Source of the DNA: Candidatus Equicola faecalis
Lineage (GTDB): Bacteria; Bacteroidota; Bacteroidia; Bacteroidales; Bacteroidaceae
Assembly: GCA_018065185.1 (NCBI GenBank)
Contig: JAGHTU010000046.1
Location: 1-64,000, forward strand
Reading direction: 5' to 3'
DNA length: 64,000 nt
Positions within the stretch are counted from its first letter, which is position 1. Every line of letters begins with the position of its first letter. This document shows positions 1 to 64,000 of the stretch, piece by piece. The notes under the pieces were generated by a model. That model was given only the letters and a program-made list of their open reading frames with translations, had not been told where the DNA came from and searched no databases. The position numbers and the translations under genes are program-made.

Positions 1-2145
1 ACTATTCCTAATTCCGTGACAAGTATTGGAGATTATGCATTCGAATATTGTAGTCTCTTGATGTCAATAAATATTCCTAATTCCGTGACAAGTATTGGAG
101 ATGGGGCATTCAGATATTGTAAGGGCTTGACGGCTGTTTACATTAAAGACATTGACAAATGGGCTGAAATAGAGTTTGGCGGTGAGACTGCAAATCCATT
201 ATACTATGCTAAAAAACTTTATCTAAATGGCAAGTTGGTAACGGATGCAAAACTAACATCTGCAACAAAAATTGGTAGTTATGCATTCTACTATTGTAGT
301 GGCTTGACATCAATAGAAATTCCTAATTCCGTGACAAGTCTTGGATATCAGGCATTCAGGTCTTGTAGTGGCTTGACCTCAATAGTAATTCCTAATTCTG
401 TGACAAGTCTTGGAGATTATGCATTCTCTGGCTGTAGTGGCTTGACATCAGTAACGATTGGCAATTCGGTGACAAGTATTGGAGATGGTGCTTTTCGAGA
501 ATGTAGTGGTTTGACATCGGTAACGATTGGCAATTCGGTGACAAGTAGTGGTGATGGTGCTTTTGGTGAATGTAGTGGTTTGACATCAGTAACGATTGGA
601 AATTCGGTGACTAGTATTGGAGATGGGGCATTCTATTGGTGTAGTGGCTTGACATCAGTAACGGTAAAAGCAACGACTCCACCAACATGTGTAAGTACTG
701 CTTTTGACGATGTATATATAAGCCCTGTCACATTAACTGTTCCTATTGGCTATGTGTTGGCATATAAAAAGGCAGATGTGTGGAAAGATTTCGGGACAAT
801 CACAGATGGAGAAGTGGAATTTCCAAAAATAAAAGCAACACAAAAAGAAGCTACACAGACAACAATTACTCTTATGTTGGATTATGACAAAGAGAAGTGT
901 ATCCCATCTGAAGAAATCGGTGTAAAATTGGGCAGTAAATACTATAAGGCAAATTCGGAAGGAATAGTAAAAATTGAACACTGTGCTCCTAATGGAGATG
1001 GAATGGTTTATGGCTATGCGAAATACGGTGGAGAGTATTATGTTTCAGAATTAGGCACCAGTGTCAGCACAAAACCGATAAATTCTGAAATTGCGTTTAG
1101 CGATATCATGGCGAATAAGGCTTTTGTTCGTGGTGTTTATGATATTGGTGATGCACACGTCTATAAGACCACGTTTGAATTGAAGATTCCTACAGAAAAA
1201 GGTTCTTCTTGGACAGGGGAAGAAATAGAGTACAAAAACGACAAGTTTACCCTAATGGGATTGGAGCCTGATACTGAATACGGAGTCTGCTACACGGTGT
1301 ACTATCATTACGGTGAGAACGACGAATATAGTGGCTCCGAATATGATAAACAGTATTTCACCACAGCAAAGCTGAAGATGAAGACACTGAATCCGAAGAA
1401 CGTGTCAAGCACATCTTCTGTGGTGGCAGCAGAGGCGAACATCTCAGACGACGAGACGGGTGCTGGCTTCGAATGGCGCAAATACGATGCACCTGAAAGT
1501 TTGCCGTCAAGCAAGGGAGGTGCCATCGTCTATGACGGACGTATGGAAGGTAAGATAAACAACCTACAGGCAACATATTATAGTGTGCGCCCATACTATG
1601 AAAGTGCATCGGGTAAGGTGTTTTATGGCGAATGGATAACATTTGACCCGACAGACTTTTCATATTTTGAGCCGACTGTCCATACCTATGATTTCCCAGA
1701 AGACCCATCAACAAACTCTGTTGAGGTGCGTGGCTATGTGATGCAAGGCACAGACGATGTGACGGAGCAAGGATTTGAATACTGGAAGACTGGTGGCTCA
1801 AGCCAGCGGAAAATGGCAAGTAATGGTGAGGTGATGAGAGTGCAGGCAACAGGACAGAAGATGATTGCCACGCTGAGAGACCTCGACTACGAGAGTAACT
1901 ATGTGGTGAGGGCATACGTCGTTACTGCCAGTGGCACGGTGTATGGCGAGGAACGCATGTTCACCACTCCTGCAGACCCTACATCAGGCATAAGTGAAGT
2001 GAAAGAAAGTGAGAGCGTCAGCCGTTCATTAAAAGGTATCTACACCTTGGACGGACGGAAGATAGAGCGCATCACCACTCCGGGCATCTATCTCTATAAC
2101 GGAAAGAAGATAATGTTCAAAGCAGGACAGTTGCCTGTGGAGTGA
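1..2145 (+). CDS. BspA-like leucine-rich-repeat (LRR_5) surface protein, 5' end outside window
   Basis: Repeated ~23-aa units (CSGLTSVTIGNSVTSIGDGAF); frame is open back to base 1 (T I P N S V before the called GTG at 16), so N-terminus lies outside; C-terminal GIYTLDGRKI...GIYLYNGKKIMFK tail. Confidence 0.85.
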   Translation, partial: TIPNSVTSIGDYAFEYCSLLMSINIPNSVTSIGDGAFRYCKGLTAVYIKDIDKWAEIEFGGETANPLYYAKKLYLNGKLVTDAKLTSATKIGSYAFYYCSGLTSIEIPNSVTSLGYQAFRSCSGLTSIVIPNSVTSLGDYAFSGCSGLTSVTIGNSVTSIGDGAFRECSGLTSVTIGNSVTSSGDGAFGECSGLTSVTIGNSVTSIGDGAFYWCSGLTSVTVKATTPPTCVSTAFDDVYISPVTLTVPIGYVLAYKKADVWKDFGTITDGEVEFPKIKATQKEATQTTITLMLDYDKEKCIPSEEIGVKLGSKYYKANSEGIVKIEHCAPNGDGMVYGYAKYGGEYYVSELGTSVSTKPINSEIAFSDIMANKAFVRGVYDIGDAHVYKTTFELKIPTEKGSSWTGEEIEYKNDKFTLMGLEPDTEYGVCYTVYYHYGENDEYSGSEYDKQYFTTAKLKMKTLNPKNVSSTSSVVAAEANISDDETGAGFEWRKYDAPESLPSSKGGAIVYDGRMEGKINNLQATYYSVRPYYESASGKVFYGEWITFDPTDFSYFEPTVHTYDFPEDPSTNSVEVRGYVMQGTDDVTEQGFEYWKTGGSSQRKMASNGEVMRVQATGQKMIATLRDLDYESNYVVRAYVVTASGTVYGEERMFTTPADPTSGISEVKESESVSRSLKGIYTLDGRKIERITTPGIYLYNGKKIMFKAGQLPVE

Positions 2146-2181
2146 TATAAAATTTTCCGCTACTCCAGCGACAAATCATTT

Positions 2182-2220
2182 GAGCCAGCTCAAACCGTAT
2201 AGGTTGAGCCGGCTCTTTTT
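2182..2220 (+). terminator. Rho-independent-like terminator after LRR gene
   Basis: gagccagctcaaacc-gtata-ggttgagccggctc followed by ttttt. Confidence 0.75.
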
Positions 2221-2410
2221 GTCACTAAAGTCTGTTGAAAGAGTGGGTAAGATAAAATAGATTTGTGTCTGCTTTCTTTTATTCCCATCGTGTGGGGCGG
2301 GTCTAACCATCACGATGAGAGACGAGACAACTCGATTTGCCCAACGCGTTAGTTAGCGGAGGCTCACGCGTGCGTTAGACAAGACCAACTCGATGGCTCG
2401 ATTCGCTCAA

Positions 2411-2476
2411 GTTGATGGGTTGATTCAGTAAGGTTGATGGGTTGATTCACTCAACTTGATAGGTTGATTTTTTTGC
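2411..2476. repeat. Three imperfect 22-bp tandem units (GTTGATGGGTTGATTCAGTAAG-like)
   Basis: Units start at 2411, 2433, 2455. Confidence 0.75.
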
Positions 2477-2493
2477 TTTCTCGCAAAGGTTGA

Positions 2494-2655
2494 CTTTTCC
2501 TGATTTTAGTAGACACTTTTTCGTTAGTTAAACTGAATCTATAGACATCGTTTCTTTACTTGTTCTAATTTACTAGACAATGTTTGTTTTTCTATTCTGA
2601 TTCAATAGACACACATGAAAAAGTTGTACTACTTAAGTGGACATTTGATGTCTTC
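2494..2655. repeat. 32-bp phased array of T(A/G)GACA cores with conserved upstream flank
   Basis: T(A/G)GACA at 2510, 2542, 2574, 2606, 2638, exactly 32 bp apart. Confidence 0.75.
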
Positions 2656-2851
2656 TGCAAAGATACATTATTTTCTTCAGCTGTGGTTTCATCATTGGCG
2701 TACAATTTATTCTTATACATCTTCATCTGTCCTTCCCTTATGTAAGCCTGTAACAGAACCTATTTTTAAGACTTTTATCCTGAAGTCGGGAAAATTCACT
2801 AACTTGCACCCTATATCTAATGACCATAAGGTTTACGAAACAGACAGAAGA

Positions 2852-3427
2852 ATGTTTATTCAGACAGAGGCGGTGTTTATAAATGCGGTGAAATATGGTG
2901 ATGAGTCTGTCATCCTCACTTTTTTCACACAGAAGGAAGGTCTGTTGGCTTTCACATCCAGACGGCGTGTAAAACTTATGCCGTTGAGCATCGTGGAGAT
3001 AACTTTCGATTATCGTAGCAACCGCCATATACAATACATCAGAGAGATGCGCACCATACAGCCTTTGGGTAAAGTGTTTGCTGACCCGACGCGCACGGCT
3101 GTGGTGATGTTCCTCTCCGAAGTGCTACGGTATGCACTGAAAGGTGAGAAGCAGAATTTGGAACTATATGATTTCCTTCATTTCTCCATACAAAGTCTGG
3201 AAGATGAGCAAGAACATCATGCCAACTTCCATATAGACTTTCTTCTAAATCTCTTAAGCCATCTGGGATATGACCCACAGTTTGACGAGAGCCTACAGAA
3301 AAATCCCCATATAACTAATCACGATGAGCGCAATAGCTATACGGAGATTCTTATCGGTTATTACCGCTCTCATCTGCCAGCATTCCCAAATATAAACTCC
3401 TTGGAAGTGCTGAAGGCAATTTTCTAA
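2852..3427 (+). CDS. recO: DNA repair protein RecO, compact form
   Basis: MFIQTEAVFINAVKYGDESVILTFFTQKEGLLAF N-terminus and YYRSHLPAFPNINSLEVLKAIF C-terminus; ATG at 2852 preferred over 2615. Confidence 0.75.
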   Translation: MFIQTEAVFINAVKYGDESVILTFFTQKEGLLAFTSRRRVKLMPLSIVEITFDYRSNRHIQYIREMRTIQPLGKVFADPTRTAVVMFLSEVLRYALKGEKQNLELYDFLHFSIQSLEDEQEHHANFHIDFLLNLLSHLGYDPQFDESLQKNPHITNHDERNSYTEILIGYYRSHLPAFPNINSLEVLKAIF

Positions 3428-4731
3428 TCAAAAAGTATCATGCCCGAGCTCTGTTGCTTTTGAGCATTGTCGCGGATTGTCTTTATATCATCCAGCGAGC
3501 GTTTATAGGTTGGCGAATTATTTACCTGGTCAATGATGAAATCATTATCCAATTCATCATTGTTGAAGACGAACACCTTAGGGGATTGTTTTGTTGGGGT
3601 GTTATTGTTCGGTCCATAATACTGTTCGCGCCGTGCACGGCGGTCTGCCTCTTCCTGTTCGAGTTCTGCACGGCGTTCAGCATCCATCTCTTCCATTTGC
3701 TTCTTACGTGCTTCCATACCCGAGACACTATCCAGTCCGTAACCAGTTGCTATTATGGTGACTTTAACGCGACGTCCGAGAGAAGGGTCAACAGCAAGTC
3801 CCCACTTTATTTCAAAGTCATCAAACTTTGTCATAAAGTTATGCACGTCTCCCATTTCCTCCATCGTCAGTCCTCCCTGTGAATCGCCACCATTACTGAA
3901 CGAGATGGAAAGCAGGATTTTCTTTGACGAGAAGATATCGTTATGGTTGAGCAATGGAGAATTGAGAGCATCCTCAATGGCGCGCTTCACACGTCCTTCA
4001 CCCTCTGCATAACCGGTACTCATGATTGCCACACCACCATCCTGAAGCACGGTCTTAACATCGTTAAAATCGAGGTTTATCAGTCCATGCACCGTGATGA
4101 GTTCTGCGATGCTCTTGGCTGCTACCGAAAGCGTATCGTCGGCTTTGGCAAAAGCATCAATAAGGTTGAGCTGTGGATAAATCTCGCGCAGACGCTCATT
4201 GTTAATCACGAGCATAGCATCAACGGTTTTCGACATCTGTTCAACGCCGGAAAGAGCCTGATCTATCTTTTTCTCACCCTCAAAACGGAATGGTATTGTT
4301 ACTATACCTACCGTCAGGATGCCCATCTCCTTGGAGATATTGGCAATGACAGGAGCGGCTCCCGTACCCGTACCGCCACCCATTCCGGCTGTGATGAATG
4401 CCATACGCGTGCCGTCCGACAACATATTGCGTATGTCCTGCTCGCTCTCAATAGCGGCAGCGCGCGCTTTCTCCGGTCTGTTCCCAGCCCCGAGTCCTTC
4501 AGTACCGAGTTGGAGTTTTACAGGTACATTCGAGTCGGAGAGTGCCTGATTATCGGTGTTGCACAATGCAAAGGAAACATCATGGATACCCTCATGGTAC
4601 ATGTGATTCACAGCATTTCCGCCACCACCACCTACACCTATCACTTTAATTATACTATGGTCGCCTGTCTTTGGTCCAAAGTCAATAACGTCCGGTCTGT
4701 TCATATCGTTATGTTCTTTATTATCATTCAT
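3424..4731 (-). CDS. ftsZ: Cell division protein FtsZ
   Basis: GGGGNAVNHM, GMGGGTGTGAAPVIA tubulin signature; start set at MNDNKEH. Confidence 0.97.
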   Translation of the reverse strand: MNDNKEHNDMNRPDVIDFGPKTGDHSIIKVIGVGGGGGNAVNHMYHEGIHDVSFALCNTDNQALSDSNVPVKLQLGTEGLGAGNRPEKARAAAIESEQDIRNMLSDGTRMAFITAGMGGGTGTGAAPVIANISKEMGILTVGIVTIPFRFEGEKKIDQALSGVEQMSKTVDAMLVINNERLREIYPQLNLIDAFAKADDTLSVAAKSIAELITVHGLINLDFNDVKTVLQDGGVAIMSTGYAEGEGRVKRAIEDALNSPLLNHNDIFSSKKILLSISFSNGGDSQGGLTMEEMGDVHNFMTKFDDFEIKWGLAVDPSLGRRVKVTIIATGYGLDSVSGMEARKKQMEEMDAERRAELEQEEADRRARREQYYGPNNNTPTKQSPKVFVFNNDELDNDFIIDQVNNSPTYKRSLDDIKTIRDNAQKQQSSGMILFD

Positions 4732-4738
4732 AGTCGTA

Positions 4739-6205
4739 TTATTTTTCCTCATCCTCATCTTTTATCATACCCTTCAAGATGTTCCAAAATCCGCGCAGGC
4801 CACCATTCTTTTCGGGGTCGACAAATTCTTCTTCGTCAGGTGTTTTCTCCTCTATCGGTTCGTTATGGTCTTTTAGAGTTGCTGCGACATTTGAAGGTTG
4901 CTGTACGTTGACATATTCCTCACGCTGTTCTTTAGTTGGTTGTATCTGAGGTCTCTCTATCCTAACATTCGATGAGTCAGGCACAGATGATGATGCTTCG
5001 TCTTCTGTTGAACCAACATCTATTCCTGCACCGAAAATATCATCATTACCGAATTCTGCACCAGCACAGTTTTCCGTCCCCTTTGCCATCAAACCGATGA
5101 TGGTATTGTGCATACCGTCATTGAAGTCTTCATCTTCAATCTTCGTAATAATCTGTGATGCCACCTTACGCGCAAAACGGATTTTTGATGTGTGCAAGAT
5201 TTCTGATATAGCAGTATCGATCTGAGGCATATTTGCACCACCACCAGTGATGACGAAACCGGAACTGAGCTTATCCTTATAGGCTTCTGGAATCTGGGTA
5301 CGCACATTCTCCAATATCTCCGCCATACGCGCATAGACAACATTTGAGAGCACTCCATTCGTTATCTCATCACCTGTATTGATGCTTATTGTCTGTTGCT
5401 CCTGCCCATTCCCGTCACCACTACGATAAGCGCTGGCATGGCGTATTTTCACCCATTCAGCCTCTTCGTCATCAACACAGAGTGAAGTAATGTCACGGGT
5501 AATGTCATTTCCTCCGATAGGAATCACCACAAGATGACGCATTATGTTCTTATAATAGATGGCAACAGTGGTGGTGTCGGCACCAAAATCCACGAGTGCA
5601 CAACCCATCCGTTTCTCCGTTTCAGACAATATGGCATCAGCCAACGCCTGCGGTGAAAGAATCACCTCTGCAAGCGGTACTCCTGCAGCAGCAAGGCATT
5701 TGTTTATGCTACGGTAGAACGACTGGCGTGAGACAATGTTGAGGAATGCTCCTTCTATATGTGTACACTCTATGCCGACAGGGTCTGTCTGATACTGATT
5801 GTCCACCTTATATTCCTGTACGCTACATTCCAACAGTTCCTTTCCATCATAATCTACAGCCCAATTGGTGTCCATTAGATTATCTATCAACATCTGTGTG
5901 ATCTTCGTATCGGTAGGGAAATCACGTACAATGGTATTCATGACACCACAGACAGACTGACCGCCAATTCCTACATACACTTTCTTGATACGTGTTTTGA
6001 GATTGGAAGAAAGTGTTTCTATAATACTGCGTATTGCCTCTGCCGTCCTGTCAATATTATAGACATAACCCTTATGGATAAAGGAAGACGAACTCTCTTT
6101 GGCATAAGCAAGTACACCTATACTTCCGTCTGCATTTTTCTTTCCGGCAATACCCCTCACAAACGAGGACCCTAATTCAATCGCTACTACGAAATCTTTT
6201 GCCAT
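4739..6205 (-). CDS. ftsA: Cell division protein FtsA
   Basis: Actin-like ATPase (VVAIELGSSFVRGIAGKK; GFVITGGGANMPQID); dcw position. Confidence 0.95.
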   Translation of the reverse strand: MAKDFVVAIELGSSFVRGIAGKKNADGSIGVLAYAKESSSSFIHKGYVYNIDRTAEAIRSIIETLSSNLKTRIKKVYVGIGGQSVCGVMNTIVRDFPTDTKITQMLIDNLMDTNWAVDYDGKELLECSVQEYKVDNQYQTDPVGIECTHIEGAFLNIVSRQSFYRSINKCLAAAGVPLAEVILSPQALADAILSETEKRMGCALVDFGADTTTVAIYYKNIMRHLVVIPIGGNDITRDITSLCVDDEEAEWVKIRHASAYRSGDGNGQEQQTISINTGDEITNGVLSNVVYARMAEILENVRTQIPEAYKDKLSSGFVITGGGANMPQIDTAISEILHTSKIRFARKVASQIITKIEDEDFNDGMHNTIIGLMAKGTENCAGAEFGNDDIFGAGIDVGSTEDEASSSVPDSSNVRIERPQIQPTKEQREEYVNVQQPSNVAATLKDHNEPIEEKTPDEEEFVDPEKNGGLRGFWNILKGMIKDEDEEK

Positions 6206-6242
6206 AAATCCTGATATTTTGAAATGTATTATTATTCTATAA

Positions 6243-7079
6243 TTATATTATATCCTTTTCTTTCGGTTTCAAAGTCTCATCAGCTACAGATTGTTCTTCT
6301 TTCACAGACTCTATTTTTGATTCATTATGATGCCGACGACATATTATCTGATTCAGAAATTCCACCGAGATATAGTCATATTTATCCCAACCTATTTTAT
6401 TAAGACCATAGACATAAAACTTCCTCAACCGTTCCAATTTCTTTGCCACATCCACAGGCTTACCTATATATATTATATGATTCCCAATGCGAGGCACCAA
6501 TTCCACATCCCCTGACGGCAATACATGCACTTGCTCTATCAGATCCTTCCAGACGTTGTCAGAGACAAGGACATTTCCCAACTGTTTGAGGTAAGTGCGC
6601 AAATATTTTGGCGATATTTTGCCTGTGGCAACGATAATGTCCGTCACATAAGGCACTCCTATGAGAGCCTTTCCTGTATTGTCTAGATAATAATCACGCC
6701 CATCATCACTCATAACATGGAGAATGGTGGTGCGTTGCACGATGTCAATACAGAATGTGTTTGATGGAGAGATATAACATTCTGCCTTCTCAATGAGCGG
6801 GTCCTGCCGTAGGAAAGTCTCTATCTGCCTTGTATCTATCTCACTGACGGGTTTGTCTATCGGATTCAATCCATGTGCATCCAAAAGAGCACGAATCTCA
6901 GATGATGTAAACAGACCATCAGTGACATTTTCAGAAATGTTTATCTGAAGATTTGAACACATATCAACCCTATTCGGACGCAAAGAGATGCACCCTGCCA
7001 TCACGCAAATGATATACCCTAAGAGTATCGCATCTACGAATACATAAAGAAAGGTTTTTATGAGTTCACGATGTTCCAT
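6243..7079 (-). CDS. ftsQ: Cell division protein FtsQ/DivIB-like
   Basis: N-terminal TM plus POTRA-like region, between murC and ftsA. Confidence 0.8.
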   Translation of the reverse strand: MEHRELIKTFLYVFVDAILLGYIICVMAGCISLRPNRVDMCSNLQINISENVTDGLFTSSEIRALLDAHGLNPIDKPVSEIDTRQIETFLRQDPLIEKAECYISPSNTFCIDIVQRTTILHVMSDDGRDYYLDNTGKALIGVPYVTDIIVATGKISPKYLRTYLKQLGNVLVSDNVWKDLIEQVHVLPSGDVELVPRIGNHIIYIGKPVDVAKKLERLRKFYVYGLNKIGWDKYDYISVEFLNQIICRRHHNESKIESVKEEQSVADETLKPKEKDII

Positions 7080-7080
7080 A

Positions 7081-8451
7081 CTATCCTTTTTGTTGCAATA
7101 TATCTGTTATCTCCGGCACAAGACGATCAAGATCACCGGCACCAAGTACGACAAGCACATCAAACTTTTTGTCCACTACCACCTGTAGTACCTCATCACG
7201 CTTTATACTCATCTTCTGCACACCATCACGCAAATTATCATATATCAACTGTGAGGAGACGCCCTCTATCGGTTCCTCACGTGCAGGATAGATGTCGGTA
7301 AGAATCACTTCATCGAAAAGACCCAATGCCTTCGCAAAATCGAGATAGAAATCACGTGTGCGTGTATATAAGTGAGGTTGGAATATAGCCGACACTTTCC
7401 TGTCAGGATAAATCTCTTTTAGGCTCTTTGCACTCTGCATAATCTCCTTCGGATGATGTGCATAGTCTGTCAGGAAAACCATATCCTTACGTCTTATCTT
7501 GAAATCGAACCTGCGGTCAACACCAGAGAATGTAGCCATGCCATGACGTATCTCGTCGGCAGAACAGCCACAAAGTTGAGCAAGTGCCATGGCGGCAACA
7601 CCATTGTCAATATTAACAGGTATAGGTTGACCTAGTCGGATGTGAGGGATATTCTCTATCGGAGAAACGAAATCAAACATTATCTCACCATTTGCAATAG
7701 AGATATTTTCAGCATGGAAATCACCTTTATTGCGACTATACTCATACACCCTCACTCCCTCACGGACATCAGGTTTCATCTCAAGATCTGTGTGTATCAC
7801 GAGTGCACCGCCCGTTTGGATAAGAGACGTATAATGGCGGAAACTCTCAAGATATGCCTCCTTTGTACCATATATATCCAGATGATCAGGGTCAGTGGAA
7901 GTGACAGCCGTTATGAACGGACGAAGATGATGGAACGAACGGTCGAACTCATCAGCCTCAATAACGACATAATCACTTTCACTCAATATGTAATTTGTAC
8001 CATAATCTTTTGATATCCCTCCGAGGAATGCATTACAATCTACATGACTCTGATGGAGGATGTGAGCCACCATAGTAGATGTAGTGGTCTTTCCGTGTGT
8101 TCCTGCCACACACACACCTTTATGGGCATGTGTCAGTGTGCCCAGCACCTGAGCACGTTTCTGCAAGTCAAAACCATTTTCACGGAAGAACGTCAGTTCA
8201 TTATGGTCTGCTGGAATAGCAGGAGTATAAACAACAAGCGTAGAATCCTTCTTTCTGCATTCATCAGGTATCAACGCCACATCGTCATCATAATGGATAT
8301 GCATTCCTTCCCCCTCAAGTGCCTGCGTCAAAGAAGAAGGCACTCTGTCGTAACCTGCAACAAAGAGATTCTTATGCAGGAAATAGCGTGCTAATGCACT
8401 CATCCCTATTCCTCCAGCTCCTATGAAATATACTGCTTCTATCATTATCAA
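7081..8451 (-). CDS. murC: UDP-N-acetylmuramate--L-alanine ligase MurC
   Basis: FIGAGGIGMSALARYF, GTHGKTTTSTMVAHIL. Confidence 0.96.
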   Translation of the reverse strand: MIMIEAVYFIGAGGIGMSALARYFLHKNLFVAGYDRVPSSLTQALEGEGMHIHYDDDVALIPDECRKKDSTLVVYTPAIPADHNELTFFRENGFDLQKRAQVLGTLTHAHKGVCVAGTHGKTTTSTMVAHILHQSHVDCNAFLGGISKDYGTNYILSESDYVVIEADEFDRSFHHLRPFITAVTSTDPDHLDIYGTKEAYLESFRHYTSLIQTGGALVIHTDLEMKPDVREGVRVYEYSRNKGDFHAENISIANGEIMFDFVSPIENIPHIRLGQPIPVNIDNGVAAMALAQLCGCSADEIRHGMATFSGVDRRFDFKIRRKDMVFLTDYAHHPKEIMQSAKSLKEIYPDRKVSAIFQPHLYTRTRDFYLDFAKALGLFDEVILTDIYPAREEPIEGVSSQLIYDNLRDGVQKMSIKRDEVLQVVVDKKFDVLVVLGAGDLDRLVPEITDILQQKG

Positions 8452-9551
8452 TCGTCAATTATCAGTTTCATCACTTCATCTGCAATAATCCGAGCAGAGT
8501 CAGGAAGTGCTAGTTTCTTTATATTCTCACTGAGCGTATGCAAACGGTCATCATCACCTACTGTCTCTATTGCCAAAGGCATCAAATGCTGCACAGCTTC
8601 TACATCACTGACATATAGTGCCGCATCTTTATTTACAAGCGCCATAGCATTCTTTGTCTGATGGTCTTCAGCAACATTCGGCGAAGGCACAAGAATTACG
8701 GGCTTTCCCAACAGACAGAATTCGGAGATACTGCCTGCACCGGCACGCGAGATAACAAGGTCAGCGCATGTATAAGCTGCGCCCATATCCGAAATGAAAT
8801 CCGTGACATGCAACATCGGCAAATCCTTATCCGATAAGGCTTTCACAACCGACTCGTGATAGTATTTACCCGTCTGCCATATTATCTGTACATCGCTTCC
8901 TTGCAACTTATCAAGATACGACAGCACGCTCTGATTGATAGTACGTGCACCTAGACTGCCACCGACAATGAGAATTGTCTTTCTATCTGTCTGCAATGAA
9001 AATGCTCTCCGAGCCTCTTCTTTTGTCAGATTACTATTAAACAACTGCTGGCGCACAGGATTACCTGTCAGTATGATTTTCTCTTTAGGGAAGAACCGCT
9101 CCATTCCATCATAAGCGACGCATATCTTTGCTACCTTCTTCGCGAGTATTTTGTTTGTAACACCGGCATAGGAATTCTGCTCCTGGATGAGACAAGGTAT
9201 TCCCATGTTCGCTGCCTGATTAAGCGTAGGACCACTAGCATAACCTCCGACACCTACAGCCACATCAGGGCGGAAATCACGGATAATCTTCCGCGCCATA
9301 CGCTGCGATTTCCATAGATGTACCAACACCTTTATGTTCTTGAGGATATGTTTACGGTCAAACCCCATAATTGGGAGTCCTTTGATCTCATATCCTGCCT
9401 GAGGCACACGTTGCATCTCCATCCGCCCCTCCGCACCGATGAATAGAATCTCTGCATCTGGATGTTGCTCTTTAATGGCATTTGCTATTGATATCGCAGG
9501 AAAAATGTGTCCTCCAGTACCACCACCACTTATTATTACTCTCAATGGCAT
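8448..9551 (-). CDS. murG: UDP-GlcNAc:undecaprenyl-PP-MurNAc-pentapeptide transferase MurG
   Basis: VIISGGGTGGHIFPAISIA; ISRAGAGSISE; start set at MPLRV. Confidence 0.96.
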   Translation of the reverse strand: MPLRVIISGGGTGGHIFPAISIANAIKEQHPDAEILFIGAEGRMEMQRVPQAGYEIKGLPIMGFDRKHILKNIKVLVHLWKSQRMARKIIRDFRPDVAVGVGGYASGPTLNQAANMGIPCLIQEQNSYAGVTNKILAKKVAKICVAYDGMERFFPKEKIILTGNPVRQQLFNSNLTKEEARRAFSLQTDRKTILIVGGSLGARTINQSVLSYLDKLQGSDVQIIWQTGKYYHESVVKALSDKDLPMLHVTDFISDMGAAYTCADLVISRAGAGSISEFCLLGKPVILVPSPNVAEDHQTKNAMALVNKDAALYVSDVEAVQHLMPLAIETVGDDDRLHTLSENIKKLALPDSARIIADEVMKLIIDD

Positions 9552-9558
9552 ATCTCTG

Positions 9559-10812
9559 TTATTTATTTTCATTGGCAACCACAGCGTCTCGCCTCTTTGC
9601 AGTATGGCTCACGCTAAGAATTACTCCTATATATATACAATTTATTATCGTGGAAGTTCCTCCCTTGCTGATGAGTGGTAACGGCTGTCCTGTGACAGGA
9701 GCCACTCCCACAGCAACACACATATTGAAAAATGCCTGTGACACCAACAATAGAGCCAATCCCATTGCAAGAAAGGCAGGAAATGTATTGGCGCAATTTC
9801 TGGCAATCACCCCTGTATGGAATAACAAGAACAAATACAATGCAAGTACTATAATAGCACCTATGATTCCTGTTTCTTCTATTATTATAGCGTATATGAA
9901 GTCTGCAAATGCCTGTGGCAACCAGTCGCGGGCAACAGAATTACCAAAGCCACGCCCAATGACATTGCTTGATGCTATCGCAATACGCGAATGTGCCACC
10001 TGCCCATTCTTGTCCCAATCAAAAGTAGCAGGGTCTATCTCATCATCATTAAAGAAACTAAGAATACGTGATTTCCATGTATTGACACGATGTAAAGGGT
10101 CGTGTTCTTTTTTCTTTTCCACATTCGTAGCATCATCAACAAACTCCGTTGAATGTTCCATTGCCATAGTTTCCGATTCGGAATCTGTCTTGCCTATAAG
10201 CATCACCAACGCAACAAAGACTACGATTAGCATAATCACAAATCCCGACAATTTCAAAAGTTGCTGTGCGGGTACCCTTCCTATAATCATCATCAGAAAT
10301 ATCACTCCTCCCAAAAGAATGGCTGTGGAAAGATTTTCCGCCATTATAGGTAATATAATAGGCAGACTAATGATGAGAATAAATTTCATCGCCCGCCTGT
10401 CTGCACCTGCCTCCGTCTGCATAAAACTGAGTATTTGAGCAACAGCGAGTATCAATGTGCCTTTTGCTATCTCAGATGGCTGGAACTGAATGCCACCAAG
10501 AGGAAGCCATCTATGTGCTTCATTTGTTGCATCGCCAATAACAAACACCAAAAGAAGCATTAAAAACGATATCGGAAGAAGAAGAGGAGTGAGCAACTTA
10601 AAGTATTTGCATGATATATTAGAGACCACTAATATTGCTATCGCTCCGACAGCAAGCATACCGACATGTTTGATGATTGGACCGAAAACACCTCCCTTAT
10701 ATGTCAGAAAGCTTGAAGCACTGAAAACTTCAAGAATGCTGATAACACACAATAGGAAGAAAGTTACCCATATTGCCGTATCTCCTTTTACTATATTCCT
10801 TATCTTTGGCAT
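9559..10812 (-). CDS. ftsW: Lipid II polymerase FtsW (SEDS family)
   Basis: Multi-TM SEDS protein; GGTSTIINC near C-terminus; dcw position. Confidence 0.93.
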   Translation of the reverse strand: MPKIRNIVKGDTAIWVTFFLLCVISILEVFSASSFLTYKGGVFGPIIKHVGMLAVGAIAILVVSNISCKYFKLLTPLLLPISFLMLLLVFVIGDATNEAHRWLPLGGIQFQPSEIAKGTLILAVAQILSFMQTEAGADRRAMKFILIISLPIILPIMAENLSTAILLGGVIFLMMIIGRVPAQQLLKLSGFVIMLIVVFVALVMLIGKTDSESETMAMEHSTEFVDDATNVEKKKEHDPLHRVNTWKSRILSFFNDDEIDPATFDWDKNGQVAHSRIAIASSNVIGRGFGNSVARDWLPQAFADFIYAIIIEETGIIGAIIVLALYLFLLFHTGVIARNCANTFPAFLAMGLALLLVSQAFFNMCVAVGVAPVTGQPLPLISKGGTSTIINCIYIGVILSVSHTAKRRDAVVANENK

Positions 10813-10849
10813 AATAAAAATTCTTTCATATCTCCCAAAGGAGAAACTT

Positions 10850-12238
10850 TTATGCTATCGTCCCCCCGAGAGGATTAGAGGGTTTTTGACTATTGGCAAC
10901 TAGCGCCTTAAACTGTTCACCTCTGTCTTCCATATTCTTAAAAAGGTCAAAACTTGCACAACACGGACTCAACAGCACCGTGTCGCCCTCCTCAGCCAAA
11001 GCCTGACATTCTTGCATACATTCCTGCATATTATGAGTATCACGCACTTCACCATGAAAGTCACTGAAGAAGTCTAACAGTTTCTTATTATCAACCCCCA
11101 AGAAGACCAATGCTTTGCATTTTGCTTCCACAAGTGGCTTAATCTCATTATAGTCATTACCTTTGTCCTTCCCTCCAAGAATAAGAATGGTAGGCGAGGT
11201 CATGCTGTCAAGAGCATAATAACAGGCATCAACATTCGTTGCCTTTGAGTCATTTATATAATGTACACCATTAAAGGTGCCGACATTTTCCAGGCGGTGT
11301 TCCACACCCGTAAATGTCTCAATGGAATTCCGTATGTGCTCACAACTGACACCAGAGACCAATGCCGCAAGTCCGGCAGCGAACTGATTATACAGATTAT
11401 GCACACCTTTCAGTGCTAACTGGTCCTGTGGGATTCTCAACTCTTCACTGACTGATTCTGCCTTTGGATGCTTGATGACATATTCTCCTTCTTCCATATA
11501 TCCTATGACACCAGATTTCTTCAGTTCAGAGAAAGGACACTGATAGGAGTGAATATCATATTTCTCTAGTTCTTTCTGTATGATCGGATCATCATACCAA
11601 TAGATGAAATAATCGTCCTGTGTCTGATTCTGTGTGATACGCATCTTTGCATCCACATAGTTCTGCATGCAGTTATCATAGCGGTCAAGATGATCAGGCG
11701 TGATATTGAGCAACACAGCAACATCAGCCTTGAAATCATACATATTATCAAGCTGGAATGAACTCAATTCAATGATATAGTATTCATGTGGTTCCTCTGC
11801 CACCTGTAGTGCGAGACTGTTGCCAATGTTGCCTGCCAATCCCACATTATATCCTGCCTGACGAAAGATATGATATATGAGCGATGTTGTAGTGGTCTTT
11901 CCATTACTACCGGTGATACATATCATCTTTGCATCCGTATAACGCCCTGCAAATTCTATTTCGCTAATGACATGAATACCCTTATTCAGCACTTTCTGCA
12001 TCATCGGGCTCTCATCAGGAATACCCGGACTTTTGATAATCTCATCAGCAGAGAGGATTTTTTCGTCAGTATGTTGTCCTTCCTCCCAAGGGATATCATG
12101 TTCATCCAGAAGTTTCTTGTATTTGGCATTTATTGCACCAAAATCCGAAACAAAGACATCAAAACCTTTTGCCTTTGCCAAAACAGCAGCACCTGCTCCG
12201 CTTTCACCTGCTCCTAAAACAACTATTCTGTTCATCAT
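10850..12238 (-). CDS. murD: UDP-N-acetylmuramoylalanine--D-glutamate ligase MurD
   Basis: ITGSNGKTTTTSLIYHIF; YINDSKATN. Confidence 0.96.
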   Translation of the reverse strand: MMNRIVVLGAGESGAGAAVLAKAKGFDVFVSDFGAINAKYKKLLDEHDIPWEEGQHTDEKILSADEIIKSPGIPDESPMMQKVLNKGIHVISEIEFAGRYTDAKMICITGSNGKTTTTSLIYHIFRQAGYNVGLAGNIGNSLALQVAEEPHEYYIIELSSFQLDNMYDFKADVAVLLNITPDHLDRYDNCMQNYVDAKMRITQNQTQDDYFIYWYDDPIIQKELEKYDIHSYQCPFSELKKSGVIGYMEEGEYVIKHPKAESVSEELRIPQDQLALKGVHNLYNQFAAGLAALVSGVSCEHIRNSIETFTGVEHRLENVGTFNGVHYINDSKATNVDACYYALDSMTSPTILILGGKDKGNDYNEIKPLVEAKCKALVFLGVDNKKLLDFFSDFHGEVRDTHNMQECMQECQALAEEGDTVLLSPCCASFDLFKNMEDRGEQFKALVANSQKPSNPLGGTIA

Positions 12239-13524
12239 CTAATCTTCAGCGTTATAATGGTTAATGCAGCCATAATGATTGTTGCAATCCAGAAACGTAC
12301 CACTATCTTCGATTCATGAAACACATTCTGTGATTTCTTGAATATATATCTACATTCCGGATCAAGTTGTAAAAGCTGTGTGCGGAAATGGTCATGTATA
12401 GGTGTACGCTTGAATATCCTTTGCTTCACACCGCGTCTTTTGCCCAACTTGAACCATTCCACCTGAAGGATGACACTAAGACTTTCTATAAAGAAGATTC
12501 CACAAAGCAATGGCAACAACAACTCTTTATGTATGCAGATAGCACACACACCGATCAAGCCACCTATTGTGAGTGAACCCGTATCACCCATGAATATCTG
12601 TGCAGGATATGCATTGTACCAAAGGAAACCCACCAAAGCACCTACGAAGGCACACATAAAGACTACAAGTTCCTGTGTGCCCGGTATATACATTATGTTC
12701 AGATATGTGGCATATTCAATATGACTACTCACATAAGCCAAAATGCCTAATGCAATACCTATGATGGCCGAATTACCTGCACACATCCCATCCATACCAT
12801 CATTCAGGTTTGCTCCGTTGGAAACAGCCGTTACCACCAAAATTGTAATGATGATAATAAATATCCATCCGGCAATATCCTTATACTGACCGAGAAATGA
12901 GAAAATATCGGTATAGTCCAAATTATGATTCTTTACAAATGGGATAGTTGTCTTTGTGGATTTTGACAGTTCTGCCTTGTGCAATACTTCTACACTCTGT
13001 TCCATCGGTATCACCACCTCTGTCTTTTCCTTCATCTCCACATTCTCACGGATAACAGCATCGGGACTCAGGTAGAGTGTAAGACCAACAATCAAACCGA
13101 GTCCTACCTGCCCCAGAATCTTGAATTTACCACTAAGTCCATCTTTGTTCTTCCTGAATATCTTGATATAATCATCTAGAAATCCAAGTACGCCAAGCCA
13201 TAATGTAGTCACTATCATCAAAATGAGATAAACATTTCTCAATCTGCCAAGTAACAGCACTGGCACAAGAATAGAAACGATGATGATTACCCCACCCATT
13301 GACGGCACACCAATCTTCTGCAGTCCGAATGGATCTATCTTAGGGTCACGCTGTGTCTCGTTGATATTCTTCCTATGCAAATATTTAATGAAATGCTCTC
13401 CGAACCATGCAGAGATAACAAGTGATAGTATCAAAGCCAATAATGCCCTGAAAGAGATATAACTCCACAGATGTGAACCTATGACCCCGAATTGATCTAA
13501 TAATCTAAAAAGATAATACAGCAT
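12235..13524 (-). CDS. mraY: Phospho-MurNAc-pentapeptide transferase MraY
   Basis: NLNDGMDGMCAG, FMGDTGSLTIGG. Confidence 0.96.
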   Translation of the reverse strand: MLYYLFRLLDQFGVIGSHLWSYISFRALLALILSLVISAWFGEHFIKYLHRKNINETQRDPKIDPFGLQKIGVPSMGGVIIIVSILVPVLLLGRLRNVYLILMIVTTLWLGVLGFLDDYIKIFRKNKDGLSGKFKILGQVGLGLIVGLTLYLSPDAVIRENVEMKEKTEVVIPMEQSVEVLHKAELSKSTKTTIPFVKNHNLDYTDIFSFLGQYKDIAGWIFIIIITILVVTAVSNGANLNDGMDGMCAGNSAIIGIALGILAYVSSHIEYATYLNIMYIPGTQELVVFMCAFVGALVGFLWYNAYPAQIFMGDTGSLTIGGLIGVCAICIHKELLLPLLCGIFFIESLSVILQVEWFKLGKRRGVKQRIFKRTPIHDHFRTQLLQLDPECRYIFKKSQNVFHESKIVVRFWIATIIMAALTIITLKIR

Positions 13525-13538
13525 ATCGTCTTCTTTTT

Positions 13539-15008
13539 TTAACGGAGGTTGAATATTTCCTTCAATACTTCCCTATCATCAAAATGATGTCTGACTCCCT
13601 TTATCTCTTGATAGTTTTCATGTCCCTTGCCTGCTACAAGAATGACATCACCTGGTTGAGCCATGACACAAGCTGTGCGGATTGCCTCTTTACGATCTAC
13701 GATAGAAAGCACTTTTTTCATCTGCCGTGCATCAATACCTGCCAACATGTCGTTTATTATGTCTTGAGGCTCCTCACCACGAGGGTTATCACTGGTGAAA
13801 ATCACCTTATCACTCTGACGCACAGCCTCCTGTGCCATAAGCGGACGCTTTCCCTGATCCCTGTTGCCACCGGCACCACACACCGTGATGATTTGCGATG
13901 TAGGCTTGATACATCCGCTATTCATTACCTCACGAATAGCGGTCAGCACATTTGCCAAGGCATCTGGAGTGTGTGCATAATCAACCAGTGCCGTGATTCC
14001 GTCTTCACTGCGTATCGGTTCAAGTCGGCCACTAACACTCTTCAATGTACTGAGCACCAAAAGTATGTCCTCCGTCTGTTGCCCTAACATGACAGATGCT
14101 CCATAAACAGCAAGCAGATTACTTACATTGAATTTCCCTATAAACTGCACATTTAATTCACGGCCGACCATATCAAGCAACATACCGTCAAAATGACATT
14201 CAAGCACTTTTGCCTTAAAATCTGCCATATTATGCTGTGAGTAGGTCTTGACCTGAGCCTTCGTGTTCTGTACCATGAACATGCCATTTCTGTCATCTGC
14301 ATTTGTCACAGCAAAAGCATCCTTACCCAAAGAGTCAAAAAATTTCTTTTTGGCATCGCGGTAATTTTCGAATGTCTTATGATAGTCCAAATGGTCGCGT
14401 GTGAGATTCGTAAATATACCTCCCGCAAAGGTCAATCCACCGATGCGGTCCTGATCAATAGCATGTGAAGAACATTCCATAAACACATATTTGCATCCTG
14501 CCTCCACCATTCCAGCCAGCAACCGGTTGAGTTCGATAGGATCAGGAGTGGTATGGTCTGTCGGAACAGCTACATTCTCGATATAGTTACATACGGTGGA
14601 AAGAAGACCACATTTATATCCGAACCTACGGAACATATTATATAATAATGTAGCGATGGTGGTCTTACCATTTGTACCGGTGACACCCACCAGTTTCAGT
14701 TTCTTTGACGGTTCGCCATAAAACACCGTTGCCACCTTACCAGCGTCAACAGATGTAGAATCCACCTTAACATAAGTAATACCAGAAATTCTTTCCAAAG
14801 GAATCTCCTGACACAGAATAGCAACAGCACCCAAGGCTATTGCCTTGTCAATATAATTATGACCATCCACCTGAGTTCCCTTGATGGCAATAAACATATG
14901 TCCTTTTTCAATGCCCCTTGAATCAATGTTTACACCAGTGATATCTATATCAACGTCACCATTGATTTCAGAAGGGGAAATGTTCCTTATGAGTTCACTG
15001 AGTTTCAT
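13539..15008 (-). CDS. murE: UDP-MurNAc-tripeptide synthetase MurE
   Basis: [27 protein letters not shown]; start set at MKLSEL. Confidence 0.95.
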
Positions 15009-15022
15009 ATATCGTGTTTTTA

Positions 15023-17089
15023 TTATTTCATCTCTAATCTGCAAACCATGCCTCGCCGGATATGATTACCAGCCGGAATGCTCTGTGCTACCACCTGACC
15101 ACGTCCACTGATTTTGATTTTCAGTCCACATTTCTCAAGCATACAGACCACGTCGCGTGCGCCCATTCCCTTGACATCTGGCATGATACCTTTTTTACAG
15201 TTCACGCGTGGTTGATGATGCAATACATCAATCCCTAATGCACGGACCACATGATTTATATGAGTCGCGCCATTATCTCTTTTAAGTGCTGGTCGGGAAT
15301 CTGATGATGTGCTCCGCACATCTATTATGTCACGTTTCATGATATCAGCCATCACACCTTCGGCAATTTCCTTGAACACCGGTCCTGCCTGCGATCCACC
15401 AGATGCCACTCCACCATGTTTCAAAAAACATACTATGCAACTGTACATCGGCTTGTCGGCAGGGAAATAACCCGCAAAACTCACCAAGTGATCTCCCGTC
15501 TTATACCCAGCCTTTCCACTTGACACCTGTGCTGTTCCCGTCTTTCCTGCCACCTGGAAGAGTTCACTTCCTGCTTTCTTACCAAGTCCTTGACTGACAA
15601 CATGACGAAGCACCGTCTGCACTTTTTTCAATGTCTGCTCACTGCATATCTTATCCCGCAGAACAACCGTAGGAAATTCTTCCTCCACAGCCTCGTCTCG
15701 TAGCAATTCTGTAACAAAACGTGGCTGTACCATTTTTCCACCATTTGCTATCGCATTATAGAAAGTAAGTGTTGTGATTGGTGTCAAAGAGGTTTCATAC
15801 CCTATACTCATCCATGGCAAGGTGGCCCTTGACCAATCACGGCGTTCATGTGGTCCATAGACAGAGGCTCGCGTATAACCCTGGAAAGGAAGATGCAAAT
15901 CTTCGGCAATACCGATGCGATGCAGACCATCAACAAACCGCTGAGGATCATCCTTATAATATTTGTTTATCACCTTACTGATACCGATATTTGAACTCAC
16001 CTCCATAGCTCGTGCTAAAGATATCGTATGATAGCCACCTTTACGCCAATTGTGGTCTCTCATATCGACAGAATAAATATGCCACACACCATTACCGGTT
16101 TCTATTATCTCTGTAGTGTCACACATCCCATCATCAAGAGCCACCATCAGCGAAGCTGTCTTGAACACCGAACCAGGTTCATAAACGTCCTTTATAGCAT
16201 TATTCTTGACCTCACGATATTGCGAATCACTACATTTTGTAAGATTAACTATCGCTTTCATGTCACCGGTGCTGCACTCCATCACCATGGCAATACCCAG
16301 TTTTGCATCTATCTCTTCCGCTTTTGCCATGACAGCCTGCTCTGCAAGGTCCTGTATCTTGATATCAATAGTTGTAACTACATCCAACCCATTCTCGGCT
16401 TCCTGATAAGGAATAGCCACAAAGCCATTCATAACCTTGCGCTTTCTCTTGTATCCACATTTCCCTCGCAAAAGAGAATCAAAAGACAGTTCCAGACCAT
16501 AACGTGCAGAATCCTTCGCTCCATAGAGCGCACCGACCGTTCTGCTGGCAAGTGTCTCAAACGGACGCACTCGCGAAGGATGTTCCTCTACATGAAATCC
16601 ACCTTTATTCTGATTCAGGCAAAACATTGGCAACCGTTTGACCTCTGTATATGTATTATAATCTATACGCCTTGGCCATAACAGCATATGACGCTCCGAC
16701 TTTCTCCGTCCCTCCTGCAGTTTGCGGCGAAACTGTGATGCCGACATCTCCGGGAAAATCCTATGAAGCCCGTTACATATCGAGTCCATATCCGCAAGCC
16801 ACATTGAGTCACGGTCTTTCTGCGATCCAGCTACGAAATCCATGTATATATTGTATTGTGGCAACGAACTGGCTAATACCTCTCTATTGCAACTCAATAT
16901 ATTACCACGGTCAGGATAGTCAATGATACTGTCGTTCTTCAACTTTCCTGCCAACGTCATCCACTTGCCACTATCCACTGTCATAATCTTAAGCATTGAG
17001 CCCAAAATAAGTATGGCTATCACAACAAATATGTATGATATCCATCTGTATCTTCTAATGCTTGTATGATTATCTGTATGTTTCATCAA
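15023..17089 (-). CDS. ftsI: Class B penicillin-binding protein FtsI with PASTA-like C-terminus
   Basis: Transpeptidase motifs ([18 protein letters not shown]); C-terminal [26 protein letters not shown]. Confidence 0.94.
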
Positions 17090-17092
17090 TCA

Positions 17093-17515
17093 TTAATTGA
17101 CTTCCACAACGTAAGGTGGTATATTTCTCTTAGTGAATATTGTATCGTACTTTTCTTCCAACAGTTTTATAAGTTTACTCTGTCTGGTTTTCCCTGTCAA
17201 CTGACTTGAACTTGTCAGGGCTTTATATTTTGCATCCACCAATACTGTTTCCAGTTTGTCTATCTCCCGTATTTTGCGCTCGTTAATATAACCTATTGAG
17301 ATGTCTATAAATAATATCAAAGTGATAATGCTTATCAGCCACATCTGTTTCTTTAAAATTTCAGAAACAAGGATATCACCACCGATAATCCTCTGAAACG
17401 ACAATTTGCCGCGCATGGTATCCTCATCGCTACTAAGGTCCTTTATGCGCTTCAATGCACGCTCTCGGTTCTTATCCGGTTGCTCGTTCTTATTTATGAT
17501 ATACTCATCGTTCAT
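17093..17515 (-). CDS. FtsL-like single-TM division protein
   Basis: One TM, small, between rsmH and ftsI. Confidence 0.7.
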   Translation of the reverse strand: MNDEYIINKNEQPDKNRERALKRIKDLSSDEDTMRGKLSFQRIIGGDILVSEILKKQMWLISIITLILFIDISIGYINERKIREIDKLETVLVDAKYKALTSSSQLTGKTRQSKLIKLLEEKYDTIFTKRNIPPYVVEVN

Positions 17516-18423
17516 CTCTTGACTGCAATTCTGAGTTTGGCACTGCGGCTACGTGGATTTATCGTCTGCTCCTCTATACCGGCAGTCTGCACCTTCGCCA
17601 GTTTTCCGAACACCGTATTAACCCTACCAAAGAAATCCTGCTCCTGAATGCCATTCACATTTCCACTTTTCATCAGATTCTTCACCATCCTATCCTCCAA
17701 ACTATGATAAGTGATGACTACAAGCCTACCACCTTCCTTCAACAGTTCCGTTGCTGCATCAAGCATCTCCCTGAGAGCTTGCATCTCCTGATTCACTTCT
17801 ATGCGGACTGCCTGAAACAGACGTGCTGCATCCTTTTTCATCCCCGGTGTCAGCTCTTTCGTCCCCCAAACAGCCTCTATCAGTTGGGAGGTGGTCTTTA
17901 TCTCGTGCTCTTTTCTGTATCGTACTACGCGTGTTGCCACATGAGTGGCATCCTTTATCTCGCCATACAGGGCAAACATCTTTCCCAAACGCTCTTCATC
18001 ATACTCCTGCAGGATGTCCGCTGCCGTAAGACCGGAACGGTTGTTCATCCGCATATCCAATGGTGCATCATAACGGAAGGAGAAACCACGCTTCTCATCA
18101 TCGAAATGATGACTTGACACCCCAAGGTCTGCTATCACTCCCGACAGTTTATCCTCTCCATAATATCTCATCCAGTTTTTCAAGTAACGGAAATTACTAC
18201 GTACGAATACGAACCGCTTATCTTCTACGATGTTCTGCTCCGCATCCTTATCCTGGTCAAAGCCATATAGCCTTGAATCAGGCGACAATCGTTTAAGTAT
18301 TTCCCTTGAATGGCCACCGCCACCAAATGTTACATCCACATACGTACCTTCGCCACACAAAAGCCCATCTACGCTTTCGTTGAGCATTACCGGCACATGA
18401 TATATCTCAGGATTGTCTGTCAT
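17512..18423 (-). CDS. rsmH: 16S rRNA m4C1402 methyltransferase RsmH (MraW)
   Basis: HVPVMLNESVDGL, DVTFGGGGHSREIL, YHSLEDRMVK. Confidence 0.96.
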   Translation of the reverse strand: MTDNPEIYHVPVMLNESVDGLLCGEGTYVDVTFGGGGHSREILKRLSPDSRLYGFDQDKDAEQNIVEDKRFVFVRSNFRYLKNWMRYYGEDKLSGVIADLGVSSHHFDDEKRGFSFRYDAPLDMRMNNRSGLTAADILQEYDEERLGKMFALYGEIKDATHVATRVVRYRKEHEIKTTSQLIEAVWGTKELTPGMKKDAARLFQAVRIEVNQEMQALREMLDAATELLKEGGRLVVITYHSLEDRMVKNLMKSGNVNGIQEQDFFGRVNTVFGKLAKVQTAGIEEQTINPRSRSAKLRIAVKR

Positions 18424-18872
18424 TCTTTATTTGTCGTCATCTGCTGTTCCAATTCATCAGCAAACTCGTCTTGTGCCAGCATACCACCAGCAAGCATCTC
18501 TGGATCCCAGATTTCTATCACATCGCCCATCCCGACGAAATGAACATCGTGAGATATCTTGGCACACTTCCTATAACGCTCTGGTATCAGGAAACGCCCA
18601 TTACTGTCAAGGGTCAGCGTCACGATATTACATACAAACTGACGATACAACATCTGCTGACGCCTGTCCCAACGGTCAAGCTTTGCGCGCATCTCGTCCA
18701 TCTGCTGATCCCATACCGAACCAGGATATAACACTAGACAGGAATTAAAGACATCCATACGCAGGATGATACGCTCCTCACCACCCATCTGCAATTCCTT
18801 GCGGAACGTGGCAGGCAAGAAGACTCTTCCCTTTGCATCAGTCCTTGCTTCTATGTCGCCCAAAAATCTCAT
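18420..18872 (-). CDS. mraZ: Transcriptional regulator MraZ
   Basis: FLGDIEARTDAKGRVFLPATFRK; second DSNGRFLIPERYRK repeat. Confidence 0.95.
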   Translation of the reverse strand: MRFLGDIEARTDAKGRVFLPATFRKELQMGGEERIILRMDVFNSCLVLYPGSVWDQQMDEMRAKLDRWDRRQQMLYRQFVCNIVTLTLDSNGRFLIPERYRKCAKISHDVHFVGMGDVIEIWDPEMLAGGMLAQDEFADELEQQMTTNKE

Positions 18873-18902
18873 ATATATTCTCGTTTGTTAACAAATCCTT
18901 TG

Positions 18903-18910
18903 CAAAGATA
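18903..18910 (-). promoter_or_regulatory. Bacteroidetes -7 box (TATCTTTG) for mraZ
   Basis: Plus strand caaagata; TAnnTTTG consensus; ~30 nt upstream of mraZ start. Confidence 0.5.
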
Positions 18911-18929
18911 TATAAAAAATTTCTGCATC

Positions 18930-18944
18930 CCCCACAATTCCCCA
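18930..18944 (-). promoter_or_regulatory. Putative MraZ operator, TGGGG-N5-TGGGG
   Basis: Plus-strand cccca at 18930-18934 and 18940-18944, 10-bp phase, upstream of mraZ. Confidence 0.55.
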
Positions 18945-19238
18945 CTTTTTTGAACGCCCCAAATAACAAAACCCACAAAAGCGTCAATTCTTTTTGATTA
19001 TCAACACGTTGCAGGGAATATGTTTTTCAACATAAATGTGCATTTCTTTTGCAAAACAAAGCAATTATAAGCACTACAAGCGCATATTTACGCACATTTT
19101 CAAAAATACACGCTTGGTGGGGAACAAATCCCATAAACTGCGCAATCAATAGTTAAAAACGAGTGATTTAAACCCCTAGTTCTACGAAAATACTCCTTTT
19201 GTAACTGTTAATAAATACGAGTTTTCTCATCTCTGCCT

Positions 19239-19374
19239 CCTCGTCTTCCGCTCGGAGCCTACAAATCGTCGTGACAAGTTGATGAAATCGTCGTGACAAG
19301 TTGGGCAAATCGTCGTGACAATTTGATGAAATCGTCGTGACAAGTTGGAGGCTCCGAGCGGAAGACGGCGAGGC
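19239..19374. repeat. 22-bp x4 tandem array enclosed by 19-bp perfect inverted repeat
   Basis: Arms cgtcttccgctcggagcct (19242-19260) and aggctccgagcggaagacg (19349-19367); units start at 19263, 19285, 19307, 19329. Confidence 0.9.
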
Positions 19375-19474
19375 TTCGGTTGCTCGACTTTGAGTTGTCG
19401 TACGGCAAAAGGCGGCTCTTAAAGGGTTAAAAAGTGCCACATTTATAAAGGGAGAAAATCAAAAAAGGCGAATG

Positions 19475-20542
19475 TTATTCATTCGACTTATGTAAGGTTG
19501 AAAGCAAACCACATGCTGCCATGATATCTTCACCACGCGAGGCACGTATGGTTGTAAAGATACCATGCGAGGTAAGATAGTCGCGCATCATCTCAAGGCA
19601 ACTTTCATCCGTAGGCGGAAGACTGACATCCGGTATCTTATGCCAGCGTATCAGGTTCAGGCGGCAATCAAGCGGAGAAAGCAGTCGGACAAGTTCTTTT
19701 AGATGCAAAGAAGTGTCGTTCAAACCGCTAAAAACAGTGTATTCAAACGACAAACGACGTTGTCTTACATCACGTCCGTTGCGAGAAAAATAATGCTTCA
19801 ACTCCTGCACCATCTGCTCTATACCATAAGCTTTCTCGGAAGGCATCAGTTGCAGGCGCTGCTCAGGAATAGGAGAATGTAAAGAGATGGCAAGATGGCA
19901 TTGGCTCTCCTCTAGATAACGTCGCATACCGCTACACAATCCGCACGTGCTCACCGTAATGCGCTTCGGACTCCACGCCCATCCATAATCTGCAAGAAGG
20001 ATATTTATTGACTGCAATACGGCATCAAGATTGTCCATAGGTTCTCCTTGCCCCATATAGACAATATTTGTTAGGAATTCTCCATTAGAAGCATGAAGAC
20101 CATTCACCGAAAAGATCTGATTCAATATGTCTGCAGCTAAAAGGTTGCCATGAAAACCCTGTTTGCCCGTTTGGCAGAACACACAATTCATCTTACATCC
20201 CACCTGACACGACACGCACAGCGTTGCCCGTTCATGGTCTGGAATCATCACCGTTTCCACATATCCGCCGGCAAGGGTCTGAAACATATATTTCTCCGTA
20301 CCGTCAACTGAGGTCAGACGTTCTGTAGGAGCCGACCGACCGATGATGCAATGCTCCCCAAGCAGACCGCGGTTCCTGAGAGATATGTCAGTCATCTCAT
20401 CAAACGAGCTCACCTGTTTCTGGTAAAGCCATTTCGCAATCTGTTTGCCTACAAAACGTGGCATCCCAAAAGTTGCAACAAGCCTCTGCAACTCATCAAC
20501 AGACATACCAAGAAGAATTGTTTTACCCTCTACCAGTTCCAT
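19475..20542 (-). CDS. rlmN: 23S rRNA/tRNA adenine-C2 methyltransferase RlmN (radical SAM)
   Basis: CQVGCKMNCVFCQTGKQGF; NIVYMGQGEPMDN; LAISLHSP. Confidence 0.95.
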   Translation of the reverse strand: MELVEGKTILLGMSVDELQRLVATFGMPRFVGKQIAKWLYQKQVSSFDEMTDISLRNRGLLGEHCIIGRSAPTERLTSVDGTEKYMFQTLAGGYVETVMIPDHERATLCVSCQVGCKMNCVFCQTGKQGFHGNLLAADILNQIFSVNGLHASNGEFLTNIVYMGQGEPMDNLDAVLQSINILLADYGWAWSPKRITVSTCGLCSGMRRYLEESQCHLAISLHSPIPEQRLQLMPSEKAYGIEQMVQELKHYFSRNGRDVRQRRLSFEYTVFSGLNDTSLHLKELVRLLSPLDCRLNLIRWHKIPDVSLPPTDESCLEMMRDYLTSHGIFTTIRASRGEDIMAACGLLSTLHKSNE

Positions 20543-21489
20543 ACATTCCTACTATATGTATTTTCCACAGCATTCTCAATATTATCAGGCAGATTGCAGA
20601 AGAAATCGATACCTGTCTTCTGTTCCAGTTCAGCGACAGAAATGGCATAACGGCTGAGGTCGCCTGATGGCTGTCCGTCCTTATGTTCCACCCAGAAAGC
20701 CATCGCCTTATAACCGTAATTATTCTCTGCCCCCGTCTTATTATTCTTACAGAGCACAGCCATGTAATAATATTTCGGCACGATGAGTTTCCCACTGATA
20801 CGCTTCAAAATCTGTGCCTCAGCATCTATGGTTCCGCCCTTGACCACATACAAGGTGTCAGCAAATTTATTTCCGCCCGATTGGAATTTAGCCCATGCGC
20901 GTAACAGATTTTCCATATTTCCCCACACGCCACAATTGAAATTGTTGGACATAGGTTGCATGTTCGTAAGATAGAAAGTCTGATAATTTGCCGAATTAGA
21001 ATATAGCCGATCAGCCGACGGCACTACATGCCCATGGTCAAAACCGGAGCCCCAGAAATAGTCTTGAGTCCAATAATATTCCTCCGACATATCTTCATCC
21101 ATCGGGTATTGCGGATTTCCACTATAACGCGTACCATTTCCAGCGATATTTGAGTTAGAATTCGAGAAATGATACATGGTATAGGCACTCCAGCGTTGAG
21201 ACTTCTTCTGCATATCCCATTCCGTCACAAAGTTCACACCAATACCGGTAGCCCTATGAATGATAAAGAAATTGTTGTTTCCTTTAAGTTTCGGCACTTC
21301 CATCCGTTGCGCCACATTCAATGCATCTGCATAAGAGAGTGATGATGTATATACTTCTGTGACTGACCTGTTAGCGTTTACATTGGAAGAACGTGAAGAC
21401 CCACCACCAGTTCCACCTTCATCATCACCACATGACACAAATACAAGCGCAAAGAGGGAAACAATAAGAAAACTATATTTTATCTTCAT
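20530..21489 (-). CDS. Secreted/lipoprotein DNA/RNA non-specific endonuclease (NUC1 family)
   Basis: Lipobox FVSC; GFDHGHVVPSADR ... YLTNMQPMSNNFNCGVWGNMENLLR. Confidence 0.85.
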   Translation of the reverse strand: MKIKYSFLIVSLFALVFVSCGDDEGGTGGGSSRSSNVNANRSVTEVYTSSLSYADALNVAQRMEVPKLKGNNNFFIIHRATGIGVNFVTEWDMQKKSQRWSAYTMYHFSNSNSNIAGNGTRYSGNPQYPMDEDMSEEYYWTQDYFWGSGFDHGHVVPSADRLYSNSANYQTFYLTNMQPMSNNFNCGVWGNMENLLRAWAKFQSGGNKFADTLYVVKGGTIDAEAQILKRISGKLIVPKYYYMAVLCKNNKTGAENNYGYKAMAFWVEHKDGQPSGDLSRYAISVAELEQKTGIDFFCNLPDNIENAVENTYSRNVWNW

Positions 21490-21678
21490 AAGAACGACTC
21501 ATTTCTATATTTTGCAAAATTAGTGTAAGGTGGGAGCAATACAAAATAAAAAAGGACTTTTTAGAATTACATATAAAGTTATTGCTGTCCGGTAAACCTT
21601 TTTTGAGTTGATGAATAATAAATGCTGTGCGTTACGAAAATAAAAAAGAGGAAGATGAAACTTCCTCAATCCTTTTTG

Positions 21679-21764
21679 TGCCGCGAGCGGGACTCGAACC
21701 CGCACAGCCATCACTGGCCAAGGGATTTTAAGTCCCTCGTGTCTACCAATTCCACCATCGCGGC
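21679..21764 (-). tRNA. tRNA-Leu (UAA)
   Basis: GCCGCGATGGTGGAATTGGTAGACACGAGGGACTTAAAATCCCTTGG...GGGTTCGAGTCCCGCTCGCGGCA; anticodon TAA, long variable arm. Confidence 0.95.
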
Positions 21765-21780
21765 AGCCTTTAGACGGTCA

Positions 21781-21812
21781 CAAAGGTATAAAGATTTTTG
21801 AAAACGTACAAA
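21781..21812 (-). promoter_or_regulatory. Bacteroidetes promoter for tRNA-Leu: TTTG-N20-TACCTTTG
   Basis: Plus strand caaaggta (21781-21788) and caaa (21809-21812). Confidence 0.6.
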
Positions 21813-21849
21813 AGCACTATTGTAAAAAATAAACAGTTACCTTTTATTT

Positions 21850-24000
21850 TTATCTTTCATGATGTGTAATGATGCCATTGCAAATCTCTGCCTCAACGAT
21901 GCGACCATCGGTGGCGTGCAGACGGAAACGGCAGTTCCACTCTTTCGGCCATGCTGGGAACAACATCAGTTCACCGTCAGGAGTCTCCTGCAACAGCATT
22001 TCCTGAATGCCTATCATACCCGCACCACCACGGTTAATGTCAGGTGCCCAATCGAAACCGCGGTCGAAGAAAGCAGGAAAGCGGAATGGTCCGTTGGCCA
22101 TCTTTTCGCGGTTTAGTCGCATTGCCTCATCGGTAAGACCGAGACAGGCTGCCCATATATTGTCCTGTTTCCAACCCTTTGAAGAATGCATGGCTATGGC
22201 ATGGAGATCTTTCAGATAGGTATTGCGTGCTATATCAAGGTGTGGTCGCCCCAAGCCATAGATGCGCCAAGGAAAAACGGGATAGAGTTGCGGTGTCTCC
22301 GAGTTCTGTATCCTGTCCCAACAGATGGCGGGTGCTATGCATGTGTCGCCAGTAATGGTATGTAGCGGTATATCGGGGATGCGTGACAGCATACCCGTAG
22401 TGTCGCGCCCCCATGTGGTGAGGACGGTACGCAGAGCAGCAATGGTGGAAGACGGGTTATAAGCCATCTTGTATGTCTCACAGCCGGAGGCAGGGAATAG
22501 TGTCAGTTTGCCGTCGGAGTTGAGTGCTTTCGTACCACGTTGTAGAGCCAAGTAGCGATAATGCTCATCAAAGAAACGTAACGATTGCGAGATAAGTTCC
22601 TCGTATGGTGTAATGTCAAGCCCTTCATATTGATGCGCAAGGAGTATCATTTGGCAGAATTCAAGACTGGTGTCCCACAGATATTCCAGCCATGCGTTGC
22701 GTTCCGTACCGTAATCCATACCCTCTCGATGTTTGCCGTATTCGGCAGGATTAGGAAGACCGAAATTTTCTATCTGTTCGGTGAACGATGCTCCACCGTG
22801 TCCCCAGTAGTGTCTGGTGCGTGCTACGGCGTTTGGCAGCATACGGAGGTATGTGTCAAACTGTGAACGCATCATATCCACATCGCCACTTTTAAGCATT
22901 GGCCAATAGACGAGACGCTGGTTTTGTGCCGTCATCGTGCCACCACCCCACATGCGGAAGTCAGGCGTGAACGTCTTGGTGCTATCCACATATTGTGGAT
23001 CGAATGTAAAGAGCGAACCATTGAACTTAGACGGCCACTGTCCATAAGCATTACACCCAAGAATATAACGGAACAGTTCGTAGTTGCGTATCATTTCTCG
23101 TGCCTCGGCATGATCGGTTTCTATCCAACTGCGTTGCCAGAACGCATGCCACCATTGGGCACTGCGTCTGCGGGAGATAGGAGCACTAACGGATGGCGTA
23201 GATTCCTCCCGTAAATCAATAGTCACAACGGAAGTGCGCAGTGCATCGTTGCGGTAGTTCCACGCCCTATAGTCAGTTGAGGCATACTGTCCGTTAGATG
23301 TGGAAAGAAAGCGGAATCCAGGCATAGTTATCTTCCCACCCCAGCGCAGGAAGCCAATAGGGTCGTATAATTGGGCTTTTATGGCAGAGAGACGCTCATA
23401 ATCCACCGTGAAATCGAACACCGTCTCCTTACGATTCTGATGATGGAACGTTAGATTGTCAGCATTCGGCACGATAGAGTCAGCAAACGTATATGTGGAC
23501 TTTGGGAGCAACCATTTCCACGAACATTGCTGAACCTCATTTTTGGTAATCTGACGGTCGCGGTAACGCCAACTCTCAAACGACAGTACTGCCTTTGTCC
23601 TCTTTGCTGTACGGATGTCCATGAACACCACTGGCGAGAACACGTCTGCCCAGAGTTTCACCTCTGCACCTTTGCCCTTTATATATACAGCTCCATCATC
23701 GAGGCACAACCGCTGTGAGAAATCTTCCGCAAAAGGATTGCCGTCAATATGAAGACGTATGCGTCCTGCTTTCAGGAGGGTATTGTTCTCATCGAAGAAC
23801 CCACTGCGTGAGATATAAAACAGCACATCACCGTTCTCAACCCACACATTCATACCGACATCACAACCGCCACACGGCATGGATTCAGAGGAGTTATGGC
23901 TCTGTGAGGTCCATACATAATCTACAGGATAATAGTCTTTCGCAAGAGATCCGAAAAAAACAATAGCCGAAAGAAAGACAAAAAGCAGACGTTTCATCAC
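21850..24000 (-). CDS. Secreted glycosidase-like protein (DUF5703 / six-hairpin, GH95-like fold)
   Basis: Signal peptide; YPVDYVWTSQSHNSSESMPCGGCDVGMNVWVENGDVLFYISRSG; C-terminal FPAWPKEW. Confidence 0.65.
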   Translation of the reverse strand: MMKRLLFVFLSAIVFFGSLAKDYYPVDYVWTSQSHNSSESMPCGGCDVGMNVWVENGDVLFYISRSGFFDENNTLLKAGRIRLHIDGNPFAEDFSQRLCLDDGAVYIKGKGAEVKLWADVFSPVVFMDIRTAKRTKAVLSFESWRYRDRQITKNEVQQCSWKWLLPKSTYTFADSIVPNADNLTFHHQNRKETVFDFTVDYERLSAIKAQLYDPIGFLRWGGKITMPGFRFLSTSNGQYASTDYRAWNYRNDALRTSVVTIDLREESTPSVSAPISRRRSAQWWHAFWQRSWIETDHAEAREMIRNYELFRYILGCNAYGQWPSKFNGSLFTFDPQYVDSTKTFTPDFRMWGGGTMTAQNQRLVYWPMLKSGDVDMMRSQFDTYLRMLPNAVARTRHYWGHGGASFTEQIENFGLPNPAEYGKHREGMDYGTERNAWLEYLWDTSLEFCQMILLAHQYEGLDITPYEELISQSLRFFDEHYRYLALQRGTKALNSDGKLTLFPASGCETYKMAYNPSSTIAALRTVLTTWGRDTTGMLSRIPDIPLHTITGDTCIAPAICWDRIQNSETPQLYPVFPWRIYGLGRPHLDIARNTYLKDLHAIAMHSSKGWKQDNIWAACLGLTDEAMRLNREKMANGPFRFPAFFDRGFDWAPDINRGGAGMIGIQEMLLQETPDGELMLFPAWPKEWNCRFRLHATDGRIVEAEICNGIITHHER

Positions 24001-24012
24001 GTTGTGAGTGAT

Positions 24013-25452
24013 TTACCAATTATCTGTACGGAACGAGCTCACAGGAAGGTCTTCGCAGAACAGATCGCCCTGTACCCAGTTTTTGAAGGCATAACGCACG
24101 GCAACAGGTTTCTTCACTTTATCACTTTTTACCATCACCTTGCTACGTTGCAGCCATGCGTGTGCAGGATGGAAGACGCGGTCTTCACCAGCCACCTCAA
24201 AATTGCCTGACGAGGTGTTACCCCTGAAATTCACCCACATCTTGTCACGGTCGAAACCGATGACAATGGTATCGTTCTTTATCTCTATGCCACTCACACG
24301 CGGACTTTCAGCCACCACTCCCTTCACTCCATACGTCTTGACAAGAGCCAGTCGTGCCAATCGCTCACCTGCGGTGCGTTTCTGTCGTGGATGTATGCAG
24401 TCACGCATACCGGCATCAAGAAGGACTGCCATACCGGAGTTTGGTATCATAGTTTCTGCCATGTATTGCTGTTCGCGCAGGAATGCCGAATTGACGGAAT
24501 CTTTCCCATTTGGTGTTATGATTTTATATTCGAATGGTGCAATCTGTGTGTAATAAAACGGAAACTCGCCTATGTTCCATTCCTTTCTCCATCCCTTCAC
24601 GAGAGTGGAGAGCATATCTGCATAGGAAGAAGCACGATTGCAGTTGTCTTCTCCCTGATACCATATCGCTCCTTTCATTCCTATCCCGATGAGCGGATGC
24701 AGTTGGGCGTTATACAGGGCTGACGACACGCGGTTTTTATCCTTCATCCTGCTGTATTCTTCTTCTGTCTGCGGGACTTTCGACTTTGGATATGCTTTCA
24801 CCCATTCCTCGTTTATCCATTCGGAATTCATCCATGCCTCGCAGGCACTACCGCCATAGGAAGTGGAGATGAGCCCCACTGGCACATGAAGGATCTCGTT
24901 CAGCAAACGACCAAAATAATATGCTGTGGCACTGAACTCGCGTATGCTCTCAGGTTGGGCTTCACTCCAAGTGCCTGTCACATCATCCAAAGGTCGGAAA
25001 CTGCCACCACGTTTAACGGTGAAAAGACGCAGTTGCGGATTCGTTCCATGCAGGGCATCATCGTTGGCATTATCTATGGACTGTCCCGGATAACCTTTCA
25101 TCGGTATTTCCATGTTGCTTTGCCCAGCACAAAGCCAGACTTCGCCCACCATTACATTTTCCAGCACCAGTTCTTCACCGTCGCTGATACTGATATTGTA
25201 AGGACCTCCTGCCACAGGTGTTGGGATGGATGTTTTCCAATGACCGTCCTTATCAGTTGTGGTGACGCACTTCGTCTTCTGCCACGGCAGACATATCACC
25301 ACCTTTGTATTTTCCTTTGCCGTTCCCCACAGGCGACATTCCGTCTGTTGTTGCAGCACCATATTACTGCTGAAAAAACGAGGCATCTCTACACGTGCAT
25401 AACCCATGACACACATGGTCGCACAAAAAGAAATAAATAGTAATCTTTTCAT
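24013..25452 (-). CDS. Sialate O-acetylesterase-like SGNH carbohydrate esterase
   Basis: MVLQQQTECRLWG; VWLCAGQSNMEIPM; IGMKGAIWYQGEDN. Confidence 0.88.
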   Translation of the reverse strand: MKRLLFISFCATMCVMGYARVEMPRFFSSNMVLQQQTECRLWGTAKENTKVVICLPWQKTKCVTTTDKDGHWKTSIPTPVAGGPYNISISDGEELVLENVMVGEVWLCAGQSNMEIPMKGYPGQSIDNANDDALHGTNPQLRLFTVKRGGSFRPLDDVTGTWSEAQPESIREFSATAYYFGRLLNEILHVPVGLISTSYGGSACEAWMNSEWINEEWVKAYPKSKVPQTEEEYSRMKDKNRVSSALYNAQLHPLIGIGMKGAIWYQGEDNCNRASSYADMLSTLVKGWRKEWNIGEFPFYYTQIAPFEYKIITPNGKDSVNSAFLREQQYMAETMIPNSGMAVLLDAGMRDCIHPRQKRTAGERLARLALVKTYGVKGVVAESPRVSGIEIKNDTIVIGFDRDKMWVNFRGNTSSGNFEVAGEDRVFHPAHAWLQRSKVMVKSDKVKKPVAVRYAFKNWVQGDLFCEDLPVSSFRTDNW

Positions 25453-25465
25453 TTTAATATAGTTT

Positions 25466-28400
25466 TCAGTTATTCATAAACATTATTCTTACAGGTCCGA
25501 GCAGTCCTGCCGGTATAGGTTCTTTACTCTGCCGACGATACTTGCCGTTTGTCCAGATGCCTGAGAACGGCGGTGTGCCAAGGTCGTTGCCTAACAACGC
25601 ATTCGCCCATGTGTTCACCACTTCTATCCGCACCTCGTTCCGCCCTTTCTTCAGGGCATGCGTGATGTCGGCTTCGTATGGTGCTGTCCATACCGTACCG
25701 CACTTTTCACCATTTACGGTGACGGAAGCAATATCGCACACTTTGCCGAGACTTATTACCGTAGGACGTATTTCGCTAGAATAGTTAAATGTGGTGGTAT
25801 ATACAACATGACCAGAATAGTACTTCTGTGAAGGCGATATCTGACGGCTCCAGTCGAACAACGTATCTGTTATAAGCCTTTCTCCTGTCTTTTCAAATTC
25901 CACATTCCATCTGCCAAATGTCGTCATGCTCTCTTCACGATGTGGGAGATATGGTTCGGCATCCAGTTCCTCATCGCGGATGATGAAGATCACTGACTCA
26001 TAAGGTGCGAGCGTAAGACTGTCCGGGCAGATGAATCCACGATTTAGCGTCGGATACATCAAGTAAGTATAATTACGCTTTGCACGGAAATGTGGGGAAA
26101 AAGTTACCTCATGGTCAGTCAGGTTGCATACGAAATAGTTGTCTTCTCCCTCTTCGGTGCGATGATAATAGTCCAATCCCTCTGGCAGTTCTGCATCACG
26201 CATTATTCCTATCGCAGAGAGGTCAGCTTCTGTCCAAGATCTGTCAATCACTTTCAGTCCCTGTGCTTTCAATCTCTTAATCTCTATATCAATGTTGTGG
26301 ATACCATCAGGATTGAGTTTGTGTGGCTGAGGGATTATAAGAGCTTTGTAACGCATGCCATAGGCTGTAACGAGTTCACCATTCTCCACTTTCGCATTTT
26401 TGAGTGCATCGTGATTGAAAGAATCATATTTATATCCGTGCAGAGGATTGGTAAACATATCTGCCTTTGTCTGGTTGCGAGTATGGTTGACACCCACTGG
26501 CGATACTTCCATCGGTTGCCCTGCGTTTAATAGACGTTCACGCTCACGACAGACATTATCTGCCCCGAAAAGTCCAGGCAGGGATTCTATTAGACGCTCT
26601 GGCAATAGACTGCGACGCGGATACTCATCTCCACTATATACTGCTAAATCCACCACTGGCGAACCGCTCTGCAACCGCCCCTGACACAAGTAGATATAAT
26701 TACAGAAACTCTGCATTTCTCTCCACCATGTATTATCACGCTGGAAGAATGTACCTATTCCGTCAAGTGTCATCCCCGGCTGACGATCCATATATGGGTT
26801 GTGTGTGTTGACATGAAAGACAATGCTATTGATGCCGGTTGTATAGGCACGGTCAAGCAGTGGTTTGAGTAGGGCAGGTGTCTCATCCCATGTGCCACGC
26901 ACCTCCGTAAAGCCTTCTGCCTGAATAATGTTCTTACCGTAAACATGCCCACCGCTCACGGCATCAAGCATATCGTTTGGTTTGTCATGAGTAGGGGAGT
27001 TGAGCCAGAACTCACCCATCGGGAAATCTGCATAGCGATAGTGCATCATGCCGTCGCTCACCATTGTCGGTGCTACACATTCTGCCGACAATTGGCAACC
27101 GAAGTTTTTTGCCTGCTTGCTCACCTCATCAAAAAACACCTCACAGATGAGTTCTGATATCGTTGCTCTCACATCACGCAGTATTCTGTCGGACTCCTTA
27201 ATCGTATTCATAGGTATGCCGGCAAAGAGCGGGAGATAAGGTAGAATGTCGTAACCTCTTCTCTTTTGGAATTCTTCACGGAAAGCATCGCCCCAGTTCT
27301 GTGAACCGCACTCCCAACTGTCAACATGCAGACGGCGTAACACGCGCTGTGCCACTTTTTTCGGTGCATGGTTGTATATCTGTACAAACCAATTCGTAAC
27401 CTGTTTCTGTATAGCATGACGTGAGAACTTATCACATTCATATCCCCGTCCGCCACCACCAGTAGCATTCACATGTCCTGTTGAGGCGTGCCCCATGCGC
27501 AATATGTGCCAACGACCCTTTGGCAGACGACTTGTCAGGAAGCCATTATTAAAATCTTGTGTAATATTTATTATCTCATCTGCACGATAGCAATCATCAT
27601 TTGCAAAATCAACACTCTGCGACACTCTCCACACGGCTCCTGACTTCCCCTCATAACCATCAATAGTCGGTTCGGACGAAAGTATGAGTCGTGCCACTTT
27701 AAGTGTTGGTTTCCATTTTGCAGCATCCATATCTTCTGAACCCGGATCACTGCCCTCCGGTGTCCAACAGAATTTGAAATAGCGTGCCTTTGTTGCAGGT
27801 ATGCTGTATGTGGCATATTCATCGGTGTTTTGCCATCCTTGTCGGGCTGGTTCAATCTTGCGCACAAATGTATAGTCTTTACCATTTTGTGAAGCATAGA
27901 CATTCCAACGATGTGCCTGATAGTTGTTGCCCCCCGTTATTACTTTCACGCTACGTAGGGTGTAAGGTTTCTTATATGAGAAGACAATCTCCGCAGGCTC
28001 TTTTGCTGAGAAAGGAAACGCAACCGATGCTTTTGGTTGGCGTGCATCAGCATACCGTGCCGGAAAAGCGAAAACGGCAATATCCTTATAATACTGTCCA
28101 TAATGCTTTGGCTCTGCAATTTGCAGACCTTCGATGCAAGACGCATCAACGATGGTATCGCTCCACACCACTTTTTGCATTGACTCCTGTTCCGTTATCC
28201 ATGGTCCACCTGCAAGTGCAAACCCATCACACAGATGTATGCCCATCTGCAGACCGAGGCTGTCGGCAGTACGATAGACGGTGTCTATATGTTTCCACCA
28301 TTGCGGACTCAATTGGTCGGCTGTGCCATTGTATTGCTGCCCCATCTTCGAGTCCTTGATAGGCATGAGATAAAAACCGCCTATGCCGACATCTTTCATC

Positions 28401-28555
28401 GCCTGCAAGTCGGCACGTATGCCATCACTGCTTACAGCCCCATACATCCAGTACCAGAATGTCCAGGGCTTCTCCATGCCGTAGGATGTGAAGCACCATG
28501 TGCTTTGAGCACATAGCAACGCAAGCAACATCAAGAGAGGAAAGCGTCTTTTCAT
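25466..28555 (-). CDS. GH106-like alpha-L-rhamnosidase family glycoside hydrolase
   Basis: PWTFWYWMYGAVSSDGIRADLQAMKDVGIGGFYLMPI; HLCDGFALAGGPWI. Confidence 0.8.
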   Translation of the reverse strand: MKRRFPLLMLLALLCAQSTWCFTSYGMEKPWTFWYWMYGAVSSDGIRADLQAMKDVGIGGFYLMPIKDSKMGQQYNGTADQLSPQWWKHIDTVYRTADSLGLQMGIHLCDGFALAGGPWITEQESMQKVVWSDTIVDASCIEGLQIAEPKHYGQYYKDIAVFAFPARYADARQPKASVAFPFSAKEPAEIVFSYKKPYTLRSVKVITGGNNYQAHRWNVYASQNGKDYTFVRKIEPARQGWQNTDEYATYSIPATKARYFKFCWTPEGSDPGSEDMDAAKWKPTLKVARLILSSEPTIDGYEGKSGAVWRVSQSVDFANDDCYRADEIINITQDFNNGFLTSRLPKGRWHILRMGHASTGHVNATGGGGRGYECDKFSRHAIQKQVTNWFVQIYNHAPKKVAQRVLRRLHVDSWECGSQNWGDAFREEFQKRRGYDILPYLPLFAGIPMNTIKESDRILRDVRATISELICEVFFDEVSKQAKNFGCQLSAECVAPTMVSDGMMHYRYADFPMGEFWLNSPTHDKPNDMLDAVSGGHVYGKNIIQAEGFTEVRGTWDETPALLKPLLDRAYTTGINSIVFHVNTHNPYMDRQPGMTLDGIGTFFQRDNTWWREMQSFCNYIYLCQGRLQSGSPVVDLAVYSGDEYPRRSLLPERLIESLPGLFGADNVCRERERLLNAGQPMEVSPVGVNHTRNQTKADMFTNPLHGYKYDSFNHDALKNAKVENGELVTAYGMRYKALIIPQPHKLNPDGIHNIDIEIKRLKAQGLKVIDRSWTEADLSAIGIMRDAELPEGLDYYHRTEEGEDNYFVCNLTDHEVTFSPHFRAKRNYTYLMYPTLNRGFICPDSLTLAPYESVIFIIRDEELDAEPYLPHREESMTTFGRWNVEFEKTGERLITDTLFDWSRQISPSQKYYSGHVVYTTTFNYSSEIRPTVISLGKVCDIASVTVNGEKCGTVWTAPYEADITHALKKGRNEVRIEVVNTWANALLGNDLGTPPFSGIWTNGKYRRQSKEPIPAGLLGPVRIMFMNN

Positions 28556-31347
28556 TCGAATTTCAGAATTATACTGCCTTGGAATGTTTCATTTTTTGCC
28601 CAATAAGGCTGAGCAGAAGGACCATTAAGGTCGGTGCAGTTCACTTTGTTTCTTACGGCAGGTATGACCTTTAGAAAACTTATTCCTGTTTCAGGCAGGG
28701 TGTAGAGGATATGGTCGCGCCCATCGCGCGGAGAATAAACGCCAATGTAGTCGGCATTATTGAGATTGTGGATGCTGATAGTACCTTCCGCTGTAGTGAG
28801 ACGCATGAAGTCTGTTCCACTGAAATAACCTTTGAATTCCGGGTATTGGAATGATTCTCCAGGTATAGGGTCGTTATATGCTGTCTGCCATTGTCCGTAC
28901 TGTGGTCCTTGTAGGCGATTCTGCCACACGCGGTAAGGACCATTCCCGAGCCAACTCTTGCTTATCATCTTTGTCTCAGGATAATCAAACTGCACACCCA
29001 TCAAATCTACCACACCACCGAAATTATAGACAAAGTCAAGTTTCACTTCGCCGTCATCACCAAATGTCCACACTGCATGGTCAAGACATCCAAGACGATA
29101 GTTTGCTATGAGAGTGTTACCTTCAACTTTGAAACCATCAAACTTGCCAAGGTCGGCATATTCCACATACTGTGTCTTTTTCTTTTCAGCTTCTTTGTCG
29201 TCATGATTGTAGAATTGATCCATACTCCTGTCGGCACGCTTTGCTGCGATAAAACGCGGACCATTGCCAAATGAGATGGTCTTTCCATTGATAGATACAT
29301 TTTGAAGTCTGCCATCAGCCTTGCTGAAAGTATAAATCTTTCCGCAACAGTTGACAATAAAGGATGTTGCATCTTCTTTCACCTCACAGACACCATTATC
29401 CACCTTTTTTGTTTGTGCATCCCTTGTGCGCCAACTCCATGTAAATATTTCCTTATCATAAGCATCGGTGACTGTCAATGAAAGTGCATCGGCATGTGGC
29501 TCTTGTGGCATATTCAAGTTGACACCCTTTGTGCCTGCCTGAGCATCCGGTGAAGGCAAAATACCAGACTTTATCGTGCGCAGAACATCATCTCTGTCTC
29601 GTTTGAGATATTTGTATGTGAAACGGCAGGTGTTTAGGTTCAAGAAATCATAATTATTATCCACCATCACCTGACCATCCTTGAAAGTACACTGCACAGG
29701 ACTCCATACCTCTTTTATTGTATAGTAAGAACCTTCTTTTTCAAAGTGCGGACCTACGATTCCGTCTGCGCCATAGTTTCCTACGTTATCAATGAAGCCG
29801 TCCATATCCACGCGCTTTACTCCTTCGTCAGCCAAAGCCCAAAGGAAACCACCGGCACAACGTGGATTTGCCATCATCATATCCCAATAATCTTTAAGTC
29901 CCGCTCCATGACCACCGTCATATAACCCATGTAGGAACTCTGTCGGCATGAATATCTCCGATTGACGCATATATTCTTGTGTCTCACCCCATGAGCGATA
30001 ATGTTTCGTCTCGAAACCATTGCGGTTTGCCCATGGATAGATGACCACACGCTTCTGTATGTCCCAACGAGCAAACTCTGGTTCGAGTTCATAGTTGAAT
30101 CCTCCTTCATTGCCATTACTCCAAAAGATGATTGACGGATGGTTGACATCGCGTGTCACCATTTCCTTTACTAGTTTCTGCCCCACGATGGTCTGATGTG
30201 CCCAGTGCCAACCGCTGAGTTCACACTCCACATACAGACCCAGCGAGTCGCAAGCTTCTAGAAATTCCGGGTCAGCAGGATAATGACTCAATCGCACAGC
30301 ATTCATATTCATACTCTTTATGAGTGCAACATCCTCAATGTTCTTCTGTTTTGACAGTGTGCGACCGCTCTCTGGACGGAAACTATGTCTATTCACACCT
30401 TTGAATATGATTTTCTTCCCATTGATATAGACACCGTCTGACGTGCGGTATTCTATCGTGCGGAAACCAAACATCTCTTTTTCCTTATGCACTATCTTCC
30501 CCTTGCCGTCCAAGAGAGTGAAGATTGCCGTATAGAGGTTTGGTGTTTCAGCTGTCCATAGGTCAGGGCTGTTGACCATGAAATCTATCTTTGCCATGTC
30601 GGTGGAACGTTTCGGTGTCACGTTGCTTGCCACCACCCTGCCTTTTCCATTGATTATTTCAGTCTTCACGCTTGCCCCATCAATGGCGCGGTTGAAGAAA
30701 CAGTCACAAACGAAACGTCCGTCCATGCCTGCATTTATCGCCACGCGCTCAATGTTCATTGATGGCTTGGAAATAATGAATACAGGACGTATGATGCCAC
30801 CAAAATTCCAATAATCGGCACGTCGCTCAGCCATATTTACCTGCGTATTCTCACTTTCTTTGCTCACCGTGACGCTTAGATGGTTTTTCTTCTTTCCGAA
30901 GAACACGCGGTCGCTCACGTCATATTGAAAACGGTAGAAACCGCCCTGATGCTTTGAACCTGCCTTACGACCATTGATTTCGACATACGCATCGGTCATT
31001 GCTGCCTCAAAGACAAGCATGATCTGCCGTCCTGTCCACTCCTGTGGCAGTGTAAAGTCATACTTATATTCTCCCGTCTCGGAAGCGATGCCCTCAGGCG
31101 TAGGCTTGCCATAGAATTTCATGCCATATTGGAATGTACCGAATCCCTGTGTCTCCCAACATGATGGTACACCTATCGTTGTCCATTTCCCGGCGTTCAT
31201 CCCGTCTGAGCAACGAAACTGCCATTGCACCATATCATCACATCCTCGCCCACTGAGATATTGGCGATGGGTATCGGTATCATTTGCTGCTGTGGCACAA
31301 ACAACGAATACACACGTCAAAACCAAGAAAACAAGTGTCTTTTTCAT
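28552..31347 (-). CDS. GH2 beta-galactosidase-like glycoside hydrolase
   Basis: FKGVNRHSFRPESGRTLS; FWSNGNEGGFNYE; GH2 jelly-roll and small-chain-like C-terminus. Confidence 0.85.
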   Translation of the reverse strand: MKKTLVFLVLTCVFVVCATAANDTDTHRQYLSGRGCDDMVQWQFRCSDGMNAGKWTTIGVPSCWETQGFGTFQYGMKFYGKPTPEGIASETGEYKYDFTLPQEWTGRQIMLVFEAAMTDAYVEINGRKAGSKHQGGFYRFQYDVSDRVFFGKKKNHLSVTVSKESENTQVNMAERRADYWNFGGIIRPVFIISKPSMNIERVAINAGMDGRFVCDCFFNRAIDGASVKTEIINGKGRVVASNVTPKRSTDMAKIDFMVNSPDLWTAETPNLYTAIFTLLDGKGKIVHKEKEMFGFRTIEYRTSDGVYINGKKIIFKGVNRHSFRPESGRTLSKQKNIEDVALIKSMNMNAVRLSHYPADPEFLEACDSLGLYVECELSGWHWAHQTIVGQKLVKEMVTRDVNHPSIIFWSNGNEGGFNYELEPEFARWDIQKRVVIYPWANRNGFETKHYRSWGETQEYMRQSEIFMPTEFLHGLYDGGHGAGLKDYWDMMMANPRCAGGFLWALADEGVKRVDMDGFIDNVGNYGADGIVGPHFEKEGSYYTIKEVWSPVQCTFKDGQVMVDNNYDFLNLNTCRFTYKYLKRDRDDVLRTIKSGILPSPDAQAGTKGVNLNMPQEPHADALSLTVTDAYDKEIFTWSWRTRDAQTKKVDNGVCEVKEDATSFIVNCCGKIYTFSKADGRLQNVSINGKTISFGNGPRFIAAKRADRSMDQFYNHDDKEAEKKKTQYVEYADLGKFDGFKVEGNTLIANYRLGCLDHAVWTFGDDGEVKLDFVYNFGGVVDLMGVQFDYPETKMISKSWLGNGPYRVWQNRLQGPQYGQWQTAYNDPIPGESFQYPEFKGYFSGTDFMRLTTAEGTISIHNLNNADYIGVYSPRDGRDHILYTLPETGISFLKVIPAVRNKVNCTDLNGPSAQPYWAKNETFQGSIILKFE

Positions 31348-31406
31348 TATTATTTAGTTGTTATATTTTATAAAAATATGATTTACCAAATTAGCCCGAG
31401 TTGAAC

Positions 31407-32006
31407 TCATTTCTGTTCGTCTATAAGAGAATGATAGAGCTCTACTACATGTTGCCACACATCCTTCGAGGTGAGTATTCCGGCTTCACGTATGGCATTG
31501 TTGCGGAAAGCATCAATACTGAGGTTGTCGCTGACAATTTTTATTGCCCCAACAAAATCCTGAGGAAAAGCCACCATATAATTTAACTCCATATCGTACA
31601 GCGTAGGCATGGTGTCGTTGGAAGCCGTGACAAACGAATTGCTTGTATAACATGGATAACCCTCCGTGCCAAACACAAGCGGATTGTTATGGTCAATAAA
31701 CTGATATGTACCGTCCATCATGCGATGTGATTCACTCACACGCACCACCGTCCCTATTTCCAGTGTGTTGCTACCGGCATAACCGATATTTATCACCTTC
31801 GTCCCTTTCGGTAATGTGCAAAGTGTCTTAATCACGTTTGAAGCACCTACGCCAGTGCACACACAATTCACTTGTGGCAGATATTGTGCCACCATCTTCT
31901 GTTCAGCCTCTTCGGCTACAAGTACTGTTACTGCTGCATTCTGTCCCATTGTCATAGCATTGCATCCTGCAAGAATCATCGTAATAATAGTTTTCTTTAT
32001 ATTCAT
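31407..32006 (-). CDS. Exported MTA/SAH nucleosidase-like (phosphorylase superfamily) protein
   Basis: VCTGVGASNVIKTL, VINIGYAGS, YDMELNYMVAF, VSDNLSID; N-terminal hydrophobic leader from ATG at 32006. Confidence 0.75.
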   Translation of the reverse strand: MNIKKTIITMILAGCNAMTMGQNAAVTVLVAEEAEQKMVAQYLPQVNCVCTGVGASNVIKTLCTLPKGTKVINIGYAGSNTLEIGTVVRVSESHRMMDGTYQFIDHNNPLVFGTEGYPCYTSNSFVTASNDTMPTLYDMELNYMVAFPQDFVGAIKIVSDNLSIDAFRNNAIREAGILTSKDVWQHVVELYHSLIDEQK

Positions 32007-32067
32007 AATGCACAAAGGTAAGGAAAATTTTGTGTAAGTTTGCAAGCGTAACAAACTATTATTCAAT

Positions 32068-32769
32068 ATGCCGATGGTAAAAGACATTATGACCTTCCTG
32101 CAGCAGTTGGCTTCTAACAATGATAAGAGATGGTTTGACGCTCATCGTAGTCAGTATTTAGATGTAAAAGCACAATTTGAAATACTGACAGAAAAACTCA
32201 TCAACGGCTGTGCGCAGTTTGATAATCGCATACATGACCTCAGCGTGAAGGACTGCACATACCGAATCTATCGTGATGTGCGTTTCTCTTCCGACAAGAG
32301 TCCGTATAAGACACACATGGGAGCATATATCTGTCCGCAAGGAAAGAAATCGGGTTATGCTGGGTATTACTTCCATATAGGAACAGGAGGCGAAGGCTAT
32401 CCGCATGGACACATGTTGGCGGCAGGAGACTACCGCACACAACCGGAGGTGATACGGGTGTTGCGGGAAGATATCATAAACGATAATGGTGAGATAGACA
32501 GAATCATTCGCCAAAAGGTGTCACCATTGTTCAGCATTGATATGAACAGTGCTTTGAAACGCGTGCCAAGAGGTTTTTCGGAAGATTCCCCGTGGAGCAA
32601 ATATCTGCGTCTGCGCACGTTTTGTCTCTGTGCCACGCCCGAGACGAAGTTTATGACGGCAAATGATGTGATAGAACGCTCACTGGAACTCTTTGCCACC
32701 ACACAGCCGTTTCTCGAATATGTGAATCGTGCCATTGAATATGTCTATGAAGAAGAGAGAATAAAATGA
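32068..32769 (+). CDS. DUF2461 (TIGR02453) family protein
   Basis: FLQQLASNNDKRWFDAHRSQY; YRIYRDVRFSSDKSPYKTHMGAYI. Confidence 0.85.
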   Translation: MPMVKDIMTFLQQLASNNDKRWFDAHRSQYLDVKAQFEILTEKLINGCAQFDNRIHDLSVKDCTYRIYRDVRFSSDKSPYKTHMGAYICPQGKKSGYAGYYFHIGTGGEGYPHGHMLAAGDYRTQPEVIRVLREDIINDNGEIDRIIRQKVSPLFSIDMNSALKRVPRGFSEDSPWSKYLRLRTFCLCATPETKFMTANDVIERSLELFATTQPFLEYVNRAIEYVYEEERIK

Positions 32770-35702
32770 AAACACGATATTTCATATCATTGGTGCTCAT
32801 TCTGACTCTGTCAAGTGTTAAGGCTACAGAGTGGGAAGATCAGCGCGTGTTGCAAATAAATCGTGAAGCACCACATGCCACATTTACGGCATACTATCAA
32901 ACAATGGGCGACCGCACGATGAGTCTCGACGGGAAATGGAAGTTTCACTGGACACGCACCCCAGACGAACAACCATCCGACTTCTTCCATCCCGACTACG
33001 ACGACTCGCACTGGCAGACGTTCTCCGTGCCCGCATGTTGGGAGATGAATGGATACGGCACACCTATCTATGCCAGTAGTGGATATACGTTCAGGATAAA
33101 TCCTCCATACGTCATGGATGAACCGAAGGAGCGTTACACCGCTTTTGTGGAGCGCAACCCTACAGGATGCTATCGGCGCACGATAAATATCCCTAAAGCA
33201 TGGAACGGAAAAGAAATTTATTTACATTTTGATGGAGTGTCATCGGCATTCTATCTGTGGGTGAACGGACAGATGGTGGGCTATTCACAAGGCAGTATGG
33301 AACCGGCAGACTTTCGCATCACAGATTATATTGATAATAGCGGTAAATGTATGGTGGCACTGAAAGTGCTGAAATACTGTGACGGCAGTTATCTTGAAGA
33401 TCAGGATATGTGGCGTATGGCAGGCATCCATCGCAGCATCACTCTCGTAGCACGCGAAAAGGTGCACATACGCGACTTTGGTGTGCGCACCATACTTTCA
33501 GATGATTATACACGCGCAGAATTGCTGATTCACCCTACTCTACACTTTCAACTCTCCACTTTCAAACAGCCAGCGATAGATATTGACGGATGGAGCATCG
33601 AGGCAAGTCTCTTTGACGCTACGGGTAAGATGATACTCGATTCCGTCATGAGTCATGGGATAAAGGACATACTGAATCTTGACCATAAGGCACGGATAAT
33701 GAACGACCGTACACCGCAACGCGGTTATCCGAAATGGGGATGGCTTTGCGCTCGTATCCGTAACCCACATTTGTGGACTGCCGAATCACCTTATTTATAC
33801 ACCTTGCATCTAAGGCTTTTGGACAGCAACGGACAGACTGTAGAGAACATCACGACACGGGTGGGCTTCCGCTCGGTGGAGATATGCGACGGGCGTATGC
33901 TCATCAATGGCAAGCAGATACGTCTGCGCGGAGTGAACAGGCACGAGATGCACCCTCTTTCAGGGCATGTCATGAGTGAGGAACTGATGTTGCGCGACAT
34001 ACTGCTCATGAAGCGTGCCAATATAAATGCTGTGCGCACGTGCCATTACCCGAACACACCGCGATGGTATGAACTGTGCGATTCGCTTGGGCTCTACGTT
34101 CTTGACGAGGTGGATATCGAAGAACATGGTCTGCGTGGGCAGTTGGCAAGCGATGAGACATGGACAGCAACATTCATGGACCGCACACAACGTTGCGTGG
34201 TGCGCGACCGCAATCATCCTTCTGTGATAATGTGGAGTCTCGGCAACGAGTCGGGATGGGGGCCAAATTTTGCCACCACCGCAGCATGGATACATGAATA
34301 TGACCCAACTCGTCCCGTCCACTACGAAGGGGCACAAGGAAAGGATGGAAACGACCCGAAAAGTGTCGATGTAATCAGTCGATTCTATCCACGCACACAA
34401 GATGAATACCTTAACCCGGGTGTGAAAGACGCGAACATGGAACGCCCAGAAAATGCCCGTTGGGAACGGTTGCTCTCTATAGCACAAAACGAGAATGACA
34501 ACCGGCCAGTACTCACTTCGGAATATGCCCACGCCATGGGGAATGCCCTTGGCAACCTGAAGGAATACTGGAAAGAGGTGTATTCTCATCCTCGTATGCT
34601 CGGTGGGTTCATCTGGGAATGGGCGGACGGCGGAATACAGAAAGATAGCATGATGGCTTATGGTGGCGATTTCGGCGATTATCCTAATCTAAAAGCATTC
34701 TGCGTGAAAGGCATAGTGACAGGCTATCGGCAAACGACACCGAAATACGAGGAGGTGAAGCAGATATATGCGCCTGTGGATTTTGAGTTGAAGAACGGAA
34801 ACCCGCATCTCATCGTTTTGGACGAAACGGTGAATACAGATGACTACCAAATCACTGCCACAAAGCAGCGCGGAGAGCATGGCGATGAATACCTGAATGT
34901 AACAGCCGCACTGAAAGAAGCAAAACCGTGGGCAGAGAAAGGGTACGTGATAAAGAGTCGTCAGTTCGTCATCCGTCAACCAAAAATGAGAAAAAGCATC
35001 ACTACCCATGTTCGTAGGGTTGATGTAAGTTCTCTGCCATGGCAAATTGTACCACACCTGATGCGGGCGCCTCTTGATAATGACAAGGGTTTTGGCAATT
35101 GGATAGCAAAAGAATGGGAAAACACCGATATCAACGACTCTGTTGAGGTGAAATATGACATCTCAGAATGTGAAGATGGAAGTCTGGACTTCCGTGTGAC
35201 ATTTACTCCTCACGGCAGTCTCCCTCCTGTGCCTTGCTATGGTGTGACATTTATGTTGCCTTCATCCCTCAATAGCCTCTCATGGTATGGGCGTGGCGAG
35301 GTGGAAGACTATCCTGACCGTCAGGCTGCCACCTCTATAGGCAGATGGTCGTCCACTGTCGATGAGCAGTATTTCCATTATGTTCGTCCACAAGATGGCG
35401 GGCATCATTCCGACACGTATGAGGTGTTGCTTTGTGACAGCATCCCGGGAGAGGGTTGGAGTTTTACGGCACTTGACAAGCCTTTCGTCTTTCAGGCATT
35501 ACCATATTCTGTCCGCCAACTCACCACTACGGCACACGACTGTCAGTTACGCCCCGAGCCATACGTTTTCCTCAGCATCGATGCTGCTGTGATGGGCATC
35601 GGCAACAGCAGTTGCGGTCCTGGTGTGTTGAAGAAATATGCCTTGCCACAGCAAGAATACTCTCTCCACCTCAAGATAGAAAAAATAGGAAAGAATTTAT
35701 AG
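32766..35702 (+). CDS. GH2 beta-galactosidase (LacZ-like)
   Basis: LRGVNRHEMHPLSGHVMSEE; IMWSLGNESGWGPN; LTSEYAHAMGNALGNLKEYW. Confidence 0.92.
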   Translation: MKTRYFISLVLILTLSSVKATEWEDQRVLQINREAPHATFTAYYQTMGDRTMSLDGKWKFHWTRTPDEQPSDFFHPDYDDSHWQTFSVPACWEMNGYGTPIYASSGYTFRINPPYVMDEPKERYTAFVERNPTGCYRRTINIPKAWNGKEIYLHFDGVSSAFYLWVNGQMVGYSQGSMEPADFRITDYIDNSGKCMVALKVLKYCDGSYLEDQDMWRMAGIHRSITLVAREKVHIRDFGVRTILSDDYTRAELLIHPTLHFQLSTFKQPAIDIDGWSIEASLFDATGKMILDSVMSHGIKDILNLDHKARIMNDRTPQRGYPKWGWLCARIRNPHLWTAESPYLYTLHLRLLDSNGQTVENITTRVGFRSVEICDGRMLINGKQIRLRGVNRHEMHPLSGHVMSEELMLRDILLMKRANINAVRTCHYPNTPRWYELCDSLGLYVLDEVDIEEHGLRGQLASDETWTATFMDRTQRCVVRDRNHPSVIMWSLGNESGWGPNFATTAAWIHEYDPTRPVHYEGAQGKDGNDPKSVDVISRFYPRTQDEYLNPGVKDANMERPENARWERLLSIAQNENDNRPVLTSEYAHAMGNALGNLKEYWKEVYSHPRMLGGFIWEWADGGIQKDSMMAYGGDFGDYPNLKAFCVKGIVTGYRQTTPKYEEVKQIYAPVDFELKNGNPHLIVLDETVNTDDYQITATKQRGEHGDEYLNVTAALKEAKPWAEKGYVIKSRQFVIRQPKMRKSITTHVRRVDVSSLPWQIVPHLMRAPLDNDKGFGNWIAKEWENTDINDSVEVKYDISECEDGSLDFRVTFTPHGSLPPVPCYGVTFMLPSSLNSLSWYGRGEVEDYPDRQAATSIGRWSSTVDEQYFHYVRPQDGGHHSDTYEVLLCDSIPGEGWSFTALDKPFVFQALPYSVRQLTTTAHDCQLRPEPYVFLSIDAAVMGIGNSSCGPGVLKKYALPQQEYSLHLKIEKIGKNL

Positions 35703-35711
35703 AACACACCT

Positions 35712-36518
35712 TTAGAATGTACAAGGGAGTGTAAGGAGTTGGTAATATAGTGTGCGTGCCATGCGTCGCATACCCTCATCGTTTGGATGCAAACGGTCGT
35801 TGGCATGTCCGAAAGTGTCTTGACACTCATGCATAGGAAATAGCCCTGATGTGGCATTCCAATCGATGACCGGCACAGCCCACACATTACCCGCCTCCTT
35901 AATGGCATTGACGTATGCCTCAAGGTATTCTCCGCACCAGTTAGTGTAGTCTTCGGTCGGTTGCCAGTTCTTTTCGTTGAAATAAGCCCTGCCACGGTGT
36001 AAAGGCGTAAGAAGAACAATCTGTTTCGTAGGGTACATGCGTTTGATGGAGTCAAGTGCGATGTTGATACGTCCCTTGAAAGTCTCATCATCAAAGACGA
36101 TGTGCCTGCGACGACGCTTTTCCAACTGCTTCTCCTTGCCTTTTGCAGCGAACACTTCCTCCTCCGTCTCTTTATACCATTCTCCTATCGGCAAGCCACT
36201 GTTGTAGTCGTTAGTGCCGAGAAAAATAAGGATTGCATCCACATCATCCCCATGTTCACTTTTTAGTTTGTTGGCTTGATTGATGGCATCATCCCATTGT
36301 CTTCCACTGATGCCATATACATACGAGGTGATGTTCAGCCACTGCTGAAGGAAAGCCCACCACTTTGTTTTTGCCTGTTTCAGTCGCGGATCAGTAATCG
36401 AGTCACCGATATATGCCACTTTCTTCCCGTGCCACGGATGCTGAAATACAGCCTGTGCCTGACAGTTTGCGATACACCCAAATGCGAATAATAACGATAT
36501 AATAAAGACTTTTTTCAT
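35712..36518 (-). CDS. Secreted SGNH/GDSL hydrolase
   Basis: VAYIGDSITDPR; ILIFLGTNDYNSG; DRLHPNDEGMRR. Confidence 0.88.
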   Translation of the reverse strand: MKKVFIISLLFAFGCIANCQAQAVFQHPWHGKKVAYIGDSITDPRLKQAKTKWWAFLQQWLNITSYVYGISGRQWDDAINQANKLKSEHGDDVDAILIFLGTNDYNSGLPIGEWYKETEEEVFAAKGKEKQLEKRRRRHIVFDDETFKGRINIALDSIKRMYPTKQIVLLTPLHRGRAYFNEKNWQPTEDYTNWCGEYLEAYVNAIKEAGNVWAVPVIDWNATSGLFPMHECQDTFGHANDRLHPNDEGMRRMARTLYYQLLTLPCTF

Positions 36519-36696
36519 ATCACTTTTGATTGATGTTTTATGTTTACAAACTTATAAAAACATAATAACACGCCAAAGGAAATGCGCGATTATTTTACCA
36601 CATCGAAGGATAATACAATTTTTAGGTAATACAATTTTTACATTTCACCTTATTAATAAGGTACCACGGAAAGGATTTCCATTTGTCGCACGGGCA

Positions 36697-36993
36697 GTCT
36701 CTTTCCATCGCTCAGAGTTCTGTATATAGCGATGACGCACTTTATTCCTACATTGGGTTAATCCTCGTTTCGAGTTGCAGTCGTGATGTTGCAAAGGGGG
36801 GGGGTGTAGGATATAATATCATACAAGTGTATGATATAAGATCCTACACGTGTATGATATAAGATCATACAAGTCATTCGATGGGAAGAGGAGGAGTGAG
36901 ACATGAAAAGAGAGTGAGTGCGAGACAAAACGAAAGCCATCACGCTACAAGTACAAAAGTCTGCGCGAGGGGATGAGATGCCCTGTTCGAGCG
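36697..36993. repeat. Long dispersed repeat, copy 1
   Basis: Shares ctgtatatagcgatgacgcactttattcc ... gagttgcagt.gtgatgttgcaaag ... catacaagtcattcgatgggaag ... aaaagtctgcgcga with 57361-57654. Confidence 0.9.
36805..36871. repeat. Three 21-bp palindromic units, 23-bp pitch (copy 1)
   Basis: TGTAGGATATAATATCATACA-AG-TGTATGATATAAGATCCTACA-CG-TGTATGATATAAGATCATACA. Confidence 0.9.
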
Positions 36994-37117
36994 ATTGACT
37001 TCCCCAAATTTGGTAGCATCAAGACAAAGTTCGTGCAAACTGGCGGAGAGACTGAATGTCTCTCTGCTTGCGACAGCTGCGGGTTTATCCGTACAAAGGA
37101 GCCCCTGTTTACAGGTA

Positions 37118-37186
37118 GCAGAGATAAGTTCACTTAATCTATGCCGAGGTGCAGCCGAAGTTACGCAAAAAGCGAAAGCAAAAATC
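37118..37186 (+). repeat. Second dispersed repeat, copy A
   Basis: gcagagataagttcacttaatctatgccgaggtgcagccgaagtt...; inverted copy at 50881-50943. Confidence 0.85.
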
Positions 37187-37218
37187 TAACGATTTTTTTG
37201 ATTGTTATATCTTCCCGA

Positions 37219-37250
37219 TTTGTTCTAATTTTTGGAATTGTATATATTTG
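37219..37250 (+). promoter_or_regulatory. Bacteroidetes promoter TTTG-N20-TATATTTG upstream of RM gene
   Basis: TTTG 37219-37222, TATATTTG 37243-37250, ATG at 37299. Confidence 0.55.
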
Positions 37251-37298
37251 CACATATTAAGATGGGTTACATAAATTCTAAAATACAGACATAACTCC

Positions 37299-40070
37299 AT
37301 GAATAAAGACACAGAAAAACGGGTGAAAGCCTTTGTTGAACGTTGGAGAGGCAGAGGATATGAAAAGGGAGAAAGTCAGCCGTTCTGGTTGGATCTTCTT
37401 CAGACTGTACAGGGAGTGGAACGACCATACGATATAGTTTCTTTCGAGAATCAGGTGAAGCTCAGTAGCACCAGTTTTATTGATGCTTATATCGAGCCCA
37501 CTCACACACTCATCGAGCAGAAGTCCATCGACAAAGACCTTCGCAAGCCCATTCCGCAGAGCGACGGCTCTCTGCTAAAACCATTCGAGCAGGCAAAACG
37601 TTACAACAACGAACTGCCGTATTCCAAGCGTGCTCGTTGGATGGTGATATGCAACTTCAAGGAATTTCACGTCTATGACATGGAGAACCCTCACAGCGAA
37701 CCGGAGGTTATCTTGCTGGAAAACTTGGAAAAGGAATATTACCGCCTGAGATTTCTCACCGAGACAAAAGACGTGCATTTGCAAAAAGAGCTTGAAGTGT
37801 CGATGAAGGCTGGCGATATTATCGGCGAGATTTACGACGAGTTGTTGAAAGAATACCGCAATCCTGATTCTGACGAGACCTTGAAAAGTCTGAACGTGCT
37901 TTGTGTGCGATTGGTGTTTTGCTTGTATGCTGAGGATGCTGGCATCTTCGGTAAGCACGATATGTTTCACGACTATTTGGTGAAATATAAACCGGGCGAG
38001 GGCGACATGCGCCGTGCACTTATCGACCTGTTTCGTGTGCTGAACACTCCCGAGAGTGAGCGTGACCCGTATTTGAACGATGACCTTTTGGCTTTCCCTT
38101 ACTGCAATGGTGGATTGTTTGCCGATGAAACGGTTGAGATTCCGCGTTTCAACGACAAGATAGCACATCTGCTTTTGCAAAATGCGAGCCTTGATTTTGA
38201 TTGGAGCCAGATTAGTCCTACTATCTTCGGTGCCGTCTTTGAGAGCACGCTCAACCCCGAGACGCGTCGTAGTGGCGGAATGCACTATACTTCGATAAAG
38301 AACATACACAAGGTGATAGACCCTTTGTTCCTTGATGACTTGCGCCAAGAGTTTGAGAGCATCAAGGGAGAACGTTTGGAACGCACTCGTCGCACTCATC
38401 TTGATGCTTTCCACGACAAGTTGGCAAGTCTTACGTTTCTTGACCCTGCTTGCGGTAGTGGCAATTTCTTGACGGAGACTTACCTTTCGTTGCGCCGATT
38501 GGAAAATGAGGTGATATTGGAAAAGAGTAAGGGTGAGAGTTTTCTTGGGTTTGAGAATCCGATAAAGGTAGATATTCATCAGTTTTATGGTATAGAGATT
38601 AACGACTTTGCTGTCTCCACAGCCACCACTGCTCTTTGGATTGCCGAGTCGCAGATGATGAGCGAGACGGAGAAGATTATACACAAAGACCTTGATATGT
38701 TGCCGTTGAAGAGTTATCACAACATCCACGAGGGCAACGCCTTGCGTATGGATTGGAACGACGTTATCCCTGCTTCGGAACTGTCCTACATTATGGGCAA
38801 TCCGCCGTTTGTGGGGCATCAAAATAGAAATAAAGCACAAATAGAAGATATGGATGTTGCCTTTCATGATTTTGAAACATACGGAAAACTTGATTACGTA
38901 TCCGCTTGGTACAAAATGGCAGCAGATTATATGCAAGAAACAGACATTCAGGCGGCTTTTGTTTCAACAAATTCCATTTGTCAAGGTGAGTCCGTTTCTG
39001 TTATGTGGGAACCACTTTTTACTAAAAGAAATTTGCAGATTCAATATGCGTGGCGTTCCTTTATTTGGGATAGTGAGGCAAGTTTGAAGGCACACGTTCA
39101 TTGCGTTATTGTAGGTTTCAGCGTTGCGCCAAATAATAAGCCTAAATATATTTTTCAAAGTGAACAAAAGAAAGAAGTAAAAAATATTAATGGATATTTA
39201 TTGGATGCTCCAAATGTATTTATTCAGGGTAGAGGAAATGTCTTAACAAATGGATTGCCTTTAATGACAAAAGGTAGTCAACCTACAGATGGTGGTAACT
39301 TAATTTTATCAGTTGAAGAAAGAAACGACATTCTTAAAAAATATCCCAATGCTGATGATTTTATAAAGCAATATATAGGTGCTGATGATTTTATTAACAA
39401 TAAATTGCGCTATTGTTTGTGGTTAAAAGATGTGGAACCTTCGAAATTTAGGCATATTCCACAAATTATGGAACGATTAGAAAAAGTTGCAAACTTACGC
39501 AAAAATAGTCCAACAAAATCTGTACAATTTGATGCGTTCACTCCATATTTATTTACTCAAATAAGACAACCAGAATCAATGTATTTAGTTGTTCCTGAAA
39601 CATCTTCAGAACGCAGAAAATATATTCCTATGGGTTTTGTTAGCCCAAATATTATATGTAGTAATGCTATTCGGTTTATTCCAAATGCAACATTATATTT
39701 GTTTGGTGTATTAACTTCAAATGTTCATAATGCATGGATGCGTGCCGTTTGTGGAAGATTAAAAAGCGATTATCGATACTCCCCATATATTTACAACAAC
39801 TTCCCTTGGCCTAATCCAAGCGAAGAACAAAAAGCAAAGATAGAGCAGACGGCACAAGCTATTCTTGACGCTCGCGCACTATACCCTGACTCATCACTTG
39901 CCGACCTATATGACGAGGTGGCGATGCCTCCAGAACTGCGCAAGGCACACCAGCAAAACGACCGCGCCGTGATGGAAGCCTACGGATTCCCTGTAAGTCG
40001 CGACTTTACCGAAAGCGACTGCGTGGCAGAACTCTTCAAAATGTACCAAATCCTCACAGGTGATAATTAA
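37299..40070 (+). CDS. Single-chain Type IIL/IIG restriction-modification enzyme, MmeI-like
   Basis: N-terminal nuclease-like FIDAYIEPTHTLIEQKS; SAM motif LDPACGSGNFLTET; catalytic IMGNPPFVGH; C-terminal MmeI-type recognition region RYSPYIYNNFPWP. Confidence 0.88.
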   Translation: MNKDTEKRVKAFVERWRGRGYEKGESQPFWLDLLQTVQGVERPYDIVSFENQVKLSSTSFIDAYIEPTHTLIEQKSIDKDLRKPIPQSDGSLLKPFEQAKRYNNELPYSKRARWMVICNFKEFHVYDMENPHSEPEVILLENLEKEYYRLRFLTETKDVHLQKELEVSMKAGDIIGEIYDELLKEYRNPDSDETLKSLNVLCVRLVFCLYAEDAGIFGKHDMFHDYLVKYKPGEGDMRRALIDLFRVLNTPESERDPYLNDDLLAFPYCNGGLFADETVEIPRFNDKIAHLLLQNASLDFDWSQISPTIFGAVFESTLNPETRRSGGMHYTSIKNIHKVIDPLFLDDLRQEFESIKGERLERTRRTHLDAFHDKLASLTFLDPACGSGNFLTETYLSLRRLENEVILEKSKGESFLGFENPIKVDIHQFYGIEINDFAVSTATTALWIAESQMMSETEKIIHKDLDMLPLKSYHNIHEGNALRMDWNDVIPASELSYIMGNPPFVGHQNRNKAQIEDMDVAFHDFETYGKLDYVSAWYKMAADYMQETDIQAAFVSTNSICQGESVSVMWEPLFTKRNLQIQYAWRSFIWDSEASLKAHVHCVIVGFSVAPNNKPKYIFQSEQKKEVKNINGYLLDAPNVFIQGRGNVLTNGLPLMTKGSQPTDGGNLILSVEERNDILKKYPNADDFIKQYIGADDFINNKLRYCLWLKDVEPSKFRHIPQIMERLEKVANLRKNSPTKSVQFDAFTPYLFTQIRQPESMYLVVPETSSERRKYIPMGFVSPNIICSNAIRFIPNATLYLFGVLTSNVHNAWMRAVCGRLKSDYRYSPYIYNNFPWPNPSEEQKAKIEQTAQAILDARALYPDSSLADLYDEVAMPPELRKAHQQNDRAVMEAYGFPVSRDFTESDCVAELFKMYQILTGDN

Positions 40071-40090
40071 AAACCCATTCTAAACTTTTC

Positions 40091-40123
40091 TTTGTCAGAT
40101 TGAAATAAAATATTGTAATTTTG
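40091..40123 (+). promoter_or_regulatory. Bacteroidetes promoter TTTG-N21-TAATTTTG
   Basis: TTTG 40091-40094, TAATTTTG 40116-40123; ATG at 40133. Confidence 0.5.
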
Positions 40124-40132
40124 CAAAAGAAT

Positions 40133-40384
40133 ATGGACAAGACGTTGTACATAATAGCAGGATGTAATGGGGCTGGAAAGACAACAGCTTCAATGAATAT
40201 AAGTCTTATGTCGGAAGAGGATAGAAAAAAACTGATAAAAGGTTTGGAATTGTCATCATACAAGACACTCCGTCGGAAGGCGATGCTCAATGAGGATGTC
40301 GTACAGTCTGATGAAGACGGCAATATGGTGATAATGCCAGCACGTGCAGTATTTACCAAATTGTATAATGAACCCGTGCCTTAG
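40133..40384 (+). pseudogene. Zeta-toxin-like P-loop N-terminus fused to short antitoxin-like C-terminus
   Basis: MDKTLYIIAGCNGAGKTTAS then MSEEDRKKLIKGLELSSYKTLRRKAMLNEDVVQSDEDGNMVIMPARAVF; rest of kinase missing. Confidence 0.5.
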
Positions 40385-40404
40385 GGCAAAAAATACACAT
40401 CACC

Positions 40405-41106
40405 ATGCGAATAGCATTAATAGGTTACGGCAAGATGGGACACATGATTGAAGAGGTGGCTCTTCAGCGTGGGCATGAAGTCGTGTGCAGGATAGATGTG
40501 CAGAATCAGGACGACTTTGACAGTCCGGGATTTCTCTCTGCCGACGTAGCAATAGAATTTACCTCACCATCATCGGCATACGGAAACTGTATGCGTGCCT
40601 TTGAGAAAGGCGTAAAGGTGGTGAGTGGCACTACTGGATGGCTGTCGCAACACCGCGAGGCGATGGAAGAGCTCTGCCGTGACGGTAAGCACACGCTGTT
40701 TTGGGCAAGTAACTTCAGCGTGGGAGTAGCCATCTTCTCGGCTGTGAACAGGTATCTGGCACGTCTAATGAACGACTTTCCGCAGTATGACGTGAAAATG
40801 AGTGAGACACATCATGTGCATAAACTTGATGCACCCTCAGGGACAGCCCTTACACTCGCTTCACAGATAGAGAGCGAGATAGAACGGGTGGAACGGGTGG
40901 AGATTACATCCGTGCGCGAAGGCGAAGTGCCGGGCATACACTCCGTGTCGTATGATTCAGATGCTGATATGATCACCATCACGCACGATGCACACTCGCG
41001 ACGTGGCTTTGCCCTCGGCGCTGTGATGGCAGCAGAATACACCATAGAGCATACAGGCATGCTCGGAATGGAGGACTTGTTTAAGGTGATAAAAATTGAT
41101 AATTGA
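40405..41106 (+). CDS. dapB: 4-hydroxy-tetrahydrodipicolinate reductase DapB
   Basis: ALIGYGKMGHMIEE; ASNFSVGVAIF; ETHHVHKLDAPSGTALTLA. Confidence 0.94.
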   Translation: MRIALIGYGKMGHMIEEVALQRGHEVVCRIDVQNQDDFDSPGFLSADVAIEFTSPSSAYGNCMRAFEKGVKVVSGTTGWLSQHREAMEELCRDGKHTLFWASNFSVGVAIFSAVNRYLARLMNDFPQYDVKMSETHHVHKLDAPSGTALTLASQIESEIERVERVEITSVREGEVPGIHSVSYDSDADMITITHDAHSRRGFALGAVMAAEYTIEHTGMLGMEDLFKVIKIDN

Positions 41107-41131
41107 CAATTGATAATTGATAATTCGTTAG

Positions 41132-42556
41132 ATGGAAGATTTACAGAAAAAGAATTTTAATAAGAAGGTGCAATGGACGAAATTCATTATCGTGCTTGTG
41201 TTGTATCTCATCTTTTTATATTGGATAAATGGATGGTGGGGACTGCTGGTGGTGCCTTTCATCTACGACGTATATATCACAAAGAAGATAAGGTGGACAT
41301 GGTGGAAAGATGCAGAGAAGCCCATCCGCGTAGTGATGAGTTGGGTAGATGCCATCGTTTTCGCGTTGATAGCAGTATATTTTGTCAATCTGTATTTCTT
41401 CCAGAATTACGAGATACCGTCATCGTCGCTTGAAAAGTCGCTCCTCACAGGCGATTATCTCTTTGTGAGCAAGGTGCATTACGGTCCACGAAAGCCAATG
41501 ACGCCACTCACTATGCCACTCACACAACACACCATGCCCGTGACCGGCACAAAGAGTTACATCGACTGGCCACAATGGGATTATGAGCGCGTGAAAGGAC
41601 TCGGCAAGGTGGAGCTGAATGATATCGTGGTGTTCAACTATCCTGCCGGTGATTCCATACTTGAAAACCCACAATATCAGGCTGCCGACTACTATCAGAT
41701 ATGTTACAGCTTCGGGTCGCAGATAATGGGAAATCCTAACCCTGACGACGTGCAGAAGAAAGACCTTCCTGCCTTTTACGAGAAGATGTATCAAACCGGA
41801 CGTGCCTATCTTGCAGATAATCCGAATGAATACGGCAACATCATCGCACGACCTGTTGACCGTCGTGAGAACTATGTGAAACGCTGTGTGGGACTGCCGG
41901 GGCAGACGATACAGATAAAAAACCGCATCGTCTATCTCAACGGCAAGGCGAATAAAGAGCCAGACGAGGTGCAATACACCTATCATGTGGCTCTGAAACA
42001 AAACCTGCCGGACGAACTGATGGCAGAGCTCGGCATCAGTAATGAAGACCTTGAATCGCTGAATTCAACAGGTGTGATGCCACTAACGAAGAAGACCGTC
42101 CGCGCCCTGCGGGCAAGAAAAGATATTGTGGATAGCATAACGCTGAACACCACGTCATACATAGGCGAGGTATATCCGCTGAATGCCAACACCCACTGGA
42201 CACGCGACAACTACGGTCCGCTGTGGATACCACAGCGAGGCAAGAGTATAAGCCTCACGCTCGACAATCTGCCGATGTATGAACGCCCGATACGCGTGTA
42301 TGAGGGTAACGACCTGAAAGTGAAGAACGGGAAAATCTTCATCAACGGCAAGCAGACATCATTCTATACATTTAAGATGGACTACTACTGGATGATGGGT
42401 GACAACCGCCATAACTCTGCCGACTCACGCTATTGGGGTTTCGTACCAGAAGACCATATCGTGGGTAAACCGCTGTTCATCTGGCTCTCTATTGACCCTG
42501 ACGGACGAGGCATAAGATGGAACAGAATACTGCGCTGGGTGGATAATATCAAGTGA
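41132..42556 (+). CDS. lepB: Signal peptidase I
   Basis: [44 protein letters not shown]. Confidence 0.93.
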
Positions 42557-42634
42557 TGGTGTATAATTGATACGGTTATGACGCACTTTGCATCAAGTTT
42601 GATAACAAATATACAATTAAAAACATAAAAAGTC

Positions 42635-45439
42635 TTGACTTGGAAAACTAATTTGGAAGAGACGAAACAGCACTACCTCTCGTGGTGGAACCATCGGGGA
42701 GTGGTGCTCAATATGTGGGAACATTTTCAAGAGGGCGTCACGCCTCATGCCGATGTGCCACAGCCGCCGTCTCCAAAGGATAATCATCAGAAATGGTTTG
42801 ACCCGAAGTGGCGAGCAGAGTATCTTGACTGGTACGTGGCACATAGTTGCCTTGATGCCGACATCCTGCCTGTGGCAAATACGCAACTCGGACCGGGGTC
42901 GCTGGCTGCCATCCTCGGAGCACGTTACGAAGGTGGTGACGACACGATATGGATACATCCTGACCCTGATTATACTGATGATTTCCGTTTCGATGCCAGT
43001 CACCCTAATTACCTGCTTCATAAACAGCTCCTAACAGAGTGTAAGAAGAAGGCAGAGGGGCATTATTATGTCGGTATGCCCGACCTGATGGAAGGACTTG
43101 ACGTGCTTGCAGCCATGAAAGGGACAGACCATGTGCTGACAGACCTCGTGACGCAACCGGAAGTGGTGGAGAGCCAGATGCAACGCATCAACGACATCTA
43201 TTTCCGCGTCTTTGATGAACTCTATGAGATAATCCGTGAAGGAAGGGAGATGGCTTTCTGTTATTTCTCCTCATGGGCACCGGACAAGATGACGAAACTG
43301 CAATGTGACATATCCACGATGATATCGCCTGACGACTATAGGCGATTCGTACAGCCTTTTATCCGCCAACAATGTCAGCGCATACCTTACACGCTGTATC
43401 ATCTTGACGGCGTGGGGGCAATGCATCATCTGCCAGCCCTGCTTGAGATAGACGAACTGTCAGCCGTGCAGTGGACACCGGGCGTTGGGGAACCGCAGGG
43501 AGGTTCGCCACGTTGGTACGACCTTTACCGCCGTGTGCTCGCAGCAGGGAAGAGCATTATGGCATGTCATCTAAAAGTGGATGAGATAAAACCATTACTT
43601 GATAATATAGGAACTGATGGAGTACATCTTGAAGTTGATTTTAATAACCAACAGGAAGTAGAAGAAGCTATGAAAATCGTAGAAGACTTTAACACACATT
43701 CAAGTGCATGCACTTGTGGGTGTAGCGAAACACAAAAGCGTGAGAACATGCTGAGTCCGCAACAGGCCGACCTTGAAGGCGAAATGAAGAAACGTATTCT
43801 TGTGCTTGATGGGGCGCAAGGGACGACAATACAACAGTACAAACTGACAGAAGAACAATATCGTGGCAGTCAGTTTGCTGATTTCAACGGTACGCTGAAA
43901 GGGTGCAACGACCTTCTGAACCTAACCAATCCGGGTGTTTGTGTAGATGTTCACAGACGTTTTGTAGAGGCAGGTGCAGAGATTATCTCTACACACACAT
44001 TCAATGCACAACGCATATCTCTGAAGGGATTTCACATGGAAAACCGTGTTCGCGACATCAACATTGCAGCATGTGCCATAGCAAAAGGTATTGCCGGTTT
44101 CTATTCTACTCTGGAAAAGCCGATTTTCGTTGCTGGAGATATCGGTCCTACACCTAAATGCGTGTCTATTGGAGACATATCTAAAGAAGAATTGTATGAT
44201 GCATACTTTGAACAGATACAGGCACTTGTGGATGGTGGTGTTGACTGCTTGCTGATAGGGACTATATTTGATACGGAAAATGCAAAGATAGCACTTGAAG
44301 CATTCAAGAAGACAGGTAGTAAGATACCTGTCATTATGAGTTTTACTCTTAAAGACCCGAAAGGTTACAACATGCTCGGGCAGGACCTGCTGGCATTTAT
44401 GCTGTCGCTGAAGGATGAACCGGTCATGGCTGTGGGACTGAACTGCTCGCTCGGTGCCGAACAGATGATTCCTTTCCTGAGAAAGATTTCAGCCACTGTA
44501 CCGCAGTATGTCATTGCTTTCCCTAATGCCGGACTGCCTGATAAGGACGGGAAGTATGCTCAGACGCCGAAGATGATGCAGAAAGCCGTATGGCCACTCG
44601 TTGACGAACATCTTGTAAACATCATTGGTGGATGCTGTGGCACGGATGACGGTCATATAAAAGAAATTGCAAAACTCGTTCAGGTGGATGATGGTATATT
44701 CATTTCACCACGCGTTCCGAATGGTACAGCTTCACTTCAAACATTGGTTAAAGAAGATGAGGTTAGCAAATCTCTCCTTTCAGGAGGAGATTCAGAGGAG
44801 GCTTTGACGGAATCATCAGCTCTGTTTGATGCTATCGTCAAGGGTAAGGCTCCTGAAGCAGTGGCTGCAACAAAGGAGAAAATCTCTGCTGGTGCAGACC
44901 CACAGGAGATTATCAATACCGAAATGATTAAGGCGATGAGCGAAGTGGGCAGACAATTTGAAGAAGGCACGGCTTTCGTTCCGCAACTGCTTATGGCAGC
45001 ACGTGCGATGAAAGCCGCACTCGAAATCCTGAAACCATTGATGGCAGGTAAGGAGACCATCTCACTTGGGCGTATCGTCATCGGTACGGTGAAGGGCGAC
45101 CTCCACGACATCGGCAAGAACCTTGTGGCATCCATGCTCGAAGGATGTGGCTTTGAGGTGTTCAACATTGGTATTGATGTTACGGCAGAAAAGTTTATCG
45201 AAGAAATCAAGGTACATGATGCTGATGCCGTGTGTATGAGTGCGTTGCTCACCACCACGATGCCATATATGAAAGAGGTCATCGCTGCCATCAACGCGGC
45301 AGGACTGCGTCAGAGAGTGAAGATAATGGTGGGTGGTGCTCCACTCACACAGGAGTTCTGCGATGAGATAGGTGCTGACGGATATAGCGACAATGCGAAC
45401 TCAGCCGTGGCATTAGCAAAGAAATTATTAAATAAGTGA
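42635..45439 (+). CDS. Three-domain corrinoid methyltransferase: UroD/MtaA-like + homocysteine S-methyltransferase + B12-binding
   Basis: UroD-like ~1-365 aa (LYHLDGVGAMHHLPALLEIDELSAVQWTPG); Hcy domain (LVLDGAQGTTIQ, NIIGGCCGTDDGHI); Cbl domain (GTVKGDLHDIGKNLVASML, SALLTTTMPYM, VMVGGAPLTQEF apart from I/V). TTG start. Confidence 0.85.
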   Translation: MTWKTNLEETKQHYLSWWNHRGVVLNMWEHFQEGVTPHADVPQPPSPKDNHQKWFDPKWRAEYLDWYVAHSCLDADILPVANTQLGPGSLAAILGARYEGGDDTIWIHPDPDYTDDFRFDASHPNYLLHKQLLTECKKKAEGHYYVGMPDLMEGLDVLAAMKGTDHVLTDLVTQPEVVESQMQRINDIYFRVFDELYEIIREGREMAFCYFSSWAPDKMTKLQCDISTMISPDDYRRFVQPFIRQQCQRIPYTLYHLDGVGAMHHLPALLEIDELSAVQWTPGVGEPQGGSPRWYDLYRRVLAAGKSIMACHLKVDEIKPLLDNIGTDGVHLEVDFNNQQEVEEAMKIVEDFNTHSSACTCGCSETQKRENMLSPQQADLEGEMKKRILVLDGAQGTTIQQYKLTEEQYRGSQFADFNGTLKGCNDLLNLTNPGVCVDVHRRFVEAGAEIISTHTFNAQRISLKGFHMENRVRDINIAACAIAKGIAGFYSTLEKPIFVAGDIGPTPKCVSIGDISKEELYDAYFEQIQALVDGGVDCLLIGTIFDTENAKIALEAFKKTGSKIPVIMSFTLKDPKGYNMLGQDLLAFMLSLKDEPVMAVGLNCSLGAEQMIPFLRKISATVPQYVIAFPNAGLPDKDGKYAQTPKMMQKAVWPLVDEHLVNIIGGCCGTDDGHIKEIAKLVQVDDGIFISPRVPNGTASLQTLVKEDEVSKSLLSGGDSEEALTESSALFDAIVKGKAPEAVAATKEKISAGADPQEIINTEMIKAMSEVGRQFEEGTAFVPQLLMAARAMKAALEILKPLMAGKETISLGRIVIGTVKGDLHDIGKNLVASMLEGCGFEVFNIGIDVTAEKFIEEIKVHDADAVCMSALLTTTMPYMKEVIAAINAAGLRQRVKIMVGGAPLTQEFCDEIGADGYSDNANSAVALAKKLLNK

Positions 45440-45446
45440 TAGTTAA

Positions 45447-47045
45447 ATGAACTCCATAACATTCGGTACGCTTGACTGGGTGATTCTGCTCACCTATTTT
45501 GTGGTGCTCATCATCATAGGGCTTTGGGCGAGTGCAAGAAAAAAGAAAGATGAGAATCTCTTTCTTGCCAATCATTCCTTGAAATGGTATCAGATAGGTT
45601 TTTCAATGTGGGGTACAAACGTCGGTCCGTCTATGCTCATCGCTTCTGCAAGTGCAGGTTTTGCCACGGGTGTGGTGTCGGGCAACTATGCGTGGTATGC
45701 CTTTATCTTTATCGGTCTGTTGGCATTCGTGTTTGCACCGCGCTATCTGGGTGAGAAAATCTCTACGTTGCCTGAATTTATGGGCAAACGCTTCGGACAG
45801 TCCACGCGCAACATGCTCGCATGGTACACCATCGTTACCATTCTTATCTCTTGGCTTGCACTGACGCTCTTTGCAGGTGGTATTCTCATCCGTCAGGTGT
45901 TCGGCATACCGATGTGGGCATCAGCACTTATTCTGTTGGGCATATCAGTATTCTTCACCGTATTGGGCGGACTGAAGGCTGTGGCTTACACCAACGTATA
46001 TCAGATGATACTGCTCATCGTGGTATCTGCCACGCTCACCGTAGTGGGTATATGCTACCTTGGTGGTGGTTCATTCTTCGGTGGCATCAGTACGCTTGCT
46101 GACCCGGACGTAGTGCCGTCATCTTATTGGAATCTCTTTCAGCCTAATTCAGACAGGAACTACCCATGGCTGCCTGTGATGCTGGGATATATCGTTTCGG
46201 GCATGTGGTTCTGGTGTACGGATCAGAGCATGGTACAGCCTGTCCTTGCAGCAAAAAACCTGAAGGAAGGACAGCGTGGTGCCAACTTCACAGGTTGGCT
46301 GAAAATCCTTGACGTTGCAATATATATTATCCCTGGTGTTGTATGTTTTGCCCTTGCGCGTACCGGCTTCTTTGGCACAATGACAATCAATCAGGATGAT
46401 GCCTATATGACGCTTGTCACTCATCTCTTCCCAATAGGTATGGTGGGTTTGGTGATGGCTGTACTCACAGCTTCGCTTGTCAGCACTATCGGCAGCGCGT
46501 TGAATGCCCTCAGCACTGTCTTCACGATGGATATATATGTAAGAAAGTTTAATATTGGAGCTGATACCCGTCAGATTGTGCGCGTGGGTCGTATCGTAAC
46601 CATTGTCGGTGCGCTCATTTCGATAATCATCACCATTGCCATAGATAATATAAAAGGTATGGATCTGTTCAATGTCTTCCAGTCGGTGCTCAGTTTCATT
46701 GCTCCGCCGATGGCGGCAGTGTTCCTTATGGGAGTGTTCTGGAAGCGTTGCACCACAATGGCTGCCAACCTTGCACTGACCGCAGGTACGGTATTCAGCA
46801 TAGGTATGGGCATCATTTATCTTTGGGTGGTGGATGGCAGTGCATACATGCACTTTGGTATGCTCTCGTTTATCATCTTCGTCATACTGCTTGTGATGAT
46901 GACCATCACGAGTTTCCTAACTCGTGCAGAGGACAGGGAATCAATGGCTGTGATAAAGGAGAAGACATCAATAGGAGTGATAACGGCATGGATACTGCTA
47001 TCTGTTGTGATGGTGTCTTTCTATATTTTCTTTAATGGTAAATGA
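45447..47045 (+). CDS. Sodium:solute symporter (SSS/SGLT family)
   Basis: Multi-TM; GLWASARKKKDENLFLANHSLKWYQIGFSMWGTNVGPSMLIASASAGFATG; ATG 7 nt after upstream stop. Confidence 0.9.
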   Translation: MNSITFGTLDWVILLTYFVVLIIIGLWASARKKKDENLFLANHSLKWYQIGFSMWGTNVGPSMLIASASAGFATGVVSGNYAWYAFIFIGLLAFVFAPRYLGEKISTLPEFMGKRFGQSTRNMLAWYTIVTILISWLALTLFAGGILIRQVFGIPMWASALILLGISVFFTVLGGLKAVAYTNVYQMILLIVVSATLTVVGICYLGGGSFFGGISTLADPDVVPSSYWNLFQPNSDRNYPWLPVMLGYIVSGMWFWCTDQSMVQPVLAAKNLKEGQRGANFTGWLKILDVAIYIIPGVVCFALARTGFFGTMTINQDDAYMTLVTHLFPIGMVGLVMAVLTASLVSTIGSALNALSTVFTMDIYVRKFNIGADTRQIVRVGRIVTIVGALISIIITIAIDNIKGMDLFNVFQSVLSFIAPPMAAVFLMGVFWKRCTTMAANLALTAGTVFSIGMGIIYLWVVDGSAYMHFGMLSFIIFVILLVMMTITSFLTRAEDRESMAVIKEKTSIGVITAWILLSVVMVSFYIFFNGK

Positions 47046-47076
47046 GTTGTGAGTTTTCATCGTTCATAACTCATTT
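47040..47076. terminator. Hairpin between convergent SSS and lpxH genes
   Basis: aaatgagttgtga / tcataactcattt (12 of 13 pairs Watson-Crick, one G-T); no U-tract. Confidence 0.4.
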
Positions 47077-47082
47077 AGATAG

Positions 47083-47859
47083 TCAACCAACCGTTTCTTC
47101 GCCCTCAATGTAATTATGTAGGGAGACGGTGTTTCCGTCAAATATGGCATAAGTGAAACTTTGCATCCATTCACCGATGATGAACATGCGCGTGTTTTGG
47201 TGAAGGATAAGGTCAAGTTCAATGTGACGGTGTCCGAAGATATAGAAATTGATGTCAGGATGTTGTTTCATGTGGGCTTTTGTCCATTGCACCAGTGGTT
47301 CGTTTCCCTCTCCACGATAAGGCTCTTCCTGACCATCAATACGCTTCATGCGTGAATGGCGTGCCCACTGCAAGCCGAAGTTTATGCCCCAGCGTGGATG
47401 CAGTGCAGAGAACAGTCGCTGGCACAATCTGTTATGGAACACACTCTGTATGAAACGGAATCTGCGCGACTCCTCACCCAGTCCCTCACCATGTGCGAGG
47501 AAGAAGAGTTTGCCGTACATCTCTTCTATCACAGGTTTGAAGTGCAGTTTCACCCCACATTCCTCCTTGAGATAGCGATAAGCCCAAATGTCGTGATTGC
47601 CGGTGAAGTAATGCACCTCTACACCCATATCTGTGAGTTCGGACACTTTGCCCAAAAAGCGTGTATAACCTTTTGGCACTGTAAAACGGTATTCATACCA
47701 AAAGTCGAACATATCACCGAGCATATAAATGGCTTCGGCTTTGTCCTTTATAGCATCTAAAAAACTTACTAATCGACGCTCTTGTGTGCGGCGGTGTTCA
47801 ATGGCAAGCGACCCGAGGTGGGCATCCGAAATGAAATATATGTTTTTCTTCATCATCAA
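47083..47859 (-). CDS. lpxH: UDP-2,3-diacylglucosamine diphosphatase (LpxH-like)
   Basis: ISDAHLGS, MLGDMFDFWYEYR, FTGNHDIW, HGEGLG, FGHRH. Confidence 0.85.
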   Translation of the reverse strand: MMMKKNIYFISDAHLGSLAIEHRRTQERRLVSFLDAIKDKAEAIYMLGDMFDFWYEYRFTVPKGYTRFLGKVSELTDMGVEVHYFTGNHDIWAYRYLKEECGVKLHFKPVIEEMYGKLFFLAHGEGLGEESRRFRFIQSVFHNRLCQRLFSALHPRWGINFGLQWARHSRMKRIDGQEEPYRGEGNEPLVQWTKAHMKQHPDINFYIFGHRHIELDLILHQNTRMFIIGEWMQSFTYAIFDGNTVSLHNYIEGEETVG

Positions 47860-48179
47860 TTTAGTCCGAGGTCAATCTTTGCTTCTTCCGACATCATATC
47901 CTTATCCCATGCAGGTTCGAACACGAGTTCCACACGTGCATCATTCACACCTTCAAGTGTACTGACTTTCTGCCGTACATCTTCCACTATAAACTCTGCC
48001 GCAGGGCAGGTGGGAGCAGTGAAGGTCATCTCAATAAGCACTTCAGCATCATCGTTCACATCTATGCGGTAGATGAGACCGAGGTTGTAGATGTCCACAG
48101 GTATCTCTGGATCATAAACGGTTTTCAGTACATCTACAATTTTTCCTTCTATATCTTGTTTTTCTTCTAATGAAAGCAT
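47856..48179 (-). CDS. MIP18/DUF59 family Fe-S assembly factor (SufT-like)
   Basis: LKTVYDPEIPVDIYNLGLIY; MTFTAPTCPAAE. Confidence 0.9.
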   Translation of the reverse strand: MLSLEEKQDIEGKIVDVLKTVYDPEIPVDIYNLGLIYRIDVNDDAEVLIEMTFTAPTCPAAEFIVEDVRQKVSTLEGVNDARVELVFEPAWDKDMMSEEAKIDLGLN

Positions 48180-48227
48180 ATCCGAATTTTAGTTCTGTGT
48201 TTTGAGTTTTTGAATCTATCACCCACT

Positions 48228-49082
48228 CTACTCATAACTATTAATTATCAATCCCTCAGGTGTGATGGTGATGAGCCGACGGCGGTAAAGGTCGCCCACA
48301 GCCTGTTTGAACACCTTTTTGCTCACTCCGAAACGGTCGTATATCTCTGTTGCAGGACTCTTGTCGCCGAGGTGACAACGTCCGCCATTGTTCCTGATAT
48401 AGAACAAGAGCCGTTCAGCAAACTCTTCCGTGTGGCTACGTCCTGTCTTCTGCAGTGTGAGGTCTATCTTTCCATCTTCACGCACATGGTCAATGTATGC
48501 TTCCATACAGTCGCCCGTATGTACGTGGCGGAAAATCTCGTTTTCGTAAATCAGTCCTGCATATTTATTGTCAATGATAGCTTTGAAGCCGAGGTCAGTC
48601 TTCTGCCAAATAAGGATATTCACCTTTGTTCCATGCTCCAGACTGCTGTCCCCAACAGGTGGTTTCTGCAGGAATTTCTCAACTTTAGCGGAAGCTACTA
48701 TACGGTACGATTCCTCATCCTGATGTACATGGACGATATAGCTTTCGCCCATCTCCATCTTTTTCTTCTGTTCGCGGAACGGGCAGAAGAGGTCTTTCAT
48801 CAGTCCCCAATCAAGGAATGCTCCATACTGGTTTACCCATGCCACTTTGAGATAGGCAAAATCGCCCACTTGTGCCAATGCTTCCTGTGTGGTGGCTGTT
48901 AGACGTTCCTCATGGTCAAGATAGATAAACACATTTAGTTCATCACCGATGCGTGTTCCTTCCGGCACATAACGAGTAGGCAACAGAATATCGCCCTCGC
49001 GCCCTCCGTCAAGATATAGCCCGAAATCCACACTTCGTACTACACGTAACTTATTGTATTGTCCCAGTCGTAATTTTTCCAT
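48228..49082 (-). CDS. S1-like RNA-binding protein, CvfB family
   Basis: [31 protein letters not shown]; tandem S1-like repeats and C-terminal winged helix. Confidence 0.85.
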
Positions 49083-49716
49083 CCATCATGTGTATGGTAC
49101 GGTCACAGATGCGTGCCAGTCCTTCATCGTGTGTGACGATGATAAACGTCTGTCCCATCTCATCGCGTAGGCGGAAGAAGAGATTGTGCAGTTCTTCCTT
49201 GTTCTTCATATCAAGACTGCCCGACGGCTCATCGGCAAGTATCACTGCCGGCGAGTTCACCAATGCACGTGCTACTGCCACACGTTGTCTCTCTCCTCCC
49301 GACAATTCGTTGGGTTTGTGTTGTGCCCGATCAGCGAGATTCATGAATGTAAGAAGTTCTTTGGCTCTTTGTTGTGCCTTTGAAAACGTCATCCCACTGA
49401 TTAGTGCCGGCATCATCACATTTTCTGTTGCGGTAAATTCCGGCAGGAGCTGATGAAACTGAAATACAAAGCCGATGTTTCTGTTCCTGAAGTCAGCCAG
49501 TTTCTTCTGTGATAGGTTGCCGATGTTTGTTCCGTCAATCAGCACCTGACCGCTGTCTGCCTTGTCAAGCGTACCGATGATCTGAAGGAGTGTAGTTTTG
49601 CCTGCTCCTGATGGACCGACAATGCTCACTACTTCGCCCTTCTCCACCCTTAGGTCAATGCCTTTCAGCACCTGCAAGGCTCCATAACTTTTCTTTATAT
49701 CGTGTATTTCAATCAT
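49051..49716 (-). CDS. ABC transporter ATP-binding protein, LolD-like
   Basis: [38 protein letters not shown]. Confidence 0.92.
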
Positions 49717-49776
49717 TTATTAAATTATATCGTCAGTGGTCAATCGTCAACAATAAATGGTTCTAATCTCAAATCT

Positions 49777-50865
49777 CTAATCCTTATAAAATTTCTCTGC
49801 TTGTTGTTGCAGCCATTCTTTGTCATCGAAGTAGTTTATGCGCATAGCCCTGCGCACCTCGTCCATGGTCTGCTGTGCAAACTCCCGTGCATCGGCTGTG
49901 CCACGTTTCAAGATGTTCAGCACTTCAGGGATGTCTTTCTCATATTGCTGACGACGTTCACGTATCGGTGCAAGTTCTTTTTCAAGGACTTTCATCAGTA
50001 GTTTCTTGCATTTCATATCGCCTAGTCCGCCACGCATATAATGCTCTTTCATCTCCTGCAGACAGGAATAGTCAGGCAGGAACTCCGCAAAGTCTTCTGG
50101 TTTGCAAAAAGCGTCAAGGTAAGTGAATACGCAGTTGCCTTCCACATGACCAGGGTCTTCCACATTCAAGTGCTGAGGGTCAGTGTACATGCTCTTTACT
50201 TTGCGCTCTACTTCCTTCTTGTCGTCCGATAGGTAGATGCAGTTCCCCAATGATTTGCTCATCTTCGCCTTTCCGTCAGTTCCAGGCAGACGCATACACA
50301 CTTGATTTTCCGGCAACAGGATGTTTGGTTCCACCAGCACCTCGCCATATATGCGATTGAACGACCGCACAAGTTCACGTGTCTGTTCAATCATCGGCTT
50401 CTGGTCTTCGCCTGTCGGCACGGTAGTGGCTTTGAAGAGCGTGATGTCGGCTGCTTGCGACACAGGGTAACAGAAAAATCCCACCGGGATGTTGGCATCA
50501 AAGTTGCGCATCTTTATTTCCGTCTTCACCGTAGGGTTGCGTTGTAGGCGCGAAACGGTGACGAGATTCATCAAATATTGTGTGAGTTCTGCAAGTTCCG
50601 GTATCTGGCTTTGTATGAAGAACGTTACTTTTTCTGGCGACAGTCCAACAGAGAGGTAGTCAAGTGCCACTTCCATTATGCTCTGTCTAATTTTCTCAGG
50701 GTTCTCGGCATTGTCCGTAAGTGCTTGTACGTCGGCTATAAAAATAAACATACGGTCATAATCGCCCTGTTTTTGCAGTTCTACTCTTCTGCGCAGTGAC
50801 CCTACATAATGCCCAAGATGAAGTTTTCCTGTAGGTCTGTCTCCTGTAAGAATAATTTTTCCCAT
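49777..50865 (-). CDS. trpS: Tryptophanyl-tRNA synthetase
   Basis: [23 protein letters not shown]; start set at MGKIILTG. Confidence 0.96.
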
Positions 50866-50880
50866 ATCGTGTTTTTTATT

Positions 50881-50943
50881 TGTTTTTCGCTTTTCGCAAC
50901 TTCGGCTACACCTCGGCATAGATTAAGTGAACTTATCTCTGCA
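50881..50943 (-). repeat. Second dispersed repeat, copy B (inverted relative to 37118-37186)
   Basis: cttttcgcaacttcggctacacctcggcatagattaagtgaacttatctctgc. Confidence 0.85.
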
Positions 50944-51172
50944 CTTGGTTTGCACGAACTTTCGTTGAGAGAAGCCAAAGATAAAGAAAGGTGATGGAAA
51001 AGCAAAATCTTTTTTTTCTTTTCCGAGCTATCTCTTATCTTGGATGTATAAGTAAAGAAAGGCGAGTGCAAAGCCAAATTTATGGTAAGTCAAAAGTGAA
51101 AAATATAAAAGCATTAAACTTTTCAGCAGAAATGGCATCACATATTATGTATTACTTAAATTTGAAATAATT

Positions 51173-51598
51173 ATGAAAAAGATTTTATTATTAGTTGCAA
51201 TGACAATGACATTTGTTTTTGCAAATGCACAGAATGAGGGAGGACAGCAGTTTAGACAGTTTGGAGGACATGGGTTCAACCCTGAACAGATGGCTACACA
51301 TCAGGCAGACCGTCTCAAGAAGGTTTGCGACCTCAATGACGAACAGTACGCAAAGGTGTTGGATTTGTATAAGACGCAGTCAGAGGAGATGATGAAGCAG
51401 TTCCAGAATCGTCAGCCAGGACAGCCTTTCAATCGTGAAGAAATGCAGAAACTCCGTGAGGATATGGATGCAAAGATCAAGGAAATCCTTACCGAAGAGC
51501 AGTTCGTAAAATATCAGGAAATGCAGAAACGGATGCCACGTCCTGGTTTTGGAGGTCATCATGGTCATGGCAGACCATCAACCCCGCCAACAGAGTAA
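51173..51598 (+). CDS. Small secreted DUF4890/Spy-like protein
   Basis: Signal peptide; Q/M/K-rich helical repeats with LTEEQFVKYQEMQKRMPRPGFGGHHGHGR. Confidence 0.7.
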   Translation: MKKILLLVAMTMTFVFANAQNEGGQQFRQFGGHGFNPEQMATHQADRLKKVCDLNDEQYAKVLDLYKTQSEEMMKQFQNRQPGQPFNREEMQKLREDMDAKIKEILTEEQFVKYQEMQKRMPRPGFGGHHGHGRPSTPPTE

Positions 51599-51622
51599 CA
51601 TAAGCTATCAATATAAAATACT

Positions 51623-51666
51623 TACAGCCCCTTGCAAAGCCAACTGCAAAGGGCTGTAGTTTTTTT
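51623..51666 (+). terminator. Intrinsic-like terminator
   Basis: tacagccccttgca...tgcaaagggctgta followed by T-tract. Confidence 0.8.
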
Positions 51667-51700
51667 ACCCAAAAACCTATTATTATCAACCGATTTGGAT

Positions 51701-52933
51701 TTAACCGAAGAACAGGTATGCCACGAAGATGGCTGCCAGAATGCCTATAAGGTCTGTCCATAGGCCTGCAGCTACGGCATGGCGCGTTTTGCGTATGCTT
51801 ACACTACCAAAATATACTGCAAGGATATAGAATGTAGTGTCTGTACTGCCTTGGAAAATACAACTCAAGCGCCCCACGAATGAGTCGGCACCATAAGTGG
51901 TCATGGCATCTACCATCATTCCACGTGCCCCACTGCCCGAAAGTGGTTTCATCAAGGCCGTAGGCAGAGCACCTACCCACTGATTGTCAAAACCGAGAGC
52001 CGATACACACCACGATACACCATCTATGAGCCAATCCATAGCACCCGAGGCACGGAACACACCTATACCCACCAGCATAGCCACAAGATAAGGGATTATT
52101 GATACTGCCGTCTTAAAACCATCTTTTGCTCCTTCTACAAAGGACTCGTAAACATTTACATGTTTGCGAATACCGGCGATAATGAACCCGATGATGACTG
52201 TCATTAAGATGATGTTGGCTGCCGTGGAACTGACCACTGACATCGTTGCGTCATTCATTGTGCTGAAACAGAAGATAATGGCGGCAAACAATAGCATCAT
52301 ACCGCCAAAGGTGCACATCAATGTACGCTGAAAAAGGTTTATCTTTTGGTAAATACTCGTAACGATGATGCCTCCTAATGTACAGATAAAGGTCTGTATA
52401 AGCAGAGGAATGAAGATGTCCGTGGCATCGGCAGCACCCAACTGTGTGCGGTACACCATGATGGTGACAGGGATAAGACACAGGCCGGAGGTGTTGAGCA
52501 CAAGAAACATTATCATCGCATTTGTTGCCGTATCCTTCTGTGGGTTCAGGGTCTGCATTTCTTTCATGGCTTTGAGACCGAGAGGAGTGGCGGCATTGTC
52601 TAGCCCCAACAGATTGGCTGCAATATTCATGAATATGCTACCCGTAGCAGGATGTCCTTTCGGAATGTCCGGGAACAATCGCACGAAGACAGGGCTCAAC
52701 AGTCGTGATAAAGCATTTACCACACCACCTTTCTCGCCAATCTTCATCACACCCAACCATAATGACAGCACGCCAGTAAGGGAGAGCGATATCTCAAATG
52801 CCGTCTTTGCTGATGAGAAAGTGGCATCCATCATTGAAGGAAAAACGTCGTAGTCGCCTAAAAACAATAGGCGTATCATCGCAATGACAAAGGCGATTAA
52901 GAAAAATCCTATCCAGATATAATTAAGCACCAT
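51701..52933 (-). CDS. Nucleoside-recognition (Gate) domain membrane protein, SpmA-SpmB-like fusion
   Basis: GVLSLWLGVMKIGEKGG; LGLDNAATPLGLKAMKEMQ; second Gate half (PLSGSGARGMMVDAM, FQGSTDTTFYILAVYFG). Confidence 0.85.
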   Translation of the reverse strand: MVLNYIWIGFFLIAFVIAMIRLLFLGDYDVFPSMMDATFSSAKTAFEISLSLTGVLSLWLGVMKIGEKGGVVNALSRLLSPVFVRLFPDIPKGHPATGSIFMNIAANLLGLDNAATPLGLKAMKEMQTLNPQKDTATNAMIMFLVLNTSGLCLIPVTIMVYRTQLGAADATDIFIPLLIQTFICTLGGIIVTSIYQKINLFQRTLMCTFGGMMLLFAAIIFCFSTMNDATMSVVSSTAANIILMTVIIGFIIAGIRKHVNVYESFVEGAKDGFKTAVSIIPYLVAMLVGIGVFRASGAMDWLIDGVSWCVSALGFDNQWVGALPTALMKPLSGSGARGMMVDAMTTYGADSFVGRLSCIFQGSTDTTFYILAVYFGSVSIRKTRHAVAAGLWTDLIGILAAIFVAYLFFG

Positions 52934-52939
52934 ATTGGG

Positions 52940-54094
52940 TTATGAGTTTTGGGTTGTGAGTCGTGAGTTTCGTAGTGGGTTGGCATACATCGTCAGCATA
53001 CGCTCACGCAGGAATGCCACGTCCTTATTTCGCAGTTCGATGCGCTCTATCTGACGTGAGAGATAATCATTGAATTGATTTGCTTCCTCTTCGGTGTAGT
53101 TCACGCCCATGTGTTGTTTACTGCTGTTGAGCATATCATCAGCGATATAGTTGCAAGGATAAAGGTAGTAATGGCTATGTATCTCATGGGTAATAAACTC
53201 TGCCACGCGCTCAAAGAATTCCTGTTTCTGCATGTCGTCAGGCAACGAACCTATAAAGTCATCAATACATGGAGCGCAATGATAATGTATGTGACCCTTG
53301 TAGCCGAAAATGCCGGTCTGCATGTTCAGCAGGTCGTCAACAGGCTGTTTGTGATAGGAAGCATCATCGCGCCGTTGCTGATATTCGCGTGCTTTGAGCC
53401 AGTCGCAAGGGTCGTATTCGTAAGAGATAGTGAGCGGACAAATGTGCATTTCTGTCAGACGCTCTTTGAGTGACCCACTGCCTCCCATTGCCATCATCTT
53501 CAGTACTGATGCCTGCGTGAGGTCACTGCTGTCCTTAGAGCGTCCTTCGCGCTGTGCTATCCAGAGGTTTTCGTTCTTCTCCACAATGGCATGATGCATA
53601 TATTCCGACATAAGTTTGGAACTCATGAGCGTCTCGCGTAACGACAGCCCTCGGCGCACAATAAATGATTTATTCACTCTTACCAGAAGTTTTATCCACG
53701 GATATATCAGCAGATTGTCGCCGATGCCTATTTCTGTTGTAGTGTCACAACCATTCTTCAACAGCAGATAGGAGAGAAAGGCAGAATCAAGCACTATGTC
53801 GCGGTGGTTGCTCATGAAGGTGTAGCGTTTACTCAGGTCTATTGATGATGAGTCCATTTCAATGCCTTTGCCACTACGGGCGAGGACACTATCAAGAAAC
53901 TCTACACAGAAATTTCGCTGAAATTCAAGTGAGGTGGCGCATTGTCGCATACGTTTCTCAATGTCGGCATGGCCGATGTTGGGATAAAGGAAGTCCAATA
54001 CATGATGAAAACCCTGTTCTGCAAAAAGTTGTGTATAAACGTCCTGCAACTCCTCCGGACGAAATGGTCGTATCTCAGAAAATATATCGTTCAT
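52940..54094 (-). CDS. Glycerophospholipid acyltransferase-like protein
   Basis: HX4D motif in NHRDIVLDSAF; IAQREGRSKDSSD. Confidence 0.75.
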   Translation of the reverse strand: MNDIFSEIRPFRPEELQDVYTQLFAEQGFHHVLDFLYPNIGHADIEKRMRQCATSLEFQRNFCVEFLDSVLARSGKGIEMDSSSIDLSKRYTFMSNHRDIVLDSAFLSYLLLKNGCDTTTEIGIGDNLLIYPWIKLLVRVNKSFIVRRGLSLRETLMSSKLMSEYMHHAIVEKNENLWIAQREGRSKDSSDLTQASVLKMMAMGGSGSLKERLTEMHICPLTISYEYDPCDWLKAREYQQRRDDASYHKQPVDDLLNMQTGIFGYKGHIHYHCAPCIDDFIGSLPDDMQKQEFFERVAEFITHEIHSHYYLYPCNYIADDMLNSSKQHMGVNYTEEEANQFNDYLSRQIERIELRNKDVAFLRERMLTMYANPLRNSRLTTQNS

Positions 54095-54141
54095 GATGAT
54101 TTGTCTTTTTTGGGGGGCAATAGCAAAAGGTTAAGAGCTGA

Positions 54142-55122
54142 TTACTGAAATTGGTTTTCGACGATGTCTGTCAATACGGTACTCATATCCATACCAGCGG
54201 CTTTGACCTGTTGCGGAATGAATGAGGTGGCTGTCATGCCCGGTGTAGTGTTGACCTCTAACATGAATATCTTGCCCTCTGGTGAGATGATATAGTCTAT
54301 GCGTATAATGCCATTACAATGTAGCACGTCATAGATCATCCCCGTAATGCGTTGCACACGCTCAAAGAGTTCGTCACTGATGCGTGCAGGGGTGATTTCG
54401 CTCACCTGTCCGTTGTATTTTGCATCGTAGTCGAAAAACTCGTTGAATGTAACCACTTCAGTCACTGGCAGTACCACGTCTTTAGTGTGGGTCTTGTAGC
54501 ATCCGCAGGTCACTTCTGTTCCTTGCAGGAATGTCTCCACCATGACTTCTTTGCTCAATGCTGCCGCACGGTCAATGGCAGCAGGCAGTTCTTCCAGCGT
54601 GTTGACCTTTGTCACACCGAAACTGCTACCCTCTGTAGCAGGCTTGACAAAGACTGGTAGGCCGAGTTGCTGTACGATGTCTTGATACTGAATATTAGGT
54701 ATGTCGGCTTTGTGTATGAGTACGGAATCTGCTACACTTACCCCAAAGGTGCGGAGAAATTGGTTGCAAGCAAATTTGTTGAATGTCAGTGCTTCCACCA
54801 ATACGTTACTTGTGGAATACGGCACTCCCACCATATCAAGGTAGCCTTGCAATAATCCGTTCTCCCCTGGTGTGCCGTGGATAGTGATATAGGCGTAGTT
54901 GAATTTGATGTGTCGTGAATGGAGAGTAAAAGAAAAATCGTTTTTATCTATATCAATATTGCCTTCATCGGTTTTTACTTGCCATGACATCTTGTTCATC
55001 ACCACGATATAAACCTCGTAAAGTTCTTTGTCAAAGAAGCTATATACGCCCTCACCACTACGGAGCGACACATCGTGTTCCGACGAGTCGCCACCACATA
55101 CTACTGCTATAATCTTTTTCAT
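54142..55122 (-). CDS. ddl: D-alanine--D-alanine ligase
   Basis: VVCGGDSSEHDVSLRSG; FVKPATEGSSFGVTKV; MLEVNTTPGMTATSF. Confidence 0.95.
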   Translation of the reverse strand: MKKIIAVVCGGDSSEHDVSLRSGEGVYSFFDKELYEVYIVVMNKMSWQVKTDEGNIDIDKNDFSFTLHSRHIKFNYAYITIHGTPGENGLLQGYLDMVGVPYSTSNVLVEALTFNKFACNQFLRTFGVSVADSVLIHKADIPNIQYQDIVQQLGLPVFVKPATEGSSFGVTKVNTLEELPAAIDRAAALSKEVMVETFLQGTEVTCGCYKTHTKDVVLPVTEVVTFNEFFDYDAKYNGQVSEITPARISDELFERVQRITGMIYDVLHCNGIIRIDYIISPEGKIFMLEVNTTPGMTATSFIPQQVKAAGMDMSTVLTDIVENQFQ

Positions 55123-56222
55123 GATTCTTCTATATGATTCTTATCAGTTCCGTTAATATATCTTCTCCATTTATTGAGCAGTTCCGTCATGTCTGTCGGT
55201 AATTCGGCTGTGAAATCCATTTCCTTTCCCGTTGTTGGATGCCTGAAACCTAATGTCCGTGCATGCAGTGCTTGACGTGGACACATGGCGAAGCAGTTGT
55301 TTATAAATGCCCTATATGATGCACTTCGTTCACCACGCAGTATCTCGTTGCCGCCATAACGCTCGTCGGCAAAGAGCGGATGACGCAGATTTGTCATGTG
55401 TGCGCGAATCTGGTGTGTGCGCCCTGTCTCCAGACGGCACTCCACAAGTGTAGTGTAGCCGTAGCGTTCCAGTACACGATAGTGTGTCACCGCCGCTTTC
55501 CCCACACCAGAGTCGGGTGCAAACACTGCCATCTGCATCCTGTCCTTAGGGTTGCGTGCAATATTGCCTTCGATTCGTCCTTCATCGTCGATGAAGTTTC
55601 CCCACACTAAAGCATAATAAGTACGGCGTGTGGTCTTGTTGAAGAATTGTCCGCCGAGCGATGTCTTGGCATCAGGTGTCTTTGCCACCACCAGTAGTCC
55701 GCTGGTATCTTTGTCTATGCGGTGTACGAGTCCTACTTCAGGGTTGTTGGCATCAAATGTCTTATCGTCGCGCAGATGCCATGCTACGGCATTGATGAGC
55801 GTACCGGTGAAGTTTCCCACTCCCGGATGCACCACCAGTCCTGCCGGTTTGTTTATCACCATTAACGCCTCGTCTTCATAGACGATATCAAGAGGTATAT
55901 CTTCCGGATAAATAGTGTTGTCGTGGCGTGGACGGTCGAGCATCAGTGTGATGACATTAAGCGGACGCACCTTATAATTACTTTTCACCACTTTTTCGTT
56001 CACATGTATGCATCCTGCTTCCGCAGCACGTTGTATCCTATTGCGGGATGTGTAGATCATATGATCGAAAAGATATTTGTCAATTCGTATGGGTTCCTGA
56101 CCTTTATCTACGACAATGCGGAAATGCTCAAATAATTCGGTTTGTGTGGCATCCAACTCATCGTCATCTGCAGATGGCGTCTGGGAAATAATATCTTCGG
56201 AAGAAATAGGAGGAATAGTCAT
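55119..56222 (-). CDS. rluD: RluD-type pseudouridine synthase
   Basis: S4-like N-terminus; GLVHRIDKDTSGLLVVAKT; RTHQIRAHM; start set at MTIPPIS. Confidence 0.93.
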   Translation of the reverse strand: MTIPPISSEDIISQTPSADDDELDATQTELFEHFRIVVDKGQEPIRIDKYLFDHMIYTSRNRIQRAAEAGCIHVNEKVVKSNYKVRPLNVITLMLDRPRHDNTIYPEDIPLDIVYEDEALMVINKPAGLVVHPGVGNFTGTLINAVAWHLRDDKTFDANNPEVGLVHRIDKDTSGLLVVAKTPDAKTSLGGQFFNKTTRRTYYALVWGNFIDDEGRIEGNIARNPKDRMQMAVFAPDSGVGKAAVTHYRVLERYGYTTLVECRLETGRTHQIRAHMTNLRHPLFADERYGGNEILRGERSASYRAFINNCFAMCPRQALHARTLGFRHPTTGKEMDFTAELPTDMTELLNKWRRYINGTDKNHIEES

Positions 56223-56223
56223 T

Positions 56224-56850
56224 TCATTCAATATCATCAAAACTGAATTCCTCATCAAGAACCTCCTGTTCTTCTTCGCCTATATCCACTTGTTCTACGT
56301 TACTCATCATCTCGTCCAACGTCCCATCGCCAATCTGTAACATCAGGCGTGAAGTGACAGGGACGAAGTCACCCGTATAGACATTTTTTCTATTATAGAT
56401 GATGCCATAGACAAAGTCTTTCTCTCCATGTACCAATTGTGGTTTGCTCAATTTGAAACCCATTGCCGTCAGCGTAGCCTCTGCCTTGCGATAGGAGCTG
56501 TTCTCTATCAGGTCAGGAATCTGTATGGTGCTGGCTGTCTTTGAGTTGATGGTAAGGTAGATTTCTCTCCCAGGCTTTACCCGTGAGTCTTTTGCGGGAA
56601 GTTGTTTCAACACTTGCCCTGACGGTAGGCGATGATTGTAAGCCGAGTCAGCAATGTTTACCACCAACCCGATTTTTTCCAGTTTGAGTTTGGCACGCTC
56701 CAGACTCATACCGCTTACGTCTGGAACCCTCACCACTTCACCATGGTTGGTATATATTCGAGCAGCTAAATGTAGGCACACAACAATCACTATCAACACT
56801 ACAAGCATTGCGCAGATGTTGATTGCTATATACCCACCCCGAATATGCAT
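56224..56850 (-). CDS. Membrane-anchored PASTA-domain protein
   Basis: N-terminal TM; VRVPDVSGMSLERAKLKLEKIGLVV and IQIPDLIENSSYRKAEATLTAMGFKL. Confidence 0.85.
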   Translation of the reverse strand: MHIRGGYIAINICAMLVVLIVIVVCLHLAARIYTNHGEVVRVPDVSGMSLERAKLKLEKIGLVVNIADSAYNHRLPSGQVLKQLPAKDSRVKPGREIYLTINSKTASTIQIPDLIENSSYRKAEATLTAMGFKLSKPQLVHGEKDFVYGIIYNRKNVYTGDFVPVTSRLMLQIGDGTLDEMMSNVEQVDIGEEEQEVLDEEFSFDDIE

Positions 56851-56859
56851 TTTATGAGT

Positions 56860-57015
56860 TTATTTGCCGTGGTTCTCGTCGGAAACGGTCAGTTTCTTAC
56901 GACCCTTTGCACGACGTGAAGCCAAAACGCGACGACCATTCTTTGATGCCATTCTCTGACGGAAGCCGTGCTTGTTTGTTCTTCTTCTGTTGTGAGGCTG
57001 AAATGTCCTTTTCAT
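56860..57015 (-). CDS. rpmH: 50S ribosomal protein L34
   Basis: 51-aa translation [51 protein letters not shown]; absent from supplied ORF track because it is below 60 aa. Confidence 0.97.
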
Positions 57016-57062
57016 AATATTATCTTTATCTTAACTGATTCTCATTTATCCAAATTGGGTTG

Positions 57063-57093
57063 CAAAGATAGTACAAGCCGAGCGAAATACAAA
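57063..57093 (-). promoter_or_regulatory. Bacteroidetes promoter for rpmH: TTTG-N19-TATCTTTG
   Basis: Plus strand caaagata (57063-57070) and caaa (57090-57093). Confidence 0.7.
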
Positions 57094-57360
57094 ATTTCTT
57101 TATAAATAGTTTTTCCATGACTGGCCTAACTCTTTACAAGCACTTATTTCTTCGGCTTCCGTCAACTTATACCTTATATTATAGAGGTGCGCGCCCGCGC
57201 GCGAGGGAGGGAGATGGGGAAGGCTACCATTATCATTTCTCGAAAATCTCTGCGTAGCACCTGCAAGGTGCGTCTCTGCCTTCTGTGAGAAACATTAAGA
57301 AGAACCGACGAGAAACAGAAAAGCGAGAGACGGAAAAGTCCTTTATGAGAGACGGAAGCC

Positions 57361-57654
57361 GTCTTCCCATCGCTTAGATTTCTGTATATAGCGATGACGC
57401 ACTTTATTCCCATCTTGGGTTAGTCGCCTTTTTGAGTTGCAGTAGTGATGTTGCAAAGTAGGGGCTTGTAGGATATAAGATCATACAAATGTATGATATA
57501 AGATCCTACACTTGTATGATATAATATCATACAAGTCATTCGATGGGAAGACGGGGAGTGAAGCATGAGAAGCGAGTGAGCGCGAGACAAAAATAAAGTC
57601 ATCAAGAGATAAGTATAAAAGTCTGCGCGATGGAAAAGAGTGCCCAAACGAGCG
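57361..57654. repeat. Long dispersed repeat, copy 2
   Basis: Same order of conserved blocks as 36697-36993, same orientation. Confidence 0.9.
57467..57533. repeat. Three 21-bp palindromic units, 23-bp pitch (copy 2)
   Basis: TGTAGGATATAAGATCATACA-AA-TGTATGATATAAGATCCTACA-CT-TGTATGATATAATATCATACA. Confidence 0.9.
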
Positions 57655-57813
57655 TTTGTCAAGGGGCAATCATGCGTTTGTCAAAAAGTATGCGTTGAGA
57701 CAGTCTGTTTTTGGTCCGTTTTTTGGTGAATTATCACGAGATTGGCTTCTCCCCAATTAGTGCAAGGCGAAAAAGACAAAAGGCAAAAAAAATCGTCAAA
57801 TATTATGAATGCA

Positions 57814-58983
57814 TCACTGACGCAGATGCTTGTTGAAGAATTCAAGCACTTTTGCCTGAGCTTTCAGCCCACAACTGTGCGGTATGTCCCATATCTCGGT
57901 GTCCAGCACCTGATCGGCATTCTGGCTTTTCCACACATCGCGCATTATACGGAAGGCCTTTTCAGCACCCTTCATAGGAAATAGTTTATCCTGTGAACCA
58001 TTGATGAACAGCATCGGTTTCGGACATGCCAGACTTGCCACATGCGGATAGTCAAGCCATCGGCGCAAACCCGGGAAACAATTGGCAAAGCCACCATTTT
58101 CTGTGCGCTGATAATTTAACGACATCTGTTCATCCGTCGTCACCATCCAACAGACGGATGCCCCAGCCCTGATATGCTCACTCAATGCCGCCAACATCCA
58201 TGCACGATAAGCCCCCATAGAACATCCCGTGCATCCTATACGGTTCGCATCTACTTCGGGCATCGTTGCCAGAAATTCTGTGCAACGGATATCATCATAC
58301 GTCATATACGCGCTCAAGTCTATACCATACATCATCATGTTGCCTGCTATCATGTCATATCGGTCACGCTTTGCACCTTCTTCCTGCCCACGCTCACCCC
58401 ACATTGGGGCATCAGAGGAGAATACGACATAACCGTTTTTCGCAAGGTAGTCGCCCAAGAACTGACCTTCATACAGATTTGCCACCCATTCTTCGGCATC
58501 CTTTATCACAATAGAATCCTCTGCAAATGGGCGTATCATCTTTTCCTTGCCTATGAAGAGATGAGCACCGTGGTCGTGAAGCACGTTGACAGCAGGGAAA
58601 GGCCCCTTACCATCGGGGATAAGCATTAGGGCCGGTATGGTATAGTATTTGCAAAGGCGTACCTCTATCTTCCGTGCTTTGTAGCCATCACGCTGCTCTT
58701 CGGCAATAACACTGACTTCCGTCTGCGCTACCGGTGGTGGAGGAGTAAGCATGCAGTCGAACACTTTCTGCCTTGCCACCTTACGCCACTGGTCAAAGTC
58801 TTTTATATCGCTGTTTCCCCATGCCAGAGGATAAGTCAGATCAGATATCAGCATATCGGCATATACGGGCAAGTTGCGACTGAATTCAAACTTCTCCCGT
58901 TTCTGCCCATGCAGAGACACACCAATTGCAATACAAACAAGCAAAACAATCTTTCTCATATACATAATGCTATTCGTTTCCAA
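57814..58983 (-). CDS. Secreted alpha/beta hydrolase (dienelactone hydrolase / carbohydrate-esterase-like)
   Basis: PAVNVLHDHGAHLF; IGCTGCSMGAYRAWMLAAL; LFINGSQDKLFPM; IPHSCGL. Confidence 0.8.
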   Translation of the reverse strand: METNSIMYMRKIVLLVCIAIGVSLHGQKREKFEFSRNLPVYADMLISDLTYPLAWGNSDIKDFDQWRKVARQKVFDCMLTPPPPVAQTEVSVIAEEQRDGYKARKIEVRLCKYYTIPALMLIPDGKGPFPAVNVLHDHGAHLFIGKEKMIRPFAEDSIVIKDAEEWVANLYEGQFLGDYLAKNGYVVFSSDAPMWGERGQEEGAKRDRYDMIAGNMMMYGIDLSAYMTYDDIRCTEFLATMPEVDANRIGCTGCSMGAYRAWMLAALSEHIRAGASVCWMVTTDEQMSLNYQRTENGGFANCFPGLRRWLDYPHVASLACPKPMLFINGSQDKLFPMKGAEKAFRIMRDVWKSQNADQVLDTEIWDIPHSCGLKAQAKVLEFFNKHLRQ

Positions 58984-59012
58984 AATTGCCGAAATGTGAA
59001 AACAATAATTGA

Positions 59013-60386
59013 TTACCCCAGTAAAAGGCGCAGAGCCTCCTCCACTTTCGTGACAGGGTGCAGAGTGATGGCGAACTTCTTCGCATCCAATCCCTGAAGG
59101 TTATGGGCAGGGAGCAGAAAGTCCGTGAAGCCCAATTTCTCGGCTTCGGAGATACGCCCCTCAATGCGACCACACGCGCGTACCTCACCACTGAGCCCTA
59201 CCTCACCAGCCATGCACCAGCCTTTTTCGATAGGCGTATCAATATTGCTAGAAAAGATGGCTGCAAGAACACTCAGGTCCATGCCCATGTCGGTGACACG
59301 TAGCCCACCGGCGATATTAACAAACACATCTTTCTGCACCAGTTTGAAACCGACACGTTTCTCCAATACGGCAAGAAGCATATTCAGTCGCCGTCCGTCA
59401 AAACCTGTGGCGGAACGTTGCGGAGTGCCGTAAGCTGCTGTCGAAACGAGTGCTTGCGTCTCAAGCATGAACGGACGTCCCTCTATGGCTGATGAAATGG
59501 CGATGCCACTCAGCCCCTCAACGGAGGAGTTGAGCAAGAGTTCCGACGGGTTATGCACCTGACGCAAACCATTCTGCTGCATCTCGTAAATGCCCAATTC
59601 TGACGTACTGCCAAACCTATTCTTTGTGCTTCGTAGGAGACGATAGACATTATGGCTATCGCCTTCAAACTGGATGACTGTATCTACGATATGCTCCAAA
59701 ATCTTCGGTCCGGCAAGGCTACCATCTTTCGTAATATGCCCGATGAGAATGACCGGTATGTTACGGCTCTTTGCAAGTCGCAGAAGACGGGTAGCACACT
59801 CGCGCACTTGAGTGATGCTCCCCGGAGCACTTTCTGCCATTTCGGTGGAGATGGTCTGTATGGAATCTATCACCACCATACTAGGCCGTTCTGTTTCAAT
59901 GACAGAGAGTATCTGTTCAAGTGAATTTTCACACAGAATGAGCAAGTGCTCCATCTTTTCTGCATCATGACACAGACGCATGGCACGCATCTTGATCTGT
60001 TGCGCACTCTCTTCACCACTGACATAGAGAACACGAACATCAGTCAATCCCAAGACAGTCTGCAATGACAGCGTACTCTTGCCGATACCCGGTTCGCCAC
60101 CGAGAAGTACAACACTGCCCGGGAGCAGTCCCCCACCAAGCACACGGTTCATCTCCGCATCGTGCATATCAATGCGTATGTCATTATTGCGAGAGATGTC
60201 ACGCAGGAGAGAAGGACATGCTGTCCCTGATGCCAAGAGTGAGGAAGCACTGCCTTGTTTTCCGGAAGACGACAGCCTCACCTGCCGAAACGTATCCCAC
60301 TGACCGCAAGAAGGGCATTTGCCCACCCATTTTAGAGAATCATACCCACAGTTTTCGCAAACGTATGCCGTTTTTTCTTTCACCAT
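59013..60386 (-). CDS. radA: DNA repair protein RadA
   Basis: Zinc motif CENCGYDSLKWVGKCPSCGQWDT; GGEPGIGKSTL; KNRFGSTSELGIYEM. Confidence 0.96.
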   Translation of the reverse strand: MVKEKTAYVCENCGYDSLKWVGKCPSCGQWDTFRQVRLSSSGKQGSASSLLASGTACPSLLRDISRNNDIRIDMHDAEMNRVLGGGLLPGSVVLLGGEPGIGKSTLSLQTVLGLTDVRVLYVSGEESAQQIKMRAMRLCHDAEKMEHLLILCENSLEQILSVIETERPSMVVIDSIQTISTEMAESAPGSITQVRECATRLLRLAKSRNIPVILIGHITKDGSLAGPKILEHIVDTVIQFEGDSHNVYRLLRSTKNRFGSTSELGIYEMQQNGLRQVHNPSELLLNSSVEGLSGIAISSAIEGRPFMLETQALVSTAAYGTPQRSATGFDGRRLNMLLAVLEKRVGFKLVQKDVFVNIAGGLRVTDMGMDLSVLAAIFSSNIDTPIEKGWCMAGEVGLSGEVRACGRIEGRISEAEKLGFTDFLLPAHNLQGLDAKKFAITLHPVTKVEEALRLLLG

Positions 60387-60404
60387 AACTATACAACTTA
60401 CTAT

Positions 60405-62564
60405 TTACAGCTTACTATTTATCAGATCCACCATGAGGCAATACTCCGTCTCGGATATGCCATAGCGGACAAGTAAGACATTCTCTGCCAGAATAACATT
60501 TTCCACCCTTTCACCACTGCCGATTCCTTTCATATATAGCACGAACTCATCGACGGCAGACGACACCTGACCATCAAACCATAGAGTAAAAGCATAATGC
60601 AGATGGTCCTGATTTGATTGCGAGCGCTTAGATTCCGCCCCCATAGATTCATTACCCTTTTGCAGAGCAATGACTTCAAGGTATTTCTTTTGTGCCTGTT
60701 CCAATTTCTGCGAAAGCAGATACCCCCATGCCAAGGCACGCACCACATCTATCTCTTCAGGATGTTCATAATATAGTTTTGCAAGCGTAGTCATCGCATC
60801 AGGCAGAGCATCATCAATATAAGTCTGACAGATAGCACGGTTGAGTTGCAGTTTCCAGTCATCGGGATACAATGTTTCCAGACGTTCATAAGTCTCATTC
60901 GCATCTTCATACTCTTCGGCAAGGAAACATGACCGTGCTAGTCCCATGAGGCAACTCTTATTATCCTCGTCATGCCCCAAGAGATAACGGTAATAAGTCT
61001 GTGCATGGGTGTAAATGCCCATCTGCATATAATATTTTGCAGCACTAAGGATAAAATTCTTATCCTCAAGGATATTCGCATAAGAACTGATGAGGCGCCC
61101 TATGGGATCGTACATCTGTTTCTTCAGCAACAGACGACATACAGGGGCATTGCAACGCTCCGGCAACCCTGTTTCCTGAAAGAGAGGGTTGGCAACAATA
61201 AGAAACCTATCCTCAGCAAACAGATCAACAAATTTCCTGCGATACGGACTCAGGCGGAAGAAGCGGTAAAGGTCCTGCAGGTAGTTGCGCATCAGGATGG
61301 TCTCTTCTGGGATGCCCATCAACTGAAAACTACCCTTTATCTCACCCTGTCCCAACAGCTCAAGCATGCGTGGCGGTATCTTGCCCAGCACCATATTCAT
61401 TGCCAGCGCAAAGGAATATTTGTCGGAATCGCAAAACGGCACAGCAGCCAACAGTCCACGTACAACAGAATCAGGGATACCAGCCTTGTCCACACCGAGA
61501 AGGGCGGGATTCTCATAGAAAAACGGACAAAACCAGTTGGCAAGCGTATTGAAGAATGGGAAATTCTTCATCACGGCAAAGCCTCCGAAATAAATGTCGC
61601 TACCCTGCTTCTGCATATCCATCATCTGCTCCGCCTTATGTGTCAGTTCCTCCATCTGCTGCTCGCTTGCCTCACGTTCAAGGAAATCGTCTGATTCTTC
61701 AGCCTCCTCAAGAATGCGAATATCAAACTTCGGCATATTGCCCGTCTTACTGCCGTTGATGATATCGGGCATGATGTTTTCGTTCACAATATTTGTATCA
61801 TGTCTTGTAGCAAGACAGAAAATCAGTTGTATCTGAATCTGGAACAATGCTTCCGTAAGTCCCTTATCCGCCTTGAAGAGATTTTCCACAAGTGCTTTTT
61901 GCTCCGGATATAGATTGTTCATGCCGTAGTCCAGTGCCATCGCCCAACCTACGAGGGCACGCACACGCAACGGAGCCTGAGTGGCAGAGGCATAGACATG
62001 AATTAGACATTGCAGTTTGTTGAAATCAAATGTTCCCATCGCACTCAACATGATTGCCGAAATGAGTATCTGACGATCAACGACATCCACATCCTCCGAC
62101 AGCAACAGTTCTTCCATACCCCTCATCGTATTCTCCGTCCATAGTGCCTGATTGGTAAGCACCAAAAAGAGTTCGCTGACGTAAGTGCGATGCTCTGCAG
62201 TCTGCACACCACAGAAGTCTTTCAAACGCTGAAATGCCGTTGCAACGTCCACAATGGGCGAAAGACCTGCGACAAAGGCAAACGACTGGTTCTGCTCACT
62301 CCTTACCTGCCATTTCACGAGAGCAAAGAGACGATATGCCTCACGAAGAAGATGCTGATAGTTAGCCGTCAGTTGTGGGTCTTTCTGCCCACTCTCAACA
62401 GCATTGAGCATCAGCGAATATGTATCTTTGAGGTTCTGCACATCCTCACCTATACCCCAGTTCGTATGACTGTAGGTGAGATGTTCCAACAGATGTATAG
62501 ATTGGGCAAGTTGTTTACCCACTATACTCTCTTTTATATGTTTTAATATCTCTTTCGTTTCCAT
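60405..62564 (-). CDS. TPR-repeat protein of unknown function
   Basis: C-terminal TPR-like helices (AQTYYRYLLGHDEDNKSCLMGLARSCFLAEEYEDANETYERLETLYPDD). Confidence 0.7.
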   Translation of the reverse strand: METKEILKHIKESIVGKQLAQSIHLLEHLTYSHTNWGIGEDVQNLKDTYSLMLNAVESGQKDPQLTANYQHLLREAYRLFALVKWQVRSEQNQSFAFVAGLSPIVDVATAFQRLKDFCGVQTAEHRTYVSELFLVLTNQALWTENTMRGMEELLLSEDVDVVDRQILISAIMLSAMGTFDFNKLQCLIHVYASATQAPLRVRALVGWAMALDYGMNNLYPEQKALVENLFKADKGLTEALFQIQIQLIFCLATRHDTNIVNENIMPDIINGSKTGNMPKFDIRILEEAEESDDFLEREASEQQMEELTHKAEQMMDMQKQGSDIYFGGFAVMKNFPFFNTLANWFCPFFYENPALLGVDKAGIPDSVVRGLLAAVPFCDSDKYSFALAMNMVLGKIPPRMLELLGQGEIKGSFQLMGIPEETILMRNYLQDLYRFFRLSPYRRKFVDLFAEDRFLIVANPLFQETGLPERCNAPVCRLLLKKQMYDPIGRLISSYANILEDKNFILSAAKYYMQMGIYTHAQTYYRYLLGHDEDNKSCLMGLARSCFLAEEYEDANETYERLETLYPDDWKLQLNRAICQTYIDDALPDAMTTLAKLYYEHPEEIDVVRALAWGYLLSQKLEQAQKKYLEVIALQKGNESMGAESKRSQSNQDHLHYAFTLWFDGQVSSAVDEFVLYMKGIGSGERVENVILAENVLLVRYGISETEYCLMVDLINSKL

Positions 62565-62566
62565 AA

Positions 62567-63472
62567 TCAGTGTTTATTAAGCCAGTTTTGTGCAGCATCT
62601 ATCGCACGACAGTCAACAGGTGTGATATGAGTAAAACGTACCGTGCGCAAGGAATCCACCGTAGAACCTTTCACGTGGCAATGCTGCATGATACAATTGC
62701 GATAATGCCCGATGCCGTTTTTGTTGATTGAATCAACAGCCATATCATAGACTTTCTTGAAGAGTTCCAACTGCGACTTTTTCTGTGGTTTCTGCATCTT
62801 GTCACCACGCATCACGATGACACCGAGACAATCCCCATAATCCACACACCGCACATTATTCAGATTGACCGCTTCCGTAGCCTGTGGCTCAGTCAGTAAT
62901 GCTCCCTCCAGTTCGTTGTTTATCAGCATACGCATGCGTATGCCATAGTCATTGATTTGTACACGATACACTCCTGTACGGCTGAGTTTCACTGAGTCAA
63001 TGCTCCGCTCTGCCAGAAAATCCGATGCTGAGAAACGCGCTATGCCCACAAGTTTCCCATTAAGGTCGGTGAGTTTCTTGATACGCGACCCACCACATGT
63101 GACAAGACTATATCGGCGGTTAGTGGAAGAAAAAAACGTCAATGGTGTACGTTTGCGGATAAGTCGTTGCGCTCGCACCACATTACTCACACCCATATCC
63201 AGCGAACCACCCACCAAAGCGGTGTCGCAGTCTATCTCTGACTGATATTCCACCAGTCGAATATCCAATCCGTTACTGAAAAACATACTGTCGTCATAAG
63301 CAACGAACAATGGCAGACAGTCAAGCGTTGGTGTCGAGCCAACTTTAAGCGCAGTCTCACTGCCTTTTCCTTTTGAGGCATTTGTTTCTTCGGAATTATC
63401 GCCCGAACACATCCAGACCACCAATGCCACAACGGCGAAAAGTATAATTATAACTATGTAGTTTTTTCTCAT
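62567..63472 (-). CDS. SsuA/THI5-like periplasmic substrate-binding protein
   Basis: N-terminal TM; LKVGSTPTLDCLPLFVAYDDSMFFSNGLDIRLVEYQSEIDCDTALVGGSLDMGVSNVV. Confidence 0.7.
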   Translation of the reverse strand: MRKNYIVIIILFAVVALVVWMCSGDNSEETNASKGKGSETALKVGSTPTLDCLPLFVAYDDSMFFSNGLDIRLVEYQSEIDCDTALVGGSLDMGVSNVVRAQRLIRKRTPLTFFSSTNRRYSLVTCGGSRIKKLTDLNGKLVGIARFSASDFLAERSIDSVKLSRTGVYRVQINDYGIRMRMLINNELEGALLTEPQATEAVNLNNVRCVDYGDCLGVIVMRGDKMQKPQKKSQLELFKKVYDMAVDSINKNGIGHYRNCIMQHCHVKGSTVDSLRTVRFTHITPVDCRAIDAAQNWLNKH

Positions 63473-63503
63473 TACTATATGATATGAAACTTGAAATATC
63501 CAA

Positions 63504-64000
63504 TTATAAGAATGGTGTCAGCAAAGAATACAGATGTCCGCGGAACTTCTGCCACGGAGTCCGATAGGTCTTCCACACCTCCGGCGTGAGAAAGATACAT
63601 TGCTTCTTATCATCATCAAAAATCCTGTTCAGTTCCGCTGTGGTGCAAGGGTCTATGATTACGGCATTTTCCTCATAGTCATACGAAAGACTCCTTGCGT
63701 CAAGGTTGGTACTACCCACAGTACACAGCTCGTCATCCACCATCATTATCTTTGAATGGTGAAAACCTGGTTTATAGATATACACCTCTGCCCCACACTG
63801 CATCAGTTTATGTGCCACGCAAAAGACCACATCCGGCGTCACCGGTTCATCAAACCGCGAGGAGATGATAATCTCCACCCTCACGCCACGCTGCAAGGCT
63901 TCCCGAAGACTCTTTTTGAGTTGGCGGTTGAGTGTAAAATAAGGACTGACAATCCGTATTGAGCGTTTGGCATTATTGATTGCAGAATTATAAAACTGTT
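63504..64000 (-). CDS. Phospholipase D / cardiolipin synthase-like, N-terminal part outside window
   Basis: HKD motif HHSKIMMVDDELCTVGSTNLDARSL; frame open to window edge (...AINNAKRSIRIVSPYFTLNRQLKKSLREALQRGV). Confidence 0.88.
   Translation of the reverse strand, partial: QFYNSAINNAKRSIRIVSPYFTLNRQLKKSLREALQRGVRVEIIISSRFDEPVTPDVVFCVAHKLMQCGAEVYIYKPGFHHSKIMMVDDELCTVGSTNLDARSLSYDYEENAVIIDPCTTAELNRIFDDDKKQCIFLTPEVWKTYRTPWQKFRGHLYSLLTPFL

Follow-up and report, generated by a model that had tools for sequence, protein, structure and literature searches.

The MtaA/CmuA-type UroD thiol methyltransferases are defined by an H-x-C ... C zinc motif. Corrinoid enzymes of the UroD superfamily include aryl O-demethylases as well as methyl-thiol enzymes (PMC10418091). 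Among enzymes of rhamnogalacturonan II (RG-II) breakdown, BT1002, the founder of family GH141, releases 2-O-methyl-D-xylose-alpha1,3-L-fucose from chain A (PMC10154630), and B. thetaiotaomicron reportedly cuts every RG-II linkage except that within this disaccharide; the uncut product reportedly builds up in the culture fluid (PMC7939467).

The locus described here lies in a 64,000 nt stretch of Candidatus Equicola faecalis (the window; contig JAGHTU010000046.1, positions 1 to 64,000) and encodes a single chain that joins a UroD fold, a homocysteine S-methyltransferase (Hcy) domain and a corrinoid (Cbl) module (Table 1). We propose, with a probability of about 0.58, that this protein acts in one chain as a corrinoid methyltransferase, taking the methyl group from a methyl-ether sugar of the plant cell wall and making methionine.

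Table 1. Coordinates of the fusion gene, its domains and the adjacent transporter gene in the window
Feature	Position	Strand	Basis and remarks
UroD-Hcy-Cbl fusion ORF	42635..45439	+	934 aa, TTG start, single open frame
UroD-fold domain, residues 1-356	42635..43702	+	AlphaFold, Foldseek; predicted methyl-donor (O-demethylase) half
MetH-type homocysteine S-methyltransferase domain, residues 389-682	43799..44680	+	Pfam PF02574 (S-methyl_trans), 273 bits
Codon 542, GGG (Gly)	44258..44260	+	DNA and alignment
Methyl-corrinoid module: helical cap 729-800 and B12-binding domain 812-925	44819..45409	+	Pfam PF02607/PF02310
SSS-family sodium:solute symporter	45447..47045	+	Pfam SSF, 195.6 bits; 7 bases after the fusion stop codon

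Domain organization of the fusion protein

The first-pass annotation of this DNA had described an uninterrupted frame with a UroD/MtaA-like N-terminus, an Hcy domain, a B12-binding module and their signature motifs, lacking folate and activation domains, and most of this description stood. The frame is open throughout and its TTG start coincides in the alignment with the start of its relatives (TWKxNLEET). The Pfam scan returned S-methyl_trans, B12-binding_2 (76 bits) and B12-binding (102 bits) as clear matches, with no match in the ORF to the folate (pterin-binding) or AdoMet reactivation domains; likewise, the NCBIfam metH model scored 475 bits against the fusion, with 1011 bits being required. 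The zinc ligands C604, C667 and C668 and the B12 motifs DLHDIG, SxL and GG (D822-L-H824-D-I-G, S869-A-L871 and G900-G901) are all present and invariant in 32 aligned fusions. The AlphaFold model contains three folded units, connected by linkers (residues 357-375 and 698-725) of low model confidence.

The N-terminal domain scored 14.7 bits against Pfam URO-D, below the cut-off of 23.9, and Pfam, phmmer and profile searches found no close sequence relative of it in the PDB; only the comparison of folds led to UroD. Its AlphaFold model (pLDDT 91.9) retrieved uroporphyrinogen decarboxylases as the top six PDB matches in Foldseek, with TM-scores of 0.45-0.58, and MetE was also among the structural matches. 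Judged from the model, the domain is a distant relative of UroD, as had been annotated; its likeness to MtaA, however, did not extend to the active site. Many residues are invariant in 52 UroD-domain relatives, including E29-H30, D76, D150, E153 and H256-x-D258, the last of these instead of the H-x-C of the MtaA/CmuA type. With H-x-D in place of the thiol-activating H-x-C, this domain is better suited to donate methyl groups than to accept them. A separate MtaA-like protein with HxC is present in relatives.

The Hcy domain is 40-50% identical to that of Bacteroidales MetH, and the three zinc cysteines are conserved in all of the 94 fusions and nine MetH sequences aligned. Position 542 is Glu in 93 of the same 94 fusions and in the nine MetH, and Gly in the window copy alone. 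The equivalent Glu presumably binds homocysteine in BHMT. This substitution is a possible defect of the Hcy domain, as read from the alignment, and the Hcy activity of the window copy is therefore uncertain; possible origins of the change are a mutation in this strain, an error of assembly or incipient decay.

For the corrinoid module, the nearest single-protein NCBIfam profiles were of the MtgC/MtbC type, all below cut-off, and Foldseek matched it to MttC (41% identity). The earlier idea of a machine devoid of AdoMet activation holds for the chain but not for the genome, since a stand-alone MetH-type activation protein (PF02965) is encoded next to GH31 and GH141 genes on another contig (C48), and reactivation is thus not missing. 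All four parts of a corrinoid O-demethylase system, with their roles assigned putatively, are hence present: the donor, corrinoid and acceptor domains in the chain, and the PF02965 protein elsewhere in the genome. No B12 or SAM riboswitch was matched with Rfam in eight loci.

Relatives and gene neighbourhood

A scan for relatives found 140, of which 80 were kept; most of these loci cover the full query, with 51-80% identity, and nearly all are labelled Prevotella, Prevotellaceae or Bacteroidaceae, many being from rumen or gut samples. A fusion created by a sequencing error is ruled out by the occurrence of full-length relatives in dozens of Prevotella-type genomes and species. Because the architecture is conserved in dozens of species, and recurs at full length far beyond chance, the UroD-Hcy-Cbl ORF is confirmed as a real protein architecture. 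Separate-gene forms, which the first-pass annotation had named as a sign of an artefact, do exist, although they represent the same system arranged in another way rather than an assembly error. Three architectures were found: UroD and corrinoid proteins encoded by separate genes (L094, L095, L118 and L121), UroD-Cbl proteins of around 600 aa without Hcy (L115, L116, L117 and L122), and UroD-Hcy-Cbl. A tree of 97 sequences, rooted at the midpoint and with bootstraps that had not settled, placed the separate-gene forms to one side (support 96/98) and nested the UroD-Cbl forms among the Hcy fusions. This nesting probably reflects a single acquisition of the Hcy domain and two or more later losses. 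In a wider search of the phylum, the UroD domain was absent from the 395 other genomes sampled. Locus L069 has an in-frame stop 16 codons past the first matched fusion residue (L069:8001-8048) and matches the query to its end, possibly due to a frameshift or to a different start.

The neighbours that recur beside the relatives are GH141, GH31, an SSS symporter, an MtaA-like URO-D protein and the stand-alone activation protein of the MetH type. In 42 loci an SSS-family symporter lies close to the fusion; this transporter is predicted to import the sugar or disaccharide. In several genera the genes are ordered as GH141-GH31-UroD-(Hcy)-Cbl-symporter. In the genome under study, GH141, GH31 and the activation protein are together on contig C48, while the fusion and its symporter are not adjacent to glycosidases, a separation that counts against the main proposal. 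The UroD domain and GH31 occur in exactly the same 18 of 400 genomes of the family, spread over five of 30 genera (Fisher 1.4e-31), and among 119 relatives they are shared in 21 and discordant in two (Fisher 4.1e-21), both values being calculated without regard to shared ancestry. The glycosidase operon and this near-perfect co-occurrence add to what had been annotated, and make the methyl donor a testable candidate.

The idea that the Hcy domain strictly takes the place of the MtaA-like protein was ruled out, as many fusion loci keep an MtaA-like protein nearby. On the strand opposite to the activation protein, contig C48 also carries genes for an MFS_2 sugar transporter, an FMN-dependent dehydrogenase-like protein and a xylose-isomerase-like barrel protein (L093:368-3486), which may belong to sugar use. 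Upstream of the fusion in the window, an ORF of 923 aa (37299-40070, + strand) contains the motifs DPACGSGNFL and NPPF and would appear to encode a DNA methyltransferase belonging to a restriction or phage-defence system.

Candidate methyl donor and acceptor

The first-pass annotation had postulated a methyl donor without naming it, and the genome context narrows the candidates to a methyl-ether sugar on which GH141 and GH31 would act; it is from these gene neighbours that we infer the sugar. One GH141 of the genome, encoded on contig C23, is an ortholog of BT1002 (703 bits); another, encoded on C48, scores 376 bits against BT1002 and keeps both of its catalytic Asp. Around the BT1002-type gene, C23 also encodes a GH127 matching 5mqo, which we take to be BT1003, a rhamnosidase matching 3cih, presumably BT1001, and a secreted protein of 870 aa for which Pfam gave no match (L101:5558-14079); this cluster is a probable RG-II locus. 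No signal peptide is evident in the GH31, whose closest matches are 5f7c (BT_0339, we assume) and then the alpha-xylosidase YicI. The product of the GH141 founder, together with the likeness of GH31 to BT_0339 and YicI, points to a methylated xyloside as the donor. To our knowledge, 2-O-methyl-xylose is the sole methylated xyloside of land plants, and we would name it tentatively as the donor, at somewhat under even odds.

According to the proposed mechanism, secreted GH141 enzymes would trim RG-II to 2-O-methyl-xylose-alpha1,3-fucose, which the SSS symporter would take up and the cytosolic GH31 would cleave. The UroD domain would then activate the methyl ether of the sugar so that, in line with established corrinoid chemistry, the corrinoid module could take up the methyl group on its Co(I); this module would swing to the Hcy domain, where the zinc-bound thiolate of homocysteine, the putative physiological acceptor, would be methylated. 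Occasional Co(II) would be re-reduced in trans by the separate activation protein. In its fullest form, the proposal is that this is the first corrinoid-dependent O-demethylase to act on a methyl-ether sugar, that it is joined in one chain to a methionine-forming partner, that it completes RG-II breakdown by way of the disaccharide, and that in some genomes it is the sole, folate-free methionine synthase; taken all together, we regard this as possible but rather doubtful.

Several observations would support the same chemistry acting on another methyl-ether sugar, such as 2-O-methyl-fucose from RG-II chain B, 4-O-methyl-glucuronic acid from xylan or arabinogalactan, or a different methylated xyloside; chain A of RG-II would then not be the glycan on which GH141 and GH31 act. 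The GH141 of the operon is, by its lower score, a paralog and not an ortholog of BT1002, and residues F277, C307 and F308 of YicI, presumably its specificity-determining positions, are replaced by S, T and G in the GH31 pocket. Some loci (L067, L068, L069, L118 and L121) place the system beside an additional SSS symporter and an aldolase of the DHDPS-like kind, with an L-fucose isomerase also in L067-L069. Additionally, published lists give BT_0338 as a GH141, BT_0339 as an alpha-xylosidase and BT_0340/0342/0343 as 'Mta' (methylamine) corrinoid proteins, and from these labels the operon seems to be present in B. thetaiotaomicron, the very species that does not consume the disaccharide; either its genes were inactive in those cultures or its substrate is another methyl sugar. 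Nevertheless, BT1002 acts exactly where the only methylated xyloside known to us from land plants is found, and we consider another sugar to be unlikely. A donor that is no sugar at all, be it a methylamine, an aryl methyl ether or a methyl-sulfur compound, would suit both the public methylamine label of the B. thetaiotaomicron proteins and the aryl ether and methyl-thiol enzymes known in the UroD superfamily, but it is improbable given the operon linkage and co-occurrence with GH31 and GH141, and no aromatic or amine genes were seen in the loci read.

The acceptor half bears on methionine supply. The annotated B12-dependent, folate-independent methylation of homocysteine gains from the finding of no MetE (PF01717), MTHFR or other Hcy domain in this genome, which is 89% complete, and is weakened by Glu542Gly. 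With this residue being unique to the window copy, and UroD-Cbl forms of other genera dispensing with the Hcy domain, it could be that the UroD half demethylates its substrate while the Hcy half is crippled in this strain, so that the methyl group leaves through another acceptor or the protein is decaying. We give this little credence: the frame and the zinc and B12 motifs are intact, the base may be an error or a strain variant in a draft genome, and the genome offered neither another Hcy domain nor a match to an MtaA-like protein, the latter in a search run without a positive control on the same 89% complete assembly. Many fusion-bearing relatives retain MetH and MTHFR, and therefore the general role of the system may be sugar use with methyl salvage rather than methionine supply. 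Loss of MTHFR was seen in four of 11 genomes with the Hcy fusion and in none of 10 others, all at least 98% complete, a link that is suggestive only (Fisher 0.09). Many MetH-like frames of Prevotella are of around 920 aa instead of around 1230 aa, which suggests that MetH in this group lacks an activation domain in its chain.

Significance and comparison with known systems

If the main proposal is true, the B12 need of gut Bacteroidales would be linked to the breakdown of plant fibre, the RG-II disaccharide reported as an end product would have a consumer, sugar methyl groups would feed methionine, and the annotated 'Mta' genes, including those of B. thetaiotaomicron, would acquire a function. 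We found no description of an O2-independent removal of sugar methyl ethers in a literature search that fell short of most subscription journals; should the sugar deduced from the gene neighbours be right, demethylation of a sugar would have no known precedent among B12 enzymes.

The fusion shares with MetH an Hcy domain with three zinc cysteines and a cobalamin module with DxHxxG-SxL-GG, although it lacks the folate and activation domains in its chain, has an N-terminal UroD fold and relies on a separate gene for activation. As in CmuA and MtaA/MtbA, a UroD fold works with a corrinoid module, and UroD-Cbl fusions also exist within its own family; it differs from them by the additional Hcy domain, by HxD instead of HxC and by its linkage to glycosidases. 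The three-component phenolic O-demethylases VdmB/OdmB, of the UroD superfamily, resemble it in the proposed attack of Co(I) on a methyl ether and in the separate activator, whereas the fusion is a single chain, with homocysteine instead of tetrahydrofolate as acceptor and a proposed sugar instead of an aryl ether. MtgBCD(E) of Ruegeria pomeroyi likewise couples the demethylation of a nutrient to methionine synthesis through one corrinoid core, but it uses glycine betaine and an MttB-type donor enzyme, and is aerobic with separate subunits (PMC12478193). The operon BT_0338-BT_0343 of B. thetaiotaomicron is the same by its locus labels, although, judging from other Bacteroidaceae loci, it probably contains the form without the Hcy domain. 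Finally, the core methionine synthases MesA-MesD are also folate-independent, with the methyl group probably coming from a corrinoid protein in MesA-MesC (PMC7857596), but they are built on a MetE-type barrel, whereas in the fusion a MetH-type Hcy domain (PF02574) and its corrinoid module share one chain.
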